Part shown: one piece after another, positions 1 through 64,000 of the stretch
Layout: every line of letters starts with the position of its first letter
Numbering within the stretch: position 1 is the first letter of the stretch
Assembly (NCBI GenBank): GCA_016219645.1
Contig: JACRLR010000067.1
Span: forward strand, 62,001-126,000
Origin: Nitrospirota bacterium
GTDB taxonomy: Bacteria; Nitrospirota; Nitrospiria; Nitrospirales; Nitrospiraceae
Length of the DNA: 64,000 nucleotides
Direction of reading: 5' to 3'
The notes under the pieces: generated by a model
The model's input: only the letters and a program-made list of their open reading frames with translations
Told to the model about the DNA's origin: nothing
Databases searched by the model: none
Program-made: the position numbers and the translations under genes

Positions 1-53
1 ATTCTGGCCGGAGTCTGGGTCGTGGACTGGCAAACATCCCGCCTCACCAAATA

Positions 54-272
54 GGAGGCTGCTGAAAAAGAAAGGAAAGGGTAGCCTGGTCGTCCTCCTG
101 CTCGCGGAACGCGCACGCTCGGAAGGTGCTCGTTCGACGCACGCAATCGAGGATCAACCAGGCTACCCTTTTGAGAGCGAGTACTAAAATGCTGCGGCCT
201 TGCTTGGGAAAGTCGCGTCTCGGCGCGCCAGGGTTGGGCGGGTGAGAAGGTTGGCCTTTTTGAGCAGCCTGC
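54..272. repeat. MITE-like dispersed element with internal hairpin
   Basis: The element is bounded by inverted repeats AGGCTGCTGAAAAAG (56-70) and CTTTTTGAGCAGCCT (256-270), which pair except at one position. Inside is a hairpin (76-171) with 15-bp arms AAAGGGTAGCCTGGT and its complement around the conserved core GCTCGCGGAACGCGCACG...GCTCGTTCGACGCACGCA. Next to the right end is the family motif GGCGCGCCAGGGTTGGGCGGGTG-like block. It closely resembles the element at 17286-17504. No protein is encoded. Confidence 0.8.
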
Positions 273-305
273 AAGATTAGGATCCGTTCTTCTTTTCCTA
301 CCCTA

Positions 306-405
306 AAAGGGAATAGTCAGGTTATCCTTCCCTGCGCGCATTGACCGAGCACAGTTTTATCGTGAGCGGGCAGCGAGCAAGAAGGATGACCTGACTATTC
401 CCTTT
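306..405 (-). repeat. Conserved-core hairpin, minus orientation
   Basis: Arms AAAGGGAATAGTCAGG (306-321) and its perfect complement (390-405) enclose the family core read on the minus strand (TTGCTCGC...CACGATAAAACTGTGCTCG...). The pairing continues inward as TATCCTTC/GAAGGATG with one mismatch. The arm sequence is unrelated to that of the neighbouring copy at 76-171. Confidence 0.8.
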
Positions 406-478
406 CCCATTCTCCCTCTCGCCCTCGTCTCTTTGATTGCAGTATGATACAGCGCTTTTCCCGGGTAAGGAGCCGCGC

Positions 479-871
479 ATGTTGGAACAACGCATCGAGG
501 AAGTGAACAAAGCAAACCACGCGTTCTATGCCGCGTTTGGCAATCTCGACATCAGCGAGATGGATACGATTTGGGCGCATCAAGATTATGTGACCTGCAT
601 CCATCCCGGCTGGTCGTTGCGGTCTGGCTGGCCATCCGTACGCGACTCCTGGGTGTTGATATTCAACAATACCTTTTCCATGACATTCGAACTGACCGAC
701 GTGACGGTGCAGGTGGCCGGCGATTTGGCCTGGGTTGTCTGTGTGGAGCACATCACGAGCCAACAGTCCGACGAACCGCAGCAGGCGCAAGTGTTAGCCA
801 CGAATCTCTTCGAGCGGATCGGAGATGAGTGGTTGTTGATTCATCATCATGGTTCGGCGGTGATGGGGTAG
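479..871 (+). CDS. SnoaL/NTF2-like small protein
   Basis: A 130-residue protein with the pattern of the SnoaL/DUF4440 (NTF2-like) cone fold: an N-terminal helix, then NLDISEMDTIW, WPSVRDSW and a closing run of beta strands ending in LLIHHHGS. Members of this fold act as small-ligand isomerases, hydrolases or binding proteins, and the substrate cannot be read from sequence. The ATG at 479 is preferred over an upstream in-frame start because AAGGAG lies about 9 bases upstream. It is monocistronic; its stop codon touches the hairpin at 871-956, which probably ends transcription. A second SnoaL-like gene lies at 51328. Confidence 0.75.
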   Translation: MLEQRIEEVNKANHAFYAAFGNLDISEMDTIWAHQDYVTCIHPGWSLRSGWPSVRDSWVLIFNNTFSMTFELTDVTVQVAGDLAWVVCVEHITSQQSDEPQQAQVLATNLFERIGDEWLLIHHHGSAVMG

Positions 872-956
872 GGAGCTGGTGGTCTCCCTGCTCGCGCAAC
901 GCGCGGCCTGAGAAGGCCCTCGTTGGACGCGCGCAATCGGAGACCAACCAGCTCCC
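871..956 (+). repeat. Conserved-core hairpin at stop codon
   Basis: Arms GGGAGCTGGTGGTCTCC (871-887) and 939-956 pair with a single bulge around core GCTCGCGCAACGCGCG...CTCGTTGGACGCGCGCA. The first arm starts on the last base of the preceding stop codon, so it may work as a transcript end. Confidence 0.8.
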
Positions 957-1154
957 TCCCCCATTGTTTATACCGGGGGGAATAGGGAGAAAGGAAGTTC
1001 TGGGTCGTGCGCTCCATGAAGGCCCTCAATCGACGGGCGCAGGAGAAGACCGCGAGCTTACCCGCTTGATGTTGTTGTAAGAGAGAAGGGCTTGATCAAT
1101 GGCTCAGTCTAAGCGACCAGCTTGGCCAATTAAAATTGTCTGGTGACTTCTAAA
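957..1154. other. Intergenic region with decayed repeat core
   Basis: The region holds no credible gene. Positions about 1003-1045 carry a degenerate repeat core (CGTGCGCTCC...CTCAATCGACGGGCGCAG) without recognisable arms, which looks like a decayed hairpin copy. No clear promoter for the next gene was found. Confidence 0.45.
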
Positions 1155-1895
1155 ATGATGAGTACAGTTCAATACACATTTTTCGGGAAGGTTTACCCGG
1201 AACGATGCAATGTCTCAATTACGGAGTTGCGCGCGCAGGTAAAGTCTCTGGATGGCGATGTCGACGGAGTCGTTCGCTACTCCATTTCTCTATCTCAGGT
1301 GACGGCAACTTTTGCCGGTGGTAGACCGGTACAGAACATTTACACACTCAAGAACACTGTTGAGGATGTGATTCGTGTTGCACTAGATGCGCTGGGATAC
1401 ACATTGGCTTGTGGGTATGACCTTGAAATTATTCAGATGATTGATTCCGTCGAGAATCCACCTGTTGTATTTGGAGTTGGGGTCCCGGCTATCGAAAATT
1501 CCGCTGCAAGAGGGGGCGTGAAATTTGAGAACATTGTCAGTATCTTTGGCGACAGGAAAGGACAATACCTTCAGCGTTGCCTTGCCGATCTCCGTGAAGC
1601 TATTCGCGTCCCCAAAGACACCGGGTTTTTCTGTTACCGAGGGATCGAAAGTCTTAGGCAGTTCTTTCTTCAGGAAATGAAGGCTAAAGATGACAAGGCA
1701 TCCTGGGAACTGCTGCGTTCCGAGCTAGCTGTTGGCCGCGAGGAAATCGAGACTATCAAAGGATTTGCCGATCCGATAAGACATGGAGGAAGTGGGGGAA
1801 TCAGTGATTCAGAACGAGCCAATGTCTTCACCTTAACTTGGAACATCGTTAACAAGTTCATCACGTATGCTAACGCAGGTTACCAAAAAGTGTAG
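1155..1895 (+). CDS. Hypothetical protein
   Basis: A protein of about 246 residues that I do not recognise. It appears cytosolic, with no signal peptide or membrane segment. The N-terminal half looks beta-rich and the C-terminal half helical, with charged KAKDDKASWELL, then GFADPIRHGGSGG and a final helix. The DPIRHG segment recalls C-terminal helical bundles of some defence-associated proteins, but the HEPN R-x4-6-H motif is absent. ATG 1155 is chosen; a GTG at 1143 is also in frame, and neither has a good ribosome site. Codon use looks more AT-rich than its neighbours, which could reflect transfer. It stands alone between repeats and a minus-strand gene. Confidence 0.6.
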   Translation: MMSTVQYTFFGKVYPERCNVSITELRAQVKSLDGDVDGVVRYSISLSQVTATFAGGRPVQNIYTLKNTVEDVIRVALDALGYTLACGYDLEIIQMIDSVENPPVVFGVGVPAIENSAARGGVKFENIVSIFGDRKGQYLQRCLADLREAIRVPKDTGFFCYRGIESLRQFFLQEMKAKDDKASWELLRSELAVGREEIETIKGFADPIRHGGSGGISDSERANVFTLTWNIVNKFITYANAGYQKV

Positions 1896-1948
1896 TTTGG
1901 TAGAGGGTAGAGAGGTGTGGGTGGAAAAGTGTGTGAAACATTTTAGAG

Positions 1949-1993
1949 TCAGGTCTTTGGCTTTTCGGCCGTAGGGACTTCTTCGACGTGGCA
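1949..1993 (-). pseudogene. Duplicated C-terminal tail fragment
   Basis: On the minus strand this stretch reads VEEVPTAEKPKT-stop, almost the same as the tail VEEIPTAAAPKT-stop of the gene at 2044-2283. It lies directly downstream of that gene in the same frame sense. It looks like the remnant of a tandem duplication or an internal-stop extension. Confidence 0.5.
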
Positions 1994-2043
1994 AGGAATA
2001 CGGTGGGAGGAACCATTCCCTTGCGTGATGCTTGGAGGGGACG

Positions 2044-2283
2044 TTAGGTTTTTGGTGCTGCTGCAGTGGGGATTTCTTCGACGCGGATGGTGTTGGCCCA
2101 TTCGGCGACGACGGGGTCTCGTTCTTCCATCGTCATCCCGGCATACGTGAGAAACATCTGGGGGCCTTTGCGCCGACGCCAGGTGAGGTAGCTGATGAAG
2201 TGCTCGCGGCAGATGCTGTGGGTGCCGGCTGGGGCATACACTTTCGCTTTGCAGCCTTTGATGAGACAGGTCAGATCGTGCAT
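2044..2283 (-). CDS. Small conserved-looking hypothetical protein
   Basis: A 79-residue protein with two cysteines near the N-terminus (MHDLTCLIKGCKAKVYAP) and a C and H a little later (SICREHF), a C-x4-C...C-x2-H arrangement that could bind zinc. The middle is basic (TWRRRKGP) and the C-terminus is a proline/alanine tail. GGAG precedes the ATG by about 7 bases, supporting translation. No family is recognised, and a small zinc-finger or RNA-binding role is only a guess. A near copy of its last 12 codons lies downstream at 1949-1993. Confidence 0.6.
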   Translation of the reverse strand: MHDLTCLIKGCKAKVYAPAGTHSICREHFISYLTWRRRKGPQMFLTYAGMTMEERDPVVAEWANTIRVEEIPTAAAPKT

Positions 2284-2383
2284 TGGGTACTCCGTTTGGT
2301 AGGGGCAGTATGAGGGACAGGGGGCTCAATTTTCAACCAGCCCAACCTTGACGAGTTGCCCTCGTTCCGGTAAGCCATTCCAC

Positions 2384-3862
2384 ATGATGCGTCAGTTCCT
2401 TCCGCTTGTACTTCTTGCCTGTATGCCGGCTGTCTTTGGCTGCGTATCAGCGTCTCGCGAAGGGCTTCCTCCCGGGAGTCCCTTTGCCGAGACAGCAGCG
2501 ATCTCAACGAATCCGCTGCCGCAGGGTATTGCAGTGGGGGATGTGACGGGCGAGTCGGCTCTGCTCTGGTTGCGGACCGATGGACCGATGGCGGTTCAAG
2601 TGGAGTGGGCACCGGTCTCAGCCTGGGATACCCTGTCAAAGTTGGCGACAGCTGTCGTTCCCGTGGCTCGGACGCCGCTAATGACGACTGGCTCGGAAAC
2701 AGATTTCACACTGACTATTTCCATTGAGGGGCTTGCGCCTGCCACAAGGTATCGATCTTACGTGTTTGTCGGTCCGAAGGGGTATGAAGGCACACAGACC
2801 GAAGTACGAATAGCGGCACAAGGGGAATTTACGACACTCCCCGATGCAAAAAGTCAGGCACCTCTAACCTTTGCCTGGAGCGGCGATCTGGGTGGTCAGG
2901 GTCGTTGCCGGCGTGGTGCTGCCGGGTACCCCATCTTCGATGTGATGCGCGCCCAGCATCTCGATTTCTTCTTGTTACTCGGCGATTCGATTTACGCAGA
3001 TGATGTGTGTCCGTCGCCTCCGAACGAGCCGGGCGCCGATTTTCGGGCGACGACTCTAGCCGAATACCGCGCGCGTCATCGCGATCAACGGGGTGCAGAG
3101 GCTTTGCGGCGGCTTCTCGGCGACATCCCGGTCTACGCCATCTGGGACGATCATGAAGTTCAAAATAACTTCTCAGGACCATTTGAAAGCCGGATGCCGA
3201 TCGGGCGTCAGGCTTTGCGCGAGTATTGGCCGATCCGCACGGCGCCTGAAGATCCCAATCGGCTCTATCGAACGGTGCGTGCCGGAGCGGATCTAGAGCT
3301 GTTCATCCTCGATACGAGGCAGTATCGGAGCCCTAATGCCGATCAGGACGGCCCGGCGAAAACGATGTTGGGAGAGAAGCAGCTTCAATGGCTGCTGAAG
3401 GGCCTCACCGAGACGACCGCGACGTGGAAAGTGATTGTGACGAGTGTCCCGCTGTCCATTTCGAAGGGAGGAGGCGCGAGTGCCCCCGGGAACGATGGCT
3501 GGGCTGGAGGGACTGATGGCACTGGTTTTGAGCGAGAGCGGCAGGTGATTGTGGACCACATTCTCGACCGGAATCTGAAGAATGTAGTGTTCCTGGGCGG
3601 CGATGTTCACTATGTGCAGGTCAATGAGTACGATCCGAACGGTGACGGGACTCCTGACTTCCATGAGTTTGTCGTCGGTCCTTTATCCGCTGCACCGGGC
3701 CGATTGACGGCGCCCAATCCAGGGTTGCGTCCGACCACATTGATCAATGAAAGCGGGTATTTCAATTTCGGCCTCATTCGAGTGACCAGGTCATCCTTCG
3801 ACGTCACGGTACTCGACGATGCTGGCGCCATGCGGTTTTCCCATCGTCTGTCGGCCAGGTAG
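2384..3862 (+). CDS. PhoD-type alkaline phosphatase lipoprotein
   Basis: Binuclear-metal phosphatase/phosphodiesterase of the PhoD family (metallophosphatase fold). It probably releases phosphate from mono- or diesters at the cell envelope. The start at 2384 gives a lipoprotein signal, LVLLACMPAVFGC, with Cys as the lipidated residue. An N-terminal beta-sandwich domain (about residues 40-155) precedes the catalytic domain with LLLGDSIYADD (near 199), IWDDHEVQNNF and FLGGDVHYVQV, the metal-binding Asp, Asn and His motifs of the family. At about 492 residues it is of normal length. It appears to be transcribed alone; no Pho box was identified. Assignment to the family is firm, the substrate is not. 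Confidence 0.9.
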   Translation: MMRQFLPLVLLACMPAVFGCVSASREGLPPGSPFAETAAISTNPLPQGIAVGDVTGESALLWLRTDGPMAVQVEWAPVSAWDTLSKLATAVVPVARTPLMTTGSETDFTLTISIEGLAPATRYRSYVFVGPKGYEGTQTEVRIAAQGEFTTLPDAKSQAPLTFAWSGDLGGQGRCRRGAAGYPIFDVMRAQHLDFFLLLGDSIYADDVCPSPPNEPGADFRATTLAEYRARHRDQRGAEALRRLLGDIPVYAIWDDHEVQNNFSGPFESRMPIGRQALREYWPIRTAPEDPNRLYRTVRAGADLELFILDTRQYRSPNADQDGPAKTMLGEKQLQWLLKGLTETTATWKVIVTSVPLSISKGGGASAPGNDGWAGGTDGTGFERERQVIVDHILDRNLKNVVFLGGDVHYVQVNEYDPNGDGTPDFHEFVVGPLSAAPGRLTAPNPGLRPTTLINESGYFNFGLIRVTRSSFDVTVLDDAGAMRFSHRLSAR

Positions 3863-3961
3863 TCACGGCCTACCGGAACCGTCCACTTGAAATCCCCATG
3901 AGTGGCCAGTTAGGGTACGCAGCCATCGTGCTGCATGCGTAGTGTCCAGACGAGGTGTCTG

Positions 3962-4222
3962 ATGCTCCTACAGCTTATTTCCGTGCTGGGTGCTTTGATG
4001 GTGTTGTCGGCCTATGGCCTGCTTCAGGGTGGGATCTGGCGGGAACTGAACGCGGGATACCTGGCGTTCAACATCGTGGGATCGCTGTTGCTGGGGATTG
4101 TCGCCATTGTAGATCAGCGGGTCGGATTCATTTTCTTGGAATTTGCATGGGCCGGACTTGGATTGATCGGCGTAGCCAGGGCTATGAGGGCCCGGCAGGC
4201 TGCCCGCCCGCATTGTTCATGA
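3962..4222 (+). CDS. CBU_0592-like small membrane protein
   Basis: An 86-residue integral membrane protein with three predicted hydrophobic segments (LISVLGALMVLSAYGLL, FNIVGSLLLGIVAIV, FIFLEFAWAGLGLIGVA). The pattern (A-Y-x-L, then N-x-x-G, then E-x-x-W) matches the small CBU_0592 family of unknown function. The start at 3962 has GAGG about 6 bases upstream; an in-frame ATG at 3935 is less well placed. It is followed by a GC-rich palindrome. Confidence 0.65.
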   Translation: MLLQLISVLGALMVLSAYGLLQGGIWRELNAGYLAFNIVGSLLLGIVAIVDQRVGFIFLEFAWAGLGLIGVARAMRARQAARPHCS

Positions 4223-4234
4223 CAGTTCGTCGGG

Positions 4235-4282
4235 CCCCCTCCCATCCCTCCCCCATAATATGGGGGAGGGTGAGGGCGGGGG
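4235..4282. repeat. GC-rich palindrome
   Basis: A nearly perfect dyad centred at 4258: CCCTCCCCCATA, A, TATGGGGGAGGG. Pairing extends outward (GCCCCCTCCC with GAGGGCGGGGG) to a stem of roughly 22 bp. There is no T-run, so it is not a classical terminator. It is a private palindrome after the gene that ends at 4222. Confidence 0.75.
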
Positions 4283-4394
4283 GGGCGAGCCCGCCGGCCA
4301 AAGGCTCGTCGTAGCAGCGGATCGGCGATTGCAGCAGAAATGTTCATGAATAATGCGGGCAAGTTAACAGGGTTCGAATGAAAGGATGACAGAC

Positions 4395-4877
4395 ATGACA
4401 GGTTTGATGTCGCCGGATGAGATTTTTGACAAGGCGCACAATGCCGCTGCGGCGGCGACGGGGCTTGATGAAAAGCCCCTCCAGATCGATTACCCGGCGT
4501 TGAAAGAAAAGATCCGCGCAGCTCTCGGCGACCGCAAAGTCGCGCTGTGCCATATCAATAAGTTTTTGCCGGAAGGGTACGAGGATCAAGGACGGTTCAA
4601 TCTCCTGCTGCTCACGGCCGGCAATGTCCTGTTCGACATAGTCGTCGGCGATTCGTACTTTCGCTATGATGTGCTGTCAGTCGCCCAATTGGACAAAGTT
4701 CAGCTGATCGATGCGATGTGGGACAACAAGGAAAAGCGCCGCGAAGAACCGTTCTTGAGCCTGCGCCTGATGCACGGCGAGGAGGCGCATCTCTTGCTGG
4801 CGTTGGATGATGACGAACGTGCAAGCTTGCTCGCGTTCGCGCGCGCGGTCTCGGCAGCGAGAAATCCGGAGAAATAG
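4395..4877 (+). CDS. Hypothetical protein
   Basis: A 160-residue soluble protein of unknown function. It has an alanine-rich N-terminal helix, a central segment with alternating hydrophobics (FNLLLLTAGNVLFDIVVGDSYFRYDVLSVAQLDKVQLID) that suggests a beta-sheet core, then a charged hinge and a C-terminal helix. The second ATG at 4395 is preferred because AAAGGA (4381-4386) then has a normal 8-base spacing, while at 4386 it would overlap the start codon. The gene is alone, with converging ankyrin genes downstream. Confidence 0.6.
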   Translation: MTGLMSPDEIFDKAHNAAAAATGLDEKPLQIDYPALKEKIRAALGDRKVALCHINKFLPEGYEDQGRFNLLLLTAGNVLFDIVVGDSYFRYDVLSVAQLDKVQLIDAMWDNKEKRREEPFLSLRLMHGEEAHLLLALDDDERASLLAFARAVSAARNPEK

Positions 4878-4947
4878 CCGACTGGTAAGGTGTCAGGGGT
4901 GAGGGGCGAACGACCCTTCACGGGTGCCGAGAACGTCATGCGCCTGC

Positions 4948-5586
4948 TTACGGCTCCAGCAACGGTACCAATTCTGTGTGGCCCTGCTGCCGGGCACGAT
5001 CGACCGGGCGTTGGCCCTTCGCATCCTTCGCCGATTTGTTCGCTCCCTGTATCACCAGTAAAGCGACGATCTCTCGATGGCCTTGTGCAGCGGCAACATG
5101 CAAGGCGGTCCAGCCGTTCGTCGTCGCCGGCTTCACATCCGCGCCGTGGTTCAGGAGCAGTGCGACGATATCCCGATGCCCTTTCGCAGATGCGATGAGG
5201 AGCGGGGTGGCACCGTTCTCCTTCTTCGTCTGCTTCACGTCCGCGCCGTGCTCCACCAGCAGTCGGACAATCTCAGTATGCCCCTCCTGGGCTGCGATAA
5301 ACAGTGGTGGTTCACCGTTGTCTGCCCGCTCCTGCTTCACGTCCGCGCCCTTGTCCAAGAGCAGCGCCACGATGCCCTGATCTCCCTTCTCAGCCGCATT
5401 ATAGAGGGGGGTCTCGCCGTCCTTGTTTGCCGCGTTGACATCGGCCTGCTTCTCGATGAGGGTCTGCACCAGACCGAGGTCCCCTTTGGACGCCGCTTTG
5501 AGCAGTGCGTCATCCACCGGCCGCATGGCCAGGACCATCGGAATGAATCCGAGCACCGCAATCAGCAGCATCCACCGTTTGTTCAT
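4948..5586 (-). CDS. Exported ankyrin-repeat protein (copy 2)
   Basis: A 212-residue protein starting MNKRWMLLIAVLGFIPMVLA, a signal peptide, followed by about five ankyrin repeats of 33 residues (DGETPLYNAAEKGDQGIVALLLDKGADV pattern). Ankyrin repeats bind other proteins, and here they would act in the periplasm or at the surface. The start at 5586 is chosen because GGAGAGG lies just upstream and the signal peptide begins there. The N-terminus RPVDDALLKAASKGDLG matches that of the upstream gene at 5666-6613, and both end in a REP-type ankyrin cap (GQRPVDRARQQGHTELVPLLE). The two are tandem paralogues, probably from local duplication. Confidence 0.85.
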   Translation of the reverse strand: MNKRWMLLIAVLGFIPMVLAMRPVDDALLKAASKGDLGLVQTLIEKQADVNAANKDGETPLYNAAEKGDQGIVALLLDKGADVKQERADNGEPPLFIAAQEGHTEIVRLLVEHGADVKQTKKENGATPLLIASAKGHRDIVALLLNHGADVKPATTNGWTALHVAAAQGHREIVALLVIQGANKSAKDAKGQRPVDRARQQGHTELVPLLEP

Positions 5587-5665
5587 GTGCCTCTCCCCAC
5601 GTAGCCTGGCAGGTATGAGTTGACGTCTGTTGCGCGACATTGAGAACGCGCGCACGGTATCCTTG

Positions 5666-6613
5666 TTACGGTTTCAGCGTCGGCAGCTCCAGGATCGGGA
5701 CCAGGGTGCTGTGGCCGTGCTGGCGCGCGAGGTCCACAGGTCGGTCTCCCGTTGTTGCCTTGGCTGATTTGTCGGCTCCCTGTTTGAGCAGTAAGACCAC
5801 AGTCTCTCGATGTCCGTGCAATGCAGCAACATGTAAGGCGGTCATACTAGTATCTGTCGTCGCCTGTTTCACATCCACTCCCCTGTCCAGCAACAGTGCG
5901 ATGATGTCGCGATGCCCCTGCTCTGCCGCGACGATGAGAGGGGTTGTACCGTCCGTTCTCGCCCGGGTCACGTCGGCGCCGCTGTCCAGCAACAGGGCGA
6001 CGGTTTCTCGATGCCCGTTTTGGGCTGCGATGAAGAGCGGAGTCACGCCGTCCGTTCTTGCCTGCTCCGGGTCTGCGTTGTGGGCCAGCAGCAGCGCGAC
6101 GATGCTCCGGTATCCCTGCCGGGCTGCCATAAAGAGTGATGTCGTGCCGTCTGTTCTCGTTTGTGCCACATCCGCGCCGTGGGCCAGCAGCAGAGCCACA
6201 ATTTCCCGATGTCCCTTCTCAGCCGCGACAATGAGCGGGGTCGTGCCATCCGCCGCTGTCTGTTTTACCAGCGCCCCATGAACGACCAGCAGTTGAACGA
6301 TTTTCCAATACCCCTTCTCGGCTGCTGCGATGAGCGGGGTTGTGCCGTTGGTCGTCGCCTGCTTCACATCCGCGCCGTTAGCCAGCAGCAACGCCACGAT
6401 CCTTTGATGTCCCTTTTCTGCTGCGACAATAAGCGGGGTGAAGCCGCCTTTGTTTGTCGCGTTGACGTCAGCCTTCTTCTTGATGAGCGTGGTCACCTCG
6501 CCAAGATCCCCTTTGAACGATGCTTTGAGCAGCGCTTCATCCATCGGCCGCATGGCCATGAGCATCGGTGCCAGTGCGAACACCGCTATGAGCATCAACC
6601 ACCGCTGTGTCAT
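5666..6613 (-). CDS. Exported ankyrin-repeat protein (copy 1)
   Basis: A 315-residue protein with signal peptide MTQRWLMLIAVFALAPMLMA and about eight tandem ankyrin repeats with the TPLIVAAEKGHREIVALLLAHGADV consensus. It is the longer paralogue of the downstream gene, and the difference lies in repeat number. AGGAG precedes the ATG at good spacing. The two genes are probably co-transcribed, 79 bases apart. A periplasmic protein-protein scaffold is the natural reading; the partner is unknown. Confidence 0.87.
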   Translation of the reverse strand: MTQRWLMLIAVFALAPMLMAMRPMDEALLKASFKGDLGEVTTLIKKKADVNATNKGGFTPLIVAAEKGHQRIVALLLANGADVKQATTNGTTPLIAAAEKGYWKIVQLLVVHGALVKQTAADGTTPLIVAAEKGHREIVALLLAHGADVAQTRTDGTTSLFMAARQGYRSIVALLLAHNADPEQARTDGVTPLFIAAQNGHRETVALLLDSGADVTRARTDGTTPLIVAAEQGHRDIIALLLDRGVDVKQATTDTSMTALHVAALHGHRETVVLLLKQGADKSAKATTGDRPVDLARQHGHSTLVPILELPTLKP

Positions 6614-6785
6614 GTGGTTCTCCTAACTCGGCTGTTGAAACTTTCTGTCAAGGTTGTCTGGGCTGTGTGGCTCCATGCAATTCGGATAATCAACAAGACA
6701 TTTTAGATGAAACGAGATGCGATGAGAAGGTAGTGCGTTGAGCTCGTGCCGAGACCTTACCGTGGACTGCGTGCTCGAAAGGGGA

Positions 6786-7877
6786 CTAGCCCTTCGTATA
6801 GAAGGGCAAGGCGTGGACGGTCGCCGGATGTCTGCGGCTGTTGAATTCCACGGCCAGTTCCGTGCCCGGTTCGCTAAAATCCCGTAGCGGGAAACCGAAG
6901 GCAATTACGGCGTTCAGTTTCGGCGAGCGTGTCGCGCTGCTGATCCAGCCGACTTCCCGGTCTCCGCTGAAGAGTTTCGCCCCATGGGGCGGGACCGTCG
7001 AATCTTTCAACAGGAATCCCGCCAGCTTCCGGCGGATGTTCCCATAGGTGTCTATCCGCGCGACGACCTCCTGGCCTGGGTAACAGCCCTTGTTGAGGCT
7101 GAAAGCTTTGCCCTCTAGGTTCGCTTCCGGTGGGACGATCTCTTCGTTCAAGTCGGGCCCGGCCTTTGGCAGGCCTGCTTCGATGCGGAGGGCCTCACGG
7201 GCGGTTCCACCAACGGCTTTGATGCCATATCTTGCACCTGCCTCCATGAGTCGTTCCCAGGCTGTGTTGAGGGCATCAGCAGGCAGTAATATTTCCAGAT
7301 CCTCCTCTCCGGTCTCCTCCGTGCGGAGGACGAACGAGGTATGGCTGCAGATCTGAGCTGAGATGGCGCTCAGCGGCTTGAGGTCGCTCATCACAACACC
7401 GAAGGTGGCGCTGACAGTCGCGCAGGCCTTGGGCCCGCTGACAAGCAAAAGCCCCCAGGACTCTGTACAGTTCTCCATCTTTGCCTTGACGCCGTAGAGC
7501 AGAAATTTTCTGAGGGCCTGGAAGGTGGCATCGCCGACTTCGCCGACATCTTCCACCCAGAGACTATCGGACAGGGCATAGACGCGAAAGTAGCCGAGCA
7601 TCTTGCCCTTGTGTGTGAGGAAGCTCGAATAGCGGCCCTGGCCAGGCTGGAGGGGAAGAATGTCGTTGCTGATGAGACTCTGCAGCCATTTGATCCGGTC
7701 GTCGCCTGTGACGCGGATCTTGCCGCGGTGCGAGAGGTCGGAGAGTCCGACTGCTTGACGCACGGCCTGATATTCGGCGACCCAATCTCCATAGTGAGCG
7801 GGCATGTTCCACCCGCCGACCTCTTCGAAGGTTGCGCCGAGCTTCGTGTGATGTTCGTGGAGGCGTGATTGTTTCAT
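6786..7877 (-). CDS. YgfZ/GcvT-like folate-binding protein
   Basis: A 363-residue protein of the GcvT-like/CAF17-YgfZ family, which uses tetrahydrofolate to support iron-sulfur cluster assembly or repair. The diagnostic motif KGCYPGQE, with its conserved cysteine, is near residue 263, followed by VVARIDTYGNIRRKL. The N-terminal folate-binding region is seen at SDLSHRGKIRVTGDDRIKWLQSL, and a C-terminal beta-barrel ends the protein. GcvT itself lacks KGCYPGQE, so this is not aminomethyltransferase. The downstream genes on the same strand are the ankyrin pair, probably unrelated. Confidence 0.88.
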   Translation of the reverse strand: MKQSRLHEHHTKLGATFEEVGGWNMPAHYGDWVAEYQAVRQAVGLSDLSHRGKIRVTGDDRIKWLQSLISNDILPLQPGQGRYSSFLTHKGKMLGYFRVYALSDSLWVEDVGEVGDATFQALRKFLLYGVKAKMENCTESWGLLLVSGPKACATVSATFGVVMSDLKPLSAISAQICSHTSFVLRTEETGEEDLEILLPADALNTAWERLMEAGARYGIKAVGGTAREALRIEAGLPKAGPDLNEEIVPPEANLEGKAFSLNKGCYPGQEVVARIDTYGNIRRKLAGFLLKDSTVPPHGAKLFSGDREVGWISSATRSPKLNAVIAFGFPLRDFSEPGTELAVEFNSRRHPATVHALPFYTKG

Positions 7878-7901
7878 CCTAAATCCGTGAGGCGTGAAAC
7901 G

Positions 7902-8345
7902 TTAGGCGTCAGGCGAAAGACAGTGTTCCTGCCCTATACTCCTTACGCCTGCCGCGAGAATTTCGTCGACCAGATCTTTCAGGCGACTTGAAAACTCATT
8001 GCGTGAGACGATCATGGTCACTCCCAGCGCTCTGGCCCGGTTGAATGTATCGATTTCTTCGTGATTCGCGAAGGCAAGGATGGGAATAGTCTTCAAGCGC
8101 GCGTCGGCTTTGAGGGTTTCCAGCGCTTGCAAGGCATCGAATCTGTCGTCGTTCATGTTCACGATGAACGCGGATGGGATTGTCGCCGAAGCCTTGTCGG
8201 CAACCTCCTGTTGTGTACGAGCCCGCTCGATCTGGTAGCCCTTCGCCATCAGGGCGTCGCGGACTTTTGTGTAGAAAAAGATATCGGTGACACCGACGAG
8301 AATGGTTTTTTGGTTTATTTGGTCTATTTTGTTTGTTTGGTTCAT
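7902..8345 (-). CDS. Degenerate receiver-domain protein
   Basis: About 147 residues with a CheY-like receiver fold: KTILVGVTDIFFYTKVRDALMAKGY, a central strand PSAFIVNMNDDRFDALQAL, and IPILAFANHEE. The phospho-acceptor Asp expected in the third strand is replaced by N-M-N-D-D, so it may not be phosphorylated. It would act as a pseudo-receiver, perhaps in protein binding. The start is uncertain. ATG 8345 lies in a T/G-rich repeat that gives a Q/N-rich leader (NQTNKIDQINQ), and the frame stays open to a TTG at 8423. No Shine-Dalgarno is seen for either. The TPR gene upstream on the same strand may be co-transcribed. Confidence 0.65.
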   Translation of the reverse strand: MNQTNKIDQINQKTILVGVTDIFFYTKVRDALMAKGYQIERARTQQEVADKASATIPSAFIVNMNDDRFDALQALETLKADARLKTIPILAFANHEEIDTFNRARALGVTMIVSRNEFSSRLKDLVDEILAAGVRSIGQEHCLSPDA

Positions 8346-8455
8346 TTGGTTTGTCTGGTTGGCGTTGAGCCTCTGTGTCCAGCAATCATTTCCTTCACCA
8401 ATGAAACGAGAAAAACCAAACAAACCAAATAAACGAAATGAACCAAATGAACAAG
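8295..8455. repeat. Inverted arrays of TTTGGTTY words
   Basis: Left arm 8300-8352 is a degenerate tandem array of TTTGGTT-type words (TTGGTTTATTTGGTC...). Right arm 8408-8455 is the same array on the other strand (ACCAAACAAACCAAATAAAC...). The two could fold into a long imperfect hairpin. The left arm is read as the N-terminal codons of the receiver-like gene. Confidence 0.7.
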
Positions 8456-8456
8456 T

Positions 8457-8972
8457 TCAGTTCAACGAACTGATCAATCGTCCCAGCGCTTTCTTTGCCA
8501 AGGTATAATTGGGATTGAGCGCCAGCGCTTTCTTATAGGAATCGATGGCTTCGGTCCATTGGCCCTTGCGCTCATAGACCCGACCGAGATTGAGATGGGG
8601 GAAGGCCGGGCTCTCGTAGCGTCTCGCCTGTAGGGCTTTCTGAAACCAAAGAATCGCTTCGTCCAATTCACCCTTCTCGATGAGATAGGCTCCGATGTCG
8701 TTATAGGGATTGCCGAAGTCCGGGTCCTGCACGATGGCTTTGTGACATTCCTCAATCGCATCATCGAGCCGTCCCATGAAGCTGTAGGTCCATCCGAGGA
8801 AGGTATAGGCCTCGGCGGTGGGATGAGTCTCAATCGATTTTTTGTAGAGTGTAACGGCTTCCTCCAACTCGCCCTTCATCTGCCGCTCGTAGGCCTGCTG
8901 AAAGAGTTGCCAGGCCTCGCGTTTGTCTTCTTCACGGCCTTCGCCTTGAACGAGAAAATCTTGAACATCCAT
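8457..8972 (-). CDS. Tetratricopeptide-repeat protein
   Basis: A 171-residue cytosolic protein of about four TPR units: GELEEAVTLYKKSIETHP, GRLDDAIEECHKAIVQDP, GELDEAILWFQKALQARR and GQWTEAIDSYKKALALNP. TPRs mediate protein-protein contacts; no other domain is present, so the partner cannot be told. The start ATG abuts a repeat element (8976-9186) and has no clear ribosome-binding site. The receiver-like gene follows 111 bases or less downstream on the same strand, hinting at a shared signalling role. Confidence 0.85.
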   Translation of the reverse strand: MDVQDFLVQGEGREEDKREAWQLFQQAYERQMKGELEEAVTLYKKSIETHPTAEAYTFLGWTYSFMGRLDDAIEECHKAIVQDPDFGNPYNDIGAYLIEKGELDEAILWFQKALQARRYESPAFPHLNLGRVYERKGQWTEAIDSYKKALALNPNYTLAKKALGRLISSLN

Positions 8973-8975
8973 AGT

Positions 8976-9186
8976 GCGGCTTCTGAAAAATGCCTCCAGC
9001 GGCGTTCTCGGTCGTGCGAACTCCTCAACGTACCAATCGAGACTCTTGGAGAGTCGGACGCACTGGAGGGGTTTTTCCGTTCGCCAAGATTCAGTGTACG
9101 GGCGAACGGCCCCACGAAGTGCGGTCGGTACCTCCTCCGGGTTCGCACTCCCTGCGGCCTTTCTGGAGACATTTTTGAGAAGCCGC
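8976..9186. repeat. MITE-like element with TGAAAAA/TTTTTGA ends
   Basis: The ends GCGGCTTCTGAAAAATG (8976-8992) and CATTTTTGAGAAGCCGC (9170-9186) pair over 17 bases, apart from the same single mismatch seen in the other copies. The interior shares CCAGCGGCGTTCTCGG and CTGCGGCCTT with the element at 19921. It carries no coding potential and sits between two minus-strand genes. Confidence 0.8.
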
Positions 9187-9200
9187 AGGGAGTTTGTTTG

Positions 9201-10001
9201 CTATTCGTTCTTCAACTTCTTCTTAATGAGCTCCGCCCCATAGCGTCCGGAGAGCAGCATTGAGCCGAAGGCTGGGCCCATGCGCGGGGTACCATGCACT
9301 GCTGCGACGGCCAATCCAATCACGAAGCAATTGGGGTACACCTCGCCGGTATGATTCATGACATCTTCTTCCGAGCGCGAGACCCACATGGCGCCATTGC
9401 CGGGAACGGCGGTGTACAGATTGCGTTTGTGCAACAGATTGACCACAACCGCATCGTGGCCTGTGGCGTCAACGACGATCTTGCTTTCGAGGCCGATCGG
9501 GTCGACGTGAATGAGGTCGTGGCCGGCCATTTCTGCAGTCGTGTTGTTCACGACGACCCCTTCAAGGACTCCGTCTCGACGGAGAATAAGATCGACGACG
9601 CGCGTGAGGTTCAGTACCTTGGCGCCGCCGTGATAGGCCGCGGCTACGAGGGCGCCGGTGGCATGCGGCGGATCGACCATGTACATCCCGTCACAGTCCT
9701 TGATCTTTTTGCACGGTACCCCGATCTCTTCGAGAATCTTGTGAGCGGGGGCACAGATCGTCGCTTTGTTCATGAGATATCCGCCATGCCAGAACCCTCC
9801 GCCCAGCGCGAGGCTCTGTTCGACGATAACGGTGCGAAAGCCCATGTCCGCCAGATCATGGGCACAGATCAGGCCGGAAGGCCCTGCCCCTACGATGATG
9901 ACATCGCTCTCGATGAGCTGATCGAACTCTTTGTAGTATTCGCGCGCGATCTGCCTGGTAATGTCGCGTTCTCTTAATGGAGCTGGTTTGGGCTTGTTCA
10001 T
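9201..10001 (-). CDS. thi4: Thi4-family thiazole synthase (ADP-thiazole)
   Basis: Makes the ADP-thiazole precursor of thiamine from NAD and glycine. It has an FAD-type Rossmann motif, VIIVGAGPSGLICAHDLA, then EQSLALGGGFWHGG, IHVDPIGLESKIVVDATGHDA and a C-terminal GPAFGSMLLSGRYGAEL. The position corresponding to the yeast suicide Cys (just before the M/V-D-P motif) is occupied here by His, as in the methanogen enzyme that uses sulfide catalytically; this is my hand alignment. ATG 10001 is chosen; the longer frame to 10070 runs into a repeat element. The length of 267 residues is usual. It pairs functionally with thiC 260 bases upstream. Confidence 0.93.
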   Translation of the reverse strand: MNKPKPAPLRERDITRQIAREYYKEFDQLIESDVIIVGAGPSGLICAHDLADMGFRTVIVEQSLALGGGFWHGGYLMNKATICAPAHKILEEIGVPCKKIKDCDGMYMVDPPHATGALVAAAYHGGAKVLNLTRVVDLILRRDGVLEGVVVNNTTAEMAGHDLIHVDPIGLESKIVVDATGHDAVVVNLLHKRNLYTAVPGNGAMWVSRSEEDVMNHTGEVYPNCFVIGLAVAAVHGTPRMGPAFGSMLLSGRYGAELIKKKLKNE

Positions 10002-10020
10002 ACCGTATTCTCCGTTCAAC

Positions 10021-10252
10021 GGATACTGAAAACGACCACTTTTCTCACCCGCCCAACCCCGGCGCGCCAAGACTCGCCGTTCCGCGGCTTCGTTCTCGGC
10101 TCGTCGAAATCCTCACCGGGGACCCGGCCACCTCACCACTCGGCGGCGCGCACAGACGTGGTGCTCCTTATTCGTCGCACCGTGCGCCCCAGAGGGTACG
10201 CCTCCGGTTTCGACTCCCCTCGGGCCTTGTTGGATGACCGTTTTGAGCGTCC
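10021..10252. repeat. MITE-like element between thiC and thi4
   Basis: Ends GGATACTGAAAACG (10021-10034) and CGTTTTGAGCGTCC (10239-10252) pair with three mismatches. The interior has the family block CACCCGCCCAACCCCGGCGCGCC and the words GGCCTTGTTGGATGAC. It separates thiC from thi4, both minus strand, and may interrupt or attenuate their co-transcription. Confidence 0.75.
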
Positions 10253-10261
10253 TCGCTCGCT

Positions 10262-12367
<2,106 letters not shown>

Positions 12368-12539
12368 TTCGACGGTGGATCGTATCGCCCGCCCATCTCG
12401 TTGTCAACGGGGTATTGGACCTATCGTAGGTGAACCGACCGAACTATCGAGGGGTAGGACTTCCTTTCAGGGCCGCTTCATTGATTGTCGGGGTACCCTA
12501 ACGTAGAATGATGCCAGACGCCATTTTCCTGAGGAACGA

Positions 12540-13643
12540 ATGCCGATAGTCTCGACACTTCCCAAACCGATCACGGACTACCAGCGATTGTCTGCGGAGG
12601 AACTGTTCCGCCGGACGGCTGAAGCGAAACGCCTGTTGGGTGAGAGGGTTATGATCCTCGGTCATAACTATCAACGGGATGAAGTCATCGAACATGCCGA
12701 TTTTCGCGGGGACTCTCTCCTCCTCTCAAAGCTGGCAGCCGAGCGATCAGAGCGGCCCTACATCGTTTTTTGCGGCGTGCATTTCATGGCCGAGACGGCA
12801 GATATCCTGAGCCGCTCCAAACAAACGGTCATCCTTCCGGACATGGCCGCAGGCTGTTCTATGGCAGACATGGCGGCCATCGAGCAGGTCGATCACTGCT
12901 GGGAAACCCTGGGACGGATTCTCCCGGTGGAAGAGACGGTCATGCCGGCGGTCTACGTCAACTCTGCCGCGGTACTGAAAGCTTTTTGCGGCGAACACGG
13001 AGGGATTACCTGTACCTCATCCAACGCCAAGGCGGTGATTGACTGGTCTTGGGCAAGGAGGGAGAAGATCCTCTTTTTCCCGGACGAGCATCTGGGCCGC
13101 AATACGGCGAACAAGATGGGTCTGGCTAAAGAAGAGATGATTGTCTGGGACCCCTTTCAACTCAATGGGGGCAATACGCGCGGAGCGATCCAGCGGGCCA
13201 AGTTGATTCTCTGGAAAGGTCACTGCAGTGTTCACCAGATGTTCCAGCCGGTCCACGTGGACAACTTCCGGAAGCAATATCCGGAGGGGAAAGTCATCGT
13301 TCATCCTGAATGTCATGAAGATGTCGTCAACAAGGCGGACCTTTCCGGTTCGACGGAGTTCATCATCAAGACTGTGACGGCAGCTCCAGTCGGTACGGCC
13401 TGGGCGGTTGGGACAGAACTCAATCTCGTCAACCGTCTCAAGCGTGACCTGACCGATAAGAAAGTCTTTTTCCTGTCGTCTACTGTCTGCCAGTGCGCGA
13501 CGATGTTCCGGATTGATGGAGCCCATCTCTGTTGGGCGATGGAGAACCTTGTCGACGGCCATGTCGTGAACCACATCGTCGTTCCGGACGATGAGAAACA
13601 TTGGGCCAGGGTTGCGCTGGACCGCATGATGTCCGTCAGTTAG
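12540..13643 (+). CDS. nadA: Quinolinate synthase
   Basis: Condenses iminoaspartate with dihydroxyacetone phosphate to quinolinate in de novo NAD synthesis, using a [4Fe-4S] cluster. Family motifs seen: MILGHNYQRDEVIEHADFRGDS near the N-terminus, VFCGVHFMAETADIL, LPDMAAGCSMADM, GITCTSSNA, VHPECHEDVV and a late STVCQCATMFRI. Cysteines in the CGVHF, HPEC and CQC segments fit the cluster ligands. At 367 residues it is of the longer NadA type. GAGGAA precedes the ATG. Its stop codon abuts a repeat element, so it is probably monocistronic. Confidence 0.96.
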   Translation: MPIVSTLPKPITDYQRLSAEELFRRTAEAKRLLGERVMILGHNYQRDEVIEHADFRGDSLLLSKLAAERSERPYIVFCGVHFMAETADILSRSKQTVILPDMAAGCSMADMAAIEQVDHCWETLGRILPVEETVMPAVYVNSAAVLKAFCGEHGGITCTSSNAKAVIDWSWARREKILFFPDEHLGRNTANKMGLAKEEMIVWDPFQLNGGNTRGAIQRAKLILWKGHCSVHQMFQPVHVDNFRKQYPEGKVIVHPECHEDVVNKADLSGSTEFIIKTVTAAPVGTAWAVGTELNLVNRLKRDLTDKKVFFLSSTVCQCATMFRIDGAHLCWAMENLVDGHVVNHIVVPDDEKHWARVALDRMMSVS

Positions 13644-13854
13644 CAGGATCGTGAAAAACGGCTTAATTCCACCCGCCCAGCCCCGGCGCGCCGTGACGCG
13701 CCCTTTCCCGGGCATCGTTCTCGTGTCGCTCCCATGCTCAACGTACCGCTCGGGATAGAGCTGTTCTGACTGCTCGGGGCGGGCGGGTGTGAAGGGTACG
13801 CCTCGCATATTCGCTCGCTGCGGCCTTGCTGGAAGACGTTTTTGACGATCCTGC
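13643..13854. repeat. MITE-like element after nadA
   Basis: GCAGGATCGTGAAAAACG (13643-13660) and CGTTTTTGACGATCCTGC (13837-13854) pair over 18 bases with only the family-typical mismatch. It begins on the last base of the nadA stop codon. The interior has CACCCGCCCAGCCCCGGCGCGCC and a pair of inverted CTCGGG/CCCGAG words. The remaining stretch to 13951 holds the ileS leader, with no obvious promoter. Confidence 0.85.
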
Positions 13855-13951
13855 ATCAAGGCTAAGGGCTGGTGCCTCGCCTGTCATTCCGGTATATTCC
13901 TACCCTTGATCCAATCACATTCTAAGATTTCCGTGAGAGACCAGACAGGTC

Positions 13952-16765
13952 ATGGATTATAAGGCTACGCTCAATCTTCCCAAGACCGATTTCCCCATGA
14001 AGGCGAACCTTCCGCAACGGGAGCCTGAGCTCCTGGCCTTGTGGGAGCGTGAAGGCTTGTACGAACAGATTCAGGCAGCGGGGAAAGGCAAACCTCGGTA
14101 CATCTTGCACGATGGACCGCCTTATGCGAATGGCCGCATCCATATCGGCCACGCGTTGAACAAGATCCTCAAGGACATCATCATCAAGTCGAAGACGATG
14201 GCGGGCTACCAGGTGCCTTATGTGCCAGGGTGGGACTGCCACGGCCTTCCGATCGAACATCAAGTCCTCAAAGAACTCGGCGACAAGAAGAAGACGCTCG
14301 ATACTCCGGCCATCCGCCACCTCTGTCGGGAGTATGCGGAGAAGTACGTCAAGATTCAGCGGGAAGAATTCAAGCGGCTCGGTATCTTGGGCGATTGGCA
14401 GAACCCCTATCTCACGATGAATCCCGGTTATGAGGCGACGATCATCCGTGAATTCGGGAAATTCGTGGAGCGGGGAGGCGTCTATAAGGGGCTGAAGCCC
14501 GTGCTCTGGTGCACGGCAGATCAAACAGCTCTTGCTGAGGCGGAGGTGGAATACGACGATCACACCTCTCCTTCAATCTATGTGAAGTTTCCGTTGGTCA
14601 CGTCGCCCACGGTGCTCAGCAAGACCTTCCCTGGCATTTCGTTCCCTGCCGGCATCAAGTCGGTCTCCGTCGTGATTTGGACGACGACGCCTTGGACTCT
14701 CCCGGCCAATCAAGCGGTCTGCCTCCATGGCGAGATCAATTATGCATTCGTCCAGGTCGGTGACGAAGTATTGATCGTTGCGGAGAAGCTTCTGGAGAGC
14801 GTAACGAAGGTCTGCAAGCTCGATGGGGCTCGCCTGTTCGGAGTGAAAAAGGGAAAAGAGGGGTTTGAGGGGATGGAGACGCAACGACCCCTGACCACCG
14901 GTTTATCGCCTATTCTGCTTGGGGATTTTGTGACCCTCGACCAGGGTACCGGCTGTGTCCACATTGCCCCTGGTCACGGCATGGAAGACTACATCCTCGT
15001 TCTTGAGCACAATGCCAAGGCTACGCCAGGGGAACGGTTGGAAATTCTGGCGCCGGTCGACAACGCCGGGCGGTTTACTGACGTGGTGAAAGAGTTTGCC
15101 GGCCAGCACGTGTTGAAGGCAAACCCAAAGATTGTGGAGTTTCTACAGGCCAACGGGCGATTGTTGGGCCAAGGGTCGTTGAACCACTCCTATCCGCACT
15201 GCTGGCGCTGCAAGAATCCTGTCATCTTCCGTGCGACAGAACAGTGGTTCGTGTCGATGGAGACGAATGAGCTTCGGAAAGAAGCTCTGGCAGAGATCGA
15301 TCGAGTCCGCTGGATTCCGGCCTACGGTCGGGATCGAATCAATGGGATGATCCAGAACCGCCCAGATTGGTGTCTGTCGCGTCAGCGTGTGTGGGGCGTA
15401 CCGATTCCCGGTTTCACCTGCGTCGGGTGCCGGTCTGTGCTGGTTGATACGACCGTGATCGAACACCTTGCGACGATGCTCGAGTCTAGAGGCGCCGATA
15501 TGTGGTTTGAGCAGTCGACTGCCGACCTGTTGCCCGGAGGCACGACCTGTTCGACGTGCGGCGGAACGGTATTCGAGAAAGAGCGAGACATTCTCGACGT
15601 GTGGTTCGAGTCGGGCGTCAGCTACGCTGCTGTCTTGAAAGAACGGAAATGGTGGCCGGCCGATCTCTACCTAGAAGGATCGGATCAACATCGGGGCTGG
15701 TTCCACAGCGCCTTGTTGGCCGGTGTCGTCACGGATCATCGCGCGCCATACGAGGCGGTCCTGACTCACGGTTTTGTTCTCGACGGGCAGGGGAAGAAGA
15801 TGTCCAAGTCGGCCGGGAATGTCGTCGCGCCGCAGGATGTGATCAAACAATCGGGTGCAGAAATTCTGCGTTTGTGGGTCTCGGCGCAGGATTATCGCGA
15901 TGACCTCAGGATTTCTCCTGAAATCCTGACCCATATGATCGAGGCCTATCGAAAGATTCGGAACACCGCTCGTTTTCTGTTGAGCAATCTATACGACTTT
16001 GATCCTGAAAAAGACCGAATCCCGCACGAGCAGCTGCCTGAGTTGGATCGTTGGGCTCTGCATCGGCTCAGCGAGCTGATCCTTCGGGTTCGGAAGTCCT
16101 ATGAGGATTTTGAATTCCACACGATTTTCCACGCCCTCAACAACTTCTGTTCAGTAGATCTGAGCGCGGTCTACCTCGATATCCTGAAGGATCGTCTCTA
16201 CACGTTCCGAGCAGATTCACCCTTGCGTCGAGGATCGCAGACGGTACTCTTCGAGATCGTCGTTGCCATGACGAAGCTGGTGGCGCCGGTGCTGAGCTTT
16301 ACGGCCGAGGAGATCTGGCGGACGTTGGTGACGCAGGTGGGCGGACGTCTCGGAGTGAGCAGCGTTCATCTGAGCGAATTTCCTGAGGTCCAACCCCGAT
16401 GGCAGGATACCGCGCTGGCTCAGCGATGGGAACGGTTATTGGCCTATCGTACCCAGGTGCAAGGTGTGTTGGAGGGAAGCCGGCGTGATAAGACTATTGG
16501 ATCTTCGTTGGAGGCGACGGTGCGTCTTCAAGCCGATGCCGACACCTACGAGTTCCTTGATCCCTACCGGAAGGACCTGACCACGCTCTTTATCGTCTCG
16601 CAGGTCGCACTGGTCGCCAGCAGTGAGGGGAAAGTCCCTCTGGTGATTACGGCGACAGGGTCTTCATTCGGAAAATGCGAGCGCTGTTGGAACTATCGTG
16701 AGGCGGTGGGGAAAAGCACGACCTTTCCGACCCTCTGCGATCGTTGCATTGAGGCGGTGCAGTGA
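13952..16765 (+). CDS. ileS: Isoleucyl-tRNA synthetase
   Basis: Charges tRNA-Ile in the cytosol. The 937-residue protein shows the class I signature HIGHALNKIL near residue 64 and KMSKSAGN near 614, the editing domain between them (TTTPWTLPANQA, GTGCVHIAPGHG), the anticodon-binding domain, and a C-terminal zinc finger with paired CERCW and CDRC cysteines. Length and zinc finger match the bacterial type I enzyme. It is followed by lspA with a one-base TGATG overlap, a common ileS-lspA operon arrangement. Confidence 0.98.
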   Translation: MDYKATLNLPKTDFPMKANLPQREPELLALWEREGLYEQIQAAGKGKPRYILHDGPPYANGRIHIGHALNKILKDIIIKSKTMAGYQVPYVPGWDCHGLPIEHQVLKELGDKKKTLDTPAIRHLCREYAEKYVKIQREEFKRLGILGDWQNPYLTMNPGYEATIIREFGKFVERGGVYKGLKPVLWCTADQTALAEAEVEYDDHTSPSIYVKFPLVTSPTVLSKTFPGISFPAGIKSVSVVIWTTTPWTLPANQAVCLHGEINYAFVQVGDEVLIVAEKLLESVTKVCKLDGARLFGVKKGKEGFEGMETQRPLTTGLSPILLGDFVTLDQGTGCVHIAPGHGMEDYILVLEHNAKATPGERLEILAPVDNAGRFTDVVKEFAGQHVLKANPKIVEFLQANGRLLGQGSLNHSYPHCWRCKNPVIFRATEQWFVSMETNELRKEALAEIDRVRWIPAYGRDRINGMIQNRPDWCLSRQRVWGVPIPGFTCVGCRSVLVDTTVIEHLATMLESRGADMWFEQSTADLLPGGTTCSTCGGTVFEKERDILDVWFESGVSYAAVLKERKWWPADLYLEGSDQHRGWFHSALLAGVVTDHRAPYEAVLTHGFVLDGQGKKMSKSAGNVVAPQDVIKQSGAEILRLWVSAQDYRDDLRISPEILTHMIEAYRKIRNTARFLLSNLYDFDPEKDRIPHEQLPELDRWALHRLSELILRVRKSYEDFEFHTIFHALNNFCSVDLSAVYLDILKDRLYTFRADSPLRRGSQTVLFEIVVAMTKLVAPVLSFTAEEIWRTLVTQVGGRLGVSSVHLSEFPEVQPRWQDTALAQRWERLLAYRTQVQGVLEGSRRDKTIGSSLEATVRLQADADTYEFLDPYRKDLTTLFIVSQVALVASSEGKVPLVITATGSSFGKCERCWNYREAVGKSTTFPTLCDRCIEAVQ

Positions 16766-17286
16766 TGAGCGGTCCCGTTCGCTATCTGCTCTTGGCGCTG
16801 CTCAGTGGGGTGATCGTCGCGATCGATCAGGCAACGAAGCTGTCCATCATGCAGTCGATGCGACTGAACGAATCCATTCCGATTATCCCCAATCTCTTCA
16901 GCCTGACCTATATCCGCAACCCCGGTGCGGCATTTGGGTTGCTGGCCGGCAGCAGCGATGCCTTTCGCATGGTGTTCTTTGGGATCACGTCGCTTTTTGC
17001 TCTGGCCCTACTGGGAACGATCCTCTTCCGGCTCCCGCAGAAAGATTGGAAGGGGCAGCTCAGTATTGCCGGGATCCTTGGAGGGGCGATCGGGAACCTG
17101 ATCGATCGGTTACGATATGGCGAGGTGATCGATTTTCTCGATGTCTATGTGGATACATACCATTGGCCGGCCTTCAACGTTGCCGATTCTGCAATCAGCG
17201 TGGGGGTGGTCTTCTTGATCATCCACTTTGCCTTTGAGAAGAAGGATGTGCCGCTCGCCACCCATGAATCTCCCCCAGCTTCCTAG
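16765..17286 (+). CDS. lspA: Lipoprotein signal peptidase (SPase II)
   Basis: Inner-membrane aspartyl peptidase that removes signal peptides from lipoproteins. It has four hydrophobic segments and the catalytic motifs GNLIDRLRYGEVIDFLDV and FNVADSAISVG, which supply the two active-site Asp residues. The ATG at 16765 overlaps the ileS stop (TGATG); a GTG at 16762 is the alternative. Substrates within this window probably include the lipoproteins at 2384, 19153 and 38365. The repeat element at 17286 starts on the last base of its stop codon. Confidence 0.96.
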   Translation: MSGPVRYLLLALLSGVIVAIDQATKLSIMQSMRLNESIPIIPNLFSLTYIRNPGAAFGLLAGSSDAFRMVFFGITSLFALALLGTILFRLPQKDWKGQLSIAGILGGAIGNLIDRLRYGEVIDFLDVYVDTYHWPAFNVADSAISVGVVFLIIHFAFEKKDVPLATHESPPAS

Positions 17287-17504
17287 CAGGATGCTGAAAA
17301 AGGAAGGAACGGGTAGCCTGGTCGTCCTCCTGCTCGCGGAACGCGCACGCTCAGAAGGTGCTCGTTCGACGCGCGCAATCGAGGAGCGACCAGGCCACCC
17401 TTTAGAGATAGTGTGAAAAACCGCTGCGGCCTTGCCTGCGGAACGGCGCGTCTTGGCGCGCCGGGGTTGGGTGGTGTGAAGTCTGGCCTTTTTGAGCATC
17501 CTGC
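17286..17504. repeat. MITE-like element with internal hairpin
   Basis: Terminal arms GCAGGATGCTGAAAAAGG (17286-17303) and CCTTTTTGAGCATCCTGC (17487-17504). The internal hairpin (17311-17400) has arms GGGTAGCCTGGTCGTCC and its near complement, around core CTCGCGGAACGCGCACG...CTCGTTCGACGCGCGCA. It is very similar to the element at 54-272, but its outer arms differ while still pairing with each other. Confidence 0.88.
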
Positions 17505-17529
17505 GGCTGGCCCGTTCTGCCACAGCCAG

Positions 17530-17799
17530 CTATGTCGAGAGGGTGATGATAAACCCGCCCTGCTCACGGAATTGCCGTTGCTGTTCGGAGGAAAACATCA
17601 CAAGCGGTTCGGTGTGGCAGAACTGACATTCCTTGACCGTCACCGGTACGTTGGCTTCCCCAATACTCGCCAAGTGTTTTTTGGCGAGTGTCAGTGCCGT
17701 CGCCTCATCTGTCGTCATCACGTCGAAATGCAACAGTCCCTTTGTCCCTCTGACCCAGGTGTCGAAGACATGTACCGTATCGGATTGAGATTGAGCCAT
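17530..17799 (-). CDS. DUF2024 family protein
   Basis: An 89-residue protein with the DUF2024 pattern: VHVFDTWVRGTKGLLHFDVM at the N-terminus, a central helix, then VKECQFCHTE and a final GGFIITL strand. The family is small, soluble and of unknown function. The CxxC pair in ECQFCH is conserved in family members as I recall them. The start at 17799 has AGGAGG about 8 bases upstream. It lies 14 bases after uppP and is probably co-transcribed with it. Confidence 0.8.
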   Translation of the reverse strand: MAQSQSDTVHVFDTWVRGTKGLLHFDVMTTDEATALTLAKKHLASIGEANVPVTVKECQFCHTEPLVMFSSEQQRQFREQGGFIITLST

Positions 17800-17813
17800 C
17801 GTGAGAAATCCTC

Positions 17814-18692
17814 CTAAAAGCCAAAGATGTAGAAGACGGCGATGCCCATCAGGATTCGGTAATAGGCAAAGGGCCTGAGCGTATGCTTTTTCACAAACGA
17901 GAGAAAGGCTGCGATCACGATCCACGCGACGACAAACGACACGACCATTCCGATCCCGAGTGCGAGGTAGTCGTCTTGTTGAAACACGTCCCTCGATTTC
18001 CACATCTGATAGCACGTCGCCGTGATCAGAGTCGGGAGTGCGAGGAAAAAAGAGTACTCTGTTGCGACTTTCCGGTCAAGCCCTACGAAGAGCCCTCCGA
18101 TGATCGTAGAACCGGACCGGGACATACCGGGGAGTAGTGAGGCACACTGGGCTACGCCGATCCAGAATGCCGACGCCAGGCTTACCTGTTCGAGTTGATG
18201 GATTCGCGCATGGTCTCGACGTGCTTCGACGGCGAGAATAATCAACCCACCGACGATTGAGGAGACGGCCACGGTTTGGGGTGTAAAGAGATGGCTTTTG
18301 ATCCAGCCGTGTGTGAGGAACCCGACCGCGGCTGCCGGTAAAAATGCGACTCCGAGACCGATGAGAAACCAAAAGTTCCGATGAGTCGCCCAGGAGGTCC
18401 GTAGGATGGTCAACCAGGGGGTCGTTCCACGTGTTCGGATCATGGTAGAGACGTTCTGCTGCTCTCGGGCAGCGAGTCCGATCATGGACAGGAGCTTGTG
18501 TCTTTCATAGGCGATGACGGCCAGGATGGCGCCAAGTTGGATCGAAATGTCAGCGCTGGCCGCGAGGTCGCCTTCGAACCCCAGGAAGTGGCCGACGAGG
18601 ATTAAGTGGCCGGTGGACGAGACTGGTAGGAATTCTGTCAGCCCTTCCACGATTCCCAAGATCGTGGCGAGACCAGGACCCCATTCGTTCAT
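17814..18692 (-). CDS. uppP: Undecaprenyl-diphosphatase
   Basis: BacA/UppP integral-membrane phosphatase that recycles undecaprenyl pyrophosphate for cell-wall and surface polysaccharide synthesis. The family motifs EGLTEFLPVSSTGHL near the N-terminus and PGMSRSGSTI in the second half are intact. About eight hydrophobic segments are present in 292 residues. The start at 18692 gives the standard N-terminus (ATILGIVEGLTEFLP). The DUF2024 gene follows on the same strand. Confidence 0.96.
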   Translation of the reverse strand: MNEWGPGLATILGIVEGLTEFLPVSSTGHLILVGHFLGFEGDLAASADISIQLGAILAVIAYERHKLLSMIGLAAREQQNVSTMIRTRGTTPWLTILRTSWATHRNFWFLIGLGVAFLPAAAVGFLTHGWIKSHLFTPQTVAVSSIVGGLIILAVEARRDHARIHQLEQVSLASAFWIGVAQCASLLPGMSRSGSTIIGGLFVGLDRKVATEYSFFLALPTLITATCYQMWKSRDVFQQDDYLALGIGMVVSFVVAWIVIAAFLSFVKKHTLRPFAYYRILMGIAVFYIFGF

Positions 18693-19152
18693 ACAAAGTC
18701 TTTCTGAGAGCAGTTCTGTTTAGCTTGCACTTCTTATGAACACTTCTGCGGCAATCCCGGGTGGTTGATTTAAGCGAGACGAGCGGGGCTGGCGGGAAAA
18801 GCGCGACTGGCAGGACAGGACTCACACGTCACGCGAGTCTCGCTCTTCGCGCTTGTCGCGCGCCGCGCCTTCGCCACGAACCGTCGTGAATCATGCGGGC
18901 TGGACGGCGAGTCTTAAGTATATTCACAAAGTGGGGACAGTCCGTCAAGCGGACAGATGATTCGCCGCACCCCCGCACGACGATCGGTGATCGCGGAGGA
19001 CCTCCAAATCTATTGACAAAAGGCCAGGCATGGCATACACCCAACGTTATACGTATGGGCATCGTATCGCCATTTCGTACCGATTACCCTGTCGGTCAAG
19101 AGCGGTGGCCTACGTGTGAGCAGATACCATGTTCCGGGGAGGGGAGGTTCGC
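18693..19152. other. Intergenic region with promoter
   Basis: No gene is credible here. Positions 18775-18865 are rich in degenerate GCGAGAC/GCGCGAC words in both orientations (GCGAGACGAGCGG...GCGAGTCTCGC), similar to 26170-26215. A sigma-70-like promoter for the lipoprotein gene is TTGACA (19013-19018), a 17-base spacer and TACACC (19036-19041), leaving a leader of about 105 bases. Confidence 0.5.
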
Positions 19153-19854
19153 ATGAAGTCAGGATGGATGATGGTGGTGGTGATCGGTGCGGTTTCGTTA
19201 GTCGGCTGTGTCAGTCAAAAGAAGTATGAAGAGGCAATGGTCGATGTCGATTCGGCGAAGTTTGAGTTGGAGCGGACACGCGCGCAAAAGAATGCTCTGG
19301 AACAGCAAGTCAAGACGCTCAAGGATCTCAATGTGAAATTCGTGAACGAAGCCCAGGTTTCTCATGACGAGCTGGAGCGCATTCAGCATGGCCGTGACAA
19401 GGAACGTGGCACGGTCGAGGGACGAACCAAGGAACTCGAAGACCGTGTGAAACAGCTCTCATTCCAGAACCGGGCTCTGCGTCAGGAATACGAGGATGTG
19501 AAGCGGCACAACGAGACGCTCAAGGCTCTGGTTGCTCGTTATCAGAAAGAGCTGAAAGATCAGTCGCGCTCCGTTTCAGGATCTCCGGCGCCGTCCGTGT
19601 CGTCTGTGAATCCCGCTCCTGCAGGAGAGTCTGCTTCCTCAGTGCCGAATACTTCTCAGCCCATGTCTTCTTCCATGAACATCAACAAGGCGTCCGCAGC
19701 TGATATGGTGCTGGTACTCGGTCTTTCCAAAGACGTGGCGGACCGTATTGTGACGAATCGTCCCTATCGACTGAAGGGCGAACTGGTGGCGAAGAATGTG
19801 GTACCCAAGGATGTCTTTGACGGGATCAAGGAGCGGATCAGCGTCAGTCCCTAA
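19153..19854 (+). CDS. Coiled-coil lipoprotein with helix-hairpin-helix end
   Basis: A 233-residue protein. The signal peptide ends at a lipobox, AVSLVGC, giving a lipidated periplasmic or outer-membrane protein. Residues about 25-145 form a long charged coiled coil (QKNALEQQVKTLKDLNVKF, RTKELEDRVKQLSFQNRALRQEYEDVK). A Ser/Pro-rich linker follows, then a C-terminal 55-residue module (MNINKASAADMVLVLGLSKDVADRIV) that resembles ComEA-type helix-hairpin-helix repeats. That module usually binds DNA, which is unexpected on a lipoprotein. GGGAGG precedes ATG 19153. A strong terminator follows, so it is monocistronic. Confidence 0.85.
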   Translation: MKSGWMMVVVIGAVSLVGCVSQKKYEEAMVDVDSAKFELERTRAQKNALEQQVKTLKDLNVKFVNEAQVSHDELERIQHGRDKERGTVEGRTKELEDRVKQLSFQNRALRQEYEDVKRHNETLKALVARYQKELKDQSRSVSGSPAPSVSSVNPAPAGESASSVPNTSQPMSSSMNINKASAADMVLVLGLSKDVADRIVTNRPYRLKGELVAKNVVPKDVFDGIKERISVSP

Positions 19855-19878
19855 TCGGACCATAGCCCGGCAAGCCTG

Positions 19879-19918
19879 ACAGGCCGTCCGCCATTCGGCG
19901 GACGGCCTGTTCGTTTTT
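19879..19918 (+). terminator. Rho-independent terminator
   Basis: ACAGGCCGTCCGCC (19879-19892) pairs perfectly with GGCGGACGGCCTGT (19897-19910) around a 4-base loop and is followed by TCGTTTTT. It ends the lipoprotein transcript. Confidence 0.95.
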
Positions 19919-19920
19919 CT

Positions 19921-20062
19921 GGCAGGATGCTGAAAAAGTCCGCCAGCGGCGTTCTCGCATCGCTCAGACCCTCAACGTACCCCAGAGGGTACGCCTCGGC
20001 CCTTCTTGTCCCTGAGGTGCTGCAATTGAAGCTCTGCTGTGCCGAGAAGGTTTTTCCGCAGT
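19921..20062. repeat. Partial MITE-like element
   Basis: The left end GGCAGGATGCTGAAAAAG is a family terminal arm. It is followed by CCAGCGGCGTTCTCGC and CAACGTACC as in the element at 8976. The right arm is not clear (AGGTTTTTCCGCAG near 20050 at best), so the copy looks truncated or diverged. The rest up to 20161 contains no gene. Confidence 0.6.
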
Positions 20063-20161
20063 ATGGGAGGGGCGTAGGGAGGCTGTGTCAATCAGGTGAT
20101 TCCCTGCAGTCTTGTTGATACAATACACAGTTGGTCGGTGAGGGAATGAGGGAGCGAGTCG

Positions 20162-21439
20162 ATGCGCCGTGCTGCCTTGATTATCGGGGTTCTGGCTGTT
20201 GGATTAGCGATCGGAGGCTACGTCGTTTTCAATGGAGAACGGAAAGCTCCGGTTCGATATCGGAGCGCCCCGGTCGAACGAGGCCCGGTCATTTCGCTTG
20301 TGACTGCGACTGGTACGATCAATCCTGTCGTCTCAGTGCAGGTTGGGACGCAGGTCTCCGGCATGATCAAGAGCCTGCACGCAGATTTCAATTCCGTGGT
20401 GAAGGCCGGCGACATCGTTGCCGTGATCGATCCCGAACCGTTCAGAGCCAAGCGGGATCAAGCGGCCAGCAATCTTGAAATGTCGAAGGCGAATGTCGCA
20501 AGAGTCAAGACCGACCTGGCTCAACGGAAGCGCGAGCTCGATCGGGTGAAATCGCTGGTGGCGCAGCAGTTCGTCTCTCAGAACGACGTCGACGTGGCCG
20601 CGACGAACTTCCAGGCCGCTGAAGCGCAAATGAATGTGGCGGGAGCGCAAGTCAAGCAAGCCGAGGCAGTGCTGAATGCCGCAGAGTTGGACTTGAAGTA
20701 TACCGTTATTCGCTCGCCGGTGAACGGAATCGTGGTTGCCAGAAACGTGGAGGTCGGTCAAACGATCGCAGCCAGCTTTGCCACACCGAACCTCTTTTTG
20801 ATCGCGCTCGATCTGACCAAGATGCAAGTCGATACCAATGTGAGTGAGTCGGACATTGGAGGAATCACCGAAGGGAAAGAGGCGACCTTCACGGTTGACG
20901 CGTATCCAGGGCATCAATTTGCCGGCATGATCCGTCAGGTGCGCCTTGCGCCGATCAACGTGCAAAATGTGGTGACCTATAACGTGGTGGTCAGCGTCGA
21001 CAATGAGGATCTTCGCCTGAAGCCGGGGATGACGGCGAATGTCTCCATCGTAGTGGCTCAACGAGACGACGTGCTCAAAGTGCCGAATGCCGCATTGCGA
21101 TTCACTCCTCCGTCAGCGGGCCAGGGAGATCGTTCTATGCCTAGCGGTAAGCCAGCCAAAGAGAAGGGGGGAGAGCAGACAGCGGCAGCTGGCAGAGGGG
21201 TCGTGGCGCCAAGTCGTACAGTGTGGAAACAAGGATTGTCCGGGGAACTCGAGCCCATCCGTGTTCAAACTGGAATTTCCGATGGATTGGCAACAGAAAT
21301 TGTGTCGCAGGAGTTGTCGGAAGGTACCCCGGTCGTCGTAGGTCTTGACCGACCAAAAGGCGAGCGGAGTGGAAGCGATCTGCCTCCAGGCTTCGGGAGT
21401 GGCGGACAACGGGGCTCCTCGCGCAATCGAGGGATGTAA
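20162..21439 (+). CDS. MacA-type periplasmic adaptor
   Basis: A 425-residue membrane-fusion protein of the HlyD/MacA group, linking an inner-membrane ABC transporter to an outer-membrane channel. It has an N-terminal membrane anchor (ALIIGVLAVGLAIGGYVV), a first lipoyl half (GTQVSGMIKSLHADFNSVVKAGDIVAVID), a long coiled-coil hairpin (about residues 95-180), a second lipoyl half (VIRSPVNGIVVARNVEVGQTI) and a beta-barrel. The tail is Gly/Ser-rich. GAGGGAG precedes the ATG. The next two genes encode the matching ATPase and permease. No TolC-like gene is present in the window. Confidence 0.93.
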   Translation: MRRAALIIGVLAVGLAIGGYVVFNGERKAPVRYRSAPVERGPVISLVTATGTINPVVSVQVGTQVSGMIKSLHADFNSVVKAGDIVAVIDPEPFRAKRDQAASNLEMSKANVARVKTDLAQRKRELDRVKSLVAQQFVSQNDVDVAATNFQAAEAQMNVAGAQVKQAEAVLNAAELDLKYTVIRSPVNGIVVARNVEVGQTIAASFATPNLFLIALDLTKMQVDTNVSESDIGGITEGKEATFTVDAYPGHQFAGMIRQVRLAPINVQNVVTYNVVVSVDNEDLRLKPGMTANVSIVVAQRDDVLKVPNAALRFTPPSAGQGDRSMPSGKPAKEKGGEQTAAAGRGVVAPSRTVWKQGLSGELEPIRVQTGISDGLATEIVSQELSEGTPVVVGLDRPKGERSGSDLPPGFGSGGQRGSSRNRGM

Positions 21440-21440
21440 T

Positions 21441-21561
21441 ATGCGTGAAGCGTATCTCGTGAATCGTCGCTCGCTAGAAGAATTCCTGCTTCCCGTCACA
21501 TCCATCGTCATAAACCTTCTTTCCTTCTCAAACGCTTCACGCTTCACGCTTCACGAGAGAC
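21441..21561. repeat. Inverted CTTCACG repeats
   Basis: GCGTGAAGCG at 21443-21452 faces a tandem CGCTTCACGCTTCACGCTTCACG at 21532-21555, so a hairpin of repeat words can form. It lies between the adaptor and ATPase genes and could modulate their ratio. Confidence 0.55.
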
Positions 21562-21562
21562 G

Positions 21563-22285
21563 ATGATGCCCACGCTCATCCAATGCGAAGATGTGTGGAA
21601 GATCTATCGGGTCGGCGACGTGGAAGTCCAAGCTTTGCGCGGCCTGAGTGTCACGATTGAGCAGGGTGAGTTCGTCGCCATCATGGGGTCTTCCGGTTCA
21701 GGAAAATCCACCTTGATGAATATTCTGGGTTGCCTTGACCAACCGACAAGGGGACACTATCGGTTGAACGGGATTGAGGTGGGCAACCTGAAGCCTGATC
21801 AGCTGGCCGGGATCCGTAATCAGCAGATCGGGTTCGTTTTTCAGAGCTTCAATCTCATTCCCAGAACCAGCGCACTCGAAAATGCGCAGCTCCCCCTGTT
21901 CTATCGGGGGCTCACGCTCACAGAGCAACGGGCGCAGGCCGCAGCGGCGCTCGGGCGAGTGGGGCTGCAGGGCAGAGAACACCATTATCCAACCCAATTA
22001 TCCGGAGGGCAGCAACAACGTGTGGCGATCGCGAGGGCACTCGTCACGTCGCCCTCGTTGCTACTCGCCGATGAGCCGACCGGCAACCTCGATACCCAGT
22101 CGAGCCAGGAAATCATGAAGATCCTGGAAACACTGAACCGCGACGAAGGGATTACGATTATTCTGGTGACCCACGAGATGGATGTCGCGGCCTATGCCGC
22201 CCGCGAGATTGTGATCAAAGACGGACAAGTGTTAAGCGACCGCGTGACCAAACCGCGGCCAGCGTCCAGTACGGTTGGGGTCTAA
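21563..22285 (+). CDS. MacB-type ABC transporter ATPase
   Basis: A 240-residue ABC ATPase of the MacB/LolD group. Walker A is GSSGSGKST near residue 45, the signature LSGGQQQRVAIARAL near 150, Walker B LLLADEPTGNLD and the H-loop VTHEMD. It powers the permease that follows directly (the stop TAA touches the ATG). Unlike E. coli MacB, ATPase and permease are separate proteins, as in many Gram-negative bacteria. Substrate unknown; macrolides or lipoproteins are family precedents only. Confidence 0.94.
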   Translation: MMPTLIQCEDVWKIYRVGDVEVQALRGLSVTIEQGEFVAIMGSSGSGKSTLMNILGCLDQPTRGHYRLNGIEVGNLKPDQLAGIRNQQIGFVFQSFNLIPRTSALENAQLPLFYRGLTLTEQRAQAAAALGRVGLQGREHHYPTQLSGGQQQRVAIARALVTSPSLLLADEPTGNLDTQSSQEIMKILETLNRDEGITIILVTHEMDVAAYAAREIVIKDGQVLSDRVTKPRPASSTVGV

Positions 22286-23521
22286 ATGTCGGCGTTTGTG
22301 TGGCTCACGATTCTCACCGCGTTGCGGATCCTGGCTCGCAATAGAATGCGTGCTGGCCTCACGATGCTCGGGATCGTCATCGGCGTGGGCGCCGTCATTG
22401 CGATGGTGAGTATCGGCGAGGGCGCCAAGCGTGCTGTGCAAGCACAGATCGCGACAATGGGTACGAACGTCATCGTGATTTTCCCCGGGGTAAGCTCCGC
22501 AAGCGGGGTACGGGGAGCACAGGGGAGCGGGGTGACCCTTACCGTGTCCGACGCGTTGGACCTGAAAAAACGCATTCCCTTGCTGGCTGATACAGCCTGG
22601 GCCAAGCGTGATGTGATGCAAATCGTATATGGAAACCGAAACTGGAACGGGACGATTAACGGCATCTCGCCCAGTTACCTTACCATTCGAGACTGGTCCT
22701 ATACGAGTGGTGGTCCCTTCACCCAGGCGGATTTGGAGAGTGCTGCTCGAGTGGCACTCATCGGTCAAACAGTCGTGGAGAATTTGTTTGAGCCAGGCGA
22801 AGAACCGGTGGGGGCGGTGATTCGGATCAAAAATGTGCCGTTCCGTGTCATTGGAGTTCTTGCGCCGAAAGGCCAGTCGGCACAAGGGGCCGATCAGGAC
22901 GATGTGGTGTTCATTCCCTTCAGCACAGCGGAACGCAAGGTGTTCGGGACGTCGTTTATTGGGTCCGTCGGGGCGATGTTTGGCTCGACAGATCAGGTTG
23001 ATGACTTGCCGATGGCCGCCGAGCAAATTCGAGAAGTGTTACGGGCACGGCACCGGCTTCAGGCCGATCAGAGCGACGACTTCACGATCCGGACGCAGGT
23101 TGATATCGGGAAGGTGCAGGAGGGCGCGAGCGAAACCTTGACGATGATGTTATTTGCGGTTGCCTCCGTGTCCCTGTTAGTTGGCGGGATCGGGATCATG
23201 AATATCTTGCTTGTCTCTGTGACAGAACGGACGAGAGAGATCGGAGTCCGCATGGCGGTGGGAGCTAAACGCCGGCATATCATGATGCAGTTCTTGATCG
23301 AGGCCGTAACCTTGAGCCTGGTGGGAGGCGCGCTGGGCATCGTACTCGGCATTGCCGGGACCAAGTTGACGACACTGATAGCCGGTTGGCCGACCATCAT
23401 TTCCGGTAACGTCATCGGGATCGCGTTTTTTTTCTCACTCGCAGTCGGCCTGTTCTTCGGGCTGTATCCTGCCAGCAAGGCCTCTCGGCTGAATCCTATC
23501 GAAGCTCTCCGGTATGAATAG
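22286..23521 (+). CDS. MacB-type ABC transporter permease
   Basis: A 411-residue inner-membrane permease: an N-terminal transmembrane segment (MLGIVIGVGAVIAMVSIGEGAK), a large periplasmic MacB-PCD domain (about 45-280), and three C-terminal FtsX-type segments including SLLVGGIGIMNILLVSVTERTREIGVRMAVGA. The C-terminus GLYPASKASRLNPIEALRYE is diagnostic. It forms a mechanotransmission exporter with the two upstream genes. Translation is coupled to the ATPase gene. Confidence 0.94.
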   Translation: MSAFVWLTILTALRILARNRMRAGLTMLGIVIGVGAVIAMVSIGEGAKRAVQAQIATMGTNVIVIFPGVSSASGVRGAQGSGVTLTVSDALDLKKRIPLLADTAWAKRDVMQIVYGNRNWNGTINGISPSYLTIRDWSYTSGGPFTQADLESAARVALIGQTVVENLFEPGEEPVGAVIRIKNVPFRVIGVLAPKGQSAQGADQDDVVFIPFSTAERKVFGTSFIGSVGAMFGSTDQVDDLPMAAEQIREVLRARHRLQADQSDDFTIRTQVDIGKVQEGASETLTMMLFAVASVSLLVGGIGIMNILLVSVTERTREIGVRMAVGAKRRHIMMQFLIEAVTLSLVGGALGIVLGIAGTKLTTLIAGWPTIISGNVIGIAFFFSLAVGLFFGLYPASKASRLNPIEALRYE

Positions 23522-23578
23522 GTGAGGGTTTCCCCCTGGGCTCCGCATTTTTGATCGAACTGCTGTACAGCGTGGGGG

Positions 23579-24037
23579 CTAGGACCTGGATGTCGGTGTG
23601 AGATGCACTTCGATGCGGGGGTTGTCTTTGTCAATGTACTTGTAGAGGTGGATTTCAACGATGCGGTTATCGTTGATGCCGAGTCCCTCACAGAGAGCAT
23701 CCTGTGCGATCTTGAGTCCGCCGTCGACGTCCCGTCGTAGGGCCGAGGTGAAAAAGAACTGGATGGACAGGGCGAGCCACTCCGATTGGAGTCGCGCAAG
23801 TAGGTGAGCCCGGTTAGCAGACTGAGCCAGCTTCAACCACACGAGTTGCCCCACCTGAACCTTATAGGCGCGACCAGCCGAAGAGATCAATCGCCGGCCG
23901 TTCACCGTCGCATATTGATGGTTCACGCTGGGAGGCACCGGGAGCGTCAAGGCTACCGCGTGGTTCCCGATCGGTGTGTGTAAAGATGGGGACGCAGGCA
24001 TGCGGGAACTCGGCGTCGTTCTGAGGGGGAGACGCAT
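23579..24037 (-). CDS. RusA-like Holliday-junction nuclease
   Basis: About 152 residues. The C-terminal 120 match the RusA endonuclease family: LPVPPSVNHQY at the start of the fold, then RRDVDGGLKIAQDALCEGLGINDNRIVEIHLYK with the acidic residues of the active site. RusA resolves four-way DNA junctions and is often phage-derived. The start is uncertain: 24037 is chosen, while 24130 and 24001 are in frame. It lies 100 bases or less after mraZ on the same strand and is probably co-transcribed with mraZ and the HTH gene. Confidence 0.82.
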   Translation of the reverse strand: MRLPLRTTPSSRMPASPSLHTPIGNHAVALTLPVPPSVNHQYATVNGRRLISSAGRAYKVQVGQLVWLKLAQSANRAHLLARLQSEWLALSIQFFFTSALRRDVDGGLKIAQDALCEGLGINDNRIVEIHLYKYIDKDNPRIEVHLTPTSRS

Positions 24038-24140
24038 TACCGCAACTCTTTTATCAGGGCTTCGGTAGGAGGCCAGCCGAACAGCTCGAGGAGAAGAAGG
24101 AAATCGGGGGGGACGCCGGAACGTAGGCATGCGTGTAAGT

Positions 24141-24584
24141 TTAGAGGAGATTGAGGATCTTCGACATGTTCTGCTCATACCGCTCTTCAGATTGGGAGAT
24201 ATAGCGTCGCCACGTGCTCGGATTCCAGATCTCCATGCGATGATATAAGCCAACCAGAATGATTTCCTGGTCTTCGTCTAACGGAATAACTTTTCTGAGT
24301 CGACTTGGAATGAGGATGCGACCGGCCTTATCGAGTTCCGATGTCCCGGCTTCTGATACAACGAAGTGCATGAAGAGCCGACTCTGGTCCTCGTCGAGGG
24401 TGGTTTTCGTCCGTTCGAGGACTTTTTCCCATTCTTTCATCGAGTAGATGAGCGTCGATTCTTCCGGCCCTTTCAGGAAGACGACAGCCTGTCCCTCCGA
24501 CTCGACCTGTTCCCGGATCGGCGAGGGGACAATAAATCGTCCTTTCTCATCTACTTTGCAGAGGTATTCCCCGGCGAACATCAA
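24141..24584 (-). CDS. mraZ: MraZ transcriptional regulator
   Basis: A 147-residue protein with two AbrB-like swapped-hairpin repeats: FAGEYLCKVDEKGRFIVPSPIR and ELDKAGRILIPSRLRKVIPL. MraZ is a ring-forming DNA-binding regulator that normally heads the division/cell-wall (dcw) cluster. Here mraW and ftsL are absent and a RusA-like gene follows instead, so it has been separated from dcw. Only 13 bases separate it from the upstream HTH gene, suggesting an operon from the promoter at 24854-24882. Confidence 0.93.
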   Translation of the reverse strand: MMFAGEYLCKVDEKGRFIVPSPIREQVESEGQAVVFLKGPEESTLIYSMKEWEKVLERTKTTLDEDQSRLFMHFVVSEAGTSELDKAGRILIPSRLRKVIPLDEDQEIILVGLYHRMEIWNPSTWRRYISQSEERYEQNMSKILNLL

Positions 24585-24597
24585 TGGAGCCTTTCCT

Positions 24598-24795
24598 TTA
24601 CGACGCCAGCGTGGTTCTGGTGCGACCGCGAATCCACTGTTCGAGATCCGAGCGTACGAAGCGCCATTCTTTTCCTAGCTTGAAAGCGGGAATCTGGCGA
24701 CTCCTGAGGTAACGATAGAGCGTACGCTGGGTAATCTTGAGATAGAGGCAGGTCTCCTCCGCCGTCATCAGCTCGCTCTTGGGCTCTCTGGCCAT
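24598..24795 (-). CDS. Excisionase-type HTH protein
   Basis: A 65-residue winged-helix DNA-binding protein of the MerR/Xis-like helix-turn-helix-17 family: LMTAEETCLYLKITQRTLYRYLRSRQIPAFKLGKEWRF followed by a helix DLEQWI. Such proteins recognise operators or act as excisionases, but no integrase is near. It is the first gene of a likely HTH-mraZ-rusA operon, so an autoregulatory role is plausible (inference). Confidence 0.88.
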   Translation of the reverse strand: MAREPKSELMTAEETCLYLKITQRTLYRYLRSRQIPAFKLGKEWRFVRSDLEQWIRGRTRTTLAS

Positions 24796-24853
24796 TGAAG
24801 AACCTGACTTGATAGGGGTCCATACGCCTCACGAGGCTTCGGATACAGTCGCC

Positions 24854-24882
24854 AGGGTAGGGAAATTGCCACGATCTGTCAA
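24854..24882 (-). promoter_or_regulatory. Sigma-70-like promoter for HTH-mraZ operon
   Basis: On the minus strand TTGACA (24882-24877) is separated by 17 bases from TACCCT (24859-24854), about 59 bases upstream of the HTH start. The -35 is perfect and the -10 matches partly. The flanking upstream sequence is AT-rich (TATATTTTC), a possible UP element. Confidence 0.5.
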
Positions 24883-24905
24883 GTGAAAATATATGACAAT
24901 TCAAG

Positions 24906-25250
24906 TCATTGCCTGTCAGTGCCATCCGATTCCATGCCACCGGCTTCGCCGGATTCCATCGCCTCTAAGACGTCGTCACCAAGATCTTCCCCCATCTCCT
25001 CACCCATATTTTTCATGAATCTGGCCATGCTCTTCGGGTCATTTTCATCGAGCCCCGCCAGATGACCGGGATCTGCCAGGGCCTCCAGGCGAGCCTCTTC
25101 GGATTTCGGCGAGGCAAATCGTGACAGGATTCGCTCCACCCGAGCACTCGTGCAATGGGAGCAGGCTGCCGGCGCCTGATGAGCCAGACTCATTACGAGG
25201 AGTGTGCTCCGTTTCTTACAGTCGAGACAGCGATATTCGTACAGAGGCAT
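24906..25250 (-). CDS. FmdB-type zinc-ribbon protein
   Basis: A 114-residue protein starting MPLYEYRCLDCKKR and with a second pair at CSHCTS, the four cysteines of the FmdB/CxxC-CxxC-SSSS zinc ribbon. The rest is an acidic, Met/Gly-rich tail (KNMGEEMGEDLGDDVLEAMESG). The family is often annotated as regulatory, but its function is unproven. It lies 3 bases after comF and is certainly co-transcribed with it. Confidence 0.88.
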   Translation of the reverse strand: MPLYEYRCLDCKKRSTLLVMSLAHQAPAACSHCTSARVERILSRFASPKSEEARLEALADPGHLAGLDENDPKSMARFMKNMGEEMGEDLGDDVLEAMESGEAGGMESDGTDRQ

Positions 25251-25253
25251 CGA

Positions 25254-26075
25254 TCATATTCCTATGGTTGTCAGTGGCGGTGCCGCTTGCTCAGCAAGGT
25301 GGCGGTCCGGCACCAGATCCGTATCAACGGTTCTGGCCAGCGTCAGGGCAAAGACTGGTCCGCTGCCGGCTTTTCGTAGGGCCTTCGCACATTCGTTCAG
25401 CGTCGTACCGGTGGTGAACACATCGTCTACGAGGAGGACACGTTTCTCAGCGATGTCTCGTGGCCTTCGGACGGCAAAGGCTTTCTTCAGATTTTGCAAC
25501 CGCGCCTGCCTCGTTAACGTGGTTTGGGGCTCGGTGGCAGCGGTTCTGACGAGGTTTGTGGCTGAAACCTGGAGGGCCAAATACCGGCCGAGCTGATCGG
25601 CCAACAGCAGAGACTGGTTGAATTCCCTGGCGCGTAAGCGGATGGGGTGCAAGGGCACAGGAAGGATCACGTCGACTTCGAGTCCGCTTGGCAGAGCGCT
25701 GATCATGAGGCGCGCGAGTGGCTGTGCCAGCGTATGTTTACCTCGGTATTTAAACGAGCAGATCGCTTCCCGTAGTGGCGGAAGGTAAGGGAACAGGGTC
25801 CAGGCCCTTTGAAAATCCGGTGGCTGTTCCTGACAGTGCTGGCATTGATGGTTTGGCGTATAGTTTGTGGCAGCCTGCGAGACGAATGGCTGATCGCAGC
25901 TTGCACAAGCTGACTGCTCGAACGGGTGGATGGTGCACCAGCATGCGGCACAGAAGAAGGGCACAGGGTCCGTGCTGAGTGACCGGCCACAGGCGATGCA
26001 TTCCACCGGCAACACAAATCTGATGGCTTGGCGGAACCATCCGGTGAGTCGAACCTGTGTGGTATCACGCAACAT
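25254..26075 (-). CDS. ComF family phosphoribosyltransferase-like protein
   Basis: A 273-residue protein with an N-terminal zinc-binding region (VECIACGRSL, FCAACW, CASCDQPF, CQHCQEQP) and a C-terminal phosphoribosyltransferase fold with VLLVDDVFTTGTTLNECAKAL, the PRPP-binding loop. ComF proteins support DNA uptake and recombination during natural transformation; the enzymatic activity is uncertain. The start at 26075 gives a normal family length. FmdB follows closely. Confidence 0.92.
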   Translation of the reverse strand: MLRDTTQVRLTGWFRQAIRFVLPVECIACGRSLSTDPVPFFCAACWCTIHPFEQSACASCDQPFVSQAATNYTPNHQCQHCQEQPPDFQRAWTLFPYLPPLREAICSFKYRGKHTLAQPLARLMISALPSGLEVDVILPVPLHPIRLRAREFNQSLLLADQLGRYLALQVSATNLVRTAATEPQTTLTRQARLQNLKKAFAVRRPRDIAEKRVLLVDDVFTTGTTLNECAKALRKAGSGPVFALTLARTVDTDLVPDRHLAEQAAPPLTTIGI

Positions 26076-26169
26076 CGTAGAGGGGCTCGCTAATCAATGT
26101 GAGTGTGTTTCTTCTAAGAGAAAGTACCGTGCCTGTCAAGGTTGTCCGTGTATAAATGGTTGTGATATA

Positions 26170-26278
26170 CGTGACGCGCGAGACATGCGCGACGAGAAGG
26201 AAAGGCGGGACGGGCTCGAACGGACGGTTTGTCTTGTTTACACCAGATGAACCAGATCAACCCGTCCCGCCCGTCTAT
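26170..26278. repeat. Hairpin with GGCGGGACGGG arms
   Basis: GGCGGGACGGG (26204-26214) pairs perfectly with CCCGTCCCGCC (26261-26271) around a 46-base loop. The left side continues in GCGCGAGAC/GCGCGACGAG words like those near 18775-18865. It lies between divergent comF and the ABC ATPase gene. No canonical promoter was found in the remainder (26076-26292). Confidence 0.6.
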
Positions 26279-26292
26279 TTTTGAGTTGGAGT

Positions 26293-27009
26293 ATGGAGAC
26301 GCAGATTGCGATGGTGAGATTCGACCAGGTATCGAAAATGTATGAGCGGGGTGGCGAGACCATCACTGGACTTGATCGGGTCACAATCGAAGTGGCGAAG
26401 GGAGACTTCTGTGCCTTTATCGGGCCCAGTGGATGCGGGAAAAGCACGTTGCTCAATCTGGTTGCCGGACTGGATAGACCAACCTCGGGGGCTATCTTCC
26501 TTGGAGGGCGGTCGACCAGTCAATTTACGAGTGACGACTGGACGAGGATCAGGCGAGAGACAGTCGGGATTATTTTTCAAGCCTTCCATCTGATTCCCGG
26601 GTTGACGGCGGCGGAAAATGTCGCCTTTCCCCTATTACTGCGCGGGGAGCGAGGTGCCTCGGTTCAAGCCCGCGTCGAGGATGTGCTCGAGCTGGTTTCG
26701 ATGAAGGCGCGACGACACCATCGCCCCAGCGAGCTTTCTGGCGGAGAACAGCAGCGTGTGGCAATTGCGCGAGCGATTGTGCATCAGCCACAGATCCTTC
26801 TCGCAGACGAGCCGACCGGCAATTTGGATTCTCAGCATGGAGCCGAGATCATTGTCCTCCTCCGGTCGCTCGTCGAGCGCTTTCACCAAACTATCTTATT
26901 GGTCACTCACAGCATTGCAGCCGCAGAGGCTGCCGATTATGTCTGGTCCATGAAGGACGGGCAGCTCGTGTCGAGAACGCAGCATGACGCTGTCACGGTC
27001 GTGGCGTGA
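26293..27009 (+). CDS. LolD/YbbA-type ABC ATPase
   Basis: A 238-residue ATPase: Walker A GPSGCGKST, Q-loop FQAFHLIPGLTAAENVAFPLLL, signature LSGGEQQRVAIARAI, Walker B ILLADEPTGNLD, H-loop VTHS. It belongs to the class that partners FtsX-type permeases, and the likely partner is the 871-residue permease at 28343. The start is uncertain: ATG 26293 is used, with a TTG at 26281 and ATG 26311 also in frame. pyrD overlaps its stop by one base. Confidence 0.92.
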   Translation: METQIAMVRFDQVSKMYERGGETITGLDRVTIEVAKGDFCAFIGPSGCGKSTLLNLVAGLDRPTSGAIFLGGRSTSQFTSDDWTRIRRETVGIIFQAFHLIPGLTAAENVAFPLLLRGERGASVQARVEDVLELVSMKARRHHRPSELSGGEQQRVAIARAIVHQPQILLADEPTGNLDSQHGAEIIVLLRSLVERFHQTILLVTHSIAAAEAADYVWSMKDGQLVSRTQHDAVTVVA

Positions 27010-27935
27010 TGGATCTTTCGACCACCATTGCCGGCGTGCGATTCCCTAGTTGCTTCATGAATGCGTCGGGGGCCCTCTGTGTCACGCGTGAAGAACTGCT
27101 GGCTCTCGGTCGATCTCGTGCCGGGGCTATCGTCACCAAATCGATGACGCTGGAGCCTCGCGACGGCAATCCGACACCCCGGTACTATGGATTTCCAGGC
27201 GGGTCCATCAATTCCATGGGCTTGCCGAATCTCGGGTACAGGGTGTATGCCTCGCTCATTCCTGAATTGAAAACGCTCGGCAAGCCGGTCATTGCCAGTG
27301 TGGCAGGTCTCTGTGAAGACGATTTTCCGACAATTGCCGCCACAATCAACGCGGCGAAGCCTGACTTGATCGAGGTCAATCTCTCTTGTCCCAACATCCC
27401 CGGCAAACCGCAGATTGGATATGATACAGAAGCATCCGAACGTCTGTTGAAACGGGTCCGCAAGGTCATTACGGTACCGATGGGGGTCAAGCTGCCTCCC
27501 TACTTCGATCCGGCCCATCACGCAGCGATGGGAGCCGTGATCAGCCGTTGCGGGGTCGATTTTCTCAACCTGATTAACTCGGTCGGCAACGGGCTCGTCG
27601 TCGATCCGGAGCATGAGGTAGTCGTCATCAAGCCGAAGGGTGGGTTCGGCGGCTTGGGTGGCATGATCATCAAGCCGGTGGCGCTGGCCAATGTGCGGGC
27701 TTTTTGGAAGATTTTCGAAGGACGCATGCCGATTATCGGGACCGGGGGAGTCGTCAGCGGCGTGGATGCATTTGAACATCTGCTCTGTGGTGCGACGGCC
27801 GTGCAGATCGGAACAGTTTTGGTCGAGGAAGGGGTCAACGTATTCGGTCGGCTGGAAACGGAGCTGGCGGGACAGCTCAGCAAGAAAGGCTATACGAAGT
27901 TGGAGGATTGCCGGGGAAGACTAAAAGAACTGTAG
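27009..27935 (+). CDS. pyrD: Dihydroorotate dehydrogenase, class 1A-like
   Basis: FMN enzyme oxidising dihydroorotate to orotate in pyrimidine synthesis. The 308 residues carry SGALCVTREEL, INSMGLPNLGY, EVNLSCPNIPGKPQIGYD, VIKPKGGFGGLGG and FEHLLCGATAVQIGT. These closely follow the fumarate-dependent class 1A enzyme of Lactococcus (from memory), including Cys in the NLSCPN loop, and no class 2 membrane-anchoring N-terminus is present. No pyrK is adjacent, which also argues against class 1B. ATG 27009 overlaps the preceding stop (TGATG). Its position between an ABC ATPase and permease is odd. Confidence 0.9.
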   Translation: MDLSTTIAGVRFPSCFMNASGALCVTREELLALGRSRAGAIVTKSMTLEPRDGNPTPRYYGFPGGSINSMGLPNLGYRVYASLIPELKTLGKPVIASVAGLCEDDFPTIAATINAAKPDLIEVNLSCPNIPGKPQIGYDTEASERLLKRVRKVITVPMGVKLPPYFDPAHHAAMGAVISRCGVDFLNLINSVGNGLVVDPEHEVVVIKPKGGFGGLGGMIIKPVALANVRAFWKIFEGRMPIIGTGGVVSGVDAFEHLLCGATAVQIGTVLVEEGVNVFGRLETELAGQLSKKGYTKLEDCRGRLKEL

Positions 27936-27937
27936 GT

Positions 27938-28210
27938 CTACTTGGCGCCGAACGTCTTGGCCAGGAGACCCAGCTGCAGGGCTCGTCTGAGCAGCTGTGC
28001 AACATTTCGTACATTCAAACGTCGCATCAAGTTGAATCGGTGTACTTCGACTGTGCGCACGCTGATTTCCAGGACCTCCGCAATCTCGCGGTTTGTGTGG
28101 CCGATCGACACCAGGCGAAGAATATCACTCTGCCGAGGTGTGAGGAGATCGGCATCGATCTCTTCCTGTAGCGGCTGGACTTTTCGGCTCAGAACAGTTC
28201 TCGCACCCAT
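27938..28210 (-). CDS. LuxR-type HTH regulator (stand-alone)
   Basis: A 90-residue DNA-binding protein with the GerE/LuxR helix-turn-helix: LTPRQSDILRLVSIGHTNREIAEVLEISVRTVEVHRFNLMRRLNVRNVAQLLRRAL. There is no receiver or ligand domain, as in the short GerE type. GAGAGGT precedes the ATG. It converges on pyrD (3 bases between the stops) and is divergent from the permease gene, which it could regulate. Confidence 0.92.
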   Translation of the reverse strand: MGARTVLSRKVQPLQEEIDADLLTPRQSDILRLVSIGHTNREIAEVLEISVRTVEVHRFNLMRRLNVRNVAQLLRRALQLGLLAKTFGAK

Positions 28211-28342
28211 CAGTTACCTCTCATCTTCAACTCACGCGAGTCTAGCAAAGGTGGGTATTGCTGTAAATGAAACTGCTGATTTGTGCAGGGCTCTGTTCCT
28301 GGCCCGAAGGATTCGTTCGATGAATAGCTCACTCGGTCTCAG

Positions 28343-30958
28343 ATGAACAAACTATTGTCTCTCCATCTCACTCTGATCCGTGCGCATGCGCTCCAGCGGC
28401 CATTTCGTGCTTGCCTCAGCATTGCCGGAGTGGCCCTGGGTGTGCTGGCCTCAGTGGGTATCGGGACGGCGAACGTTCAGGTCCTGCGATCTTTTGAACA
28501 AGCCGTCACGACAGTCGCCGGTTCCGCCACAGTGGAAATTGTGGGCAACGATCTCGGAGTGGATGAATCGGTGATTACGGCTGTCCGTGTGATCGAAGGA
28601 GTGGTGAGCGCCGCGCCGGTCATTGAAGAATCCGTTATGGTCGCCCAGGGGGAATCACGTGGCCAAGCGCTTCAGGTCTTGGGGCTGGATCTCCTGGCAG
28701 AGGTTGGAACGCGCGGGTTTCGACTATCGCAGGCTGACACCGATGTGGCGCTGGAGGCGCTCTTGGCTCCCGACACGCTGTACCTTGGCCGTCAGATTGC
28801 TGCAGATCTGAAGGTGGGGGTTGGTGCTGTCATCGAGGTAACTGCGGGAGGACGTCCAGCCAAGCTACGAGTTGCGGGGCTCATCCAAACAGAGGCGGAG
28901 GGTTCGACACTCTGGGATCGGCTTGCGGTGATGGATATTGCCGCGGCGCAGCTGTTGTTCCAATCATTCGGGCGGTTGGATCGGATCGAGTTGGTGACGG
29001 CGCCTGCTCGAACGCCAGAGGATATCGTGACTTCCGTGCGAGCGGCTCTTCCTCCCCATCTTGTCGCGCAACGGCCGGCGCAACGGTCAAAGCAGCTCGA
29101 GAACATGGTGTGGGCCTTCCAACTCAACCTGTCAGTCATGAGCTGGGTCGGGCTGCTCATCGGGGCGTTCTTGATCTATAACACGATCGCGTTTGCCGTG
29201 GCGCAGCGGAGGCGCGAGGTCGGCATCTATCGCGCGCTTGGCATGACGGAGCGGCGGGTCGCAGGCCAGTTTCTGGCAGAAGCGGGCTTGCTCGGTCTGC
29301 TTGGCGGGCTATTGGGAGGTCTTGGCGGGGTCTGGCTTGCCAGGAGTTTGGTATCGATCGTGAGCCGGACGATCTCCGACCTGTATGCACCGGTCACGTC
29401 GGGCGGGCTGATCCTGTCGGTGGACATGGTGACACTCATGGCAGTGGCAAAAGGAGTTCTGCTCGGGACAGTCGTCTCGATGGTCGGGGCCTTGGGTCCC
29501 AGCGTGGAAGCAGGCAGGACTGTGACTGCCCGTGCCTTGGCGCCGGGAGACTATGAGTCGACTCGTCAATTGAGAGTGGGCCTGTTCGGTTGGATCAGTC
29601 TTGTATTGTTCGTGCTGGCAGGCCTTTGCTCGCTGATGGGGCCAGTCGGAGACCTACCGCTCTTTGGCTATCTTGCAACAGTATGTGTGTTGGGGGCGCT
29701 TTCCTGTCTTGCGCCGCTCTGTATCCAGGCGCTGCGCCAGCGGCGCTCCCATCCGGACGGCACGATGATGCTCGGGGGGAGTCTCAGGCATATCGCGGCA
29801 GACCAGGCGGCACGCCATCCGGGCAGGAACGCAGTAACGGTATCGGCGTTGATGGTGGGACTGTCGGTCATGATCGGTGTGGCTGTCATGGTTCGTAGTT
29901 TTCGTGACACGGTCGAGGTCTGGGTGGATGAGACCGTGATGGCCGATCTCATCGTGGCCCCGCAATCGTGGCTTCAAGGGAAACAGGTTGGGCAGTCGTC
30001 GCGCGCCTTACCAGGGACCTGGCGTTCAACCCTGTCGTCGATTGATGGCATTGCCGCGGTCGATACCCTCAGGGAAATGTCTGTCGGCGTCGACGGGCAA
30101 CCGGTGGCGTTGGTGTCACGGGACCTCCGGCTCCATGCGCAGCGCAGCCGGTATCGGATGGTTCGAGGGGATTCGACCGAAGCGTTGCAACGAGCCGCCG
30201 ACACAGGCGGCATCCTTCTGTCGGAAGTGCTCGCAACTCGCTTACAGCTTCGGGAGGGGAGCAAGGTTTCAATTACGACGCCGGCAGGACCTGTGACTGT
30301 GTCCGTTGAAGGGGTCTTTTACGATTATGCGACCGACGGTGGGAAAATCGTGGTTGATCGAGCCTGGTATCAGCGAGAGTGGCGCGATGATCGGGTGAAC
30401 GTGTTTTCCATCTACTTGGCTGCCGGGGCTGATGCAGAACAAGTTCGGCAGTCGATTATCATGCACGTCGCGGGGCTTGATGGAATGACGGTTCCACCGC
30501 TGGTGATTCGAAACCACGAGTTGCGGCGAGAGATCCTCGAAATCTTCGACCGGTCCTTCGAATTGACCTATGTCCTTGAAGCCATCGCCGTTTTGGTGGC
30601 CGTGCTCGGCATCGTCAATACTTTGGTGACGGCGGTGTTGGAGCGACGACGTGAATTTGCTTCGTTGCGGGCCATTGGCGCCGGCACGAGGCAAGTGGAG
30701 CGATTGGTCTTGTGGGAGGCGGCCTATCTGGGGTTGATCGGGGCAGTTCTAGGCGTCGCGGGAGGCCTACTGCTCGCTCTACTGCTCATCCACGTGATCA
30801 ATAAACAGTCCTTTGGTTGGACGATTCAGATGACGGTTCCAGCTGGATTGATTCTGCAAGCAGTAGGACTCGCACTCACAGCTGCCCTGGTAGCCGGCTT
30901 CTTCCCGGCACGTTGGGCCGCGCGGCAGCCTGTGGTGGAGGGGCTAAGGGAGGAGTAG
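28343..30958 (+). CDS. YbbP/LolC-type ABC permease, two FtsX domains
   Basis: An 871-residue inner-membrane permease. N-terminal signal-anchor (ACLSIAGVALGVLASVGIG), a periplasmic domain, a first FtsX block (LSVMSWVGLLIGAFLIYNTIAFAVAQRRREVGIYRALGM), central transmembrane segments, a second periplasmic domain and a last FtsX block (VLGIVNTLVTAVLERRREFASLRAIGA). This duplicated layout is typical of YbbP-like permeases paired with YbbA ATPase (the gene at 26293). The substrate is unknown; lipids or lipoproteins are likely by class. The stop codon lies inside the arm of the hairpin 30954-31052. Confidence 0.92.
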   Translation: MNKLLSLHLTLIRAHALQRPFRACLSIAGVALGVLASVGIGTANVQVLRSFEQAVTTVAGSATVEIVGNDLGVDESVITAVRVIEGVVSAAPVIEESVMVAQGESRGQALQVLGLDLLAEVGTRGFRLSQADTDVALEALLAPDTLYLGRQIAADLKVGVGAVIEVTAGGRPAKLRVAGLIQTEAEGSTLWDRLAVMDIAAAQLLFQSFGRLDRIELVTAPARTPEDIVTSVRAALPPHLVAQRPAQRSKQLENMVWAFQLNLSVMSWVGLLIGAFLIYNTIAFAVAQRRREVGIYRALGMTERRVAGQFLAEAGLLGLLGGLLGGLGGVWLARSLVSIVSRTISDLYAPVTSGGLILSVDMVTLMAVAKGVLLGTVVSMVGALGPSVEAGRTVTARALAPGDYESTRQLRVGLFGWISLVLFVLAGLCSLMGPVGDLPLFGYLATVCVLGALSCLAPLCIQALRQRRSHPDGTMMLGGSLRHIAADQAARHPGRNAVTVSALMVGLSVMIGVAVMVRSFRDTVEVWVDETVMADLIVAPQSWLQGKQVGQSSRALPGTWRSTLSSIDGIAAVDTLREMSVGVDGQPVALVSRDLRLHAQRSRYRMVRGDSTEALQRAADTGGILLSEVLATRLQLREGSKVSITTPAGPVTVSVEGVFYDYATDGGKIVVDRAWYQREWRDDRVNVFSIYLAAGADAEQVRQSIIMHVAGLDGMTVPPLVIRNHELRREILEIFDRSFELTYVLEAIAVLVAVLGIVNTLVTAVLERRREFASLRAIGAGTRQVERLVLWEAAYLGLIGAVLGVAGGLLLALLLIHVINKQSFGWTIQMTVPAGLILQAVGLALTAALVAGFFPARWAARQPVVEGLREE

Positions 30959-31052
30959 GCGGCCTGGGTTGGTCCCCTTGCTCACGGAACGCCCACGATA
31001 AAACAGTGGTCGTTCGACGTGCGCAGTGGAGGACCAACCCAGGCCGCCTACT
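30954..31052 (+). repeat. Conserved-core hairpin with perfect 22-bp arms
   Basis: Arms 30954-30975 and 31031-31052 are perfectly complementary (outer part AGTAGGCGGCCTGG). The core is TTGCTCACGGAACGCCCACGATAAAACAGTGGTCGTTCGACGTGCGCAGT, split here as family words. The left arm includes the permease stop codon, so the hairpin starts inside the gene and should act as a strong transcript end. Confidence 0.9.
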
Positions 31053-31089
31053 CGGGAGAGGAAAAACGAGCAAGCTTGGAAGGGTCATT

Positions 31090-31235
31090 GTAATGGTGTG
31101 CTCGCGCAACGCGCGGTCGCGGACTCCCCTCGTTGGACGCGCTCAGTGGGAATGAACAGGGATTGCTATTCCTTCTGGTAGGGTGGGGTTGGGAGACAAA
31201 ACAGTGCTCGCTCGACGGGCGCAGTAGACATGAAG
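31090..31235. repeat. Armless repeat cores
   Basis: GTGCTCGCGCAACGCGCG...CTCGTTGGACGCGCTCAGTG (31099-31150) and a shorter GTGCTCGCTCGACGGGCGCAGT (31203-31225) match the family core but lack obvious pairing arms. They look like decayed copies downstream of the intact hairpin. Confidence 0.55.
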
Positions 31236-31249
31236 GCGCCGAGGCGTAC

Positions 31250-32293
31250 TCAGTGCCGTACGTTGAGGGGTTCGAGCGACTGAGAACGAGGCTGGGGGCC
31301 TTTTTCAGCAGCCGCTTGGTAGTCCACTTCGATCTTGAAACCCAGATCCTCGATCATGCTCCAGACTTCGTGGGCTGGCTGGCCTGGTGTCGTGAGGTAG
31401 CCGTTTACGAAGATGGAGTCGGCTGGGTAGAGGGCTAAGGGCTGTAGGCTGCGGAGGTTATGTTCGCGGCCTCCGGCAATACGAAGTTCGGTGCGCGGGT
31501 GGAGGAAACGGAAGAGGCAGAGGACTTTCAGACATCGTTGTGGCGTGAGATTGTCGCAGTTCTCTAACGGGGTGCCTGTCGCCGGATGGAGCATGTTCAG
31601 TGGAATCGAATCCGGACTGACTTCGCGGAGTGCCATGGCGAGGTCGATGAGATCCTCGTCCTTCTCACCCATGCCGACGATTCCACCGGAGCAGATTTCC
31701 AAGCCTGCCGCTCGAGCACTCCGGATGGTGCTCAGTCGGTCCTGGAATGTATGGGTGGTACAGATCGAAGAATGAAAGGCTTCGCTCGTATTCAAGTTAT
31801 GGTTCACTCGATCGACTCCTGCCGCTTTCAGTCGCTTGGCCTGTTGTTCATTCATAAGGCCGAGTGAACAGCAGATCTGGATCGGAATCTCCTCCTTGAT
31901 TGAGCGGACGGCTCCGGCGATTTCGTCGATTTCACGGTCCAACGGACTTCGACCGCTGATGACGATGCAATAACGCTGGGCTTTCGACGCTGCCGCCTGT
32001 CGGGCACCAGCGAGCATCTCTTGTCGGGGCAGGAGGTTATAGCGCTCGATGGGGGCAGTGGAAATCGCAGACTGAGAACAGTAGTGGCAGTCTTCCTGGC
32101 AGGCCCCGCTCTTTGCATTTTGCAACATCTGGAGGCGAACGGTCTTGCCGAAATAGTGGGATCGGACGGTGAATGCGGCTTGGATAAGCCCCAGTAACTG
32201 CTCATCCGGACTGTTGAGCACAGCCTGGCATTCGCTTCTGGTCAGCATTTCGTCGCGCAAGGCTTTGGCAGCAAAACCCTGATAATCGATCAT
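31250..32293 (-). CDS. bioB: Biotin synthase
   Basis: Radical-SAM sulfur insertion enzyme converting dethiobiotin to biotin. It has the C-x3-C-x2-C cluster motif SGACQEDCHYCSQS near residue 62, YNLLPRQEML, and later NLNTSEAFH and GGIVGMGEKDEDLIDLA. ATG 32293 is chosen because GGAGTG lies just upstream; longer starts extend to 32365. The C-terminal tail AAAEKGPQ is read from a repeat end (TTTTTCAGCAGCCGC), so an element insertion seems to have rewritten the last residues. It stands alone on the minus strand, without bioF or bioD. Confidence 0.95.
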   Translation of the reverse strand: MIDYQGFAAKALRDEMLTRSECQAVLNSPDEQLLGLIQAAFTVRSHYFGKTVRLQMLQNAKSGACQEDCHYCSQSAISTAPIERYNLLPRQEMLAGARQAAASKAQRYCIVISGRSPLDREIDEIAGAVRSIKEEIPIQICCSLGLMNEQQAKRLKAAGVDRVNHNLNTSEAFHSSICTTHTFQDRLSTIRSARAAGLEICSGGIVGMGEKDEDLIDLAMALREVSPDSIPLNMLHPATGTPLENCDNLTPQRCLKVLCLFRFLHPRTELRIAGGREHNLRSLQPLALYPADSIFVNGYLTTPGQPAHEVWSMIEDLGFKIEVDYQAAAEKGPQPRSQSLEPLNVRH

Positions 32294-32377
32294 AGGACAC
32301 TCCATCGCCTGTAGAGGTTGCGTTGATTGCGACGCGGATGACGACACGTCTGTGTGGTAGACCAATTGGCCGAAAAC

Positions 32378-33778
32378 CTACACGGTTTCGAAGGGAGAAG
32401 CAATGCCCTGGTAGGGAACCGTAGAGACTGGCAGGGGGGCGCGGTCCTGACCTGGGACCGCTTGACCGGCATTGGGCCATGGCAGCGCGACTAACGTATT
32501 CCAGGTCCCACAGCGGCGGCAGCGACCAGACCAGTCGGTCGATTCTTGCTGACAGGCGGTACAGACATACGGGACGACGACACGCTTTTTGAAATGTAGG
32601 GCTTTCTTGAGTTCGCTGACGGCCTCCTCCATCTGCTGCTTGCGTAGAAAGAGATTGGCCATGATCTTATGGTAGTCGACCAATTGGTCCTGTATTCCTT
32701 CAACGGTCGAAAGGATGTCGAAGGCTTCGTCGACCATCTCGAGTCGGTAGTAGAGCTTGCCTAGATAGAACTGCAGGGTGGGATTATGCGGGTCTTGACG
32801 GAGAGCCTCCTGATAGACACGGATAATTTCGCTGGGTTCGCCCTGTTCGAGAAAAAGTTCTTCCAGGCGGTGCAAGATGATGATGCTGCGGGTCTTGGCA
32901 TAGACCTTCTTGAGAATTTCTACCGCCTGCTTGGTCTTGTTTTCCCGGATCAAAATTTCACCAATGCCGATGTAGGCAGGCAGGAACGTTCGGTCTTTCT
33001 TAATGGCGCCTCGGAAATAGCGCCGAGCTTTGTCGGGATGGCCCCGTTCCAGCAGTTGGCGTCCGACCTCGTAGGTGCAGCCGGTGAGGAGGTGAGCCGC
33101 AGCCTGCCGTTCCGGCTCAGGCAGGTTGGCCTTGAGGAGACGATGTTGGATTTCGAGCGCCTCACTCCATTTTTCGAGCCTGATCAACAGATCGCGCTTG
33201 CGGATGAGCGCGGTAAGGTTATCCGGTTCGATCTTGAGCATCTTGTGCAGTGTCTGTAAGGCGTCCTCATAGCGCTTGGCACTCTCCAAGTCGTTTGCCA
33301 GCTCCAGCAGGATTTCAATGTTCCGGTCGTCGACTCGATTCGCTCGTTGGTGGAGGCGGATCGCTTCGGTGAAGTTGCTTTCTGCGCGGTAAATGTTTCC
33401 CAGCCAGAGCAGCGAGTCGACACGATTTGGATCCATGGCCAGCGCCCGCTCGAACAGGCCTATGGCTTCGACGGTGCGTTTTGACATGAAGGCATGGGTA
33501 CCATCACGATGGAGCGCATCGATTTTTTCCTTGCGCCGCAACAGCCTGGTGCTGCGCCAGTTGCCAATAACATGGGCCGTCTCCCTCATGCCGACTGCCA
33601 AGGCCACGAGCACGGCGCCGACAGCCATGGAAAAGACGATGAGTGTGACAGGACTCAGCTCGAACTGGATGGAGGGGCTGGTCCGGACTTCGACCGTGCC
33701 GGGGTTCAATTCGCGGAAATAACTATAGAGAAAGATTCCGGCGCTGATAAGAAATATGGTGATGAGCAGTCGGAGCAT
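32378..33778 (-). CDS. LapA-LapB fusion (YciS-YciM), TPR protein
   Basis: A 466-residue membrane-anchored TPR protein. Two hydrophobic segments at the start (LLITIFLISAGIFLYSYFRE, VTLIVFSMAVGAVLVALAVGM) with the spacing of LapA/DUF1049 are joined to about eight to nine TPRs and a C-terminal rubredoxin-like zinc knuckle (YVCTACQQES, GRCRRCGTWN). LapB in E. coli controls LpxC turnover and lipopolysaccharide assembly, and LapA is its separate partner. Here both parts are in one chain. The last 40 residues are an extra Pro-rich tail. rsfS lies 4 bases upstream on the same strand. Confidence 0.88.
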   Translation of the reverse strand: MLRLLITIFLISAGIFLYSYFRELNPGTVEVRTSPSIQFELSPVTLIVFSMAVGAVLVALAVGMRETAHVIGNWRSTRLLRRKEKIDALHRDGTHAFMSKRTVEAIGLFERALAMDPNRVDSLLWLGNIYRAESNFTEAIRLHQRANRVDDRNIEILLELANDLESAKRYEDALQTLHKMLKIEPDNLTALIRKRDLLIRLEKWSEALEIQHRLLKANLPEPERQAAAHLLTGCTYEVGRQLLERGHPDKARRYFRGAIKKDRTFLPAYIGIGEILIRENKTKQAVEILKKVYAKTRSIIILHRLEELFLEQGEPSEIIRVYQEALRQDPHNPTLQFYLGKLYYRLEMVDEAFDILSTVEGIQDQLVDYHKIMANLFLRKQQMEEAVSELKKALHFKKRVVVPYVCTACQQESTDWSGRCRRCGTWNTLVALPWPNAGQAVPGQDRAPLPVSTVPYQGIASPFETV

Positions 33779-33782
33779 CGGA

Positions 33783-34163
33783 CTAGGCCTTTGAATTCAC
33801 GGATGCTTTTTTCCGTTTCACGGACCGAATGGCGGTAGCCGGTTTTGTGGCCGGCGGTTCGTCCGGGATGGCGATGCGCTTCGCGTCGGCCCACAACCGT
33901 TCGAGCGCGTAATGCTCCCGAACATCCTGCCTGAAAATATGGGCGATGACATCGCCAAAGTCTATCAGGACCCACTGAGTTGACCGCGTGCCCTCGACGC
34001 TCAGCGGTTTGGAGCCGGAGCGAGAGAGGCTACTGGTGATATGGTCTGCGATGGCACCAGCTTGACGATCCGAATCTGCAGAGCCTATGACTAAGTAGTC
34101 GGCAACAGAGGTCAGCGGGGCTACGTGAAGGATAAGAGCCTCGGTGGCCTTTTTGTCACGCAT
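33783..34163 (-). CDS. rsfS: Ribosomal silencing factor RsfS
   Basis: Binds uL14 on the large subunit and blocks subunit joining during starvation. The 126 residues contain KKATEALILHVAPLTSVADYLVIGSADSDRQ, WVLIDFGDVIAHIFRQDVREHYALERLW, the RsfS/Iojap signature, and an extra basic tail. The ATG at 34163 gives an N-terminus shorter than usual. The frame stays open upstream (TALAIVRA), as expected of the normal N-terminus, but offers no standard start codon before the overlap with nadD, so the true start may be non-canonical. Confidence 0.92.
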   Translation of the reverse strand: MRDKKATEALILHVAPLTSVADYLVIGSADSDRQAGAIADHITSSLSRSGSKPLSVEGTRSTQWVLIDFGDVIAHIFRQDVREHYALERLWADAKRIAIPDEPPATKPATAIRSVKRKKASVNSKA

Positions 34164-34191
34164 TGCCCGGACAATGGCGAGGGCCGTAGAC

Positions 34192-34875
34192 CTAGCTGTT
34201 TGTGCGATCGCGCTCCTCTTGGTAGAGATGATGTCGAAGTATATAAGATTCCACTAATGGCGGCAATAGATTTGCCACAGGGAGTCCTTGGCGAATTCGC
34301 ACACGAATGTCTGATGCGGAAACTGCGCAGGGTGGTAGCCGGAGACAGGTCAGTTGTTGCTTCCCAAGAGGCACTTCTATTCGGGAAATCCGTCCCTCGT
34401 CCAGGTCCGTCAGTGAAGAGGATGGAATCGGCGGGAGTAACGAAATAGTTGAGACGGAGCGAAACGATAGACCAGGCCTGGAGAGGACGACGAAGGAGCA
34501 GAGCTGCAGGAGTGTCAGAGGGTCGCGCCAGGAAGGGAACTCCAGGAAGGCATCGAGCCCGATGAGGAAGAATAGTTGCGTGTGCGCTCCATACTCCTGT
34601 TGCAGTAGACGAATGGTGTCGATGGAGTAGGACTTGCCCGGTCGGCGGATTTCCACATCCGAAATGACAAGAGAGGGGGCTGAGGCGATGGCAAGGCGAA
34701 CCATCTCACAGCGGTGGTGGACCGGTGCTAGGCTGTCGTTCGGCTTATGGGGTGGGTGACTCGTGGGAATGAAGAGGATTTGGTCGAGCCCGAGGGCCTC
34801 GCGTGTCTGCTGCGCAATAGACAGGTGACCGTTATGCACTGGGTCAAAACTGCCGCCCAGTAGTCCAAGTCGCAT
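34192..34875 (-). CDS. nadD: Nicotinate-nucleotide adenylyltransferase
   Basis: Adenylates nicotinate mononucleotide in NAD synthesis. It has the nucleotidyltransferase GGSFDPVHNGHLSIA with the HxGH motif near the N-terminus, FIPTSHPPHK, LIGLDAFLEFPSW and a C-terminal SASDIRVRIRQGLPVANLLPP. ATG 34875 gives the standard start. An ATG at 34938 is in frame but would be read through a GGTGAGT repeat. It sits between proB and rsfS in the conserved obg-proB-nadD-rsfS order. Confidence 0.95.
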   Translation of the reverse strand: MRLGLLGGSFDPVHNGHLSIAQQTREALGLDQILFIPTSHPPHKPNDSLAPVHHRCEMVRLAIASAPSLVISDVEIRRPGKSYSIDTIRLLQQEYGAHTQLFFLIGLDAFLEFPSWRDPLTLLQLCSFVVLSRPGLSFRSVSTISLLPPIPSSSLTDLDEGRISRIEVPLGKQQLTCLRLPPCAVSASDIRVRIRQGLPVANLLPPLVESYILRHHLYQEERDRTNS

Positions 34876-34884
34876 AGTCGGCGT

Positions 34885-34920
34885 TGGAGGGTGAGTGGTG
34901 ACTGGTGAGTGGTGAGTCGT
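34885..34920. repeat. GGTGAGT tandem repeat
   Basis: Four to five copies of GGTGAGT/GGTGACT (GGTGAGTGGTGACTGGTGAG...) between proB and the nadD start. Length variation here would change the 5' end of nadD or its leader. Confidence 0.7.
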
Positions 34921-34954
34921 AGAATCTTGAGCGGGCATAACTCACACTCGGGGT

Positions 34955-36076
34955 CTACAAGATGGCGAGGTTGTCCCGGTGGATGACTTCTTCATATTCC
35001 TGCGGGCCTAGCTGCTGCTGGATCTCAATCGTTTTTAGCCCTTTGATGCGTGCCAAGGTGTCTGAGGAGAAGTTCACGAGCCCTTTGGCGAATTCTTTGC
35101 CGTCTTGGTCGAGGCAACTGACTGCATCTCCCGTCTCGAATGGACCACTGACATTCAGAATGCCGGAAGCCAACAGGCTCTTGCCACGTCTGGCCAACGC
35201 TTCGACAGCTCCAGGGTCGAGTGTCAGGGTCCCTCGCGGCCTGAGGGTGAAGGCGATCCAATGTTTGCGACTGGTGAGCCGACGTTCCTTCGCGAGAAAG
35301 AGGCTGCCACCTGATCCGCCGGCCAAGACTTGTGGAAGGAGGCCGGCTCTTTGCCCGTTCAGGATCAACGTGGCGACTCCATACTCACTGACTTTCTTCG
35401 CCGCCTTGATTTTCGTGGCCATGCCCCCAGTTCCCTCGAACGTGGTGGAGACGCCGGCTCGTTCTTCGATCTCTTCAGTAATATCCTGGATCAAAGGGAT
35501 CAGCGTGGCCGTGGGATTCTTGCGTGGGTCCTGGGTGAATAGGCCGTCGATATCAGACAGGATGATGAGAAGGTCTGCGTCAACGAGATGAGCCACTTCA
35601 GCAGCCAGGGTATCGTTGTCTCCCACGCGGATTTCATCCACGGCGACCGTATCGTTTTCATTGATGATGGGGATCACGCCGAACCCGATCAGCGCTGCCA
35701 AGGTGTGGCGTGCATTGAGAAACCGTCGTCGATCGGCAAGATCCTGGTGAGTCAATAGAATCTGCGCCACTTTGACGTCGACTCGCTCAAACGATTTTTC
35801 GTATGCCCACATGAGCCGGCTCTGGCCGACCGCCGCGGCAGCCTGTTTCACAGGGAGGCTTTTAGGGTATTCCTTGAGACCCAATTTCCTGATGCCGGAA
35901 ACAATTGCGCCGGAGGAGACGATCAAGACCTCACGTCCGCTCGACCGGAGTACCGCGATTTCACCCGCGAGCCGATCAATCTGTTCCGGGCGTAATCCTG
36001 TGTCTCGGGACGCAAGGAGACTGCTCCCGATTTTGATGACGATGCGCGTGGCCTGTTTTAAAAGTTCGTCTCGCAT
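34955..36076 (-). CDS. proB: Glutamate 5-kinase
   Basis: First step of proline synthesis. A 373-residue protein: an amino-acid-kinase domain with RIVIKIGSSLLA, VSSGAIVSG, NENDTVAVDEIRVGDNDTLAAEVA and GTGGMATKIKAA, followed by a C-terminal PUA domain (about residues 280-365). ATG 36076 is chosen since the longer frame runs into obg; it overlaps the obg stop by 19 bases. proA is not adjacent. Confidence 0.95.
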   Translation of the reverse strand: MRDELLKQATRIVIKIGSSLLASRDTGLRPEQIDRLAGEIAVLRSSGREVLIVSSGAIVSGIRKLGLKEYPKSLPVKQAAAAVGQSRLMWAYEKSFERVDVKVAQILLTHQDLADRRRFLNARHTLAALIGFGVIPIINENDTVAVDEIRVGDNDTLAAEVAHLVDADLLIILSDIDGLFTQDPRKNPTATLIPLIQDITEEIEERAGVSTTFEGTGGMATKIKAAKKVSEYGVATLILNGQRAGLLPQVLAGGSGGSLFLAKERRLTSRKHWIAFTLRPRGTLTLDPGAVEALARRGKSLLASGILNVSGPFETGDAVSCLDQDGKEFAKGLVNFSSDTLARIKGLKTIEIQQQLGPQEYEEVIHRDNLAIL

Positions 36077-37083
36077 GCTGTGGTGCGAAGTTCCGCCACC
36101 CGTTGTCCCACATAGGTGACGAGTTCCATCAGCCCTTCTCTTGTAGCGGCAGAGATCGAGAAGCATGCATACTGATGATCCGTACAGTACTTTTGCAACT
36201 CACGTAGGTACATCCGATCTCCGGCCACGTCGATTTTTGTTGCGACCACCGCGAAGGGGCGCGCGGTGAGCCGCTCATCATAGGCGGCCAATTCTTGGCG
36301 CATGATCTCAAAATTTCTAACGGGCTGTTCAGTCGCCCATTCCGACACATCGATCATGTGCAGCAAAAAGGACGTGCGTTCGATGTGCCGAAGAAATTGG
36401 AATCCCAGTCCCTTCCCTTCATGGGCGCCTTCGATGATTCCGGGAATGTCCGCGACGGCAAAACTCTCTCTTTCTCCCCAACGAACGATTGCCAGGTTCG
36501 GGGTCAGCGTGGTGAAGGGATAATCGGCGATCTTCGGTCGTGCTGCTGAGATCGTCGCGATGAGCGTCGATTTTCCCGCATTGGGAAGGCCCACGAGCCC
36601 GACGTCGGCCAACAGTTTCAGTTCGAGTCTGAGCGATCGTTCTTCTCCCTCTGTGCCTGTCTCGAACTCCGTGGGCGTGCGGTTAGTCGAGGTAGCGAAA
36701 TGACTATTTCCTCGCCCCCCACGGCCCCCATGAGCTCCCACGAATTGCTGTCCAGGGGCGACCAGATCAGCCAATATCTCATTCGTCTCTTCATCGAAGA
36801 TCACAGTGCCGACGGGAAGGGGTACAACCACATTCTTTCCGGTTCTTCCGGAGCAATTCGCAGCGCCACCCTGGCGACCGACCTCAGCTTCGTAGTGTTT
36901 TTGGTAGCGGAGGTCGAGAAGAGTGGTTATGCGAGGGGACGCTTCAAATAGAACGTCGCCGCCGTGACCGCCGTCACCACCGTCCGGCCCGCCGCGTGGG
37001 ACAAATTTTTCGCGCCGAAAGCTGCATGCGCCGTCACCGCCACGGCCGGCTTTGATATGGATATGGACTTCATCGACAAACAT
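36058..37083 (-). CDS. obg: Obg GTPase
   Basis: Ribosome-associated GTPase needed for large-subunit maturation and stress control. The 341 residues have the glycine-rich Obg fold (CSFRREKFVPRGGPDGGDGGHGGDV), then the G domain with GLPNAGKST, DIPGIIEGAHEGKGLG and ATKID. The C-terminal OCT domain is absent, as in many bacteria. It lies in the standard rplU-rpmA-obg order. Confidence 0.97.
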   Translation of the reverse strand: MFVDEVHIHIKAGRGGDGACSFRREKFVPRGGPDGGDGGHGGDVLFEASPRITTLLDLRYQKHYEAEVGRQGGAANCSGRTGKNVVVPLPVGTVIFDEETNEILADLVAPGQQFVGAHGGRGGRGNSHFATSTNRTPTEFETGTEGEERSLRLELKLLADVGLVGLPNAGKSTLIATISAARPKIADYPFTTLTPNLAIVRWGERESFAVADIPGIIEGAHEGKGLGFQFLRHIERTSFLLHMIDVSEWATEQPVRNFEIMRQELAAYDERLTARPFAVVATKIDVAGDRMYLRELQKYCTDHQYACFSISAATREGLMELVTYVGQRVAELRTTACETNF

Positions 37084-37210
37084 GGGCGTATCACTTCAGC
37101 AGCTGATGGTGTTAGTCATGGCATGCGAGGAACATCCCGTCGCACTCCTGCCTATCACCGGGAGTTCTCGTGGCGACGAAACTGTGACGAGAAAAGAGGA
37201 AAAGAATGTA

Positions 37211-37474
37211 CTATGAAGCCGAAGGTGCGGAGTAGACACTGACCTTCTGCCGCCCGCGGCCACGTTCGAATTTCACAGTCCCTGTGATGCGAGCGAAGAG
37301 GGTATGGTCTTTGCCGAGGCCTACGTTGAAACCGGGAAAGAACTTCGTCCCTCGCTGACGGATCAAAATGGATCCGGCCTTCACGGTCTGTCCGCCGTAG
37401 GCTTTGACGCCAAGATATTGGGGATTGCTATCCCGTCCATTTCGAGTTGATCCGCCGCCTTTATTTGTTGCCAT
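37211..37474 (-). CDS. rpmA: Ribosomal protein bL27
   Basis: An 87-residue large-subunit protein near the peptidyl-transferase centre. N-terminus [28 protein letters not shown] matches bL27, followed by [15 protein letters not shown]. It has no Firmicute-type cleaved extension. It lies 12 bases after rplU; the gap of 127 bases to obg contains no gene. Confidence 0.97.
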
Positions 37475-37486
37475 GACTGGTCCTCG

Positions 37487-37801
37487 TTAGGCTGTTTCGA
37501 TACCGGTAATACGCAATTTAGTAAAGCCCTGGCGATGGCCATTGGTCCGCCGATAGTTCTTGCGCCGCTGTTTCTTGAAGATGGTAATGGAGCGGGTCCG
37601 GCCCTGGCTGATGATCTCAGCCTTGACTGTGGCCCCTTTGACCAGCGGTTGTCCGATCTCTAGCCCTCTATCGCTGTGAACCAGCCGAACTTGACCCAGC
37701 TCGATCGCCCCTCCAACATCGCCCGGTAGCGACTCGACTTGAACCAATGATCCTGTTTCCACCCGATACTGCTTGCCACCCGTCTCGATGATTGCGTACA
37801 T
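37487..37801 (-). CDS. rplU: Ribosomal protein bL21
   Basis: A 104-residue 23S-binding protein starting MYAIIETGGKQYRVETG, the bL21 signature, and ending KRR-type basic motif RRKNYRRTNGHRQGFTKLRI. ATG 37801 is chosen; the longer frame to 37927 is untranslated leader. It is first gene of the rplU-rpmA-obg-proB-nadD-rsfS run; the leader of more than 100 bases may carry autoregulatory structure that I could not define. Confidence 0.97.
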   Translation of the reverse strand: MYAIIETGGKQYRVETGSLVQVESLPGDVGGAIELGQVRLVHSDRGLEIGQPLVKGATVKAEIISQGRTRSITIFKKQRRKNYRRTNGHRQGFTKLRITGIETA

Positions 37802-38047
37802 AAGCCCTTGTCTCCATTCTAGAAGCTGATTCTGTAACATAGGCATTTGAAGCATGTCAAGGTTAGGGCATGGGAACAACTCGACGGGGATGCCCGCTAT
37901 CCCCCGTGTTTCCAATACCCTATGCAATATGTGTTAGTAGCTTGCGAGGTGCCTAATGAGGTGTCTCACACGGTGCTATGCTAGACGCAGTACCCTTTGA
38001 GAATCTCTAGTGCATAAGCGCATTGTCATCAAGAAGGGGGTCGCATC

Positions 38048-38194
38048 ATGAACCATATAGTCCCCCATGAAGTCAGGGCTAGTTTTTTTCTGATGGTGGG
38101 CTTGGCCATGTTGGCCTTTATCTGCGGCGTGGCCGCTCTAAGTACTGTCATGCGTCCGGCTCGGTGGACTGATCGTAAGTCAGCTCAATTTTAG
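38048..38194 (+). CDS. Small single-span membrane protein
   Basis: A 48-residue ORF with AAGGGGG about 8 bases before its ATG. The middle is one hydrophobic span (FFLMVGLAMLAFICGVAAL) with a short N-terminal MNHIVPHEVRA and a basic C-terminus (MRPARWTDRK). The codon pattern is GC-rich at third positions. No family is recognised. It lies upstream of pal and divergent from rplU. The 170 bases to pal hold no other ORF. Confidence 0.6.
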   Translation: MNHIVPHEVRASFFLMVGLAMLAFICGVAALSTVMRPARWTDRKSAQF

Positions 38195-38364
38195 GCTTTT
38201 TCCTCTCAGCTCGACCCTCCTGCGCCCGTCCGCAAGCGCGAGATCCAACAACCTGTCAATTTATGTGAAACAGCGACTGGCCGGGTTGGACCTCATTTTT
38301 GCATGCAGGTGCTATATTTGATCTACGCTGGCGAAATCTTATTCCAAAAGATGGGGGAACAATC

Positions 38365-38982
38365 ATGATGGGAAGTCCAATGAAAACAGCTGCCGTGGCA
38401 GCAATGGGGTTCATCCTGCTGGTGGGTCAGGGTTGTGGCACGAAATGGCTGCAATCTGATGGAGAGACGGGGGCGGGCACCGCGCAAAAAGGTGGTTCAG
38501 GGGGAGCACTCAGTGGTTTCTCCAAGAATCCCTCGGAAGAGCGCCTGGGGAAGGGCGGCGATATTGCCTCGCTCTCCTCTTCAGGTGGGATAAGCGCCCG
38601 TCAGCGTGCGGAAATAACCAAAGAAGAAAAAGCAGCCATCGAAGCCGGCTTACTCGATGTGTTCTTCGGATATGATCAGTGGACCCTTTCAGATGCTGGA
38701 ATGGAGGCCTTGAATCACGATGCACAGTGGCTGAAAGATCATCCTAATGCGGTGATGAAGGTTGAGGGGCATGCCGACGAACGGGGCACGGCCGACTACA
38801 ACCTCGTCTTAGGGGATAAGCGAGCCAAGACCGCGCGTAGCTATCTGATTGAGTCGGGTGTGGGCCCGAAGCAGCTGGCGATCGTGTCGTACGGCAAGGC
38901 GCGTCCTTTCTGCATGGAAACTTCTGAGTCCTGCTATCAGCAGAACCGTCGGGGACATGTCCTGTTGAATCTAAAGAAATAA
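38365..38982 (+). CDS. pal: Peptidoglycan-associated lipoprotein Pal
   Basis: An OmpA-family lipoprotein that ties the outer membrane to peptidoglycan. The 205 residues start with signal peptide and lipobox LLVGQGC. A Gly/Ser-rich linker precedes the OmpA domain (DVFFGYDQWTLSDAG, VEGHADERGTADYNLVLGDKRAKTARSYL). The peptidoglycan-binding Asp and Arg are present. ATG 38365 has GGGGGAA upstream. tolB and ybgF are not adjacent, as they are in many genomes. Confidence 0.93.
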   Translation: MMGSPMKTAAVAAMGFILLVGQGCGTKWLQSDGETGAGTAQKGGSGGALSGFSKNPSEERLGKGGDIASLSSSGGISARQRAEITKEEKAAIEAGLLDVFFGYDQWTLSDAGMEALNHDAQWLKDHPNAVMKVEGHADERGTADYNLVLGDKRAKTARSYLIESGVGPKQLAIVSYGKARPFCMETSESCYQQNRRGHVLLNLKK

Positions 38983-39005
38983 CCAAAATATTGGAGACTT
39001 CCCAT

Positions 39006-39049
39006 AGGGACCCCGGCGCCTCGTTACTCAAGCCCGGGGTTCCCTGTTT
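39006..39049 (+). terminator. Hairpin terminator after pal
   Basis: AGGGACCCCGG (39006-39016) pairs with CCGGGGTTCCCT (39034-39045) with one bulge and is followed by GTTT. The T-run is short, so efficiency is uncertain. Confidence 0.6.
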
Positions 39050-39067
39050 GAAGGGGGCAAAACAGGC

Positions 39068-39463
39068 ATGGCTCTCATGAAAAAACAGCGGGATTCAACG
39101 AAGAGAAATTCTCATCCGCACATGGTCAAAGAGCAGTCTCATAGAGAGAATCGACAACAGCCACGGTTTACCTCGCAGTTTAGAAGCACCTTTTCAGGCG
39201 AGCAACGGGAAGGCCAAGGCCGGACGCTGGATCTCTCCTCCGGCGGCTGTATGATCGAAACAGATCAGCCGGTTGTCACGGGAGCTACATTTGAATGCCG
39301 CATCTATGTTCCCGGGCTTGATTGGCCTTTGCGGATCGACGAAGCTCAAGTGCGATGGGTGAAGGCCGGGACATTTGGAGTCCAGTTTACGAAGATCCAG
39401 CCAGACGAAGCAGTAAAACTCGAGCGAGTCATTGCCAGTCTCAACGAAGAACTGAACGCGTAG
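39068..39463 (+). CDS. PilZ-domain protein
   Basis: A 131-residue protein with a basic N-terminal tail and a PilZ domain: RENRQQPRF (the R-x3-R region), then DLSSGGCMIETD (D/NxSxxG) and WVKAGTFGVQF. PilZ binds cyclic di-GMP. It is a single-domain type that acts as a free adaptor; the target is unknown. GAAGGGGG precedes the ATG. It follows the pal terminator and seems to be separate. Confidence 0.88.
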   Translation: MALMKKQRDSTKRNSHPHMVKEQSHRENRQQPRFTSQFRSTFSGEQREGQGRTLDLSSGGCMIETDQPVVTGATFECRIYVPGLDWPLRIDEAQVRWVKAGTFGVQFTKIQPDEAVKLERVIASLNEELNA

Positions 39464-39649
39464 CCTTTCCCCTTTTCCCACCCGGTTTAGCCAATTTGGT
39501 CGCTCCCCTACAGTGACGCGTGAGGATCTCCCTGTTCGTTCACGAACTGGTCGCAGCCTCCCGATTCTTTATGGTATAAGGCTCGACAGGAGCTGAAAGA
39601 AAGACCTTCCAAGACTCATTTTCAGACCGCGTAATCAGAAGTCTGTACG

Positions 39650-40213
39650 ATGGATCAGACTGCACCTCCGGTACAGAAGGGATTCAGCATTGCAACCGTG
39701 GCCGGCGGCTGCTTTTGGTGCCTCGAAGCGGTCTATGATCAGATGAAGGGTGTGGTGGCGGTCGAGTCCGGCTACATTGGTGGTCACGTAGACCATCCAA
39801 CGTATGAAGCCGTGTGTAGCGGCAGGACTGGTCACGCAGAAGCAGTCCGTGTCATGTTCGATCCCACCGTCGTCAGCTACCGCGAGTTGCTGGAAGTGTT
39901 CTTTGTCATCCACGATCCTACGACCCTCAATCGGCAGGGGCACGATGTCGGGACTCAATACCGCTCAGCAGTCTTCTTCCATGGACCTGAGCAGAAACAG
40001 ATTGCTGAGGAGGTGATCGCAGGCATGACGAAGGAAAAGCTCTATGCCAACCCGATCGTAACGGAAATCACTCCCGCCGGGACCTGGTACGAAGCCGAGC
40101 CCTATCACCAGGAATATTTTGCACGGAATCCCTTCCAGGGCTACTGTACAGCTGTGGTCGGGCCGAAAGTGGTTAAGTTCCGAAAGCAATTCGCGTCGAA
40201 GTTAAGGCCGTAA
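39650..40213 (+). CDS. msrA: Peptide methionine sulfoxide reductase A
   Basis: Repairs S-methionine sulfoxide. A 187-residue protein with [13 protein letters not shown] (catalytic Cys), [26 protein letters not shown], and YHQEYF. Besides the catalytic Cys there is a second Cys in FWCLE and one in YCTAV. No signal peptide, so cytosolic. It is alone, converging on mtnC. Confidence 0.97.
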
Positions 40214-40262
40214 CCCTTCCCACTTCATTGAGGTATCCCAAACGATTCGTTCGCCCGAATTC

Positions 40263-40952
40263 CTATTCTGCAGGGGGAAGGAGCGTGAGGTCTGGATGAA
40301 TAGGATGGCGGGTACTCGCATCGGTTCCAGGCCGCACGATGTGGGCGGTCCTGAAGCCTATCGATGCAGCAGCATCCAGTTCGAGTTCCGCGTCCGACAG
40401 AAAAAGAATGTCAGGAGGCGGTAGATCGATCTGATCGCTGATCTTGCGGTAACTCGACGAGGTCTTTTTCTCGCCGACAGTGGTATCGAAAAAGTGCTCA
40501 AACAAGGAAGTCACATCCCCGACGTTGGTATATGCAAAGAGGAGCCGCTGAGCCTGTTCTGAACCTGAGGAGTAGATTCCCAAGCGGATACCAAGAGTGC
40601 GCCATTGTGTTAAGACAGGCAGGACATCGTCATACAGTTGCGGTGCAAAAGCCCCCTGTCGATAGCCCTCATCCCAGATCATTCCCTGCAATGCTTTGAG
40701 GCCGGCCATTTTTCGGTCCTGGTCGATCCACCCGGTCAGCATGGCTGGCAGCTCCTCATACGCGGGGCGCGTTCCTGTTTCGCGCTCCATGACATCCTGA
40801 CATGCTGCAGTCAACTGTAGCACATTGGGATCATGGCGCCGCTCTTTGAGAAAGGGCGCGAGACGGTGTTTGGCAAAGGGAAAGAGGACCTCGCGGACAA
40901 AGGCGACGGAAATGAGAGTGCCTTCGATGTCCATGAGGATGTATCGGACCAT
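40263..40952 (-). CDS. mtnC: Enolase-phosphatase (methionine salvage)
   Basis: HAD-superfamily enzyme that enolises and dephosphorylates 2,3-diketo-5-methylthiopentyl-1-P to the acireductone. The 229 residues show ILMDIEGTLISVAFVREVLFPFA (DxEGT), IYSSGSEQAQRLLF and LFLSDAELELDAA. ATG 40952 is 7 bases after the mtnD stop. It completes mtnB-mtnD-mtnC on the minus strand. mtnA and mtnN are not in the window. Confidence 0.94.
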   Translation of the reverse strand: MVRYILMDIEGTLISVAFVREVLFPFAKHRLAPFLKERRHDPNVLQLTAACQDVMERETGTRPAYEELPAMLTGWIDQDRKMAGLKALQGMIWDEGYRQGAFAPQLYDDVLPVLTQWRTLGIRLGIYSSGSEQAQRLLFAYTNVGDVTSLFEHFFDTTVGEKKTSSSYRKISDQIDLPPPDILFLSDAELELDAAASIGFRTAHIVRPGTDASTRHPIHPDLTLLPPAE

Positions 40953-40959
40953 GAGGCGG

Positions 40960-41487
40960 CTACCAGCGATAGCGCTGATCGATTCCGGAATTTGTATAGT
41001 GGGGAACCCAGCCGGCCTGGTCGGTGAAGATCCGAATTGCCCGCACCTTTGGAGGATCACCTAAGTCGAACCAGTGTTTTGTGTTGGCCGGAACAGAAAT
41101 CAGATCACCTTGCTCGCACAACAGGGCGAAAACTTCATCGTCGTCCCCTTCTGTATGAAACCAAAAGAGGCCGTGGCCTTCAACAAAGACACGCACTTCA
41201 TCCTCGCTGTGAGTGTGTTCTCGGAGAAATTTTTCGCGAATCCCTTCCAAATTCGGTGTCTGCCCATCCACCGCAATGACATCTGTCGTGTGGTACCTGT
41301 ATTTTTTCATCAAGGGTTTGAGTAGGTAGTCGTAGGCGGCGAGGACCTGCTCGTTCGTGGCGCTGGAAGGTAGGTCTCTGTCCGCGGACCACCGTTCATT
41401 GACGATGCCTCGCAGGTCGAGAAATTGTCGGACGGCAAATGGATCCTGCAACGTCACGTTCTTATCGGGTATTCGCAGAGTAGCCAT
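40960..41487 (-). CDS. mtnD: Acireductone dioxygenase
   Basis: Cupin enzyme oxidising acireductone to the keto-acid precursor of methionine. The 175 residues contain REHTHSEDEVRVFVEG, with H-x-H...E, and KHWFDLG, the metal ligands of the family (Fe or Ni). The start overlaps mtnB by 26 bases, indicating coupled translation. Confidence 0.95.
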   Translation of the reverse strand: MATLRIPDKNVTLQDPFAVRQFLDLRGIVNERWSADRDLPSSATNEQVLAAYDYLLKPLMKKYRYHTTDVIAVDGQTPNLEGIREKFLREHTHSEDEVRVFVEGHGLFWFHTEGDDDEVFALLCEQGDLISVPANTKHWFDLGDPPKVRAIRIFTDQAGWVPHYTNSGIDQRYRW

Positions 41488-42115
41488 GCCACATCACCTC
41501 TCGTTGGCATTGGAGAAGATATTCGAAGACTTCGAGATGTCGTTTCGCCTCTGGTATATCCTTGCCCCAGGCATAGAGGCCGTGTCCTGCCAGCAAAAAA
41601 CCATAGCAGGATCTCTCACTCGACAGAGATCGTTCCACAAGCATCGACAATGCCTGCATATCCTGTGAGTTCGGAAAGACCGGCAAGGAGATGTCTACTT
41701 CATGAGTATCGATGCCGCTCAAGCCCTTCAGCAATTCCCACCCGGAGAGGAGAACTCGGCCTTCATCACGGGCCAGGTAAGAGAGCAATGCTGCAGGGAG
41801 TGAGTGGGTGTGAAGTACGGCTCCGGCTCCCATCGTGCGATAGAGAAGGACATGGAGAGGGGTTTCAGCAGAAGGATGCAGTCCGTTTGCATCGATCGCG
41901 TTGCCATGCTGATCGACGGAGAGAATGTGTTCAACCTCGATTGCGCTTTTGTCCACCCCAGAACTGGTAATCGCGCAATAGGCGGGGGCCGCATCCTCCG
42001 GTAACCGCACGCTATAGTTTGTGCTTGTGGCGGGAGCCCAGCCCATGCGAGACGTCCATCGGGCAGTCTGGACTAGCTGTTCAGCGAATGTTTTGAAATC
42101 GGGATAGTGTGGCAC
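41462..42115 (-). CDS. mtnB: Methylthioribulose-1-P dehydratase
   Basis: A 217-residue class II aldolase-fold enzyme of methionine salvage: MGWAPATSTNYSVRL, AITSSGVDKS, HPSAETPLHVLLYR, VLHTHSLPAALLS and LAGHGLYAWG carry the zinc-binding His residues. It heads the mtnBDC operon. The 64 bases to ttcA suggest ttcA may also be in the same transcript. Confidence 0.94.
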   Translation of the reverse strand: MPHYPDFKTFAEQLVQTARWTSRMGWAPATSTNYSVRLPEDAAPAYCAITSSGVDKSAIEVEHILSVDQHGNAIDANGLHPSAETPLHVLLYRTMGAGAVLHTHSLPAALLSYLARDEGRVLLSGWELLKGLSGIDTHEVDISLPVFPNSQDMQALSMLVERSLSSERSCYGFLLAGHGLYAWGKDIPEAKRHLEVFEYLLQCQREVMWHGYSANTR

Positions 42116-42179
42116 AGCCTACAACCTGCGCTAAAGTAGATGCCGCTGATCTTACTCCCATTCGGGAGAATGGTAAGAC

Positions 42180-43052
42180 TCATACGGATGAGGAATGGTC
42201 TTGATCCAACCATGCGTCATCTTCCCCCTTCGTCTGGTCAGAAGCCTGCAGCCCTATGAAGTCGAACAGCCGTCGATCCAGAAGAAGCGAAGGCGCCACG
42301 TTCGACAGGGCGGCGAACATACTGTCCGTGCAGCCAGGCGACCGTTGTTCCCATTCGTGCAGAAACTCCTTCACCTGTTTCCGCTTGAGGTTCTCCTGTG
42401 AGCCGCAAAGATCGCAGGGAATGATGGGGAACGCGCGGAGTTCCGCATACCGCGCGAGATCGCTCTCCCGCACAGAGGACAATGGACGAATGACCACATG
42501 CCGGCCATCTTTCGACCTCAGTTTCGGGGGCATCGTCTTGAGCTTGCCTGTATAGAGCAAGTTCAGGAACAGGGTTTCAACAAGATCATCGCGGTGGTGA
42601 CCCAATGCGATCTTGGTCGCGCCCAATTCCGTGGCGACGCGATAGAGTATGCCGCGGCGGAGTCTGGAACAGAGCGAACAAGTGGTCTGTCCCTCGGGGA
42701 TGAGTCGCTTGACGATTGAGTATGAATCTCGTTCTTCGATATGAAATGGTATCCCGATATCTGACAGATAGTTCGGGAGGACATGGGCAGGAAAACCCGG
42801 CTGCTTTTGATCCAAGTTCACCGCAACAAGGTCGAAGTGAATCGGAGCACGCCGTTGCAAGACCATCAATAGGTCAAGCAGAGCATAACTGTCTTTCCCG
42901 CCGGAAAGGCATACCATAACCTTGTCGCCATCCTGAACAAGACCATACTGGCCGATGGTATCCCCGACGAGACGGAGTAGCTTCGTCTGCAGCTGTTCGG
43001 TGATTTCGTCCAGTTTGGGACGTGTGTGCGAAGGGTTTGCCAAAGGTGACAT
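42180..43052 (-). CDS. ttcA: tRNA 2-thiocytidine synthetase TtcA
   Basis: PP-loop enzyme adding sulfur to C32 of tRNA via an iron-sulfur cluster. The 290 residues show [15 protein letters not shown], then [13 protein letters not shown] (cysteine pair), [15 protein letters not shown] and [10 protein letters not shown]. It is of the usual length. It is divergent from the phosphatase gene at 43109; the 56 bases between hold both promoters, which I could not define. Confidence 0.95.
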
Positions 43053-43108
43053 GGGTTGGCATTCTACGCGCCCAACTGTATGTCTGTCGATCGTTAGTCG
43101 GAGGTCCC

Positions 43109-43603
43109 ATGGAGAAGGATGAGAATCGATCCAGGAGGAAAATTGGGTCAGTACTATTCGTATGTACGGGGAACATATTCCGGAGCGTGACAGCAGAGTA
43201 TGCGCTTAAGGCCAGCCTTGGTCTCGGCACTTCCTGCAACGTCGGTTCGGCTGGAATCGATGCGAAGCCTCAGTCCATGCATACCTGGGTTCAGGATCGA
43301 TTGAGCGAAAAAGGCGCTGATCTCACCACACACGTCCCACGACAATTGACCAAGGAATTGGTTGAGGCTGCCGACCTTGTTATTGCGATGGGGCGAAACC
43401 ACCAAGCCTTCGTTCGGGAACGATTCGGACGTGACATTCCCCTGTTTGCTCAGGTCTGTCTCGGCCAGGATCAGCCGATTCTTGATCTGCACGAAGTCTT
43501 GCCGAATTGGGAAAGCGATCCTGCGCAGGCCCGCTCCTACGTGTGCTCGGTGATTGATGTCATCTGGACAATGGCACCGGCCCTTCTCCCTCGCCTCCGT
43601 TAG
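43109..43603 (+). CDS. Low-molecular-weight protein phosphatase
   Basis: A 164-residue [27 protein letters not shown] gives the C-x5-R active loop, with Phe in place of the common Cys (CTGNICRS). Later [11 protein letters not shown] probably supplies the general-acid Asp, although the usual D-P is not present. Substrates might be phospho-tyrosine or phospho-arginine proteins. GGAGG lies 5 bases before ATG 43109; the longer frame to 43022 overlaps ttcA antisense. Confidence 0.87.
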
Positions 43604-43778
43604 CCCACCCTTGCGACATATATTGTCAATGCCGGTTCATTCTTGGCCTCGATCGGACATTTTTCTCCACGGCATGGACGGTAGATAGTGGAAAGACTTC
43701 CCGAACCGGGGGGATCTTGTAGCACATGCTATATTTTCAAGAGCACTGCTTGCAGGTTGAACGTCAGGATAAGCGTCG

Positions 43779-44840
43779 ATGCAACGATCACAGACACAGA
43801 ACGCGCTGGGGAATGATCGCCATGATCACGAGCCCGAATGGATCTCATGGTCCAACGAAAAGCTCCTGGACCTTCCCATGAACCAACTCGGTGTCACCCT
43901 CGATGGACCATTCCTGTCGGGGCAGATTCAGCAACTCTACGCCGAACTCGAAGCCCGACAGCTTCTCTTCCGCCCCCATTTCTGGCTGTCCAATGAATGG
44001 TTCACTCCGGATGGTGTGCCAGGGATTGCCGTGCCGTTTTACCTGGCCCATCCACGACTCGAAAAACTTGAAATGGATCAGATGCTCGAGGTCGAGGGAG
44101 GGACCCCGGAATGGTGCATGCGAATCTTGAGGCATGAAGCAGGCCACGCAGTGGAAAATGCCTATCGCCTCCGCCGTCTCCGCCGTCGGCAGCAGATCTT
44201 TGGGCGCTCATCCGAACCCTACCCCAAGTATTACAGTCCTCGGCCCTATAGCCGGAGTTTCGTACGGCATCTCGACGTGTGGTATGCGCAAAGCCATCCG
44301 GATGAAGACTTTGCGGAGACCTTTGCGGTCTGGCTCACGCCCGATTCGACCTGGGCTGACCGCTATAGAGGATGGCCGGTGCTCAAGAAGCTTCAATACG
44401 TCGATGGGCTCATGGAGGGGCTGGCTGCTGTCCAGCCCAAGGTAATCGCACGTGAAGAGGTCGATCCATTGCCCGACCTAAAGAAGACCCTGCGCGAGCA
44501 TTATGACCGCAAACGTAAACATTATGGAACTGAACGACCGTCATTGTACGATCCGGACTTGAAACGCTTGTTTTCCGACGCCCCTGTCTACGCTGATCAA
44601 CCGGGTGCCGCCGCCTTCTTGAACCGTTTTCGAAAAGAGGTGCGTCGCAAAGTCGCTGCCTGGACCGGCGAATATCAATACACCATCGATCAGGTGCTCG
44701 AAGGGATGATTCAGCGGTGCCGGCAGCTCCACCTGCGATTGCCGGTGGCGGAAGAGCAGGCGAAATTGGATTTCACGATTTTGCTGACCGTGCATACGAT
44801 GAACTACTTGCGTAGCGGACGGCACAAGGTGGCGCTATGA
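43779..44840 (+). CDS. Putative zinc metallopeptidase (HEAGH)
   Basis: A 353-residue soluble protein with ILRHEAGHAVENAY near residue 119, the zinc-binding HExxH, and a downstream DEDFAETFAVWL (near 177) that can supply the third ligand. It matches the loosely described 'putative zinc-binding metallopeptidase' group. It has no signal peptide. It overlaps the ATP-grasp gene by 4 bases (ATGA), so the two products are likely to work together: peptide bond cleavage and peptide bond formation. Substrate unknown. Confidence 0.8.
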   Translation: MQRSQTQNALGNDRHDHEPEWISWSNEKLLDLPMNQLGVTLDGPFLSGQIQQLYAELEARQLLFRPHFWLSNEWFTPDGVPGIAVPFYLAHPRLEKLEMDQMLEVEGGTPEWCMRILRHEAGHAVENAYRLRRLRRRQQIFGRSSEPYPKYYSPRPYSRSFVRHLDVWYAQSHPDEDFAETFAVWLTPDSTWADRYRGWPVLKKLQYVDGLMEGLAAVQPKVIAREEVDPLPDLKKTLREHYDRKRKHYGTERPSLYDPDLKRLFSDAPVYADQPGAAAFLNRFRKEVRRKVAAWTGEYQYTIDQVLEGMIQRCRQLHLRLPVAEEQAKLDFTILLTVHTMNYLRSGRHKVAL

Positions 44841-45859
44841 AACGGTCCCGCATCCTCGTCCTGATGCATGAAGATTTGGTGCCGCCAGACTCCCTCAACG
44901 GGCAGGACGTGACCAGGGCTGAATGGAAGACGGAATACGACGTAGTTTCTGCACTTCGCAAGCTCGGCCATGATGTGAAGCCGCTGGGGGTCAAGAGCGA
45001 TCTGGGGGTGCTTCGATCGGCCATAGAGGATTGGAAACCGCACATCGCTTTCAATCTGTTGGAAGAATTCGATGGGGTGGCGGTCTATGACCAGAACGTC
45101 GTGTCGTATCTTGAATTGCTTCACGTACCCTATACCGGCTGTAACCCGCGTGGGTTGATGTTGGCGCGCGACAAGGTCCTCTCCAAGAAACTGTTCTCAT
45201 TTCACCGAATCCCGTTCCCGGATTTCATGGTTGTGCCACAGGGACGGACGGTTAAACGGCCCAAGTGGCTGTCGTTCCCCTTAATTGTTAAATCGGTGAC
45301 CGAGGAAGCTTCCCTGGGGATCTCTCAAGCGTCCATTGTCCAGGATGACGACAAGCTCAAGGAGCGAGTCGAATTCATTCACACGAGCATAGGAACCGGG
45401 GCCCTGATTGAACAGTACATCGAAGGGCGCGAACTGTATGTCGGGGTATTGGGCAATGGGCACGTACATGTCCTGCCGGTGTGGGAGTTGATGATGGATA
45501 AGCTGCCGGATGATGCCCGCCGGATTGCAACCGAACGAGTCAAATGGAGTCGTACGTATCAAGACAAGTATGGGATTCGTTCCGGTGAAGCCAGGAATCT
45601 TCCTGAAGGGAAAGCCGAAGAGATCCAACACCTCGCGAAACGCGTCTACCGCGTACTAGGCCTGAGCGGTTATGCACGCATCGACGTCAGAATGGACGCA
45701 GAGGGGCACGTGTATGTGTTGGAAGCCAATCCGAACCCACAGATCGCACACGATGAAGACTTTGCGGATTCAGCAGAGAAAGCCGGTTATGCCTATAAAG
45801 ATTTGTTGCAAGAACTGCTGAACATCGGCCTTCGCTGGCGGCCGGCCAAGGCGGCCTAG
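44837..45859 (+). CDS. ATP-grasp ligase (D-Ala-D-Ala ligase-like)
   Basis: A 340-residue ATP-grasp enzyme: HIAFNLLEEFDGVAVYDQNV, PYTGCNPRGLMLARDKVLSKKLF (N-terminal ligase domain), FPLIVKSVTEEASLGISQASIV (ATP-binding loop), ALIEQYIEGRELYVGVLGN and YVLEANPNPQIAHDEDFADSA (metal site). The family joins a carboxylate to an amine. No mur genes are near, so ordinary cell-wall synthesis is less likely than modification of a peptide. Translationally coupled to the metallopeptidase. Confidence 0.88.
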   Translation: MKRSRILVLMHEDLVPPDSLNGQDVTRAEWKTEYDVVSALRKLGHDVKPLGVKSDLGVLRSAIEDWKPHIAFNLLEEFDGVAVYDQNVVSYLELLHVPYTGCNPRGLMLARDKVLSKKLFSFHRIPFPDFMVVPQGRTVKRPKWLSFPLIVKSVTEEASLGISQASIVQDDDKLKERVEFIHTSIGTGALIEQYIEGRELYVGVLGNGHVHVLPVWELMMDKLPDDARRIATERVKWSRTYQDKYGIRSGEARNLPEGKAEEIQHLAKRVYRVLGLSGYARIDVRMDAEGHVYVLEANPNPQIAHDEDFADSAEKAGYAYKDLLQELLNIGLRWRPAKAA

Positions 45860-45900
45860 TTCCCACCTCACCCTCCTCGCTCAGATATTCCATCGTTCGA

Positions 45901-46470
45901 CTAGGGGCCGAAGCGGAAACCGAACAGCAGGGCTACATCGTTGTGGTCATTCTCCGGGAGTGATGGAGAGAGATCGATGTCGTGGAGATTGACGATTAAT
46001 GTCGTAGCCAAGGCAAGATTGTGGGCTGCCTGGTACTCCAGTGTGAGACCGAGGGGGATATTCCAACTCGTGTCATTACGGTCGATGCGTCCAGGGCCGG
46101 TTCCCCGGTCCAGATCTGCGTGGATCAATCCAATCCCCGTGAAGGGCACCAGGTTGAATCCATTATTGAGACGAAAATGATAGCGAGCGACCCCGGCAAA
46201 AGAAATCTGGAACAGATCGCCAGTCGGAGAAATCTGCATCATCGGTCCGACAGAGAAATTTCGATCAACGTAGTAGTCACCGTTGAATGCCATGGTGAAC
46301 ACGGTATCATCGACTGTTCCCGCCGTGAATCCCAGGTCGCTGCCGAATCCCCAGCGGTTTCCGTCAGCATGGGCCAGAGGTGCAGGTCCGACTGTGACTG
46401 CGGCTAAAATAGCCATCAGGCTGGCGGCACAAGTCCACCGTGATAATCTGGCAAAGGCCTGTCGAATCAT
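45901..46470 (-). CDS. Outer-membrane beta-barrel protein
   Basis: A 189-residue protein with a signal peptide (MIRQAFARLSRWTCAASLMAILAA) and alternating amphipathic strands: WGFGSDLGFTAG, YYVDRNFSVGPMMQ, FQISFAGVARYHF, PLGLTLEYQAAHNLALATTLIV, ending DVALLFGFRFGP with terminal aromatic/hydrophobic residues typical of OmpX/OmpW-like barrels. The start at 46470 is preferred. It converges on the ATP-grasp gene; role unknown. Confidence 0.78.
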   Translation of the reverse strand: MIRQAFARLSRWTCAASLMAILAAVTVGPAPLAHADGNRWGFGSDLGFTAGTVDDTVFTMAFNGDYYVDRNFSVGPMMQISPTGDLFQISFAGVARYHFRLNNGFNLVPFTGIGLIHADLDRGTGPGRIDRNDTSWNIPLGLTLEYQAAHNLALATTLIVNLHDIDLSPSLPENDHNDVALLFGFRFGP

Positions 46471-46568
46471 CCGGCGGACTGTAACACAGGGGGTCAGTAC
46501 GGACAAGTCGTTTGAGCCTGATGGCATGAGTAGGGTATTCTCTCCGGCCCTGGGGAGCGGAGAGAAGC

Positions 46569-47063
46569 ATGTCAACCAACTCGATGACGCCGAGGCAAGC
46601 TGCGGTAGCCCTGGTCGCAGCCATGCCGATCGGCGTGTCTGTCCAGCAGCTGGAAGAATATGGGATCGAGGCGACGACGGAGCAGGCGCAGGCGATTACG
46701 CAAGAAGTGCTTTCATTGAACCTATTTTGGATCTTCGCCGCTATTGACGCGCATATCCCTCAAAAATATCAGTCTGCGATTTCTGAACTCATCATGGATG
46801 CAATGGAAACAGGATGGGGGACAACCCTTCCTGTCGGTTCAGCCAACTGGACCGTCTATCTCGACCAATGGCAGAACCGTCGTCGGAGGTATAGTCGCTT
46901 AGTTGAAGAGGGGGTAAGCCCACTTGCGGTAAGTGCAGAAGCAGCTACGCTGATGGAGGAGAATCACTTGATCAGAGAAGCAGAACGGCATAACCTGTTA
47001 ATTCTACTGATCGATTTCGTTCCGGTCGACAGCTACGGTCAGTTACTGGAAGATGTCGGATAA
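46569..47063 (+). CDS. Hypothetical protein
   Basis: A 164-residue helical soluble protein, not recognised. MTPRQAAVALVAAMPIGVSVQQLEEYGI, then EQAQAITQEVLSLNLFWIFAAIDAHIPQKYQSAISELIM and a Trp-rich centre WTVYLDQWQNRRRRYSRLVEEG. GGAGAG precedes the ATG. It is divergent from the barrel gene and convergent with gpmA, so it is monocistronic. Confidence 0.65.
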   Translation: MSTNSMTPRQAAVALVAAMPIGVSVQQLEEYGIEATTEQAQAITQEVLSLNLFWIFAAIDAHIPQKYQSAISELIMDAMETGWGTTLPVGSANWTVYLDQWQNRRRRYSRLVEEGVSPLAVSAEAATLMEENHLIREAERHNLLILLIDFVPVDSYGQLLEDVG

Positions 47064-47076
47064 TCTGCTAGGCCTG

Positions 47077-47682
47077 TCAGAGGTAACGGTGGTCGACGAT
47101 CTTCCCTGTCTCGTCCATCTCATAGAGCAATGGCGCACCGGTTGGGATATTCAATTCCAGCACTTGCTCTCGCGAGAGCTGTTCTAACTCCATGACCAAG
47201 GCCCGTAAGCTGTTTCCGTGTGCCGCGACGAGGATTGTTTCCCCCTTCAAGAGATAGGGCTTGATGGCCTGTTCATAGTAGGGCAACGTTCGCTCAGCCG
47301 TGTCTTTCAGGCTTTCCCCTCCCGGCGGACGCACGTCATAGCTCCGCCGCCAGATCTTCACCTGCGCCTCGCCGTATTTCGTGGCGGTCTCATCCTTGTT
47401 CAATCCCTGTAGGTCACCGTACATCCGTTCATTGAGGGCCTTGTCCTTCTCGATAGGGATGTTCGGCTGACCGACCGCATCGAGTACCAGCCGGAGGGTT
47501 TCATTTGCGCGCTGAAGCACGGAGGTAAAGGCCCGATCGAAGGTAAAATTCCGGAGTTTAATTCCCGCGTTCTTGGCCTCCTCAATGCCTCGCGCAGACA
47601 GGGGCACGTCGACCCAGCCGGTGAAACGATTCTCCAAGTTCCATTGTGATTCGCCGTGACGAAGCAGGACCAATCGAGCCAT
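47077..47682 (-). CDS. gpmA: Phosphoglycerate mutase (2,3-BPG type)
   Basis: Interconverts 3- and 2-phosphoglycerate in glycolysis/gluconeogenesis. A 201-residue protein with LVLLRHGESQWNLENRFTGWVDVPLS (phospho-His loop), RANETLRLV, ALNERMYGDLQGLNKDE and VAAHGNSLRALV. It is shorter than the classic 250-residue enzyme, having lost C-terminal and central insertions. ATG 47682 has GGAGG upstream. Confidence 0.92.
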   Translation of the reverse strand: MARLVLLRHGESQWNLENRFTGWVDVPLSARGIEEAKNAGIKLRNFTFDRAFTSVLQRANETLRLVLDAVGQPNIPIEKDKALNERMYGDLQGLNKDETATKYGEAQVKIWRRSYDVRPPGGESLKDTAERTLPYYEQAIKPYLLKGETILVAAHGNSLRALVMELEQLSREQVLELNIPTGAPLLYEMDETGKIVDHRYL

Positions 47683-47868
47683 ATCCAGTGCCTCCATGAT
47701 CACGTGACAAGGTTGAATATCCGCCACAGGATAAACGATCAGCACAGGAAGTGAAAGAGCGGGAGAGGAGGATGCGTGCGGTAGGGGTCAGGGGAGCCTT
47801 GCGAGGTCGACGTCTCATTGACCTCACTCACGATTTCACGAAAGGAGACCAGCGAGACATTTTCCCTG

Positions 47869-47899
47869 TTGACTCTGTTCTAACTAGGACTATTATAAT
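47869..47899 (+). promoter_or_regulatory. Sigma-70-like promoter upstream of NmrA gene
   Basis: TTGACT (47869-47874) is followed after 16 bases by TATTAT (47891-47896) or after 19 by TATAAT (47894-47899), with AT-rich flank. It lies about 70 bases before the ATG at 47969 and likely drives the 48-kb cluster. The rest of 47683-47868 shows no gene. Confidence 0.5.
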
Positions 47900-47968
47900 A
47901 GGGCGTGGTAGGGTGGTACCGAGGTCATTAGGGTAATGTGATCAGGCAGCCGGAGGGGAGAATTCACC

Positions 47969-48826
47969 ATGTTTGTCGTACTCGGTGCAACGGGGCATAC
48001 CGGATCGGTGGTCGCGGAGACATTGCTGGCTCGTAAGCAGCCGGTGCGTGTCGTCGTGCGTTCGGCTGACAAGGGCGCTTCATGGAAAGCGAAGGGTGCG
48101 GAAGTCGCAATCGCGTCGCTCGATGATGTGCCGGCTTTGACCAAAGCTTTTCAAGGGGCAGTGGGGTTGTACCTCCTGGTCCCTCCGAACTATGGAGCCA
48201 CAGCCTGGCTTGCAGCGCAACGTCAACGCATGGATCAGGCGGCAGAAGCGGTGAAGACCAGCGGGATTTCGCACGTCGTCTTCTTGTCGTCCATCGGCGG
48301 ACAGATTCCGGAAGGCACTGGTCCCATTCGGGCTGCTCGATACGGTGAGCAGAAGTTGGCAACCGTGGCGCAGAACCTGACGATCCTACGCCCTTGCTAT
48401 TTCATGGAAAACTGGGCTCCCGGGATTGGTATGGCCAGAGGCCAAGGTGTGCTGCTCACATTCATTGCACCAGAAGGCAAGATTCCGATGATCTCAACGA
48501 AGGACATCGGGAGAGTGGGAGCGGAATATTTGATCACGGGCGGCAAGGGCAAGCAGATTGTAGAACTCGCCGGACCGGAAGAATATAGTCCAGGACAAGC
48601 GGCCGCTACGCTCAGTCAGATCTTGGGGAAAGCTGTGTCGGCTCAGCTTGCGCCATTGAGCACCGTGGTGCCGACGTTCACATCATTCGGCTTTTCCGAT
48701 GAAGCGGCAAAGCTTTTCGAGGAGATGTATACATCATTCTCCAAGGGGACGATCGGGTACGAACAGCCTGCGTCGCTTGTGCGCGGGACTGTCATACTGT
48801 CTGAAGCATTGCGAGGAATGGTCTAA
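47969..48826 (+). CDS. NmrA-like NAD(P)-binding protein
   Basis: A 285-residue atypical short-chain reductase: FVVLGATGHTGSVVAETLLA (GxxGxxG dinucleotide loop), HVVFLSSIGGQ, and LRPCYFMENW. NmrA-like proteins either sense NADP(H) or reduce quinones and related compounds; the two cannot be told apart here. GGAGGGGAG precedes the ATG. The pirin gene follows after 15 bases, so the two form an operon. Their pairing suggests electrophile or quinone handling. Confidence 0.88.
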   Translation: MFVVLGATGHTGSVVAETLLARKQPVRVVVRSADKGASWKAKGAEVAIASLDDVPALTKAFQGAVGLYLLVPPNYGATAWLAAQRQRMDQAAEAVKTSGISHVVFLSSIGGQIPEGTGPIRAARYGEQKLATVAQNLTILRPCYFMENWAPGIGMARGQGVLLTFIAPEGKIPMISTKDIGRVGAEYLITGGKGKQIVELAGPEEYSPGQAAATLSQILGKAVSAQLAPLSTVVPTFTSFGFSDEAAKLFEEMYTSFSKGTIGYEQPASLVRGTVILSEALRGMV

Positions 48827-48841
48827 GGAAGGAGGCCGATC

Positions 48842-49726
48842 ATGACTACAGTGACGATGATCGCCAAAGACATTCTGGGTGTCTATCAGCCTGGCTCGAC
48901 ACATATGGTCGGAGACGGCTTTCCGGTACGCAACCTCTTTCCTAGCAACGACCTCGATCGCGAGGTGAGCCCTTTTCTCATGCTGGACTATGCGGGGCCG
49001 CAGTATTTTTCGCCCACAGACCATCCGCGTGGTGTGGGAGAGCACCCGCACCGCGGATTTGAAACAGTGACGATTGTCTATGAGGGTGTCGTGGCCCATC
49101 GAGATTCGGCTGGAAATGCCGGCGTGATTGGTCCGGGTGACGTGCAATGGATGACCGCTGCATCCGGGATTGTCCATGAAGAGTTTCACGAAAAAGAGTT
49201 CGCCAAGAAGGGCGGCACCTTGCATGCCATCCAATTGTGGGTCAACTTGCCGCGTGCATCCAAAATGTCGGCGCCCGGTTATCAGACCATTCTCAATGCC
49301 GACATTCCGTCAATCGACCTCGGGGGTGGAGAGTTACGGGTGATCGCAGGATCATTCCAAGGACGGAAGGGACCGGCTCACACATTTACACCTATCCAGC
49401 TGTACGACATTCAGCTGAAAGCAAGGTCTCGCGCGTCGCTGGCATCGCCGGACGGACATAATACCTCGATCTTCGTCTTGCAGGGAGCGGTCTCTGTCAA
49501 TGGATCGCCACAGGCAGGAGAAGCCGAGCTGATCGTCTGTTCACGCAATGGGTCGCAGGTGACGATCGAAGCACAAGAGGGCAGTCGGCTTTTGATCATG
49601 AGTGGGGAGCCCATTGAGGAACCGATCGCGCGCTATGGCCCCTTTGTCATGAACACGAAAGCCGAGTTGGTTCAGGCGGTGCAAGACTATCAGGCCGGCA
49701 AAATGGGACACTTGGCAGGACGCTGA
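48842..49726 (+). CDS. Pirin family cupin protein
   Basis: A 294-residue bicupin: DYAGPQYFSPTDHPRGVGEHPHRGFETVTIVYEG (N-terminal metal site, H-x-H-R-G), GDVQWMTAASGIVHEE, and a C-terminal cupin. Bacterial pirins include quercetin 2,3-dioxygenases and redox-sensing factors. It is co-transcribed with the NmrA-like gene. AAGGAGG precedes the ATG. Confidence 0.93.
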   Translation: MTTVTMIAKDILGVYQPGSTHMVGDGFPVRNLFPSNDLDREVSPFLMLDYAGPQYFSPTDHPRGVGEHPHRGFETVTIVYEGVVAHRDSAGNAGVIGPGDVQWMTAASGIVHEEFHEKEFAKKGGTLHAIQLWVNLPRASKMSAPGYQTILNADIPSIDLGGGELRVIAGSFQGRKGPAHTFTPIQLYDIQLKARSRASLASPDGHNTSIFVLQGAVSVNGSPQAGEAELIVCSRNGSQVTIEAQEGSRLLIMSGEPIEEPIARYGPFVMNTKAELVQAVQDYQAGKMGHLAGR

Positions 49727-49766
49727 AACAGCCGGGCAGCAGGGGGAATGGCCCGGCGAGCCCTCT

Positions 49767-49895
49767 GTGCTCGCGCAACGCGCCCTCGGAAGGAGAGACA
49801 GGGAGCCACCAGACCATCCTTCTTGCTCGCAGAACGCGCACGATGAAACGGTGCTCGTTCGATGTGCGCAGTGAACGACAGTCTGGTGGCTCCCT
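49767..49895 (+). repeat. Conserved-core hairpin plus partial core
   Basis: Arms AGGGAGCCACCAGAC (49800-49814) and GTCTGGTGGCTCCCT (49881-49895) are perfectly complementary and enclose core TTGCTCGCAGAACGCGCACGATG...GGTGCTCGTTCGATGTGCGCAGT. A truncated second core (GTGCTCGCGCAACGCGCCCTCGG) precedes at 49767-49790. It lies between the pirin and DsbA-like genes. Confidence 0.85.
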
Positions 49896-49916
49896 GAAGA
49901 GAAAGTTCGAGATATC

Positions 49917-50570
49917 ATGGAGAAACCGTTCACGAATATCTCGATCGAGATCTATTCCGATGTCATTTGCCCTTGGTGCTATGTTGGGAAACGTCGGCTT
50001 GAACGGGCATTGGGTCAATTAAGAGATAGGGCACAGGCGCAGATCGACTGGCGACCCTTTCAGTTGAATCCGACGATGCCGCTCGATGGAATCGATCGGA
50101 CCGCCTATCTGAAGGCCAAGTTCGGGAGCTTGGAGAATTTTGGGCGGATGAAAGAGCAGCTCCTCGCTGCCGGCGAAGAGGATGAGCTTCCCTTTGCCTT
50201 CGACAAGATTCAACGTACACCAAACACCTTTGCAGCCCATCGGCTGGTCTGGTATGCAGCGCAGCAGGGGAAACAGGACCAAGTGGTGGAGGCGCTCTTT
50301 TGTGCGTATTTTCTCGAAGGTAAGAACATCGGTGACGTGAAGACCCTTGTGCGCGTCGCTGGCGAAGCCGGATTGGATCGAACAGAAACAGAACATTTTC
50401 TGGCAAGCGACAACGGCACGGTTGAGGTCGAGGGTGAAGAAGCAGTGGGTCGTCGGCTGGGTATCCGAGGAGTACCCTACTTTGTCTTCAACGGCCGTAT
50501 ATCAATCTCTGGAGCTCAACCTCCGGATATCATTGTGTCTGCCATTCAGCAGGCGGAGAAAGAAATCTAG
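49917..50570 (+). CDS. FrnE-like DsbA-family oxidoreductase
   Basis: A 217-residue thioredoxin-fold protein of the DsbA/FrnE (2-hydroxychromene isomerase-like) group: ISIEIYSDVICPWCYVGKRRLERAL with a CPWC active site, a helical insertion, and GIRGVPYFVFNGRISISGAQPPD with the cis-Pro. No signal peptide, so it acts in the cytosol. Family members have been tied to stress tolerance and polyketide oxidation. Confidence 0.92.
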   Translation: MEKPFTNISIEIYSDVICPWCYVGKRRLERALGQLRDRAQAQIDWRPFQLNPTMPLDGIDRTAYLKAKFGSLENFGRMKEQLLAAGEEDELPFAFDKIQRTPNTFAAHRLVWYAAQQGKQDQVVEALFCAYFLEGKNIGDVKTLVRVAGEAGLDRTETEHFLASDNGTVEVEGEEAVGRRLGIRGVPYFVFNGRISISGAQPPDIIVSAIQQAEKEI

Positions 50571-50638
50571 CAGGCCATGGAAGAACACAGCCTTAGACAG
50601 CACGCTATTTTCTATTGGTGCCGATCTCGACATAGCTG

Positions 50639-50876
50639 CAGGCTGTTCAAAAAGACCGTCCAGCAAGGCCGCAGGCGGAGCAAGAACCAGAGGCGTACCC
50701 TCAGGGGCGCACGGTGCGACGAATAAGGAGCACCATGTCTGTGCGCGCCGCCGAGTCGGTGAGGCGGCCGGGTCCCCGTTGAGGATTCTTGCGAGCTAAG
50801 AACGATGCATGGGGAAAAGCGCGTCTTGGCGCGCCGGGGTTGGGCGGGTGAGAAGAGCAGCTTTTTCAACAGCCTG
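50639..50876 (-). repeat. MITE-like element, inverted orientation
   Basis: Arms GCAGGCTGTTCAAAAAG (50639-50655) and CTTTTTCAACAGCCTG (50861-50876) pair perfectly over 16 bases. The interior carries GGCGCGCCGGGGTTGGGCGGGTG (in words), GAGGCGTACCC and GCGCACGGTGCGACGAATAAGG, the last shared with the element at 10021. Confidence 0.85.
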
Positions 50877-50893
50877 TTAGAAAAGGAAGGAGC

Positions 50894-51331
50894 ATGATGG
50901 GAGTCCAAGTCTACGGATGTAATCACATCGTGATCGAAGTGACCGACGCCAAGAAAGCCGTGAAGTTCTATCAGGACGTGTTCGGCCTGAAGATGCTTCG
51001 TGGCGGGGAAGGCGCGGCCTGGTGCAAGCTTGGGGAGCATCAATTCATGGCGATTTTTGAAGTCGACAAGCTGCAACCGGACCGCGTGAAACATTTCGGC
51101 TTGATGGTCCGTGATGCCGCTCAGATCAAAGAGGTGCGACAGAAACTCACGAAAAAGTACAAACTCACAATGCAGCCCAATTTCCGTTGCGATTTCCGCG
51201 ACCCCTGGGGAAATCGCATTCAGGTCGGCGATCTCAGCGATGAATCGCTGGTCTGGCTCCTCCCTTATCAGGAAGTGCAGAAAGCCGGGATTACCTTTGC
51301 TAACACCGCTCGAAAGGAGAAGAAGTCATGA
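50894..51331 (+). CDS. VOC-superfamily protein
   Basis: A 145-residue single-unit glyoxalase/dioxygenase-fold protein: NHIVIEVTDAKKAVKFYQDVFGLKML, HFGLMVRD and FRDPWGNRIQVGDL. Metal-ligand residues His (NHI), His (KHF) and a C-terminal acidic residue can be guessed. It has an extra 25-residue tail. It overlaps the SnoaL-like gene by 4 bases (ATGA). AAGGAGC precedes the start. It belongs to the accessory redox cluster. Confidence 0.87.
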   Translation: MMGVQVYGCNHIVIEVTDAKKAVKFYQDVFGLKMLRGGEGAAWCKLGEHQFMAIFEVDKLQPDRVKHFGLMVRDAAQIKEVRQKLTKKYKLTMQPNFRCDFRDPWGNRIQVGDLSDESLVWLLPYQEVQKAGITFANTARKEKKS

Positions 51332-51699
51332 GCACACTTAATTTGCAACAGCGATTGAATGATTTGTTCGGCTACATTCGTCAAGGCAAAATCATTGAGG
51401 CCATGAGTGAGTTCTACGACAAGGATGTGAAGATGCAGGATAATGCCAATCCTCCAACCGTCGGTCAGGCCGCCAATATTGAACGCGAAAAGCAGTTCTT
51501 GAGCGGGGTCAAGGAATGGAAAGGGTTCAATGTGACGGCCTCGGCTGTGGGAGACGACGTGACGTTCTACGAATGCAGCCTGGACTTCATCGCCACCAGC
51601 GGACAGCCGGTGCATATGGAGCAGGTCGTCGTGGCTAGGTGGAAGAACGGCAAGATCGTGCAGGAGCGGTTTTATTACGACACCGGCGCGAGCAAGTAA
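51328..51699 (+). CDS. SnoaL-like protein
   Basis: A 123-residue NTF2-like fold protein: LFGYIRQGKIIEAMSEFYDKDVKMQDN, GVKEWKGFNVTASAVGDDVTFYECSLDFI, MEQVVVARWKNGKIVQERFYYDTG. The fold is used by small isomerases and hydrolases. Translationally coupled to the VOC gene; the Rieske-flavodoxin gene follows after 33 bases. Together they suggest a pathway acting on a small cyclic or reactive metabolite (inference). Confidence 0.85.
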   Translation: MSTLNLQQRLNDLFGYIRQGKIIEAMSEFYDKDVKMQDNANPPTVGQAANIEREKQFLSGVKEWKGFNVTASAVGDDVTFYECSLDFIATSGQPVHMEQVVVARWKNGKIVQERFYYDTGASK

Positions 51700-51732
51700 G
51701 GCATCATGACTTCATCTTAGAAGGAGCCTCTC

Positions 51733-52839
51733 ATGCCGGATACACAATGGACTGACGTCGGAAATGTCGAGGAGCTGAGGGAAAAGCCGGTGCAAGAAGT
51801 TCTACTCGGGAAGACGACGATCGCCCTGACGTACAAGGGAGGCTCCTTTGGCGCTATCTCCGGTGTCTGTAATCATGTCGGGGGCCCGTTGGGTGAAGGC
51901 ACACTCGACGGCGACTATGTCGTCTGTCCCTGGCACTACTGGAAGTTCCATCACAAGACCGGTCGAGGGGAAGCAGGGTACGAACAGGATCAGGTTCCGA
52001 GCTATGCCACAAAGATCGAGAACGGACGACTCTATGTCGATCTATCATCAGCCACGAAGCGGAAGAAGCAGTCCCATAAACCCCATCCACTCGCACGTCC
52101 GGTGTTGCGTCAGGCAGGTCCGATCCGCGTCGTGGGGATCTCGACGACGGCGATGACCACGGAACATCCACGATATAGTACCTCTGACGCGATGCTGGAA
52201 GTTGCCCTTGACCATGCCCGAAGCGCGCTCAAACTAGAGACGCAATGCATCAAGCTCCGCGAGTTGAACTTTCGCACTTGTGAAGGTTTCTATTCGAAAT
52301 CAGCGCAGGCCTGTACCTGGCCCTGCTCGATCACGCAAATGGGCCCGATCGATCAGCTCGATCGTGTGTACGAGGCCATCGTGCATTGGGCCGATGTGAT
52401 TCTGATTTCAACCCCGATTCGCTGGGGCAACGCGAGCAGCCTCTATTACAAGATGGTCGAGCGGATGAACTGCATCCAGAATCAGGAGACCATCGCGAAC
52501 AGACATTTGCTGAAGAATAAGGTCGCCGCGTTTATTGTCATGGGTGGGCAAGATAATGTCCAAGGTGTGGTCGGGCAGCTCATGACCTTTTTCGCGGAAG
52601 TCGGTTGCCAGTTCCCGCAGTTTCCATTCATCGCTCATTCGCGAGGCTGGAGCGCAGAGGACATGGAACGGAACGTCAGCGAGGTGCAGAACAGCCGGGA
52701 ATTGCGTGAAGGGGCACAGGAACTCGTTGCACGAGCCGCAGACATGGCGAAACTCATGGTCGGCGGTCAGATTCCAGAGCATCCACTCGCCCGTGGTGGC
52801 CGCAAGGCGCATCAACTCGATAGTGAGCCGACCGGCTAA
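51733..52839 (+). CDS. Rieske-flavodoxin fusion oxidoreductase
   Basis: A 368-residue two-domain protein. Residues about 5-105 are a Rieske ferredoxin with GVCNHVGGPLGEG (C-x-H near 46) and VVCPWHYWKFH (C-x2-H near 65). Residues about 130-340 form a NADPH-dependent FMN reductase/flavodoxin-like domain: PIRVVGISTT, LRELNFRTCEGFYS, DVILISTPIRWGNASSLYYKMVERMNC, VAAFIVMGGQDNVQG. A [2Fe-2S] centre and FMN in one chain suggest self-contained electron delivery. The motif C-x-x-A-C-x-W-P-C in the second domain adds cysteines. AAGGAG precedes the ATG. Confidence 0.88.
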   Translation: MPDTQWTDVGNVEELREKPVQEVLLGKTTIALTYKGGSFGAISGVCNHVGGPLGEGTLDGDYVVCPWHYWKFHHKTGRGEAGYEQDQVPSYATKIENGRLYVDLSSATKRKKQSHKPHPLARPVLRQAGPIRVVGISTTAMTTEHPRYSTSDAMLEVALDHARSALKLETQCIKLRELNFRTCEGFYSKSAQACTWPCSITQMGPIDQLDRVYEAIVHWADVILISTPIRWGNASSLYYKMVERMNCIQNQETIANRHLLKNKVAAFIVMGGQDNVQGVVGQLMTFFAEVGCQFPQFPFIAHSRGWSAEDMERNVSEVQNSRELREGAQELVARAADMAKLMVGGQIPEHPLARGGRKAHQLDSEPTG

Positions 52840-52869
52840 TGGTCGTGTGACCTATGGGGAGATTGGATC

Positions 52870-53283
52870 ATGCCGGAGCGAGGTCACAGGGACGCGCATC
52901 TCGATCATCTATTTCAGGCGCTGCTTCGTCTGCACAAAGCCTTGCTGGACGACGAACGGATATCCTATGAGCGTGTGCATGGGCGTATCCCATCCAATGG
53001 AGCGTTTTTGCAGCTGGTGCTGGGGGATGCGTGGTTTGCCTGGTTGCGCCCGCTGTCGCAATTGACGGTCAAGCTCGATGAACTGATGGAAGAAGGCGGG
53101 GCATCGTCACGTACGAACATCATTGCTCTGCTCACGTCGGCCCGGACGCTGCTGACACCCACTGAAGAGGGAGAGGGGTTTGGTAAGCAGTATTACGATG
53201 CGCTGCAACGAGAGCCCGACGTCGTGCTGGCACACGCGGCCGTCACGGCGCTACTCCGGCAGTCGTTGTCCAACAAGGAGTGA
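52870..53283 (+). CDS. Hypothetical protein in redox cluster
   Basis: A 137-residue helical protein, not recognised: HLDHLFQALLRLHKALLDDERISYERVHGRI, GDAWFAWLRPLSQLTVKLDELMEEGG, then ARTLLTPTEEGEGFGKQYYDALQREPDV. No metal motif or signal is seen. GGGGAGA precedes the ATG and it is 30 bases after the fusion gene; the VOC gene at 53289 follows its stop by 5 bases, so all are co-transcribed. Confidence 0.7.
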   Translation: MPERGHRDAHLDHLFQALLRLHKALLDDERISYERVHGRIPSNGAFLQLVLGDAWFAWLRPLSQLTVKLDELMEEGGASSRTNIIALLTSARTLLTPTEEGEGFGKQYYDALQREPDVVLAHAAVTALLRQSLSNKE

Positions 53284-53288
53284 TTCAG

Positions 53289-53777
53289 ATGAAAGCCCAT
53301 TACCTCGGACACGTTGTCTTCTATGTGAAGGACCTGGAGCAATCGCTGGCCTTTTATCGTGATCTACTCGGATTTCAGGAAGTCGGGCGGATTTTCAACG
53401 GTGCAGCCGCTGCGCTGACGGCCGGGCGCACGCATCATGAGTTGCTGCTGATCCAGGTCGGTGATGCGCCGGGACCTCCACCTGGACAGCGTCGCGGGTT
53501 GTACCACATCGGGATCAAGGTGGGAGACAGTCTGGATGAATTGCGCGCGGCGAAGAGAGATCTTGAACGGGCCGGTATCACAATCGCCGGCATGAGCGAT
53601 CACACGGTGAGCCAAAGCCTCTATCTCCACGACCCTGACGGCAATGAAGTGGAACTGTACGTGGATGCGGATGAGTCAGTGTGGAAGACTAATCCGGCGG
53701 CGGTCGTGTCACCGATCAAGCCATTGCGCTTGTCGCAGAAACAGGGCCTGATATGTAACAATTCAAACCATACCTGA
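53289..53777 (+). CDS. VOC-family protein (catechol dioxygenase-like)
   Basis: A 162-residue VOC protein: LGHVVFYVKDLEQSLAFYRDLLGFQEV, THHELLLIQVG, LYHIGIKVGDSLDELRAAKRDLERAGI and LYLHDPDGNEVELYVD. His (GHV), His (YHIG) and Glu (VELY) match the three metal ligands of the extradiol dioxygenase-type VOC enzymes. AAGGAG lies 8 bases before ATG 53289, better than the GTG at 53280. Last gene of the run that starts at 50894. Confidence 0.9.
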   Translation: MKAHYLGHVVFYVKDLEQSLAFYRDLLGFQEVGRIFNGAAAALTAGRTHHELLLIQVGDAPGPPPGQRRGLYHIGIKVGDSLDELRAAKRDLERAGITIAGMSDHTVSQSLYLHDPDGNEVELYVDADESVWKTNPAAVVSPIKPLRLSQKQGLICNNSNHT

Positions 53778-53839
53778 GTTCATGTGGAGCAGCGCGAAAG
53801 CAGCAGTCGTTCATCGATGAGAAGAGGGAGAAGGGCATC

Positions 53840-53974
53840 GTGCAGGTGTTAGTCGAATGGAGCAGGGATCTATTGCTGTATACGAATGATGCCCTCAATG
53901 AGCACGGTCATGATACTCCGGTCGATAGTTCTGCGCCGGTTGATCTTAGCGCCCTGTGGATGAGGTTGATTTGA
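53840..53974 (+). CDS. Possible 44-residue protein
   Basis: A short ORF with a GTG start and GGGAGAAGGG about 5-8 bases upstream. The product begins VQVLVEWSRDLLLYTNDALNE and ends in a mixed tail; no family. It occupies the otherwise empty interval 53778-54068. The ribosome site is good, but length and start codon make it doubtful. Confidence 0.3.
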   Translation: MQVLVEWSRDLLLYTNDALNEHGHDTPVDSSAPVDLSALWMRLI

Positions 53975-54068
53975 CTTGGCGGGCCCCACGGATCAACACC
54001 TGCATGCGCTTCACTTCACTTGACCCTACGCTGAGGACACACGGTACCATAAATAGAAGGGAGCAATC

Positions 54069-54596
54069 ATGCAATTTAGACAAACCATTATCTCCACAGT
54101 TACCCTCCTCGTCATGAGCCTGGGGCTCTTCTGCGGAGCCGAGGCCACAACCATCGACGCAGGCCATGCGACCATGAGTTGGACGGGACAAGGCATTATC
54201 GATGATCTGGGCGATGGGGAGAGAGTCTTTAGCGGCAAGATCACCGGAAATATCCTCGTGAAGCATCTTCCCGTAGGCTCGGCACCGGCACAGATCCATA
54301 AAGGCAGAATGGATTGCCAGGCGATTCTCCATATCAGCGAGAATCAAGAGGGACCGAAGACGGGCGTCTGCATCATCAGAGCCCATGGCGACAAGGACAT
54401 CGCATACGTAGAGATCCGATGTGCCGGAGTGAAAGGCGAATGCAAAGGCGAGATGACGTGGGCCTGGGGGAAGGGAGGATTCAAAGATATTACGGGGACG
54501 ACGCCGTTCGTCTCCACTATCTATATTGAGCAAGGGAAAGCAGGACGGATCCACGGAAGTGCTCATTGGCCGGAGTTGACCTATACACTACCGTAG
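54069..54596 (+). CDS. Exported protein of unknown function (paralogue A)
   Basis: A 175-residue secreted protein. Signal peptide MQFRQTIISTVTLLVMSLGLFCGAEA, then a beta-rich domain: ATMSWTGQGIIDDLGDGERVFSGKITGNILVKHL, KTGVCIIRAHGDKDIAYVEIRCAGVKGECKG, MTWAWGKGGFKDITGTTPF. Three cysteines occur in the mature part (MDCQ, GVCI, IRCAGVKGECK makes four). A near-copy lies at 59561-60088. The role is unknown. GGGAGC precedes the ATG. Confidence 0.75.
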   Translation: MQFRQTIISTVTLLVMSLGLFCGAEATTIDAGHATMSWTGQGIIDDLGDGERVFSGKITGNILVKHLPVGSAPAQIHKGRMDCQAILHISENQEGPKTGVCIIRAHGDKDIAYVEIRCAGVKGECKGEMTWAWGKGGFKDITGTTPFVSTIYIEQGKAGRIHGSAHWPELTYTLP

Positions 54597-54824
54597 GGAC
54601 TCATGCCGCACCACGACGAGACTGGCATCACAATCAAATCGATTGCCCCTGTAGGTCTTGGTGACGGAAACGGAGGAGAAGAAATATAGAGATGCCGTGA
54701 CTCTCGAAAGAATCGAAGAGTGGCTTGGGGCTGTTATGGAGTAGAGACGAGAGGGTCGAAGAAGCCCATGGCCCGAGCAGTGAAGAGACATATTCGCCCC
54801 GAATAACCCACAGGAGGGCCGTTC

Positions 54825-55061
54825 ATGGAGAAGCCACGCATTGCAGCCAAGCAGCCCGAAGTGCTTACGTTGGAAGCGGGAACGTACTATTGGTGTCTAT
54901 GCGGACGATCGAGGGACCAACCATTCTGTGACGGGTCTCATCAGGGAACCGGGTTCGAGCCGGTCGAGTTTACCGTAGATGAAACGAAAGAAGTGGCCTT
55001 GTGCATGTGCAAGCAGACGAAGACACCGCCGTATTGCGACGGGACGCACGAGACTCTTTGA
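54825..55061 (+). CDS. Dual CDGSH iron-sulfur protein
   Basis: A 78-residue protein with two CDGSH-type [2Fe-2S] sites: WCLCGRSRDQPFCDGSH near residue 30 and LCMCKQTKTPPYCDGTH near 62, each with the C-x-C...C-x3-H ligand set. CDGSH proteins carry labile clusters and act in redox or cluster transfer. GGAGGG precedes the ATG. The 200 bases upstream hold only a 27-codon ORF (54661-54744), judged doubtful. Confidence 0.95.
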   Translation: MEKPRIAAKQPEVLTLEAGTYYWCLCGRSRDQPFCDGSHQGTGFEPVEFTVDETKEVALCMCKQTKTPPYCDGTHETL

Positions 55062-55130
55062 GGATTATCGTCGCTACGTGAGCGAGACACGACTCACGTA
55101 GTGATCGATCTCTGTGCATCTCAGGGTAGT

Positions 55131-55360
55131 GGCAGGATTGCACGAAAAGGCCAGACTTCTTACCCGCCCAACCCCGGCCGCGTTGGAGTGCGACCTTTTC
55201 CCAAGCAAGGCCGCAGCGAGTGACAAAAGATGCTCCTTCCAGGCTCGCTCGTTACTCCCTTTCAAGGGGTGGCCTGGCTTGGTCCCCAACTGCGCACGTC
55301 GAACGACCACTGCTTCATCGTGGGGGGTCCGTGAGCACGGGGGACCAATCAGGCCACCCC
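55131..55360 (-). repeat. Element with inverted conserved-core hairpin
   Basis: The hairpin arms GGGGTGGCCTGGCTTGGTCC (55266-55285) and 55341-55360 pair, apart from an inner mismatch. The core is in minus orientation and very close to that at 30954-31052. Upstream (55131-55215) are fragments of the larger element: GCAGGATTGCACGAAAAGG, CTTACCCGCCCAACCCCGG, AGCAAGGCCGCAG. Confidence 0.8.
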
Positions 55361-55409
55361 TCTCCCTCCTCTTGAGCCGTGACTGTTTGTTACGCCATAC
55401 TGCCATCCC

Positions 55410-58004
55410 ATGGATACGCATCCCGCATCCCCCTGTGAGACGCTAGCAGAGCGGTACCAAGCTCTGCTGGAAGTTGCCGAGGCGATTTCCGCACACCGCG
55501 ATCTCCACGTACTCTTTCGAGACCTCGCACAGCGCCTGCCTCGGGTCGTCCATGTGAATTTTGTCGCCCTGTCTTTGCACGATCCTGTCCGAAACACGAT
55601 GCGGTTGCACGCCATTCAGGCGAACGTGCCGGCCGATCTCGTGGGCGGCCATGAGGGGCCGGTCGAAGAGAGTCCCGCTGGATTGGTCTGGCAGACGCAG
55701 GAATCCGTCATCGTGCCGAATCTTGCCGGAGAACGTCGTTGGCCCAAGGTTGTCGGGCACATGAGCGAGGACGGTGTGAACTCGTTTTGCGTCGTTCCCT
55801 TGACGACCGCGGTGCGGCGCCTGGGCGCCATGGGGTTTTTGAGCTTGCAAAAAGAAGCCTATGGTGAAACGGATCTGGAATTTCTCCAACAAGTAGGCAA
55901 GCAGGTGGCGGTGGCGGTGGATAATGTCCTCCATCATCAAGACCTGATTCACGATCACGACCGGTTACGGCTTCTACTCGAGGTATCCGAAGCCATCGTG
56001 TCGCATCGTGACCTGTCCTCGCTCTTCCGGGATCTCGCGCAACGTCTCCCGACAGTCGCCCCATTCGATTTCATCGGCTTGATTCTTCACGATCCCTCAA
56101 AGAATCTGATGAAGGTCCACGTATTGGAAACCGCAGCCGCTCATCGCCTCACAACGAGACTGAATGGGCTGGAGCTTCCGATTGAGGAGTCCTCCAGCGG
56201 CTGGGTATGGGCTCACCAGCAACCTTTGGTTATTCCGTCTCTCGCCGAAGAATCTCGATTCTCGATGGGGATGGCGGCGCTCAAGGACATCGGCGTTCAG
56301 TCGGTCTGTCTATTCCCGTTGACGACGGCCATGCGGCGTCTCGGCGCGATCGGATTCGGGAGTCTCGAACCCAGGGCATTCGGAGACCAAAACCTGGGAT
56401 TGCTCGGGCAGGTGGCCAAACAGGTTGCCGTGGCCGTGGACAACGTGCTCCATTTCTCCAGCACGGAAGCCGCGCAGCGGTCTCTGGCTCGAGAGCGAGA
56501 TCGGCTCAGTTTGGTGCTGGAGATCAACAACGCCGTCGTGTCCCACCTTGAATTGAGAGAGCTCTTGAAAGCGATCTCTGCCTGTCTGGGCCGTGTGATC
56601 CCGCACGATTTCGCGTCGTTTTGTCTCTACGATCCCGAGATAAATCAATTGCGGGCTCACGCGCTGGACTTTCCCAGCAATCAAGACTTTGTCGGAGCGA
56701 GGGACCCCATTCCATTGGAAGGAACCCCGGAAGGGCTGGCCTTCTCTTCTCAGAAGACGGTTCATGTCAGAAGTCTCAACCTCACGGAGTTTCCTGCGGA
56801 GATCATGCAGCGGGCAGAGGCTGAAGGCCTGAAATCTGGATGTGCCGTTCCGCTGATCTTGCACGGACGAGCACTGGGCACGTTGAGCGTCGTCAGTAAG
56901 CAGGAGGACGCATTCACAGACGACAATGCCGCATTGCTCGGCAGGATCGGCGCGCAGATCGCGCTCGCCGCTGCCAATTCGATGGCCTATCAGGAAATCT
57001 CATCGCTGAAGGACAAGCTGGCAAAGGAAAAACTGTACCTGCAGGAGGAAATCCAGACTGCGTACAACTTCGAGGAAATTGTCGGGGACAGCCGGGCTCT
57101 CAAACTGGTTCTCAAAGAAGTCCAGACCGTGGCCGCGACCGATTCGACGGTGCTGATCTTGGGTGATACAGGGAGCGGGAAGGAACTGGTGGCGCGGGCG
57201 CTCCACAATCTCAGCAACCGTCGAGAGCGAACGTTCGTCAAGATCAATTGCGCCGCGATTCCAACAGGCCTGCTCGAGAGCGAACTCTTTGGGCATGAAA
57301 AGGGCGCATTCACCGGTGCGATTGCCACCAAGATCGGCCGGTTTGAATTAGCCGACCGTGGAACCTTGTTTCTCGACGAGGTGGGGGAAATCCCGCTTGA
57401 GTTACAAGTGAAGTTGCTCCGCGTGCTTCAGGAACAGGAGTTCGAACGATTGGGGAGCACCAGGACGATTCGCGTGAATGTTCGCATACTTGCCGCAACC
57501 AATCGCGATCTTGGCCACATGGTAGAGGAGCAGAAGTTTCGCAGCGATCTCTATTACAGGCTGAAGGTTTTTCCGATCACGGTGCCTCCCCTGCGTGAGC
57601 GCCCGGAAGATATTCCCTTGCTCGTCCGGCACTTTGCTCAGAAATTCGCCCTGCGGATGAAGAAACGCATCGAGACAATCCCGTCGGAAGCCATGAAAGC
57701 ACTCCAAGCCTATCATTGGCCCGGTAACGTGCGAGAGCTGGAGAACTTCATCGAGCGAGCGGTAATCCTGACCCAAGGATCGGATCTGGTTGTGTCGCTC
57801 GCAGAATTGAAGCGGACGCCGGGTCACGCAACAAACTCCGGGGCTACGACACTTGAACAAGCCGAACGCGAACACATTCTCAAGGCCCTTCGCGAGTCGG
57901 ATTGGATCATCGGTGGTCCTGTCGGGGCTGCTGCCAAGCTTGGGATGAAGCGAACGACTCTCCAATCAAAAATGCAGAAGCTCGGTATCTCTCGCCATCT
58001 GTAA
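55410..58004 (+). CDS. Sigma-54 activator with three GAF domains
   Basis: An 864-residue FhlA-like enhancer-binding protein. Three GAF sensor repeats occupy about residues 15-170, 185-350 and 365-530. Each carries the RDLAQRLP/VPLTTA-type motifs, and the first two are close copies. An AAA+ domain follows with Walker A GDTGSGKE near 585 and GAFTGA (sigma-54 contact) near 630, then LFLDEVGEIP (Walker B) and RHF/DLYYRLKVFPI. A Fis-type HTH ends it (AAKLGMKRTTLQSKMQKLGI). It has no receiver domain, so small ligands or redox state are sensed by GAF. Likely targets are immediately downstream. Confidence 0.95.
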   Translation: MDTHPASPCETLAERYQALLEVAEAISAHRDLHVLFRDLAQRLPRVVHVNFVALSLHDPVRNTMRLHAIQANVPADLVGGHEGPVEESPAGLVWQTQESVIVPNLAGERRWPKVVGHMSEDGVNSFCVVPLTTAVRRLGAMGFLSLQKEAYGETDLEFLQQVGKQVAVAVDNVLHHQDLIHDHDRLRLLLEVSEAIVSHRDLSSLFRDLAQRLPTVAPFDFIGLILHDPSKNLMKVHVLETAAAHRLTTRLNGLELPIEESSSGWVWAHQQPLVIPSLAEESRFSMGMAALKDIGVQSVCLFPLTTAMRRLGAIGFGSLEPRAFGDQNLGLLGQVAKQVAVAVDNVLHFSSTEAAQRSLARERDRLSLVLEINNAVVSHLELRELLKAISACLGRVIPHDFASFCLYDPEINQLRAHALDFPSNQDFVGARDPIPLEGTPEGLAFSSQKTVHVRSLNLTEFPAEIMQRAEAEGLKSGCAVPLILHGRALGTLSVVSKQEDAFTDDNAALLGRIGAQIALAAANSMAYQEISSLKDKLAKEKLYLQEEIQTAYNFEEIVGDSRALKLVLKEVQTVAATDSTVLILGDTGSGKELVARALHNLSNRRERTFVKINCAAIPTGLLESELFGHEKGAFTGAIATKIGRFELADRGTLFLDEVGEIPLELQVKLLRVLQEQEFERLGSTRTIRVNVRILAATNRDLGHMVEEQKFRSDLYYRLKVFPITVPPLRERPEDIPLLVRHFAQKFALRMKKRIETIPSEAMKALQAYHWPGNVRELENFIERAVILTQGSDLVVSLAELKRTPGHATNSGATTLEQAEREHILKALRESDWIIGGPVGAAAKLGMKRTTLQSKMQKLGISRHL

Positions 58005-58047
58005 TTAGCCAAGCCCCTCACCCGGTCCCATGAATGTTCCAGCCTCG

Positions 58048-58082
58048 TGCCGACCTTTCGGCACCGTGCCGTCGAGTCGGCA
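58048..58082. promoter_or_regulatory. Two dyads, likely enhancer (UAS) sites
   Basis: TGCCGACCTTTCGGCA (58048-58063) and TGCCGTCGAGTCGGCA (58067-58082) share TGCCGN-N4-TCGGCA with starts 19 bases apart. A third half-site CTCGGCAC follows at 58090. They lie 109-143 bases upstream of the -24/-12 promoter and just after the sigma-54 activator gene, the usual geometry of enhancer sites. Confidence 0.65.
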
Positions 58083-58190
58083 GATTACCCTCGGCACTTC
58101 TTTTGTTCGCAAGAGATAATCTCGAACGAGATCACGCCATCTCCTCTATTTTTCATCGACATCGACGATTCAGGTCGGGCGGGAGCCTGC

Positions 58191-58206
58191 TGGAACGCGA
58201 GTTGCC
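58191..58206 (+). promoter_or_regulatory. Sigma-54 (-24/-12) promoter
   Basis: TGGAACGCGAGTTGCC matches TGGCACG-N4-TTGCW, with GG and GC exactly ten bases apart. It predicts a start near 58217, about 43 bases before ATG 58260. It is the best -24/-12 site seen in this region. Confidence 0.7.
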
Positions 58207-58259
58207 ATTCAATTTCGCTATGAATGGTGTGAAACCGGCGGATCACCGAGGAGGGATCT

Positions 58260-58586
58260 ATGGGTACGGCGTTGGCGGTGACACAACAGCAATCGATTGA
58301 GTTGACCGATCCACGTTGGGCAAGCATCCATAACACCGATCGTTGTCCGCGCTGCAGCGGACTTATGGTCGCCGAATGGTGTCAGGATCTATCGGACCAC
58401 CGCGCTCAGCGCTGTGTGCAATGTGGCGAGGTCATCGATCCGGTCATTCTGCAGAATCGTCTGCAGTATGGAATGACAATCGGTCCAGCTAAGGGATCAG
58501 GGCAGACGCCGCAACTCCCTACGGCGTTTCCCGCTGAGGTAGACAGGCCCTTTTCTACACCCCGGAGGGGTCTGTCTGCTCGGTGA
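58260..58586 (+). CDS. Small zinc-ribbon protein
   Basis: A 108-residue protein with TDRCPRCSGLMV and AQRCVQCGEVIDP, two C-x2-C pairs 26 residues apart, forming a rubredoxin-like zinc ribbon. The tail is Pro/Thr-rich. GAGGAGG precedes the ATG. It is the first gene after the sigma-54 promoter; a DNA- or RNA-binding role is possible but unproven. Confidence 0.75.
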   Translation: MGTALAVTQQQSIELTDPRWASIHNTDRCPRCSGLMVAEWCQDLSDHRAQRCVQCGEVIDPVILQNRLQYGMTIGPAKGSGQTPQLPTAFPAEVDRPFSTPRRGLSAR

Positions 58587-58648
58587 GCCACAGAGGCGGG
58601 CGACGGGAAGGGATCAGAAGCACTGTCGGTCGTGATGAGGAGGTTAAT

Positions 58649-58786
58649 ATGGGACAGATAATTGCAGGTGTCATCGCCGTACTGGCGCTGGGCTGGTGGG
58701 CGCGTGCCTTACGACAGCGCACGGTGCCCGTACCCGTACGCATCGCTCAAAACCGCTCGCGGCAGCGCTCGCGAGAGCGACGCTGA
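58649..58786 (+). CDS. Small membrane protein with basic tail
   Basis: A 45-residue protein: MGQIIAGVIAVLALGWWARALRQ is one membrane span, followed by an Arg-rich tail (QNRSRQRSRERR). GAGGAGG lies 6 bases before ATG 58649, so translation is credible. It lies 62 bases after the zinc-ribbon gene in the same likely operon. No family recognised. Confidence 0.7.
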   Translation: MGQIIAGVIAVLALGWWARALRQRTVPVPVRIAQNRSRQRSRERR

Positions 58787-58883
58787 GTGACGCCGCAGGA
58801 CGTCGCAACACCCAGGGTGCCCTGGCCCTGGGCAGAGGAGAGAGCACCGGCGTAGGGCCCGATCCCACACAGGAGGGTTTGCC

Positions 58884-59471
58884 ATGAAGACACAGAGGAC
58901 AAGAATCGCTGCGGCGGGACTGCTGCTTGCTGGCGTATTGGCCCACTCCAGCATGGCCGCGGCCCATGGCACCACCAGCGGAGAAGACGACCCCTGTCTC
59001 CGCCAGGTCGGCGAGGGGGTGGTGCATTTCAACGCCTATCAACCGCAATACGAGGTGAAAGCACAGTACTGCACCGACATCCCCAAAGCGGGAGAGACCT
59101 TCCTGGTTGTGGACCTCGTCGATCCGGCCCTGCGCAGCGAACCGGTGGGGATGCGGATTGTGAAGGGGGGAGGGAACGACGACACAGAAGATCAGCTCGT
59201 GGCCGATATTCGCCCGAGCACCCACCCGGACGGCGTACTCCGCAGCGAGGTCCGGCTGGACGAGGGGCTGTATACGGTCACGATTGCATCGGAGAAGCAG
59301 AATCTGATGAAGCGCCCGCAGTATCTGTTACGGGTGCAGATGACCGACTATCAGAAGCTAGTGCAGACCCTGGCCGTTCCCTTGTTCGGGATGTTGCTTG
59401 TGGCCTGGCTCGGGTACAAGCTCCTCCGCTCGACGTGGCTGCGGAATTGGTGGACCGTCCTTCGGTCGTAG
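58884..59471 (+). CDS. Exported membrane-anchored hypothetical protein
   Basis: A 195-residue protein: signal peptide (AAAGLLLAGVLAHSSMAAAHG), an extracytoplasmic beta-rich domain with two cysteines (DPCLRQ and AQYCTD), then a C-terminal membrane span (LAVPLFGMLLVAWLGYKLL) and a short basic tail. The topology suggests a periplasmic domain tethered to the inner membrane. GGAGGG precedes the ATG. The function is unknown. Confidence 0.72.
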   Translation: MKTQRTRIAAAGLLLAGVLAHSSMAAAHGTTSGEDDPCLRQVGEGVVHFNAYQPQYEVKAQYCTDIPKAGETFLVVDLVDPALRSEPVGMRIVKGGGNDDTEDQLVADIRPSTHPDGVLRSEVRLDEGLYTVTIASEKQNLMKRPQYLLRVQMTDYQKLVQTLAVPLFGMLLVAWLGYKLLRSTWLRNWWTVLRS

Positions 59472-59560
59472 GAAAACAGGGCGGAGTTCTTTATTCACCG
59501 GCGCTCGGTTCTCCCTCACACTTGGGATGAATGGCGCCGCATATTAGAAAGGGAGTAGCC

Positions 59561-60088
59561 ATGAGATTCAGACGATCCCTGATCCTGACAGTCACCCTCC
59601 TCGTCATGAGCCTGGGGCTCTTCTATGGAGCCGAAGCCACAACCATCGACGCAGGCCATGCGACCGTGAGTTGGACGGGACAAGGCGTCATCGATGATCT
59701 GGGGGGTGGTGACAGAATCTTTAGAGGCACGATTACTGGCACTATGCTTGTGAAGCATCTTCCAGTGGGGTCGGCGCCGCCGCAGATCCACAAGGGCAAA
59801 ATGGATTGTCAGGTGATTCTCCATGTCAGTGAGAATCAAGAGGGACCGAAGACGGGCGTCTGCATCATCAGAGCTCATGAAGACAAGGACCTCGCGTACG
59901 TAGAGATACGATGTGTGGGAGTGAAAGGCGAATGCAAAGGCGACATGACGTGGGCCTGGGGAAAGGGAGGATTCAAGGGTATTAAGGGCACGACGCCATT
60001 CGTCGCCGGTATTTATATTGAGCAAGGAAAAGCGGGACGGATTCACGGAAGCGCACACTGGCCTGAGTTGACCTATATGCTGCCGTAG
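59561..60088 (+). CDS. Exported protein of unknown function (paralogue B)
   Basis: A 175-residue exported protein with a signal peptide (MRFRRSLILTVTLLVMSLGLFYGAEA). It is the near twin of the product at 54069: by eye about four in five residues match, with the same four cysteines in the mature part, the same HLPVGSAP and GPKTGVCIIRAH segments and the same end IHGSAHWPELTY. AAGGGAG precedes ATG 59561. The unknown beta-rich fold could be a lipocalin-like or immunity-like protein, but no family is recognised. The duplication flanks the sigma-54 island. Confidence 0.78.
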   Translation: MRFRRSLILTVTLLVMSLGLFYGAEATTIDAGHATVSWTGQGVIDDLGGGDRIFRGTITGTMLVKHLPVGSAPPQIHKGKMDCQVILHVSENQEGPKTGVCIIRAHEDKDLAYVEIRCVGVKGECKGDMTWAWGKGGFKGIKGTTPFVAGIYIEQGKAGRIHGSAHWPELTYMLP

Positions 60089-60174
60089 AGGTTCAAGCAA
60101 AGTCCCCGCTGTCACGTCGCATGTTTCTCGACAGAGATTCACCAACAAGATCAATTCTGAAAGGAGCGCAACCG

Positions 60175-60897
60175 ATGACATCGGCAAATCGTTACGTGAC
60201 ATCCTGGGAGAGTTTTTGGAGTACCTCGACCGGAACGCCTGGCGAAATCTTTTGGGACGCCGACCCCGCTCATGCAGCCCAACAAGATTTGGCGCTGTTC
60301 CAAGACTATGCCGACCCACGGCTTCCGTTAATCGATCTGGGGTGTGGCAACGGGACGCAAACGCGCTTTCTTGCGAATCATTTCGCCAGGGTGATAGGCA
60401 CTGAAATTTCGCCCGCAGCGGTTCAGATTGCCCAAACGAAACAAGCGGCCCCCAATGCTTCATACCGAGTTCTTGATGTGCTGTGTCCCGATGATGCCCA
60501 GGCTCTCCATGAGGAAATTGGCGATGCGAATGTCTACATGCGCGCGGTACTGCACCAGTTGTCGCCGTCAGACCACGCGACGGCGATACAGAGTATCGAG
60601 CGGCTGCTTGGGGCAAAAGGCATTCTGTATCTGATCGAGCTGTCGTCAGCGGTTGAGCCTTTCTTTGCCCAGCTGATTCAGCAATATGGACTGCCTCCCG
60701 GCCTTGCGCGAGTCTTCCAGCATCAGATTACGCCCGGAATGTTGCATGAAAATAACCTAGAATCACTGTTCCCAACGGATCAATTTATGCAGCTTGAAAC
60801 CGGCCAGAGTCATATTCGCACCGTGCACACCCTCCCAACGGGCGAAGTGGTAAAGGTCCCAGCCTTCTACGCCGTGTTTCGGCAGCTGCAGAGCTAA
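60175..60897 (+). CDS. SAM-dependent methyltransferase
   Basis: A 240-residue class I methyltransferase: PLIDLGCGNGTQTRFLANHF (SAM-binding motif I), GTEISPAAVQIAQTKQ, and NVYMRAVLHQLSPSDH. It has the small-molecule methyltransferase layout with a C-terminal lid; substrate unknown. AAAGGAGCG precedes ATG 60175. It lies 86 bases after the exported paralogue, and co-transcription is likely. Confidence 0.9.
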   Translation: MTSANRYVTSWESFWSTSTGTPGEIFWDADPAHAAQQDLALFQDYADPRLPLIDLGCGNGTQTRFLANHFARVIGTEISPAAVQIAQTKQAAPNASYRVLDVLCPDDAQALHEEIGDANVYMRAVLHQLSPSDHATAIQSIERLLGAKGILYLIELSSAVEPFFAQLIQQYGLPPGLARVFQHQITPGMLHENNLESLFPTDQFMQLETGQSHIRTVHTLPTGEVVKVPAFYAVFRQLQS

Positions 60898-61022
60898 GCT
60901 CCATTGCGGCCAACTGAGAGTCGATTGTTAACGATCGAAGCCAAGCCGATTGGGGCCGGACATTGTCGCGTAGCTCACTTTGGGCGTAGAGTTGAAAAAC
61001 AATAGTGCTCAGGGAGGTTTCG

Positions 61023-62051
61023 ATGGAACTGAAGATACCGAGTCCAGAGCAAGCCTATTGGGGATTGCGGGCGATGAAGACCGTCGCACTGGCGGATGGG
61101 ATGCTCGATGATTCGGAGCGGCATATGATGGAAGCGGTTCAGCGGGTCTTCGGCACCACCCATGAGATCGAACAGCTTGCTCCAATCACGCCGGCAGAAC
61201 TGGCCCGGGCGTTTCCCGATCCTCAGCTCAGGCAGCAGCTTGTGCAGGGGCTCATTGTGATGTCCCTCATTGACGGGAAAGCCAATGCCCAGGAAACGGA
61301 TCTGGTCGAACAATTCGCGCAGGCGCTGGAGGTGAGCGCTCCCGAGGTGAAGGACCTGCGGCATGTCCTGAAGGGAGAGATCTTGCAGTTGCGCCTCGAT
61401 CTCGTGCGTCGATTCTGGCTGAGGCCCAAGGTCAATGAGATCTGGAACACAGAAGGCATCCGGGGCCTCTACACATTCATGCGCGGGATGATCGGCGCGC
61501 ATGAAGATTCGGCGCTCGCGGCCCGCTACCAGGCGTTGGAGCATTATCCATCTGGATCTTTGGGGCGTGCGTATTGGGAGTACTGTCGCAAGAACGGGTT
61601 CGCTCTACCGGGGGAAAAGGGTGGAGCGCCAGAACAAATTTTGTTTCACGATTGCGCGCACATCCTATCCGGTTATGGAACGGCTCCGGAGGAAGAAGTT
61701 CAAGTGGCCTGTTTCAGCGCCGGTTTCCAGCGGCGTGACCCGTGGCTTTTCGTCTTCTTCGTCCTACTGCAATTTCACGTGGGCATTCGTATGACGCCGA
61801 TCACTGAGGCCAGAACGGGATTCTTCGACCCGACGAAGGCGCTGATCGCGATTCGACGGGGAGCTGCGATGAACGTGGATCTGAACAATGGCTGGGATTA
61901 CTGGCCTGTGATGGGAGAGCAGGTCGAAGAACTTCGAAGGCGGTACAACATCCTTCCAGTGGAAACTTTTTATCCGGCGAATTTTTCGAATACACCAGAG
62001 AGACCACGGCTGCAATGCGAGGGGCTCCACAAACAGACGTGCAAGGACTAA
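61023..62051 (+). CDS. TerB-like and COQ4-like fusion protein
   Basis: A 342-residue protein. Residues about 5-140 resemble the TerB/tellurite-resistance helical domain (WGLRAMKTVALADGMLDDSERHMME, then LIDGKANAQETDLVEQF). Residues about 175-300 match the COQ4 family: LFHDCAHILSGYGTAPEEEVQVACF with H-D-x2-H. COQ4 in eukaryotes organises ubiquinone synthesis and binds zinc. The bacterial product may serve quinone or lipid handling. The end is Cys-rich (QCEGLHKQTCKD). GGGAGG precedes ATG 61023. Confidence 0.8.
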   Translation: MELKIPSPEQAYWGLRAMKTVALADGMLDDSERHMMEAVQRVFGTTHEIEQLAPITPAELARAFPDPQLRQQLVQGLIVMSLIDGKANAQETDLVEQFAQALEVSAPEVKDLRHVLKGEILQLRLDLVRRFWLRPKVNEIWNTEGIRGLYTFMRGMIGAHEDSALAARYQALEHYPSGSLGRAYWEYCRKNGFALPGEKGGAPEQILFHDCAHILSGYGTAPEEEVQVACFSAGFQRRDPWLFVFFVLLQFHVGIRMTPITEARTGFFDPTKALIAIRRGAAMNVDLNNGWDYWPVMGEQVEELRRRYNILPVETFYPANFSNTPERPRLQCEGLHKQTCKD

Positions 62052-62113
62052 AAAGCGAGATCTATCTCACGAATCACTCCCAGCAGTCCTGACGGCGCCG
62101 ACCTACCGTCATC

Positions 62114-62129
62114 TGCCGAGATGTCGGCA
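62114..62129. promoter_or_regulatory. Third TGCCGA-N4-TCGGCA dyad
   Basis: TGCCGAGATGTCGGCA is the same 16-base dyad as at 58048. A half-site GTCGGCA follows at 62138-62144. It lies about 126 bases upstream of the -24/-12-like site at 62240. Confidence 0.5.
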
Positions 62130-62239
62130 GTCATGAAGTCGGCACAGCGCCGTTTCGATCCTCCTGAAACTACACTCTCCGCTCACTAATCCATTCGCTT
62201 TCAATCACTTACGATAGCAACGTCGAATCGTCGTCTGTT

Positions 62240-62255
62240 AGGAACAGTCTATGCC
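62240..62255 (+). promoter_or_regulatory. Possible second sigma-54 promoter
   Basis: AGGAACAGTCTATGCC has GG and GC ten bases apart and shares GGAAC...TGCC with the site at 58191, but it lacks the TTGC word. The downstream target would be the TetR operon at 62522 or a leader. The interval 62052-62521 has no other credible gene. Confidence 0.35.
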
Positions 62256-62473
62256 ATGTACGGGTGGGCAGGCGATGGGAACATGAACACGTAGCCGTGT
62301 CCGACTCAGTACGCCGTGGCGCCACCGCACTCGACCGGACGACCGGCGCCGGTTGCGCAACAGGCGCTCAGGAACTGAAGTGGAATGGAATCGTTGGCCG
62401 GCCGGGGTGGGGTATGAACATGGCGCTCAGTCCATCGAATAAATCGACTGCATATGCCGGAGGCCATGAACCG

Positions 62474-62515
62474 ACCGACCGGACGGTTGACACCAGACCG
62501 ACCGGACGGTATTCT
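62474..62515 (+). promoter_or_regulatory. TetR operators and sigma-70 promoter
   Basis: ACCGACCGGACGGT occurs at 62474-62487 and again at 62497-62510, near-palindromic and 23 bases apart. TTGACA (62487-62492), a 17-base spacer and TATTCT (62510-62515) form a strong sigma-70 promoter that the second operator fills. A start near 62522 coincides with the tetR ATG, implying a leaderless message. Confidence 0.75.
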
Positions 62516-62521
62516 TCATCC

Positions 62522-63145
62522 ATGAAACAAACAACGTCGAAGCTACAAGACATGCTTCTCGACGCGACCGAAGCCGTGGTCGCCCGACAAGGCATTGCAA
62601 GCCTGACGCTCGACGCCGTCGCCGCCGAAGCGCGCATGAGCAAAGGCGGCCTGCTGCATTACTTCCCGTCGAAGGACCGGCTCGTCGAAGCGCTGGTCAT
62701 CCGCACCGCCGAAGGTTGGCGATCCTGCTACACCGAAGCCTATGAGCGCTCACCAGAAGGGCCCGGGCGCATGGCGCGCGCGCTTTTAGACCACTGTCTT
62801 TCCGACGCCAAGTGCTGGACGGAGGAACTGCGGCGCAGTTCCTCCGCGGTGTTCGCGGCGCTTGCTCAGAACCCCGCGTTGATCGAGCCCATGCGCGCGG
62901 TCTACGCCGACCTCCATCTGCGCATCGCCAAGGATGGCTTGCCGTCGGGTGTCGCCGAAGCGGTTGCCGCTGCGATCGATGGACTCTGGCTCGACTGGGT
63001 GTTGGGAATCGTTCCACTCGAACAAGACCGCGTTGTTCGAGTGCGCCGCGCACTCGAGGACATGCTTGCCCACGCGACACCGGCTCGCCGTTCGCCCAGG
63101 GTCAAGGGTGCTTCGATGAAGCGTTCGGGAGGGCGTCGCGCATGA
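62522..63145 (+). CDS. TetR-family repressor of RND operon
   Basis: A 207-residue protein: N-terminal HTH (MLLDATEAVVARQGIASLTLDAVAAEARMSKGGLLHYFPSKDRLVEAL) and a TetR-C ligand-binding half. ATG 62522 follows the promoter directly with no Shine-Dalgarno; the frame continues upstream to 62264, but that part looks non-coding. It overlaps the RND adaptor gene by 4 bases (ATGA). The usual model is autorepression released by a toxic compound. The GC-rich, Ala/Arg-rich codon pattern differs from the neighbours, hinting at transfer. Confidence 0.9.
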   Translation: MKQTTSKLQDMLLDATEAVVARQGIASLTLDAVAAEARMSKGGLLHYFPSKDRLVEALVIRTAEGWRSCYTEAYERSPEGPGRMARALLDHCLSDAKCWTEELRRSSSAVFAALAQNPALIEPMRAVYADLHLRIAKDGLPSGVAEAVAAAIDGLWLDWVLGIVPLEQDRVVRVRRALEDMLAHATPARRSPRVKGASMKRSGGRRA

Positions 63146-64000
63146 ATCGTCGGAGTTGGATCGGATCTTTTCTACTGCTCGTCGCGGTCGTCTCGGTGGG
63201 CGTAGGCCTGGCGGCCTGGAAGTATACGGCCATACAGGCAGCCGTGGCAGCGTCCGCAAACCAACCGGAGCCGATGGAGTCGGTGACCGTCGCTTTCGCG
63301 AAGGAAATTGAGCACCGCCACACTGCCACGTCCATCGGGACTATTCTGGCACTGCGCTCGATCACCTTGCGTAACGAGCTCCCCGGTACTGTCCGTTATG
63401 TCAGTCTCACGCCCGGACAAATCGTCGACACCGGCATGGTGCTCGTCGCACTCGATGTGTCCGTCGAGGAAGCTGAGCTGAAAGCACAGGAAGCCCAGGC
63501 CGCCCTCGCGCGAACGGTGCTTGACCGCAGAAAGAACTTGAGTCATGACCGTGCCACGACCCAGGAGGAAGTGGATCGCGCGCGCGCGGACCTCGATATC
63601 TCGCTGGCTCAGATCGCGCGCACCAAGGCGATCATTGCCCGCAAGACCATTCGGGCGCCGTTCCACGCGCGAGTAGGCATGGCAGACCTGCACCTTGGCC
63701 AGTATCTGAACGAGGGCACCGAACTCACGACGCTGCAGGGTATCGACGACGCCGTGCATGTGGACTTCACCGTCGCGCAACAGGTTGCCGCCGGCCTGCG
63801 GGAAGGCGACAGCGTCGAGGTATCCGCCGCCGGCCAATCGTCTCCGATCTCAGCCAGAATCGTCGCGGTGGACGCGCGTATCGATCCCACGACACGCAAC
63901 GCCGCGGTACGCGCGAGAATTGAGGGCGCGGCCAACGCGCCGTCTCCCGGCGCTTCGGTGCGTGTTCGGGTGCCGGTCGGCTCGCTACGAAAGGCGGTCG
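63142..64000 (+). CDS. RND-family periplasmic adaptor (partial)
   Basis: An HlyD/AcrA-type membrane-fusion protein, cut by the window end at about 286 residues. It has an N-terminal anchor (SFLLLVAVVSVGVGLAAW), a lipoyl half (VRYVSLTPGQIVDTGMVLVALD), a short coiled-coil hairpin (about residues 108-165) and a second lipoyl half (IRAPFHARVGMADLHLGQYLNEG), then a beta-barrel (VDFTVAQQVAAGLREGDSVEV). The hairpin is short, as in MexC/TriA-like adaptors. It follows tetR with ATGA overlap; the pump gene is expected beyond the window. Confidence 0.92.
   Translation, partial: MNRRSWIGSFLLLVAVVSVGVGLAAWKYTAIQAAVAASANQPEPMESVTVAFAKEIEHRHTATSIGTILALRSITLRNELPGTVRYVSLTPGQIVDTGMVLVALDVSVEEAELKAQEAQAALARTVLDRRKNLSHDRATTQEEVDRARADLDISLAQIARTKAIIARKTIRAPFHARVGMADLHLGQYLNEGTELTTLQGIDDAVHVDFTVAQQVAAGLREGDSVEVSAAGQSSPISARIVAVDARIDPTTRNAAVRARIEGAANAPSPGASVRVRVPVGSLRKAV

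Follow-up and report, generated by a model that had tools for sequence, protein, structure and literature searches.

The hairpin elements dispersed through this Nitrospira genome are very probably MITEs of an IS5-family insertion sequence, one of which seems to have been retained downstream of nadA as a structured 3'-end RNA. The elements are about 200 bp long and have no coding capacity and no transposase inside. Target duplications and an empty site show that the element is mobile, and the identity of its TIRs with those of complete insertion sequences suggests that it was moved by a DDE enzyme of the IS5 family. The copies described here lie in a stretch of 64,000 nucleotides of contig JACRLR010000067.1 (positions 62,001 to 126,000; hereafter the window) and are listed in Table 1.

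A preliminary description of this DNA had claimed that the outer arms of the larger elements differ and yet pair in each of them. All five arm pairs that it named were located in the window, each of them paired, with arm sequences that differ between elements in step. The claimed fixed position of the TGAAAA/TTTTGA mismatch is also borne out, as TGAAAAA/TTTTTGA with its single G·G mismatch occurs at the same place in each of the five. The elements are more numerous than expected by chance: a scan of 81 loci (1.65 Mb) for two 9-nt arms flanking TGANAAA...TTTNTGA recovered 84 paired hairpin elements, compared with 0 in block-shuffled sequence, although these regions had been picked partly for containing matches and their density does not extrapolate to the genome. 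The unbiased figures are those for the whole genome (3.65 Mb), where the pattern has 91 exact matches and 113 with up to two mismatches (controls, 0-1). In an arm-blind test on 84 copies chosen by their inner sequence alone, without use of the arms, 586 of 672 arm cells were paired (permutation mean, 493; maximum, 525). The notion that each element has private arms needs qualification, because private but paired arms do exist but form a minority, whereas most copies have one of a few arm sequences in common (CAGGATGC, CAGGCTGT, CAGGCTGC). The commonest are CAGGATGC, which defines class 1, and CAGGCTGT in combination with TGA(C/T/G)AAA...TTTCTGA, which defines class 2. In another family of the same order, one genome (G099) has 52 matches to the left-end pattern, compared with 0-3 in the other sampled members of its family, which suggests that the element was acquired separately.

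The TTTTTGA arm, which had been taken for the end of the larger elements, is internal. The left flank of the hairpin is conserved as YTAR and the right flank is not conserved; past the hairpin, full-length copies share another ~75 bp, and this segment terminates with the left end in inverted form. The left TIR reads CAGG(A/C)TG(C/T)TGANAAAG, and the right end reads ...GTTTTTCCGCAGCCTG in class 1 and ...GTTTGTCAACACCCTG in class 2, in both cases followed by CTAG. The distance of the right TIR is fixed, its start peaking 60 bp past the hairpin. A full copy of about 200 bp comprises the left TIR, a long imperfect palindrome at the end of which the left TIR is repeated in inverted orientation (the internal arm), and the ~75 bp that close with the right TIR. 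The internal arm tracks the left TIR and not the right one. A clear right TIR is missing from many copies of class 1, among them four of the five in the window. An early scan of the flanks found no target duplication next to the internal arm, because this arm is not the end of the element.

Among 18 copies with YTAR at both ends, 15 have identical tetranucleotides (CTAG, CTAA, or TTAG) on the two sides, compared with 6.9 expected (p = 7e-5); the right-TIR threshold had been tightened for this count because accepting any right-TIR-like match admits too many false ends. At one locus (L052), the filled site reads CTTCAGCCTAA-element-CTAAATACC, and the empty site of a relative (L314) reads CTTCAGCCTATACACC with a single 4-mer, that is, CTTCAGC-CTAA-element-CTAA-ATACC versus CTTCAGC-CTAT-ACACC. 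Orthologues of the lspA site with full copies show the same duplication (CTAG/CTAG in L207, CTAA/CTAA in L222). YTAR is the target site of the IS5 group. The contrast that had been drawn with mobile elements of fixed ends is not supported, because full-length copies combine near-constant TIRs with a 4-bp YTAR duplication. A fixed-length target duplication with constant ends, named in the preliminary description as evidence against its reading, is what the full-length copies, with their near-constant ends, display, and an empty site and matching IS5-family insertion sequences are found in addition.

Table 1. Hairpin elements, their parts, and target-site copies in the window
Feature	Position	Strand	Remarks
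Hairpin element, arms AGGCTGC/GCAGCCT	56-270	+	interior modules shared with related elements
Hairpin element, diverged but paired arms GCGGCTTC/GAAGCCGC	8975-9187	+	related to other hairpins in the window
nadA-downstream element, arms GCAGGATCG/CGATCCTGC	13643-13854	+	
Left target-site copy TTAG at nadA	13640-13643	+	contains stop codon TAG (13641-13643) of nadA ORF 12540-13643
MITE-derived hairpin after nadA	13644-13853	+	fold z = -5.6; covarying orthologues
Left arm of nadA hairpin	13644-13651	+	TGAAAAA at 13652-13658
Internal inverted arm of nadA hairpin, CGATCCTG	13846-13853	+	TTTTTGA at 13839-13845; interior long, palindromic
Right target-site remnant TAAG at nadA	13863-13866	+	9 bp past hairpin; from comparison with empty sites
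lspA-downstream element, arms GCAGGATGC/GCATCCTGC	17286-17504	+	
Left target-site copy CTAG at lspA	17283-17286	+	contains stop codon TAG (17284-17286); filled orthologous sites CTAG/CTAG, CTAA/CTAA
MITE hairpin after lspA	17287-17503	+	left TIR CAGGATGCTGAAAAA, internal arm TTTTTGAGCATCCTG; fold z = -5.9
Right target-site remnant CTAT at lspA	17530-17533	+	from alignment with L207, L210, L215, L222
Nearly full-length MITE, arms CAGGCTGT/ACAGCCTG	50567-50880	-	hairpin 50877-50638
Left target-site copy CTAA of this MITE	50880-50877	-	
Right target-site copy CTAG of this MITE	50570-50567	-	
Right end ...GGCCTG of this MITE		-	about 67 bp past hairpin

The nadA copy in this genome lacks the right segment of ~75 bp. 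At lspA, erosion has reduced the right segment with its TIR to ...CCAG followed by CTAT; in four orthologues (L207, L210, L215, L222), the right TIR is still there and is followed by YTAR and then by GTCGAGAG or a close variant of it. Both single-copy folds are more stable than those of shuffled sequences (Table 1), and the interior of the lspA hairpin contains other palindromic modules. In the lspA-downstream orthologues (L203-L222), the insertion site is the same and the palindromic interior differs by species, being of the type GTTCTCGC...GGTACGCC, TTTGGTTTGTTTGG (with tandem expansion in L209), or CTCGCGGAACGCGCAC, as if interiors had been swapped or nested. A degenerate copy from 19923 to about 20064 of the window has its left TIR on CTGG, a canonical interior, and a right-TIR remnant (TTTTTCCGCAG); a strong terminator-like hairpin (19878-19911) lies just upstream of it.

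A search of relatives with PF01609 identified a complete insertion sequence (L138) of 1,327 bp including the duplications, in which a 366-aa transposase gene lies between CAGGCTGCGGAAAAAC and GTTTTTCCGCAGCCTG, with CTAG on either side. The class-1 MITEs have exactly this sequence (CAGGCTGCGGAAAAAC/GTTTTTCCGCAGCCTG) as their right TIR. Related transposases are present in 25 of the 101 genomes searched, and those that belong to complete insertion sequences come with TIRs of this type and YTAR, as in G059, G042, G060, G033, and G031. Two copies in G031 (L150 and L171) carry the TIR CAGGCTGTTGACAAAC, which is matched by the class-2 TIR TTGACAAAC. All four representative transposases score above the cut-off of PF01609, and three of them match NCBIfam NF033581 (IS5) with 236-281 bits (cut-off, 140); the transposase of L150, which is of the class-2 type, falls just under the NF033581 cut-off, being slightly short of the curated cut-offs of both IS5_4 and IS1182. 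No match to the partner transposase was found in the genome under study, which leaves two options for its MITEs: they are orphans, or the enzyme was once provided in trans. An IS701/DDE_5 partner was rejected, as there was no match in the 20 genus members searched.

The mechanism that best fits these similarities would be a cut-and-paste transposition into YTAR sites by a DDE transposase supplied in trans, with the left TIR and the internal arm folding into the hairpin. The difference in arms between class 1 and class 2 may reflect two transposase lineages that the left TIR has followed, the internal arm having changed with it.

It is very doubtful that the elements are instead REPs or REPINs moved by a RAYT (a Y1, IS200-like enzyme), with YTAR in place of the GTAG head. 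Such an origin would agree with the fixed mismatch and with the conservation of a tetranucleotide at the hairpin's 5' foot, and a search for RAYT or IS200-type enzymes, as suggested in the preliminary description, revealed a single Y1 transposase gene in this genome (G000:C20:51681-52004; L021, L022; 313 aa, IS200-like), which has one MITE copy as a neighbor at a distance of about 80 bp. This gene, however, has an element copy on one side only and is flanked by different inverted repeats of its own (TTCTTGACTTTGCAC), which are almost unique in the sampled DNA. No Y1 match was detected in the near-complete relatives G001, G004, G008, G010, and G017, each with 33-84 matches to the element pattern. 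Because the elements also possess TIRs and a 4-bp duplication, so that the tetranucleotide recurs at the right end, the Y1 enzyme was rejected as partner and the REP/REPIN reading is largely refuted.

The site preference of an IS5-type MITE has a consequence for the neighboring genes. YTAR contains TAR, a stop codon; many target sites are therefore stops, and the gene keeps its stop upon insertion. In 29 of 84 copies, among them the nadA and lspA copies of the window, the left target site terminates a frame of 100 codons or more; of all YTAR sites in this DNA, whether intergenic or not, 9.3% do so. In another Nitrospira (L309), a class-2 element has independently inserted on the nadA stop codon, which makes it possible that this codon is a hot spot.

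The copy between nadA and ileS is present in most members of the genus searched and in many named Nitrospira genomes. Genomes named Nitrospira or Nitrospiraceae are close to the one under study in NadA protein (up to 96% identity). It is absent from Nitrospira moscoviensis, and empty sites in other Nitrospira read ...GTTAGGGCTGG or GTTAGGACTGG. The arms of the orthologues vary in concert, from GGGATCG/CGATCCC to GGGAGCG/CGCTCCC, AGGATGG/CCATCCT, and GAAATCG/CGATTTC, and include GGGGTCG/CGATTTT, which has four consecutive G-U pairs; G-U wobble affects pairs 2-5 of A2. Among 30 distinct sequences, 94.6% of the cells are paired, compared with at most 43% for slid partners. Both sides have changed in 13 pairs (7.0 in shuffles) and in 49 cells (14.9 in shuffles; reached in 0 of 500), some of the covarying cells being shared by descent. 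The internal helices covary too (C-G:16 / G-C:12 at columns 48-78). The structure of the nadA hairpin has been kept through compensatory changes across the genus; covariation in the outer arms, a check proposed in the preliminary description, extends to G-U changes and exceeds that in shuffles. The proposal that the elements are folding RNA or single-stranded DNA is supported insofar as the nadA arms covary like those of a folding RNA, but the elements themselves are very probably IS5-type MITEs with near-constant ends.

It is unlikely, if less so than the other alternatives, that the arms of the same IS5-family MITE are functionless and were re-matched after insertion by gene conversion or by strand-switching (quasi-palindrome-templated) repair. 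Long imperfect palindromes such as these arms are a known substrate of templated correction, which would also account for the exact match on both sides of some private arms. Simple correction of a palindrome, however, should erase the G-G mismatch, which is kept in most copies (it is lost in L266 and L284), and it would not favor the G-U wobble pairs of the orthologous arms. Moreover, many other copies erode, whereas much of the genus still has the one at nadA.

A role of the hairpin at the DNA level, where the left TIR and the internal arm would pair as a cruciform or single-stranded hairpin and thereby regulate transposition (e.g., by masking the left TIR), is less probable still. It would be consistent with an internal arm that follows the left rather than the right TIR and with an internal arm that is perhaps usable as an end, but leaves the G-U pairs and the compensatory changes in an immobile, vertically inherited nadA copy unexplained. 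A hairpin-only copy of about 125 bp (L068, about 15170-15318, plus strand) has CTAA on both sides, which suggests that the internal arm can act as a right end.

Least credible of all is the view that the regions of nadA-ileS or lspA have a conserved cis-regulatory RNA that is not mobile: it would explain the covariation at nadA, but as a general account it is refuted by the dispersal of some 100 copies, by their TIRs and target duplications, and by an empty site. Nor do the elements have a match in Rfam; the sole match in that search was a TPP riboswitch elsewhere in the window (RF00059, 72.5 bits; 12272-12374, minus strand), upstream of a thiC-like ORF (10262-12235, minus strand).

The hairpin at nadA, kept in one old MITE copy by compensatory change, most likely works as RNA, giving the mRNA a structured 3' end that serves as terminator or stabilizer. 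A TATATT-like motif between hairpin and ileS, conserved in filled and empty sites, suggests that the hairpin belongs after nadA and is not part of an ileS leader. The hairpins were not flagged by a simple terminator scan; a GC-rich inner stem is followed by a T tract that is itself still within the stem and does not come directly after it.

Members of the genus Nitrospira are major nitrite oxidizers and complete ammonia oxidizers, and for their element the data now give the precise termini, a likely enzyme partner, and a target preference by which genes are spared, as YTAR contains a stop codon. Somewhat short of an even chance is a wider scenario in which an IS5-family MITE with a third TIR copy seeds hairpin 3' ends on stop codons, at least one insertion (nadA) was domesticated as a selected structured RNA throughout the genus, and transposition has repeatedly supplied mRNA 3'-end structures. 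As the nadA insertion is datable and its hairpin is kept by compensatory mutation, the supply of bacterial mRNA 3'-end structures by transposons becomes testable.

In the open-access papers searched, neither these elements nor any MITE was found described for Nitrospira. The SPRITE of Streptococcus pneumoniae is likewise dispersed and may act as a terminator (PMC10969869), but it differs in sequence and host, and the relation is by analogy only. REP and REPIN elements with their RAYTs resemble the Nitrospira element in their many intergenic copies and in their hairpins, which likewise have a mismatch at a fixed place and a conserved tetranucleotide at the foot. However, TIRs and larger target duplications are missing from RAYT elements, and the RAYT gene itself lies between two inverted REPs (PMC2817692), whereas the Nitrospira element combines TIRs with a 4-bp duplication and probably has a DDE enzyme as its partner. 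ERIC, Correia/NEMIS, and RUP, which are hairpin-forming MITEs of bacteria, are also intergenic elements of roughly 100-200 bp that form long stem-loops as RNA, and ERIC and Correia affect neighboring mRNAs (PMC2229807, PMC10969869). They differ in their TA termini (YTAR in Nitrospira) and transposase family, and in that their two termini pair with each other, whereas the left end of the Nitrospira element pairs with an internal arm. The closest resemblance is to IS5-family insertion sequences and their MITEs, with which the element shares the 4-bp YTAR duplication, TIRs common to complete insertion sequences of 1.3 kb, and a transposase of the NF033581/PF01609 type. It departs from them in that no transposase match is present in this genome and in that the left TIR occurs a third time, inverted and internal, which turns two-thirds of the MITE into a hairpin.

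Follow-up and report, generated by a model that had tools for sequence, protein, structure and literature searches.

The window studied here, a stretch of 64,000 nucleotides from a Nitrospirota bacterium, contains an FtsX/MacB-type permease gene whose 3' end lies within one arm of a long hairpin. The features needed for what follows are, in positions of the window:

28343-30958, + strand: FtsX/MacB-type permease gene, 871 aa with FtsX and MacB domains; 3' end GAG GAG TAG
30953-30975, + strand: left arm of the hairpin, 23 nt, starting in the last GAG (Glu) codon of the permease
30956-30958, + strand: permease stop codon TAG, within the left arm
30958-31048, + strand: unit common to copies elsewhere (query 12-102 of 114), outer feet excluded
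30979-31025, + strand: inner stem and loop, forming the conserved core of the family
31031-31053, + strand: right arm, also 23 nt, fully complementary to the left one
31049-31053, + strand: right foot (TACTC), which complements GAGTA of the host; the usual foot elsewhere is CCTTG
31054-31096, + strand: tail (..ACGAGCAAGC..), also seen by eye 3' of hairpins of the same subfamily at other loci
31097-31173, + strand: older type-X hairpin without left arm; the foot, CTATTCCT at 31166-31173, is complementary to the permease end in its GAA-TAG form
31195-31229, + strand: remnant, right half of a third, still older hairpin (by eye)
31250-32365, - strand: radical SAM/BATS gene, convergent
863-964, + strand: second family hairpin with a host gene end (ATGGGGTAG) in its arm, at the SnoaL-like gene 437-871
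13643-13846 and 17286-17505: second repeat, directly after stop codons, bounded by the terminal inverted repeats AGGATGCTGAAAAA/TTTTTGAGCATCCT

The arms of the hairpin at 30953-31053 are complementary at 23/23 positions with 55 nt between them, and its predicted fold of -80 kcal/mol compares with -42.1 (sd 3.8) for shuffled sequences (z = -9.9). The preliminary description had reported a perfect hairpin of 22 bp that starts inside the permease gene and includes its TAG; the perfect pairing and the overlap with the gene are as described, while the arm is 23 nt long. A classical intrinsic (rho-independent) terminator was rejected, as there is no T run and no terminator-like site at 30900-31300; TTTT occurs near the right foot in 3/139 copies of the family. 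A known structured RNA was rejected as well: when the whole window was searched against Rfam at the gathering threshold, the sole match was a TPP riboswitch (RF00059) elsewhere, at 12272-12374 on the minus strand, and relaxing the search to E values up to 1 gave two microRNA models only, far below gathering.

The window itself has seven full copies, which can be aligned as a single family. In the genome from which the window derives (3.65 Mb, 71 contigs; the organism resembles Nitrospira) there are at least 150 copies, since a first look gave 1102 candidates, of which 150 were scored, and 150/150 had E values of 0.01 or less. Family matches are present in all 32 genomes of the same genus (the present one included) and in 5/5 genomes from other genera of the same family, and just one of 24 genomes from other families has a match, a single one. 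No description of the hairpin family was found in the open-licence literature searched. The core is nearly constant (95-100% identical between many loci, among the matches listed in a DNA search), whereas the arms either group into several subfamilies or occur at one locus only: the relatives elsewhere of the type-Y hairpin of the window align mostly over query 12-102 only, and with the type-X hairpin of G021 as query, the matches listed beyond the permease consist of the core and arm edges only (query ~13-88 at most). In this genome the family tends to sit in sense orientation just 3' of stops. Among the 125 copies with a stem score of at least 9, a same-strand upstream gene ends inside the left foot or at most 10 nt before it in 34/94 cases, and a convergent gene ends at the right foot in 1/35 (Fisher p = 4.5e-5). 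Most family copies do not absorb the stop.

The preliminary description had held that the codons in the arm cannot have been carried in by the element, and had proposed comparing orthologous permease 3' ends. This comparison settles the origin of the codons at the permease: the protein ends in REE* at 30/30 orthologous loci, hairpin present or absent (VEGLREE* or VDGLREE*, with codons GARGARTAR or GARGARTGA), and the codons are therefore those of the host. Inspected by eye, five intact type-X permease hairpins (G007, G008, G014, G021 and G027) have feet CTATTCCT, CTATTCTT or CTATTCCTC facing GARGAATAG, and the type-Y hairpins (the genome of the window, G003, G010 and G013) have feet CTACTC or CTCCTC facing GARGAGTAG. 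Codon and foot thus switch together, the pairs being GAGTAG with CTACTC, GAATAG with CTATTC, and GAAGAATAG with CTATTCTT. The type-Z hairpins of G022, G026 and G028 are intact and lack a host-matched foot (by eye). Those three loci combine the same permease codons with an unrelated second arm, which the preliminary description had named as the observation that would refute it; what they indicate is that the codons were there before the hairpin foot and that copying need not occur, not that copying never happened.

The foot belongs to the gene and not to the family. For a comparison of feet, 34 loci were entered (30 relatives of the type-Y hairpin and 4 own loci), of which 25 reach both ends, namely 20 elsewhere and 5 permease-gene copies; among the latter are one on a second contig of G025 and one at another permease-like gene end in G024. 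When the outer 6 bases are compared, the five permease-gene copies pair with their own host at 5.00/6. The 20 copies elsewhere have different feet, mostly CCTTGA, which match their own flanks at 2.65 and pair with the permease hosts at just 1.10/6, so that the outer foot is gene-specific. Its bases at the permease are thus non-native and matched to the host, as the preliminary description had supposed of the second arm. TACTC, which matches the host, differs from CCTTG at 4/5 adjacent bases, as would be expected for one copying event. In view of the unchanged C-terminus (30/30 loci) and the different feet elsewhere, a stop supplied by the element was rejected for the permease.

Other genes show host-matched feet too. 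For the SnoaL-type gene (437-871), the preliminary description had placed the start of an element on the last base of the stop codon; a hairpin of the same kind is indeed present, and its arm reaches further into the gene, over ATGGGGTAG (863-871). Whether or not a hairpin follows, nearly all same-genus orthologues keep the end GSAVMG* (by eye; G018 reads on), and hairpins with unrelated arms at this gene have feet that mostly complement ATGGGGTAG (CCCCAT-like; by eye). The host origin of the codons and the host-matched second arm thus hold for this gene as well. Here too the codon and the foot change together, ATGGGCTAA being paired with TCAGCCCAT and ATGGGGTAG with CTCCCCCAT, and in G017 the end ATGGGCTAA is accompanied by the foot TCAGCCCATGACC (by eye). 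For the SnoaL-gene hairpins of G007 and G001, no foot complementary to the gene end was seen by eye. Three hairpins of the UvrA gene pair TAA with TTA, TGA with TCA and, more weakly, a third combination.

Four loci were then considered jointly in a test anchored on the first bases after the stop, which used 10/30 permease, 7/16 SnoaL, 13/18 589-aa and 4/15 UvrA loci; it left out orthologues near a contig end or with too few paired post-stop bases, and intact hairpins such as those of G014, G027, G009 and G011 were missed by it and are described by eye only. Over these 34 hairpins, the score between a gene end and its own foot is 5.59, against 3.91 when feet are shuffled among all hairpins and 4.65 when they are shuffled within a locus; 0/2000 shuffles reach 5.59 under either scheme, values that overstate the certainty because the genomes are related and not independent samples. 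Within the present genome, the first bases after the stop find a partner in 16/48 gene-end hairpins, whose own score is 4.56 against 3.17 when shuffled; with the loci of the four-locus test removed, 13 gene-end hairpins score 3.92 against 3.01 (p <= 0.002). A score of at least 6 is reached by only six of the 16, one of which, L041, has a stop supplied by the element.

This last locus belongs to a 283-aa gene. In 14/15 same-genus orthologues, there is no family hairpin after the gene or the sequence is cut off there, and the sole hairpin copy, that of the present genome (L041:8192-8294), coincides with a changed C-terminus and a stop in element-type sequence (both by eye): the protein ends in QGEVA*, and the hairpin-less orthologues end in QGHSGA*-like sequence. 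The 589-aa gene in G019 resembles this case, its stop coming from the element (by eye). We take the element itself to have supplied the stop at these two genes, and the exclusion of element-borne codons in the preliminary description is therefore not supported as a general rule. That the element carried the stop and the outer arm in, replacing the gene end, fits these two cases; extended to the hairpin at the permease, with its constant C-terminus and the different feet of the 20 copies elsewhere, this explanation is very improbable.

The elements at 13643 and 17286, which the preliminary description had treated as the same case, belong to a different repeat family, with ends (C)AGGATGCTGAAAAA ... 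TTTTTGAGCATCCT GC, whose left end is preceded by T-A-R in most of the 54 left ends at loci of this genome (T in 42, A in 40, G or A in 50). In the pairs compared by eye, TAG and TAA on the left are both accompanied by an unchanged GC at the right end, and the second repeat therefore does not copy the host; no copying was seen at the 13643 and 17286 elements. Most relatives within the genus share the ends of NadA (VS*) and LspA, and several outgroups share that of NadA as well, so that these stops look host-derived too. A single process behind the four genes listed in the preliminary description was rejected, given that two of them adjoin this other repeat.

The relation between hairpin and codon was followed on a tree of 30 permease sequences from which the last 9 bases had been removed; the script assigned no hairpin type at 8/30 loci (G001, G002, G005, G006, G011, G017, G020 and G024). 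Hairpin type goes with the last codon or the stop: type X is found with GAA in 9/10 cases, type Y with GAG in 6/6, and type V with TGA in 3/3, a stop present in 0/27 of the others. Even sister genomes differ in both, G000 having Y/GAG and G030 X/GAA, and G012 having V/TGA and G026 Z/TAG. Such co-switching means either that each arm can be rewritten from the other or that the whole 3' end is exchanged. Since type and codon/stop switch as a block, whole 3' ends may move by recombination, in which case fewer copying events are needed. The last codon, stop and hairpin would then travel as an allele or cassette between related genomes, and complementary feet would have arisen rarely and spread afterwards. 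The differences between sister genomes are in favour of this, as are the near-identity of the core between many of the loci listed and the older right-half remnants downstream (31097-31173 and 31195-31229; also G003 and G027), which look as if left parts had been exchanged through the core. What it leaves unexplained is how a host-complementary foot first originated, and why SnoaL-gene hairpins with unrelated arms mostly end in a CCCCAT-like complement. As the main cause, we regard it as rather unlikely, while giving it some weight.

The downstream remnants at the permease show that hairpins have been replaced repeatedly. At 31097-31229, right halves of older hairpins are stacked behind the intact one, as if the left part had been swapped by each newcomer at one stop.

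A complementary foot could also reflect selection for a longer mRNA stem, with a function in 3' end protection or in ribosome or transcription control, to which the right arm would have adapted by compensatory substitutions. The sense placement of copies beside stops is consistent with this (34/94 against 1/35, as given above), and E. coli REPs at most 15 nt from a stop are reported to lower translation (PMC12306157). The mismatches in the stems point the other way, A.C exceeding G.T by 195 to 96 in 139 copies and by 45 to 28 in the 32 copies with distinct arms (p = 0.06). In the outer half of the stem (left-arm positions 9-20) of these 32 copies, there are 7 G.T and 31 A.C mismatches, which is not the G.U excess expected if pairing of the sense RNA were selected. 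Moreover, the antisense strand has the more stable fold in 114/139 copies, 6 extra pairs should matter little on a stem of about -80 kcal/mol, and 4/5 adjacent foot bases differ from the usual foot. Selection on the sense RNA is accordingly less likely, and we take it to be an improbable origin of the feet. The A.C lean on the gene-sense strand in the 139 copies (window and own-genome loci) could point to a role of the antisense strand as single-stranded DNA.

We consider it somewhat more probable than not that template switching during replication wrote a copy of the host flank, with its stop and last codon, into the right arm. A copy of the family would have settled 3' of the permease; DNA polymerase would then have switched template at the palindrome through foldback of the nascent strand, that part of the left flank would have been copied across, and the native foot CCTTG would have been replaced by the host complement TACTC. 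Template switching would explain why adjacent bases change jointly and how coding sequence came to be part of the stem, and the reverse copying, from the arm into a synonymous codon, would account for part of the co-switching. In E. coli, it is established that template switching makes imperfect palindromes more perfect (PMC7202029), and the patterns by which RNA hairpins are created and maintained have been found consistent with template switching (PMC8794818). The change from CCTTG to TACTC fits the rewriting of an imperfect arm into a complementary one over several adjacent bases, as read from natural genomes. The three intact type-Z permease hairpins without a host-matched foot speak against a simple version of copying, as do the block-wise switching of codon and hairpin type, the two genes with a stop from the element, and the low share of gene-end hairpins in this genome with partnered post-stop bases (16/48). 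That template switching was the cause, and whether it acted at insertion or afterwards, is what we infer from present-day genomes and not from a reconstructed ancestor. A more specific and doubtful version is that the foot is written during insertion, the hairpin joining the DNA at the stop as a single strand, folding back, priming on the coding end and being sealed; this reading agrees with the stacking of successive hairpins at a single stop, where every hairpin has a host-complementary foot of its own. If true, each new copy would be tailored to its target.

Taken as a whole, the mutation process is a known one, while the setting is new and rich. As in the quasipalindrome template-switch mutation of E. 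coli (PMC7202029, PMC8794818), one arm is copied from the other and adjacent bases change together; unlike there, the process is here deduced from natural genomes, concerns a dispersed repeat family, and brings the stop and last codons of a neighbouring gene into the stem. Template switching between the arms of inverted repeats in yeast coding genes likewise homogenises arms and touches coding sequence (PMC8604942), whereas in our case the non-coding arm seems to follow a coding arm that is kept by selection on the protein. With REP/BIME sequences the family shares the many dispersed palindromes, often directly 3' of stops, but the hairpin is ~100 nt long with locus-specific arms around a constant core, and REPs are 14-40 nt long with one common consensus, so that it is not a REP by this measure. 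A search of the genome for REP transposases (Y1, RAYT-type) gave one Y1_Tnp match, L233 (G000:C20:51681-52004), a possible partner of the hairpin. In the coding palindromes of Nematomorpha mitochondria (PMC6649704), inverted-repeat arms overlap coding sequence as well; there both arms are coding and reach up to 284 bp, while here it is one arm and a few codons. The loci described above form a natural record, over ~30 related genomes, of palindromes that grow into gene ends and of host codons and feet that change together, and they are a warning that covariation in bacterial hairpins need not imply selection on RNA structure.
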